Notes under the pieces: generated by a model | Seen by the model: only the letters and a program-made list of their open reading frames with translations | Told to the model about the DNA's origin: nothing | The model's database searches: none | Position numbers and translations under genes: made by a program | Part shown: positions 1 to 10,588 of the stretch, piece by piece | Numbering within the stretch: the first letter of the stretch is position 1 | Layout: each line of letters starts with the position of its first letter | DNA from: Bacteroidales bacterium | Lineage (GTDB): Bacteria > Bacteroidota > Bacteroidia > Bacteroidales > VadinHA17 | Direction: 5' to 3' | DNA: 10,588 nucleotides | NCBI GenBank assembly: GCA_025455505.1 | Contig: JALOMK010000034.1 | Coordinates: 1-10,588, forward strand

Positions 1-906
1 GTGACCCTTGCTGAGCTGATGCATCGCCTCCGCAGCACCCGACAGGGGATACTCCTTAACTATAACTGGCTTTATTGCCTTCCGCTCACATAAGCCGGCA
101 AGGAATTCAAGATCTGCTGGATTTGCCTTAGCTGAAAGCGACTTCATCTTCGCCTTCCTGCCTGAGTAAGCCCAGCCAAGCAAAAGTGACCCGAAGATCT
201 GCGGCATCGTCCCGCCAACCATTACATAAGTCCCGCCTTCTGCAAGCGTCTTCCTGTACGCCGAAAGCGAATAGCCGCCATTCACCGCCAGGATAATATT
301 GTAAAGTTTCCCGGTGCCAAGGAACTTCTCCCTGGCATAATCGATAACATGATCCGCTCCAAGCTCAATCGCCTGCTTCATGTTCCCGCTGCTGCACACT
401 CCCGTGACTTCCGCCCCGAAATGCTTCGCAAGCTGTATCGCAAAGGTGCCCACTCCCCCGGAACAGCCAACTACCAGGACCTTGTCTCTTTTTTTGATGC
501 CTCCCTTGTCCCTCAAGGCCTGCAGCGCCGTCATCCCTGCCATCGGCAATGCTGCAGCATCTTCAAACGCCACCGCCGCGGGCTTCCTTACTACCGACTT
601 CTCTGCAACCGCAACATACTCAGCCAGCCCCCCGAATCCATGAGAGGCAAGATCTCCGAATACTTCGTCGCCTGGACTGTACATCCTCACATCATCGCCG
701 GCTGCCTCCACTATCCCTGCTATGTCGGCGCCAAAGATCTTCTTCGCGGGTATTATCCCCAGCTTCATCGACCTGTAATCGGCCGCATTCAGCGACACCG
801 AATGTATCCTTATCAGAACCTCTCCCTTCTGCGGGACGGGCTTTTCAATATCGCAATATGTCAGTTTGTAAGGACGCGCAGACTTGCTGTATACTACTGC
901 CTTCAT
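1..906 (-). CDS. Zinc-independent medium-chain dehydrogenase/reductase (quinone reductase-like), 3' end cut off
   Basis: The minus strand is open from an ATG at 906-904 to the window edge, giving 302 residues without a stop. The N-terminal half is a GroES-like domain (about residues 25-125, with GADIAGIVEAAG at 59-70 and PGDEVFGDL at 78-86). The Rossmann part carries VVGCSGGVG at 145-153, a variant of the usual GASGGVG NAD(P)-binding loop, and ELGADHVIDY at 181-190. The structural-zinc cysteine cluster of true alcohol dehydrogenases is absent, which points to the zinc-free quinone oxidoreductase branch of the MDR superfamily. These enzymes reduce quinones or enones with NADPH in the cytoplasm; the substrate here cannot be told. 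Family members are usually about 315-330 residues, so only a short C-terminal piece is missing. The start overlaps the stop of the upstream secreted-protein gene in an ATGA, suggesting translational coupling. Confidence 0.9.
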   Translation of the reverse strand, partial: MKAVVYSKSARPYKLTYCDIEKPVPQKGEVLIRIHSVSLNAADYRSMKLGIIPAKKIFGADIAGIVEAAGDDVRMYSPGDEVFGDLASHGFGGLAEYVAVAEKSVVRKPAAVAFEDAAALPMAGMTALQALRDKGGIKKRDKVLVVGCSGGVGTFAIQLAKHFGAEVTGVCSSGNMKQAIELGADHVIDYAREKFLGTGKLYNIILAVNGGYSLSAYRKTLAEGGTYVMVGGTMPQIFGSLLLGWAYSGRKAKMKSLSAKANPADLEFLAGLCERKAIKPVIVKEYPLSGAAEAMHQLSKGH

Positions 907-1370
907 TTCTTGTCGTAAACCATTGTTTCGGCCATCTCGCCGAAGGATGAGGATGAGGCAGACTCAATAACCATATTACCGCCATCGAGTTTGTATACCT
1001 CGGTAATAAGTATCTCTCCGCCGTCACCCATCGGGAGCTTCGATACTACTTTCAGCGTTTTTTTATCCTCCGACCAGTTTGCAGTCGACTTCTTCTGGGA
1101 ATCCTGGAAGCCCGGGTTTATACACTCTTTCCCGTCAAGGCTATACTTGTCCTTTGTAACAAATTCCTGATCCTGGAAACTCGAATGCTTTTCAACATTT
1201 ATCTCATTCGCAGCCTGCGTGACGATTATCTGCTTCGGGGCAAAGGTGAACTGGTCATTCAGCTTGCTTTTCCCGCTGTTGAGGGCCCAGGTGCCCGTGA
1301 AGTCAGTGCCCTGGCCTGCGGCAGCCAGCGTCAGTATAAATAAAGCCGGAAAAAAGAGGATCTTTTTCAT
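903..1370 (-). CDS. Small secreted protein of unknown function, lipocalin-like in pattern
   Basis: This 155-residue product begins with a clear Sec signal peptide: KK, then a hydrophobic stretch from about residue 4 to 18, with cleavage probable near AAAGQG. There is no lipobox cysteine, so it is probably periplasmic or released. The mature part opens with DFTGTWALNSGKSKL (residues 23-37). That pattern (F-x-G-T-W, then N-x-x-K-S-K) is common in small bacterial beta-barrel, lipocalin-like proteins of unknown role. The remainder is rich in alternating polar and hydrophobic strands and ends EMAETMVYDKK. Its stop codon overlaps the start of the downstream oxidoreductase (ATGA, 906-903), so the two are very likely co-transcribed. 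I cannot assign a ligand. The secretion call is firm; the lipocalin-like fold is inferred from pattern only. Confidence 0.85.
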   Translation of the reverse strand: MKKILFFPALFILTLAAAGQGTDFTGTWALNSGKSKLNDQFTFAPKQIIVTQAANEINVEKHSSFQDQEFVTKDKYSLDGKECINPGFQDSQKKSTANWSEDKKTLKVVSKLPMGDGGEILITEVYKLDGGNMVIESASSSSFGEMAETMVYDKK

Positions 1371-1485
1371 GGAATCTTGTTTTAATTATGGTTTTTCAAT
1401 CTGTTTATAAATGGAACAGCAACCCGGTTCCGGATATAAAGGTCATAAAAAATATTCAATGAATTGCATGCGGCTATGTCTGAAT

Positions 1486-1577
1486 TACCCTGCCCTTCAA
1501 ATTATTCCAGTTTTGTCCCGCGCTTCACTACCTGTTCCTTTTATTCCAGTTGTCCCCGGCTGCACTACCTGTTTCTT
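1486..1577. repeat. Imperfect tandem repeat spanning the 3' end of the hypothetical gene
   Basis: Two clear copies occur at 1504-1540 and 1543-1577. They share ATTCCAGTT, GTCCC, CACTACCTGTT and CTT in the same order and differ by a 2-base length change and a few substitutions. A third, more decayed partial copy seems to precede them (TTACCCTGCCCTTC, about 1485-1498, leading into TTATTCCAG). The period is about 37-43 bp. The right copy runs into the last codons of the neighbouring minus-strand gene and supplies its TAG stop (1565-1567). The origin is unknown; a locally duplicated gene end or a dispersed intergenic repeat are both possible. Confidence 0.65.
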
Positions 1578-2164
1578 AGAATCTCGATCATCTCGGTAAC
1601 GGCTTCGGCATCGGTGGCTTCCCTTACGGGCGACAATCCCAGGAGCGGCCTTATCTTGTTTAAATCATCAGCGCTGATGAAATCCTTCCCCACAAGTATG
1701 TTGTAAAAGAGGGCCGATTTAAGCGTGTTCGATTTCACCCTGAAGGTGTGCTGCGAATACCTCGCCGGGAAAAAGTGCACCCACCTGGTATCGCTGTTGT
1801 GGTACTTAACTGTCCATTCCGAGGAGTCAGGAAGCGTGATAATCCTGAAGTCCGACACCGCAAGACCCGCCCAGGCTGCATAACTCTTCTTCCCGAGCAA
1901 CTGCCTTTTCTCAAGTATCGATCCCATCGCCGTACATATCTCCTGAACATCCATGTCACCGCTGTAAACATCCATCACGGAAGTCCCGAGGTGCTTCATC
2001 TCGCGGATCACCGACCTTATATCCTCCGAAGCACACTCGCTCAGCCTGCTTATATTGCCCCAGGTCTTGGACGAATTGCAGTCGACATACCGGCGTATGA
2101 AGCCGAGGTGATGTTTCAGGGGGTTGAAAAGAAACGGTTCCGGTATCTGAACTCCGCTTTTCAT
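1565..2164 (-). CDS. Conserved-looking hypothetical protein, 199 residues
   Basis: I do not recognise the function. The product has no signal peptide or membrane segment and is probably cytoplasmic. The N-terminus contains PEPFLFNPLKHHLGFIRRYV (residues 8-27). The centre has the aromatic, charged stretch RWVHFFPARYSQHTFRVKSNT, followed by an apparently helical region, and the C-terminus is acidic with a short helix ending EILRNR. No catalytic or DNA-binding motif is evident. The ATG at 2164-2162 is the only ATG in frame after the upstream in-frame stop at 2206-2204. A TACCTTTG element lies 4 nt upstream of it, so the mRNA may have almost no leader. The TAG stop lies inside a tandem repeat copy. 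It is transcribed divergently from the sugar locus, so it could be unrelated to that locus. Confidence 0.8.
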   Translation of the reverse strand: MKSGVQIPEPFLFNPLKHHLGFIRRYVDCNSSKTWGNISRLSECASEDIRSVIREMKHLGTSVMDVYSGDMDVQEICTAMGSILEKRQLLGKKSYAAWAGLAVSDFRIITLPDSSEWTVKYHNSDTRWVHFFPARYSQHTFRVKSNTLKSALFYNILVGKDFISADDLNKIRPLLGLSPVREATDAEAVTEMIEILRNR

Positions 2165-2202
2165 TCTGCAAAGGTAGGTAAACGCTAAAATCTGTTGCAG
2201 AA
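2164..2202. repeat. 8-bp inverted repeat in the divergent promoter region
   Basis: TTCTGCAA (2164-2171) and TTGCAGAA (2195-2202) are perfect reverse complements separated by 23 bp. The left arm overlaps the candidate -7 element and the first base of the start codon of the minus-strand gene. This arrangement would suit a dimeric repressor, but an 8-bp repeat can also arise by chance. Confidence 0.35.
2169..2176 (-). promoter_or_regulatory. Candidate Bacteroidota -7 element (TACCTTTG) for the hypothetical gene
   Basis: On the minus strand, TACCTTTG matches the Bacteroidota -7 consensus TAnnTTTG exactly. It lies only 4 nt before the ATG at 2164, so transcription would begin at or very near the start codon. 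I see no convincing TTG-type -33 partner at the usual spacing, which limits confidence. Confidence 0.35.
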
Positions 2203-2224
2203 ATCATTCCCCTCTTTTATTCCC

Positions 2225-2255
2225 TTTGATTATTAAATTAACTTTATTATTTTTC
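2225..2255 (+). promoter_or_regulatory. Candidate promoter of the sugar locus
   Basis: TTTG at 2225-2228 is followed after 19 bp by TATTTTTC at 2248-2255. This is close to the Bacteroidota arrangement TTTG-N19-TAnnTTTG, with the final G replaced by C. Transcription would start near 2260 and leave a leader of about 40 nt before the DUF1080 gene. The region is AT-rich, so chance matches are possible. Confidence 0.35.
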
Positions 2256-2299
2256 ATACCTGACCGTAATAACGACATCTAACCTTTAATTCTCAGAAT

Positions 2300-3064
2300 A
2301 TGAAAACTCTCATCTCATCATTTTCAATTGTTGCCGTGGCGCTTCTCCTGTATTCCTGCGGCGGTGCCGACATCTCCGACCCGAAAGCCCTCTGCGACCA
2401 GGTCTCGAAAAACAAGGATCCCAACAGCCTCTCGGGGATTGAAGCCAAGTCTGGCTGGCAGCTGCTTTTCGACGGACATTCATCATCGGGCTGGCACGGC
2501 TACAATATGGCAACCTTTCCCGATTGCTGGACAATTGAGGATAACTGCCTTACAATGACAACAGAAGGCGGTGCCGAGAGTCTGGATATTATAACTGACA
2601 AAATATACAAGGACTTTGCCCTCAGCCTCGAGTACAAGCTCACTCCCGCAGCGAACAGCGGCATCATTTATCAGATTGCCGAGGACACGCTTTACAAATT
2701 CCCTTATGAAACGGGCCCCGAATTCCAGGTTATCGATCACGAGGGCTGGCCCGACACTCTTGAACCGTGGCAGATCAATGGTGCGAACTACGCAATGTAC
2801 CCCCCTGCCGCAAAACCCTTCAAACCTGTAGGCGAATGGAACCATCTCTTCCTGATGGTAAAGGGCAACGAGGTCACCCAGATCCTGAACGGCGAAATAG
2901 TTGTACAGTACACCAAGTACTCTGACGAATGGAACAAACTTCGCAACAGCGGCAAATGGACAGCCTTCCCCGACTGGGGCAAGTACGACGAAGGGCATAT
3001 ATCGCTCCAGAACCACGGAACAAAAGTCTGGTACAGGTCTGTCAAGATCAAGGAATTAATTTAG
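2300..3064 (+). CDS. DUF1080 lipoprotein, putative 3-keto-glycoside hydrolase/lyase
   Basis: This 254-residue protein starts with a lipoprotein signal: a hydrophobic core, then LLYSC with Cys20 as the predicted lipidated residue, so it is anchored in an envelope membrane. From about residue 50 to the end it is a single DUF1080 (3-keto-disaccharide hydrolase) domain, a concanavalin/laminarinase-like jelly roll. Typical motifs are GWQLLFDG (52-59), NSGI (119-122), EFQVIDHE (141-148), GHISLQNHG (232-240) and VWYRSVKIKEL (243-253). Characterised relatives cleave glycosides whose sugar has been oxidised to a 3-keto form. The adjacent downstream oxidoreductase (25-bp gap) is a candidate to make such a 3-keto substrate. 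The length is normal for a one-domain member. The domain assignment is very secure; the exact activity (hydrolysis or elimination) and the substrate are inferred. Confidence 0.93.
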   Translation: MKTLISSFSIVAVALLLYSCGGADISDPKALCDQVSKNKDPNSLSGIEAKSGWQLLFDGHSSSGWHGYNMATFPDCWTIEDNCLTMTTEGGAESLDIITDKIYKDFALSLEYKLTPAANSGIIYQIAEDTLYKFPYETGPEFQVIDHEGWPDTLEPWQINGANYAMYPPAAKPFKPVGEWNHLFLMVKGNEVTQILNGEIVVQYTKYSDEWNKLRNSGKWTAFPDWGKYDEGHISLQNHGTKVWYRSVKIKELI

Positions 3065-3089
3065 ACATCTTAACAATAAAGCATCGCAA

Positions 3090-4574
3090 ATGAACTCAAG
3101 GCGCGCTTTCATCAAAAAGGCCGGCATGGCATCGGCAGGGATAACAATCATCCCTCGTAACGCTCTTGGCGGACCCGGGTTTACAAGCCCGTCCGACAAG
3201 CTAAACATCGCCGGCATTGGCATAGGCGGCAAGGGACATGTTAACCTGAAGGCTATGTCGACAGAGAACATCGTGGCTCTCTGCGACGTCGACTGGAAAT
3301 ACGCTTCATCCTGCTTCAATGAGTTCCCTGGCGCCAAAAAATATTACGACTGGAGACAGATGTACGACGAGATGGGCAAATCATTCGATGCCGTCATGGT
3401 CTCTACTGCCGACCATACCCATGCCCTGATCGCCGCCCATGCCCTCACCATGGGGAAACATGTCTACTGCCAGAAGCCTCTCACTCACAGCGTGTATGAG
3501 TCGCGCCTTCTCACAAAACTTGCCGCGGAGTATAAAGTCGCCACACAGATGGGCAACCAGGGAAACTCGGGCGACGGCGTACGGCAGCTCTGCGAGTGGA
3601 TTTGGAACAACGAAATAGGAGAGATCCGCGAAGTCCACGCCTGGACCGACAGGCCAATATGGCCGCAGGGTATCGAAAGACCCGCGAAGGAAATGCCGGT
3701 GCCGAAAACAATGAAATGGGACCTTTTCATCGGTCCGGCACCGATGAGGCCATACCACGAGATCTACACCCCATGGAACTGGAGGGGCTGGTGGGATTTC
3801 GGAACAGGAGCCTTCGGCGACATGGCCTGCCATGTGCTCGACCCTGTCTTCAGGGCGCTGAAACTCGGCTACCCCGAAAAGGTGCGCGGCAGCTCAACAT
3901 TGATTAACACCGAGTCGGCGCCTCATGCCGAAACAGTGGAATTCTCATTTCCTGCAAGAGATAATATGCCGCGTTTTGCAATGCCCCCGGTTAAGGTGCG
4001 CTGGTACGACGGAGGATTACTTCCGAATCTCTCCGACATCCTTCCCGAAGGAGAAAACCTTATGAAAGACGGGCTTGGAGGATGCCTCTTCATCGGTTCA
4101 AAAGATATCCTGATGTGTGGCTGCGGCGGTTATTACCCCCGCCTGCTCTCGGGACGGGTACCGGATGTTAAGCCCTACCTCAGGAGGATCCCCGGAGGCG
4201 AGGTATTTTATCCCGACGGTCCTCATGAGCAGGACTGGATAAGAGCATGCAAGGAGAGTCCCGATAGCCGGACAGAAACTTCCTCGGCCTTTTCTTATGC
4301 CGGCCCTTTCAATGAGATGGTGCTTCTCGGCGTGCTTGCAGTAAGGCTTCAGTCGCTCAACAAAGCCCTGCACTGGGACGGACCGGGGATGCAGTTTACA
4401 AACATCGGGGCGTCGGATGACCTGAAGATAGTAACATCGGACAGGTTCAGCGTCACAGACGGACACCCGACATTCGACAGGCAGTTTGCCTCTTTCAATG
4501 CTTCACGGGCTGCGTCAGAATATATTAAGCACACTTACAGGGACGGCTGGTCACTTCCTCCTATGCCCAAATAA
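3090..4574 (+). CDS. Tat-exported Gfo/Idh/MocA family NAD(P)-dependent sugar oxidoreductase
   Basis: The protein has 494 residues. The N-terminus carries a twin-arginine signal (NSRRAFIKKAG, residues 2-12, then a short hydrophobic stretch), so it is probably folded with its cofactor before export, as for known periplasmic glucose-fructose oxidoreductase. The Rossmann domain follows: GIGIGGKG (42-49), CDVD (65-68), STADHTH (105-111). The catalytic-lysine motif, normally EKP, reads CQKPLTH (127-133), with Gln in place of Glu. The second domain holds GDMACHVLD (243-251), where D244 and H248 fit the usual catalytic Asp/His. The likely reaction is reversible oxidation of a sugar hydroxyl, plausibly C3, using a bound nicotinamide cofactor. 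It lies between the DUF1080 gene and the UroD-like gene in what looks like one operon. GH109-type glycosidase activity is less likely, but I cannot exclude it from sequence alone. Confidence 0.92.
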   Translation: MNSRRAFIKKAGMASAGITIIPRNALGGPGFTSPSDKLNIAGIGIGGKGHVNLKAMSTENIVALCDVDWKYASSCFNEFPGAKKYYDWRQMYDEMGKSFDAVMVSTADHTHALIAAHALTMGKHVYCQKPLTHSVYESRLLTKLAAEYKVATQMGNQGNSGDGVRQLCEWIWNNEIGEIREVHAWTDRPIWPQGIERPAKEMPVPKTMKWDLFIGPAPMRPYHEIYTPWNWRGWWDFGTGAFGDMACHVLDPVFRALKLGYPEKVRGSSTLINTESAPHAETVEFSFPARDNMPRFAMPPVKVRWYDGGLLPNLSDILPEGENLMKDGLGGCLFIGSKDILMCGCGGYYPRLLSGRVPDVKPYLRRIPGGEVFYPDGPHEQDWIRACKESPDSRTETSSAFSYAGPFNEMVLLGVLAVRLQSLNKALHWDGPGMQFTNIGASDDLKIVTSDRFSVTDGHPTFDRQFASFNASRAASEYIKHTYRDGWSLPPMPK

Positions 4575-4581
4575 TCATTAT

Positions 4582-5832
4582 ATGAGTACATCAAAGGAGA
4601 ATTTTCTTAAAACTCTGAATCACAGGCAGCCCGACAGGGTGGTGGTGGATTTTGGTTCAACGGGAGTAACGGGGATACATGTCCTGGTTGTAGATAAGCT
4701 GAGAGATCATTTTGGCCTGGAGCGCAAGCCTGTAAAGGTTACCGAACCCTACCAGATGCTGGGCGAAATCGAGCCCGACCTGCTCGATGCGATGGGAATA
4801 GATATTATCGGTCTCTACGGGGCCAAAAACATGTTCGGCATTCCGAACCGCGGGTGGAAGGTGCACAGGACCCTGTGGGGCCAGGAGGTGATGTTCCCGG
4901 AAGATTTCAATTATACTTTTACTGCAAACGGCGACATACTCATTTACCCTGAAGGAGATACGTCGGTGCCTCCCTGTGCCATGATGCCCAAAACGGGATA
5001 TTTCTTTGACGCGCTCGACAGGCAGAAGCCTGTTGACGATGCGGCACTGAAGGTAGAGGAAAACCTTGAAGAGTTCACCCCGGTTTCTGCGGAAGACCTC
5101 GACTACTGGAAGAATCTTTCGGCAACTGTCGGGGGTTCACAGCGCGGAGTTGTGGCCTCCCTCGGCGGTACAGCCCTTGGCGACATAGCCCTTGTTCCGG
5201 GCTTGAATCTTAAAGATCCGAAAGGCATCAGGGGCGTTGAGGAGTGGTACATATCTACCCTGATTCGAGAAGATTATGTGAGGGAGATCTATGACAGGCA
5301 GACTGACATTGCGATAGAGAACCTCAGGCGGCTTCACTCTGTGATCGGAAACAGGATAGATGTTGTCTTTACCTGCGGAACCGATTTCGGAACACAGAAT
5401 TCAACATTCTGCTCCGAGGAAACCTTTGACAGGCTCTGGCTGCCCTATTACCGCAAGGTTAACGACTGGATCCATTCAAATACAGGCTGGAAGACATTCA
5501 AACACTCGTGCGGTGCCGTGGAGCCGCTGCTGGGTCACTTCATTGATGCCGGTTTTGACATAATTAATCCGGTACAGATAAATGCGGCCGGCATGGAAAC
5601 CAGGAAGCTGAAAAAGAATTATGGTGACAAGCTTGTTTTCTGGGGCGGAGGTGTTGATACGCAGGGCGTGTTTGCCTTCGGCACTCCGGCAGAGGTACGG
5701 GAACAGGTGAAGAGACAGTGCGGCATCCTGAACGAAAACGGAGGCTTTGTCTTCAACACAGTTCATAACATCCAGGCCAATGTGCCTTTCGAAAATGTAG
5801 TTGCAATGCTCGAAACCCTCAGGGAACTATGA
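4582..5832 (+). CDS. Uroporphyrinogen decarboxylase / MtaA-like family protein
   Basis: I place the start at ATG 4582, 7 bp after the upstream stop. A longer in-frame opening to 4486 would overlap that gene by 89 bp and adds a non-homologous leader. The product has 416 residues and no signal peptide, so it is cytoplasmic. The opening ENFLKTLNHRQPDRVVVDFG (6-25) is typical of the UroD/MtaA superfamily, a TIM barrel that includes heme-pathway decarboxylases and corrinoid or coenzyme M methyltransferases. The C-terminal half has HSCG, with H308 and C310 matching the zinc-binding H-x-C of MtaA-type enzymes. In the segment where MtaA supplies a third cysteine, this protein has VHNIQANVP, with H395 a candidate ligand. 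It is not a housekeeping HemE: it is longer and sits in a sugar locus. Methyl transfer is one possible role, but no corrinoid protein is visible. The family call is strong; the function is unknown. Confidence 0.9.
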   Translation: MSTSKENFLKTLNHRQPDRVVVDFGSTGVTGIHVLVVDKLRDHFGLERKPVKVTEPYQMLGEIEPDLLDAMGIDIIGLYGAKNMFGIPNRGWKVHRTLWGQEVMFPEDFNYTFTANGDILIYPEGDTSVPPCAMMPKTGYFFDALDRQKPVDDAALKVEENLEEFTPVSAEDLDYWKNLSATVGGSQRGVVASLGGTALGDIALVPGLNLKDPKGIRGVEEWYISTLIREDYVREIYDRQTDIAIENLRRLHSVIGNRIDVVFTCGTDFGTQNSTFCSEETFDRLWLPYYRKVNDWIHSNTGWKTFKHSCGAVEPLLGHFIDAGFDIINPVQINAAGMETRKLKKNYGDKLVFWGGGVDTQGVFAFGTPAEVREQVKRQCGILNENGGFVFNTVHNIQANVPFENVVAMLETLREL

Positions 5833-5944
5833 TGCCCCTTGCCCCTTGCCCCACGCCTCATACCGCATACCTCACTGCTCGAGCCTCAAACCTCATACCG
5901 CATGCCTCATACCGCATACCCCGCGCCCCATGCACTGTGCAGTA
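5833..5944. repeat. Array of 16 degenerate heptanucleotide repeats
   Basis: The bases directly after the UroD-like stop codon can be divided without remainder into sixteen 7-mers: TGCCCCT twice, TGCCCCA, CGCCTCA, TACCGCA, TACCTCA, CTGCTCG, AGCCTCA, AACCTCA, TACCGCA, TGCCTCA, TACCGCA, TACCCCG, CGCCCCA, TGCACTG and TGCAGTA. The approximate consensus is T(G/A)CC(N)CA, with decay at the right end and in the seventh unit. Within it GCCTCATACCGCATAC occurs at 5855-5870 and 5904-5919, and CCTCATACCGCAT at 5891-5903. The array fills 112 of the 116 bp between the two genes, leaving only AATT before the transporter ATG. It resembles the heptamer short tandem repeats (STRR) known from filamentous cyanobacteria. 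There are no unique spacers, so it is not CRISPR. Confidence 0.85.
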
Positions 5945-5948
5945 AATT

Positions 5949-7340
5949 ATGACTGACAACAGATACAACTGGAATTACCTGATAGGGATCTCGCTGATCT
6001 CGGCGATGGGAGGGCTGCTTTTTGGTTACGACTGGGTTGTTATCGGCGGGGCGAAGCCCTTTTACGAGCCCTATTTTGGTATTTCCGGCAATCCTTTCAT
6101 GCAGGGCTGGGTGATGAGCTGCGCCCTGGCAGGCTGCCTGATCGGCGCCGTGATCTCGGGCTGGCTCAGCGACAGGTACGGAAGGAAAAAGCTTCTCCTG
6201 CTTGCGGCCGGACTCTTTGTTGCCGCTTCGCTGGGCACAGGGGCTGCCGCCACAATAAGTGCTTTTATATTATTCAGGATACTCGGAGGCATAGGCATAG
6301 GCCTCGCCTCGAACCTCTCGCCGATGTACATCGCCGAGATAACTCCTGCACAGGCCCGCGGCAGGTTCGTATCATTGAACCAGCTGACAATTGTGATTGG
6401 CATCCTGGCCGCCCAGCTTATCAACTGGCGAATAGCACGTCCGGTCCCCGACGGCGCGGGGATTGCCGAAATTGCAGCTTCGTGGAACGGCCAGTTTGGC
6501 TGGCGCTGGATGTTCTATGCCTGTGCCTTCCCGGCACTGCTGTTTTTCAGTCTCATGGGGCTTGTGCCCGAGAGCCCCAGGTGGCTGGCACGGAAAAAGG
6601 AAAACCACCCGAAGGTACTCAGGATACTTGAAAGGGCAGGAGGAAATGCCTATGCCAGGAACGAACTCGATGCGATCTCGGCGACGCTTTCCAATGAGAA
6701 GCATGCCCCGGGAGGATTCAGGATGCTGCGTGAACCGGCGGTTTTCAGCATCCTTGTAACAGGTATTGTACTGGCAGTGTTCCAGCAATGGTGCGGGATT
6801 AACGTCATCTTCAACTACGCGCAGGAGATTTTCGGTGGTGCAGGCTACGAAGTGTCGGACATCCTCTTCAACATAGTCATAACTGGAAGCGTGAACCTCG
6901 TTTTCACCTTTGTGGGGATGTTCACTGTTGACAGGCTTGGCCGTAAAGCGCTGATGCTTATCGGCGCAGGAGGCCTTGCCGGTATCTATGCACTCACCGG
7001 GGCAATGTATTATACAGGCATACAGGGTCTTCCGCTGCTCATCTGCGTTGTCGCAGCAATTGCCTGCTACGCAATGACACTCGCTCCCGTGACCTGGGTG
7101 ATACTCTCGGAGATCTTCCCCAACCGTGTCAGGGGACTTGCACTTAGCATTGCAACTTTCGCGCTGTGGGCAGCCTGTTTCATCCTGACATACACCTTCC
7201 CGCTTCTGAACAAAGTGCTTAGGGAATCGGGCACCTTCTGGCTCTACGGGGTAATTTGCGTACTTGGGTTTATATTTATTTACAGGCGTTTGCCTGAAAC
7301 AAAGGGAAAAACGCTTGAACAGATTGAACAGGGAATCTGA
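5949..7340 (+). CDS. MFS sugar porter (XylE/GLUT-type)
   Basis: This 463-residue integral membrane protein shows the twelve-helix pattern and signature motifs of the sugar porter family. They are GYDWVVIGG (26-34), SDRYGRK (74-80), YIAEITPAQARGR (127-139), PESPRWL (208-214), QQWCGINVIFNY (279-290), DRLGRK (328-333), SEIFPNRVRG (387-396) and PETKGKTLEQIE (449-460). It would import a monosaccharide or small glycoside across the inner membrane, probably with protons. The QQ-x-x-GIN element is the sugar-contact motif in XylE and GLUT proteins. The length is normal. The 116-bp spacer before it is almost entirely heptamer repeat, leaving little room for a dedicated promoter, so transcription probably comes from upstream. 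Within this locus it is the obvious uptake route for the products of the exported sugar-active proteins. The exact sugar cannot be read from sequence. Confidence 0.95.
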   Translation: MTDNRYNWNYLIGISLISAMGGLLFGYDWVVIGGAKPFYEPYFGISGNPFMQGWVMSCALAGCLIGAVISGWLSDRYGRKKLLLLAAGLFVAASLGTGAAATISAFILFRILGGIGIGLASNLSPMYIAEITPAQARGRFVSLNQLTIVIGILAAQLINWRIARPVPDGAGIAEIAASWNGQFGWRWMFYACAFPALLFFSLMGLVPESPRWLARKKENHPKVLRILERAGGNAYARNELDAISATLSNEKHAPGGFRMLREPAVFSILVTGIVLAVFQQWCGINVIFNYAQEIFGGAGYEVSDILFNIVITGSVNLVFTFVGMFTVDRLGRKALMLIGAGGLAGIYALTGAMYYTGIQGLPLLICVVAAIACYAMTLAPVTWVILSEIFPNRVRGLALSIATFALWAACFILTYTFPLLNKVLRESGTFWLYGVICVLGFIFIYRRLPETKGKTLEQIEQGI

Positions 7341-7342
7341 TC

Positions 7343-7378
7343 ATACGGAAAAAATAAACCAGGAAAAATTTTCCGTAT
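7343..7378. repeat. Perfect 10-bp inverted repeat after the transporter gene
   Basis: ATACGGAAAA (7343-7352) and TTTTCCGTAT (7369-7378) are exact reverse complements separated by 16 bp, beginning 2 bp after the transporter stop codon. The right arm also forms the second half of the first short palindrome, GGAAAAATTTTCC (7362-7374). The stem is AT-rich and is followed by an A-rich stretch, not a T-run, so a regulatory site fits better than an intrinsic terminator on the plus strand. Confidence 0.6.
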
Positions 7379-7404
7379 AAAAAATAAATCCGGAAATATT
7401 TTCC
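7349..7404. promoter_or_regulatory. Two palindrome-bearing direct repeats upstream of the GH2 gene, candidate operator pair
   Basis: Two 26-bp copies (7349-7374 and 7379-7404) share the order AAAAAATAAA, a short variable CC segment, GGAAA, TTTTCC. Their starts are 30 bp apart, about three helical turns. Each ends in a near-palindrome: GGAAAAATTTTCC at 7362-7374 and GGAAATATTTTCC at 7392-7404. Repeated palindromes on one DNA face just before a hydrolase gene (ATG at 7424) suggest binding of a dimeric regulator. No regulator gene is in the window. The binding role is inferred; the repeat itself is visible. Confidence 0.5.
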
Positions 7405-7423
7405 TCCTTAAAAACTTCTTATT

Positions 7424-10270
7424 ATGAAGAAACTCTTGTACCTGCTTCTGATAATCTGGTGTTTAAGCGCCTGCAATACAGGACATCGCGACACAATTGA
7501 CCTTTCCGGTGAATGGCGCTTCAGGACCGACTCGCTCGACAGGGGAGAGGATGAAAAATGGTTCGAAACACTTTCCCCGGAGACTATTATTCTTCCTGGC
7601 TCCATGGCTGAGAACGGCAAGGGCGACGAGGTGACTCTATCCACTCCCTGGACAGGCGATATCGTCGACAGGTCATACTTCACCGATCCCCGCTACGCGA
7701 AATATCGCCAGGAAGGAAACATAAAGATCCCTTTCTGGCTGAAACCCGTGAAATACTACAAGGGTGCGGCATGGTACCAGAAGGAAGTCGACATTCCGAA
7801 GGACTGGAACGACATGCGTGTGGTGCTTTTTCTGGAACGGCCGCACTGGGAAACGACAGTATTTGTCAACGGCAAAAAGGCAGGAACCGAAAACAGCCTC
7901 GCCGTACCTCACCAGTTCGATATAACTGAGCTTGTCAGTGAGGGAAAGAACCTTGTCAGCATAAGAGTCGACAACAGGATGAAAATTCCGATCGGGGTGA
8001 ATTCGCACAGCGTGAGCGATCACACCCAGTCGAACTGGAACGGCATCGCCGGAGATATCTCGCTGAGGGCGCTTCCGGAGATTTATATCGATAACATTGC
8101 AGTATTTCCCGATCTTAAGGCAGGAAAGGCCAGGGTGATAGTTTCCCTCAGGAACCCGGGAAAGTTAACTTTCAAAGGGAAGATCGATATTCAGGCTGAA
8201 AGCTTCAACAGCGCTGCCGGCGGAAGGATAAAACGATTTAAGAGGGAGCTGGCTTTCAGCTCTGAAGGCACAGCTGCAGCGATTGATTATCCCATGGGAG
8301 AGGATCCGCAGTTATGGAGCGAATTCAACCCTTCATTGTACAGGCTCACAGTTAAACTCAGGAAGGCAGGAGGAAGGCTTGCTGACTCTGCGGATGAAAC
8401 CTTCGGCATGAGGGAGTTCAGGGCTGAGGGAACAAGGTTTGCAGTAAACGGGACTCCCGTGTTCCTGAGAGGGACAACTGAGTGCTGCATCTTCCCCCTG
8501 ACGGGGTATCCACCCTGCGATGACTCCTCATGGGTTTCCGTGCTTCAGACCTGCCGCGACTATGGACTGAATCATGTAAGGTTCCATTCCTACTGTCCTC
8601 CGGAGGCTGCCTTTAACGCTGCAGACAGGCTTGGCATTTATTTCCATATAGAATGCAGCTCCTGGGCTAACCAGGGCGCCACGATAGGCGACGGCACTGA
8701 AACCGACAGGTTCATAATAGCCGAGGGGGAACGCATCCTGAAGGAATACGGTAGTCACCCCTCTTTCTGCATGCTTGCATATGGAAACGAGCCCGCCGGG
8801 AGCAAACAGGCTGCCTTTCTCGGTGATCTTGTAAAATACTGGAAGGCAAAGGACAACAGGCATGTTTACACTTCAGCGGCAGGCTGGCCCCTGATACCTG
8901 AAAATGAGTACCATCTTACACCGGAGCCCAGGATACAGCACTGGGGTGCAGGACTTAAGAGCATAATAAATTCCGCTCCCCCCCAGACTATGTACGATTT
9001 CAAAGATTTTGTGTCGCGCTGGCAGGTGCCTGTTGTGAGCCATGAGATAGGACAGTGGTGCGCTTATCCCGATTTCACGGAGATTGAAAAATATACTGGG
9101 CCCCTGAAGGCGACAAACTTCGAAATATTCAGGGAGACTCTCACTGAAAACAACATGGGAGTACAGGCTGCAGATTTTCTGATGGCCTCGGGTAAGCTGC
9201 AGGTGCTCTGCTACAAGGCCGACATAGAGGCAGCGCTCCGGACACCGGGCTTCGCGGGATTCCAGCTGCTGCAGCTTCATGACTTCCCCGGACAGGGTAC
9301 TGCGCTGGTGGGCATATTGAATCCTTTCTTCGGATCAAAGGGCTACGTCACACCGGAAGAGTTCAGGATGTTCTGCAGCCAGACCGTACCTCTGGCCAGG
9401 ATGGCAAAACATGTTTATTCAAACAAAGAATCTTTCAGGGCCGAAGTAGAAATGGCTCATTTCGGTGCTAAGCCATTACAAGGCTGTATGATAATATCGA
9501 AAATAACCGATAGCCGCGCAAAGGTTATTTTCTCCGACAGTACAAGCATCGAAGAGTTGCCGATTGGCAACTGCTTCCCGGTGTCATCAGTCAGCATGAA
9601 TCTTTCATCGGTCGAAGCGCCGGGGAAATATACATTTGAAGTGTCTGTCAGAAACACAGAGGTTGTAAACCGGTGGGACTTTTGGGTCTACCCCTCTGAA
9701 CAGGACGCGGAACCCGGCAAGGTTTATGTAACAGAGAGATTCGATTCGCGGACTCAATCGGTACTCAGGAATGGCGGATCGGTTCTTCTTCTTGCCTGCG
9801 GGAAGGTGGGTAAAGAAAAGGGAGCCAAAGTAGCCATAGGGTTCTCCAGCATTTTCTGGAACACTGCATGGACAAACAACCAGCCACCTCATACCCTGGG
9901 GATTCTGTGCGAACCATCCCATCACCTGTTCAGGAAATTCCCGACGGAGTATCACAGCAACTGGCAGTGGTGGGATCCTGTCAGCCATTCGCAGGCAATG
10001 ATCCTCAATGGTTTTCCGGCCACGCTCAGGCCTCTGATCCAGCCTGTCGATACCTGGTTCGAGAACCGCCGTCTGGCACTGGCATTCGAAGCCAGGGTGA
10101 ATGGCGGCAAACTGTTTGTTTGCAGTGTTGACTTTAATGAACTTGCAGAAGACAGATCAGTCTCGAAGCAGCTTAAGGTTTCAATTCTTGATTATATGAA
10201 TAGCTCTGATTTTAATCCTGACAAGGAAGTTGATGCGGCCCTGATTTCAGGTCTGCTATCGGATATTTAA
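7424..10270 (+). CDS. Glycoside hydrolase family 2 lipoprotein
   Basis: The product has 948 residues. A lipoprotein signal ends CLSAC with Cys17 as the lipid anchor, placing the enzyme in the envelope. The domain order is a sugar-binding jelly roll (about 25-215), an immunoglobulin-like domain (about 216-331), then a TIM barrel (about 335-650) containing HVRFHSYCPPEAAFNAAD (384-401). The acid/base is probably E456 in YGNEP and the nucleophile E541 in VVSHEIGQW; their 85-residue spacing resembles E. coli LacZ. About 300 C-terminal residues follow: a beta-rich segment (about 665-760), then a domain with FPTEYHSNWQWWDP (839-852) and GGKLFVCSVDF (894-904), which I cannot name with certainty. GH2 enzymes are retaining exo-glycosidases (beta-galactosidase, beta-glucuronidase, beta-mannosidase and others). 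The sequence does not settle the substrate. It follows the sugar porter by 83 bp and may have its own regulation. Confidence 0.93.
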   Translation: MKKLLYLLLIIWCLSACNTGHRDTIDLSGEWRFRTDSLDRGEDEKWFETLSPETIILPGSMAENGKGDEVTLSTPWTGDIVDRSYFTDPRYAKYRQEGNIKIPFWLKPVKYYKGAAWYQKEVDIPKDWNDMRVVLFLERPHWETTVFVNGKKAGTENSLAVPHQFDITELVSEGKNLVSIRVDNRMKIPIGVNSHSVSDHTQSNWNGIAGDISLRALPEIYIDNIAVFPDLKAGKARVIVSLRNPGKLTFKGKIDIQAESFNSAAGGRIKRFKRELAFSSEGTAAAIDYPMGEDPQLWSEFNPSLYRLTVKLRKAGGRLADSADETFGMREFRAEGTRFAVNGTPVFLRGTTECCIFPLTGYPPCDDSSWVSVLQTCRDYGLNHVRFHSYCPPEAAFNAADRLGIYFHIECSSWANQGATIGDGTETDRFIIAEGERILKEYGSHPSFCMLAYGNEPAGSKQAAFLGDLVKYWKAKDNRHVYTSAAGWPLIPENEYHLTPEPRIQHWGAGLKSIINSAPPQTMYDFKDFVSRWQVPVVSHEIGQWCAYPDFTEIEKYTGPLKATNFEIFRETLTENNMGVQAADFLMASGKLQVLCYKADIEAALRTPGFAGFQLLQLHDFPGQGTALVGILNPFFGSKGYVTPEEFRMFCSQTVPLARMAKHVYSNKESFRAEVEMAHFGAKPLQGCMIISKITDSRAKVIFSDSTSIEELPIGNCFPVSSVSMNLSSVEAPGKYTFEVSVRNTEVVNRWDFWVYPSEQDAEPGKVYVTERFDSRTQSVLRNGGSVLLLACGKVGKEKGAKVAIGFSSIFWNTAWTNNQPPHTLGILCEPSHHLFRKFPTEYHSNWQWWDPVSHSQAMILNGFPATLRPLIQPVDTWFENRRLALAFEARVNGGKLFVCSVDFNELAEDRSVSKQLKVSILDYMNSSDFNPDKEVDAALISGLLSDI

Positions 10271-10273
10271 TAA

Positions 10274-10287
10274 ATTTGAGCTCAAAT
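10274..10287. promoter_or_regulatory. 14-bp perfect palindrome between the GH2 and PQQ-like genes
   Basis: ATTTGAGCTCAAAT is identical to its reverse complement. It lies 3 bp after the GH2 stop codon and 14 bp before the next ATG. A perfect 14-mer palindrome in a 31-bp spacer suggests an operator for a dimeric regulator. A terminator is unlikely, because the stem has no loop and no T-run follows. The regulatory role is inferred. Confidence 0.4.
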
Positions 10288-10301
10288 ATATTATTCAGTT
10301 T

Positions 10302-10588
10302 ATGATAATTAGAGCAGTTTGTATTCTATGGCTGACATCCTTCCTCTCAGCCGGATATTTGACAGGTCAGGGAATTCAGTGGAGGGGACCATATCGCAAT
10401 GGCATTTATTCAGAAACAGGATTACTGAAGAAATGGCCCGACAACGGACCGCAGATGCTGTGGTCGTATGAAGGTCTGGGTGCCGGGCATGGAAGTGCAG
10501 GAATCGGCAAGGATAAACTGTTTCTTCTTGGAATGCCTGATACAACCGGTGTGCTCTATGCCTTCTCTTATAGCGGGAGACTTTTATG
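10302..10588 (+). CDS. Secreted PQQ-like beta-propeller protein, N-terminal part only
   Basis: The frame is open from ATG 10302 to the right edge (95 complete codons). The first 20 or so residues form a Sec signal peptide (hydrophobic AVCILWLTSFLSAGYL, with cleavage probable near TGQG). The mature start QWRGPYRNGIYSETGLLKKW (26-45), then LWSYEGLGAGHGSAGIGKDK, is characteristic of bacterial PQQ-binding-like repeat proteins (BamB/quinoprotein-type propellers): W-R-G-P-x-R-x-G, followed by W-x-x-x-G-P-x-x-L-W and the first blade. Such proteins occur either as true quinoprotein dehydrogenases or as propellers without cofactor. The visible part has no cofactor residues to decide. It follows the GH2 gene by 31 bp and is likely part of the same locus, possibly acting on sugars outside the cytoplasm. 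Confidence 0.8.
   Translation, partial: MIIRAVCILWLTSFLSAGYLTGQGIQWRGPYRNGIYSETGLLKKWPDNGPQMLWSYEGLGAGHGSAGIGKDKLFLLGMPDTTGVLYAFSYSGRLL

Follow-up and report, generated by a model that had tools for sequence, protein, structure and literature searches.

The sequence analyzed (hereafter, the window) is a 10,588-nucleotide contig (C313) of a 2.52-Mb draft assembly that comprises 377 contigs and is 69% complete. Pfam domains in the neighbourhood identify a 3-keto-disaccharide hydrolase, a Gfo/Idh/MocA oxidoreductase, a uroporphyrinogen-decarboxylase-fold (URO-D-fold) protein, an MFS transporter and a GH2 glycosidase, a set of genes that, from domain content, looks like a sugar-use cluster. The nearest named loci found with the URO-D protein are from metagenome-assembled genomes labelled Bacteroidales or Bacteroidetes/Bacteroidota; the host is probably a member of the Bacteroidales, and not cyanobacterial. 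The features that concern us are the following:

4582..5832, + strand: upstream gene, URO-D-fold protein (Pfam PF01208, E 1.4e-13)
5833..5944, + strand: degenerate heptamer array of sixteen units with coding-strand consensus T(G/A)CCNCA (supported by exact division, column counts and lag-7 identity)
5931..5944, + strand: last two units of the array, TGCACTG and TGCAGTA, which fit poorly and contain the 11-bp palindrome TGCACTGTGCA (read from the sequence)
5949..7340, + strand: downstream gene, MFS sugar transporter (Pfam PF00083, E 8.2e-108)

The open-reading-frame (ORF) list starts the URO-D gene at a TTG at 4486; the ATG at 4582 is the likelier start, since alignments with most close relatives begin only at residues 29-36. 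An in-frame TAA (5943-5945) immediately precedes the ATG of the MFS transporter. The window also holds two other tandem repeats of about two copies each, at 1502-1577 (period 37) and 7349-7414 (period 30).

A heptamer array fills the spacer

Positions 5833-5944 divide into exactly sixteen 7-mers, the first base adjoining the TGA of the upstream gene (5830-5832) and the last lying 4 bp before the ATG at 5949. Scored against T-R-C-C-N-C-A, the columns contain T in 11, G or A in 15, C in 15, C in 14, C, T or G in 6, 6 and 4, C in 14, and A in 11 of the 16 units; the opposite strand reads TGNGG(T/C)A. Three units fit poorly: CTGCTCG (5875), TGCACTG (5931) and TGCAGTA (5938). Identity at lag 7 is 72/105, with harmonics at lags 14, 21 and 28, and the window's ten top-scoring 112-bp stretches at this lag all start within 5824-5836. 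Dinucleotide shuffles give a mean of 32.5 (sd 4.4, maximum 52), and 0 of 10,000 reach 72. Tandem Repeats Finder recovers the array in pieces only, because its units are degenerate. The base count of the 116-bp spacer (52 C, 17 G) establishes that the strand asymmetry is real.

Cyanobacterial STRRs are tandem heptanucleotide repeats between genes and are defined for cyanobacterial hosts. The initial annotation had read the spacer as sixteen heptamers close to T(G/A)CC(N)CA and had likened it to STRR tracts. Exact division and column counts agree with that reading, and the comparison with shuffled sequence that it proposed places the observed value far above the shuffled ones. We conclude that a 7-bp array of STRR type is real here, its seven-base tandem period being above chance, as in heptameric intergenic repeats.

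Sequence signals in the spacer

Neither a sigma-70-like site nor the motif TANNTTTG, a Bacteroidota promoter motif, was found in the spacer. A transporter promoter there was accordingly rejected, and the earlier remark that the array leaves no room for a normal one is supported. No terminator-like site was found in the spacer, and a hairpin or terminator was rejected, the tract having no inverted partner (best 14-mer, 4 mismatches) and RNA-fold z-scores of -0.14 and 0.55. Rfam returned no match anywhere in the window. A quadruplex was also rejected, since four G3+ tracts with loops of 1-7 are absent on both strands of 5781-5990. The searches for promoter, terminator, fold, Rfam family and quadruplex yield no evidence of sequence use in the spacer.

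The base composition raises an alternative, which we consider unlikely: that the array is a Rho-loading attenuator, in which untranslated, C-rich, G-poor and weakly structured RNA would cause partial termination and, as a result, less transporter than enzyme. The array RNA has the composition of a Rho-dependent terminator (C-rich, G-poor, untranslated, with little structure) and folds no better than shuffles; the array has the window's largest C-minus-G excess per 78 nt, the value of 29 being reached by 2 of 21,022 stretches on both strands, both starting in 5750-5950; and the source genome encodes the Rho RNA-binding domain (PF07497, 121 bits). Against this, the window's highest C/G ratio lies elsewhere (from 2207-2209 on). 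Moreover, the window's + strand has nine hits to a rule used in Rho prediction (YC dimers recurring every 11-13 nt), and all nine start outside the spacer. From composition, a polar effect of the C-rich mRNA on the transporter is possible.

Related arrays in the source genome, genus, family and phylum

Twelve places on 11 contigs of the source genome match two C-rich heptamer patterns; the same patterns read backwards match once for the first pattern and not at all for the second. The tract is therefore not isolated in the parent genome, which the initial annotation had suggested scanning for such arrays. Nine arrays passed the lag-7 threshold, namely eight of the 12 pattern places (the places on C59, C70, C109 and C183 being left out of array analyses) and one array of another word, and all nine sit between called genes. 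The genome thus carries multiple dispersed intergenic arrays, as expected of heptameric intergenic repeats, and at least one array of another heptamer, GAGTTGG-like. In 126 kb of source-genome contigs chosen by number, no noncoding array exceeded the threshold; an array at L124 8304-8368 was excluded, being covered by a predicted ORF.

A four-unit pattern extends this to relatives, the source genome being counted at each level: it hits 42 of the 58 genus genomes sampled, where the number of matches in a genome ranges from 0 to 131, as well as 64 of 117 in the family and 70 of 296 sampled from the phylum. The reversed control pattern also matches in some relatives' genomes, so the four-unit pattern detects C-rich heptamers generally and not one family. 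C-rich heptamer arrays are consequently not the rarity in Bacteroidota that the initial annotation took them for when it called them rarely annotated, and the tract is ordinary for its group. Among the matches listed, we found no literature on the heptamer unit family of this tract in Bacteroidales.

The same results bear on the idea that the array is an assembly artefact of a metagenome-assembled genome. The fragmentation and incompleteness of the draft (377 contigs, 69% complete) lend the idea some substance, but the pattern recurs in the arrays of many genomes, some of them 99-100% complete (e.g. G408, G246 and G302), in which matches lie deep within contigs of over a million bases, and the array here is internal to its contig, between two intact genes. 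An artefact is extremely improbable.

The period is constant and the word is variable

We scanned 1.40 Mb from 14 genomes of the genus, the source genome included, using stretches not picked around arrays (hereafter, the unselected set). The scan yielded 74 noncoding tandem tracts, with periods of 7 (35 tracts), 8 (19), 9 (7), 6 (6), 10 (3), 12 (2), 11 (1) and 4 (1), in a sample in which G012 and G023 had been chosen as array-rich genomes, G001 and G041 as array-poor ones, and contigs C26 and C1 of G026 were already known to hold matches. With G012, G023 and G026 removed, the classifiable tracts have periods of 7 (12), 6 (1) and 9 (1), i.e., period 7 in 12 of 14. A further 483 kb of loci retrieved for the URO-D or the MFS gene gave periods of 7 (11), 8 (4), 12 (2) and 9 (1) (n = 18; five duplicates removed). 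Period-8 arrays of similar style, the second commonest class, are seen for example at L126 11064-11118, L128 5622-5731 and L137 14856-14942.

The unit types seen include GGCACAG, AAACGAT, AAAGTAG, GAAGACC, GGTTGCT, AACCCTG and ACCGCAT. Units nevertheless resemble one another between genomes more often than expected: 24 of 400 pairs are at distance 0-1, vs. a permuted mean of 12.9 and maximum of 23 (200 permutations). In mosaic arrays, the order GGTTGCT-then-GCGGTNN occurs five times and the reverse never, in three of 62 genomes (G033, G056 and G044); L152 5068-5166 and L158 5949-6044 provide GGTTGCT-to-GCGGTAC examples. The period is the constant; the word is much less so, with a modest shared vocabulary.

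These results bear on two further alternatives. According to the first, the array is a regulatory or structural site for a protein (STRR-binding, cold-shock or S1-type) that recognises steps of seven bases and sets expression or chromosome structure. The recurrence of arrays genome-wide at a preferred period would fit such a protein, as would the ability of CspB to bind heptamer direct repeats with weak sequence specificity, reported in PMC4679880. However, unit sequence varies widely within the genus, which a sequence-specific binder would not tolerate, and period 8 is second commonest. The repeat-recognising protein offered in the initial annotation is thus disfavoured, since it is the period that is retained, and the word that varies, from locus to locus and from species to species, and we regard it as highly unlikely. 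According to the second, the array is a dispersed copied element, with arrays or seeds spreading from locus to locus within or between genomes and not arising afresh. The 12 places of one unit pattern in a single 2.5-Mb draft, the recurrence of units between genomes above chance, and the five-to-none mosaic order speak for copying. The excess of unit recurrence is modest, however, neither a terminal repeat nor a target duplication was apparent in an alignment of five loci, and arrays that run into a stop codon suggest local seeds; overall, copying seems improbable.

Placement and orientation at ORF edges

Gene calls in the scans followed a simple longest-ORF rule without a gene finder. In the unselected set, 14 of 23 co-directional arrays begin at most 10 nt after the upstream stop, and 4 of 23 end at most 10 nt before the next start. 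Several arrays elsewhere run into the stop codon of the adjoining gene. Depletion between divergent genes is not significant in the unselected set (4/33 vs. 154/674 spacers, p 0.20), nor is an excess between convergent genes (6/33, p 0.63); a convergent excess is significant only in the set from chosen contigs (14/36 vs. 50/279, p 0.007).

The G-rich strand shows a polarity with respect to ORFs. Of 92 arrays taken together, 70 have the 5' end of this strand closer to an ORF than the 3' end; the naive p of 5e-7 is indicative, because arrays that share a spacer, are orthologous or come from chosen contigs are non-independent. By set, the counts are 7/9 in the source genome, 18/26 in the unselected set (33 arrays; 6 without skew, 1 tie), 23/27 in the chosen-contig set (36 arrays; 9 without skew) and 22/30 in a unit-pattern set, which excludes 4 arrays lying at the ends of stretches, 2 located within ORFs, 4 duplicates among orthologues and 1 edge case. 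With orthologue sets, which include three copies all contrary to the rule, counted once, the polarity is 19/25 in the unit-pattern set and 67/87 overall. Period-8 arrays show no clear polarity (6 vs. 4, with 7 without skew), and a count in the URO-D/MFS loci (2 for, 1 against, 5 without skew, 3 at edges) is too small to be read. The tract itself touches both ORFs (4 bp on the 5' side of the G-rich strand, 0 on the 3' side); formally it is one of the two source-genome exceptions, and, touching both genes, it is uninformative on the rule.

Among co-directional arrays with the tract's unit pattern, the C-rich strand is the template in 16 of 18 (orthologues included) and the coding strand in 2 of 18; in a broader co-directional set with marked skew, it is the template in 11 of 18 and the coding strand in 7 of 18. 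The idea of arrays without strand bias, drawn from the latter count (11 vs. 7), is superseded by the polarity at ORF edges. The C-richness of the coding strand pointed out in the initial annotation is thus correct for this spacer and does not extend to a rule, the C-rich strand elsewhere being mostly the template. That arrays C-rich in the sense direction are the minority between co-directional genes would fit the Rho explanation: a Rho effect selected against would also explain why arrays are usually G-rich in mRNA after stop codons.

Inverted partners occur for 4 of 33 arrays in the unselected set and 7 of 36 in the chosen-contig set, as compared to 2.6% of 156 and 5.7% of 176 mismatched control pairings, an excess that is overstated because the observed search included the array interior and the control search did not.

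Turnover at orthologous spacers

With a cutoff of E <= 1e-150, the MFS protein has 42 matches, which are spread over 39 of 62 genus genomes; loci from 30 matches were listed. Among the 29 listed loci other than our own, the URO-D gene lies upstream in 24; the other five (L188, L192, L202, L203 and L204) lack an upstream URO-D gene or end before it. The tract's array was found in none of the 24 readable syntenic junctions among the listed loci. In 9 of the 24, the genes overlap, touch or sit within 4 bp of each other, and the remaining junctions measure 33-172 bp, mostly of different sequence and some about the length of the tract spacer. The comparison of this spacer in relatives, which the initial annotation had offered as a refutation test, has two sides: the array is absent from all 24, with nine junctions almost spacerless and some others having a spacer of about the same length, and the array is nonetheless real. 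The absence makes the tract lineage-specific and leaves its reality unaffected. It weighs against both a Rho-loading attenuator and a protein that reads seven-base steps.

Other sequences occupy some of these junctions. L190 and L200 have short arrays of other heptamers directly 3' of the stop, and L208 has a less regular GGCACAG-like tract. By eye, spacers of L189, L191, L198, L201 and L206 contain paired C5/G5 blocks (CCCCCTT...AAGGGGG-like), which look like another short dispersed element. Yet another repeat type, with words like ACCACGGAG and CTCCGTG, is seen in the spacers of L205, L210 and L213, and after the URO-D stop in L063.

Closer comparisons show how arrays change. In two aligned stretches from relatives 91.3% identical over 9.25 kb, the gaps inside heptamer arrays, all GAAGACC-like and thus of another unit than the tract's, are 7, 7 and 14 bp, with almost identical flanks. 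At an orthologous place just after a stop codon, G045 and G043 carry arrays of differing unit and length. Elsewhere, the unit number of one array is the same in three relatives, two of the copies being 93.5% and 85.8% identical to the reference one; hypervariability is thus not a property of all arrays. In L220 (approximately 1999-2060) and its orthologue in L226, a heptamer array has an inverted partner followed by a T run, in a terminator-like arrangement; by eye, the two relatives differ less in this array than in the flanking gene.

Origin of the tract

We propose, with a probability of about 0.62, that the tract is simple sequence born by slippage (or small tandem duplication) that separated two genes and has no sequence-specific job. 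The tract would have arisen in intergenic DNA by such slippage or duplication, for which seven bases is the preferred step, would then have been degraded by point mutation, and by its growth would have opened the 116-bp gap between the URO-D and MFS genes in this lineage; its stop-to-start position would reflect where such tracts arise and are tolerated. We infer that the tract grew by the process seen in other arrays, that the two genes abutted ancestrally, and that the tract is neutral or nearly so.

Such slippage or duplication in sevens accounts for the period, for indels of whole units, for the variety of words and for the turnover. Several observations point to it: arrays share a period more than a sequence; gaps within arrays of close relatives come in 7, 7 and 14 bp; the orthologous place in G045 and G043 differs in unit and length; syntenic junctions turn over (0/24 with the tract's array); and RNA structure is not beyond that of shuffles (z -0.14), with no Rfam family. 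Arrays that run into a stop codon are likewise expected under slippage, the local sequence being the seed. Of the three options offered in the initial annotation (an effect on mRNA ratio, a repeat-recognising protein, neutral slippage), neutral slippage is the best supported. On the other side, the unit-step indels come from GAAGACC-like arrays, no relative was found with the tract's array, and one array keeps its unit number at 93.5% and 85.8% identity; furthermore, PMC4692102 reports for the Xanthomonas heptamers that two species have most repeats between corresponding genes and that the surroundings are more stable, unlike the turnover seen here.

Plain slippage also does not predict the recurring units (24/400), the word order (5 vs. 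0) or the orientation at ORF edges (70/92). These would be accommodated by a further, unlikely proposal: that a directional process common to several phyla lays tandem copies of about seven bases from ORF edges, 5'-to-3' on the G-rich strand away from the gene, with a step that is fixed by an enzyme and a word that is not, and with the limited recurring words and their order stemming from a template or array-to-array copying and not from random local slippage. The tract would be one product of that process. The orientation rule, shared vocabulary and mosaic word order are the part worth further work.

Comparison with known systems

Two published accounts lie nearest to the present arrays, PMC4692102 (Rehm et al., 2015) and PMC4679880. 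The former deals with G-rich heptamers, whose unit is GGGAATC in Xanthomonas and GGGGA(T/C)T in Nostoc. Like the present arrays, these heptamers have seven-base, often degenerate units in many dispersed intergenic copies, near or overlapping stops, with the 5' end of the G-rich strand nearer the ORF and few copies between divergent genes; inverted pairs are a likeness to the Xanthomonas heptamers. There are also differences: one unit type studied per organism, whereas here there are many words within a genus; G-tracts capable of forming quadruplexes, whereas the tract spacer has no canonical quadruplex motif on either strand; and, in Xanthomonas, two species that have most of their repeats between corresponding genes, whereas the tract is absent at the syntenic junctions read.

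The TAACTGA direct repeats of Beggiatoaceae, Cyanobacteria and five Bacteroidetes (MacGregor, 2015; PMC4679880), for which a post-transcriptional role was proposed, are likewise intergenic heptamer arrays of patchy distribution, with other heptamers alongside in Bacteroidetes and with close relatives that have shorter, repeat-free spacers. The TAACTGA unit is fixed, however, and the tract's units are different and not TAACTGA; in Maribeggiatoa, moreover, the repeats lie mostly just upstream of start codons, whereas the genus arrays here lie more often against stops. TAACTGA-type heptamers also occur at L105 4602-4625, in a draft genome named Poribacteria, where they directly follow a distant URO-D-like gene. 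Cyanobacterial STRRs, of which a Calothrix case is mentioned in PMC4692102, resemble the tract in having tandem seven-base intergenic units and differ in phylum and unit.

As cited in PMC4679880 and PMC4692102, Mrazek et al. (2007) found seven-base units to be the most abundant class of long repeats in most genomes examined and proposed slippage tied to the length contacted by polymerase. Unlike those long simple sequence repeats, the tract is degenerate, and surveys of regular repeats may overlook it. According to PMC12699852, which does not speak of heptanucleotides by name, 3-bp units are the commonest across prokaryotes, some of the repeats of 6-9 bp are strongly enriched in prokaryotic phyla, and short tandem repeats are dense in Bacteroidota. 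Through comparison of orthologous spacers, the seven-base preference of bacterial repeats becomes testable; the present locus suggests that repeat growth alone may alter operon spacing.

We conclude that the tract belongs to a known kind, intergenic heptamer repeats, in a degenerate form and in a genus with many coexisting words. Within one genus of Bacteroidota, many words go together with a single preferred period and with the orientation rule that the literature gives for Xanthomonas and Nostoc heptamers.
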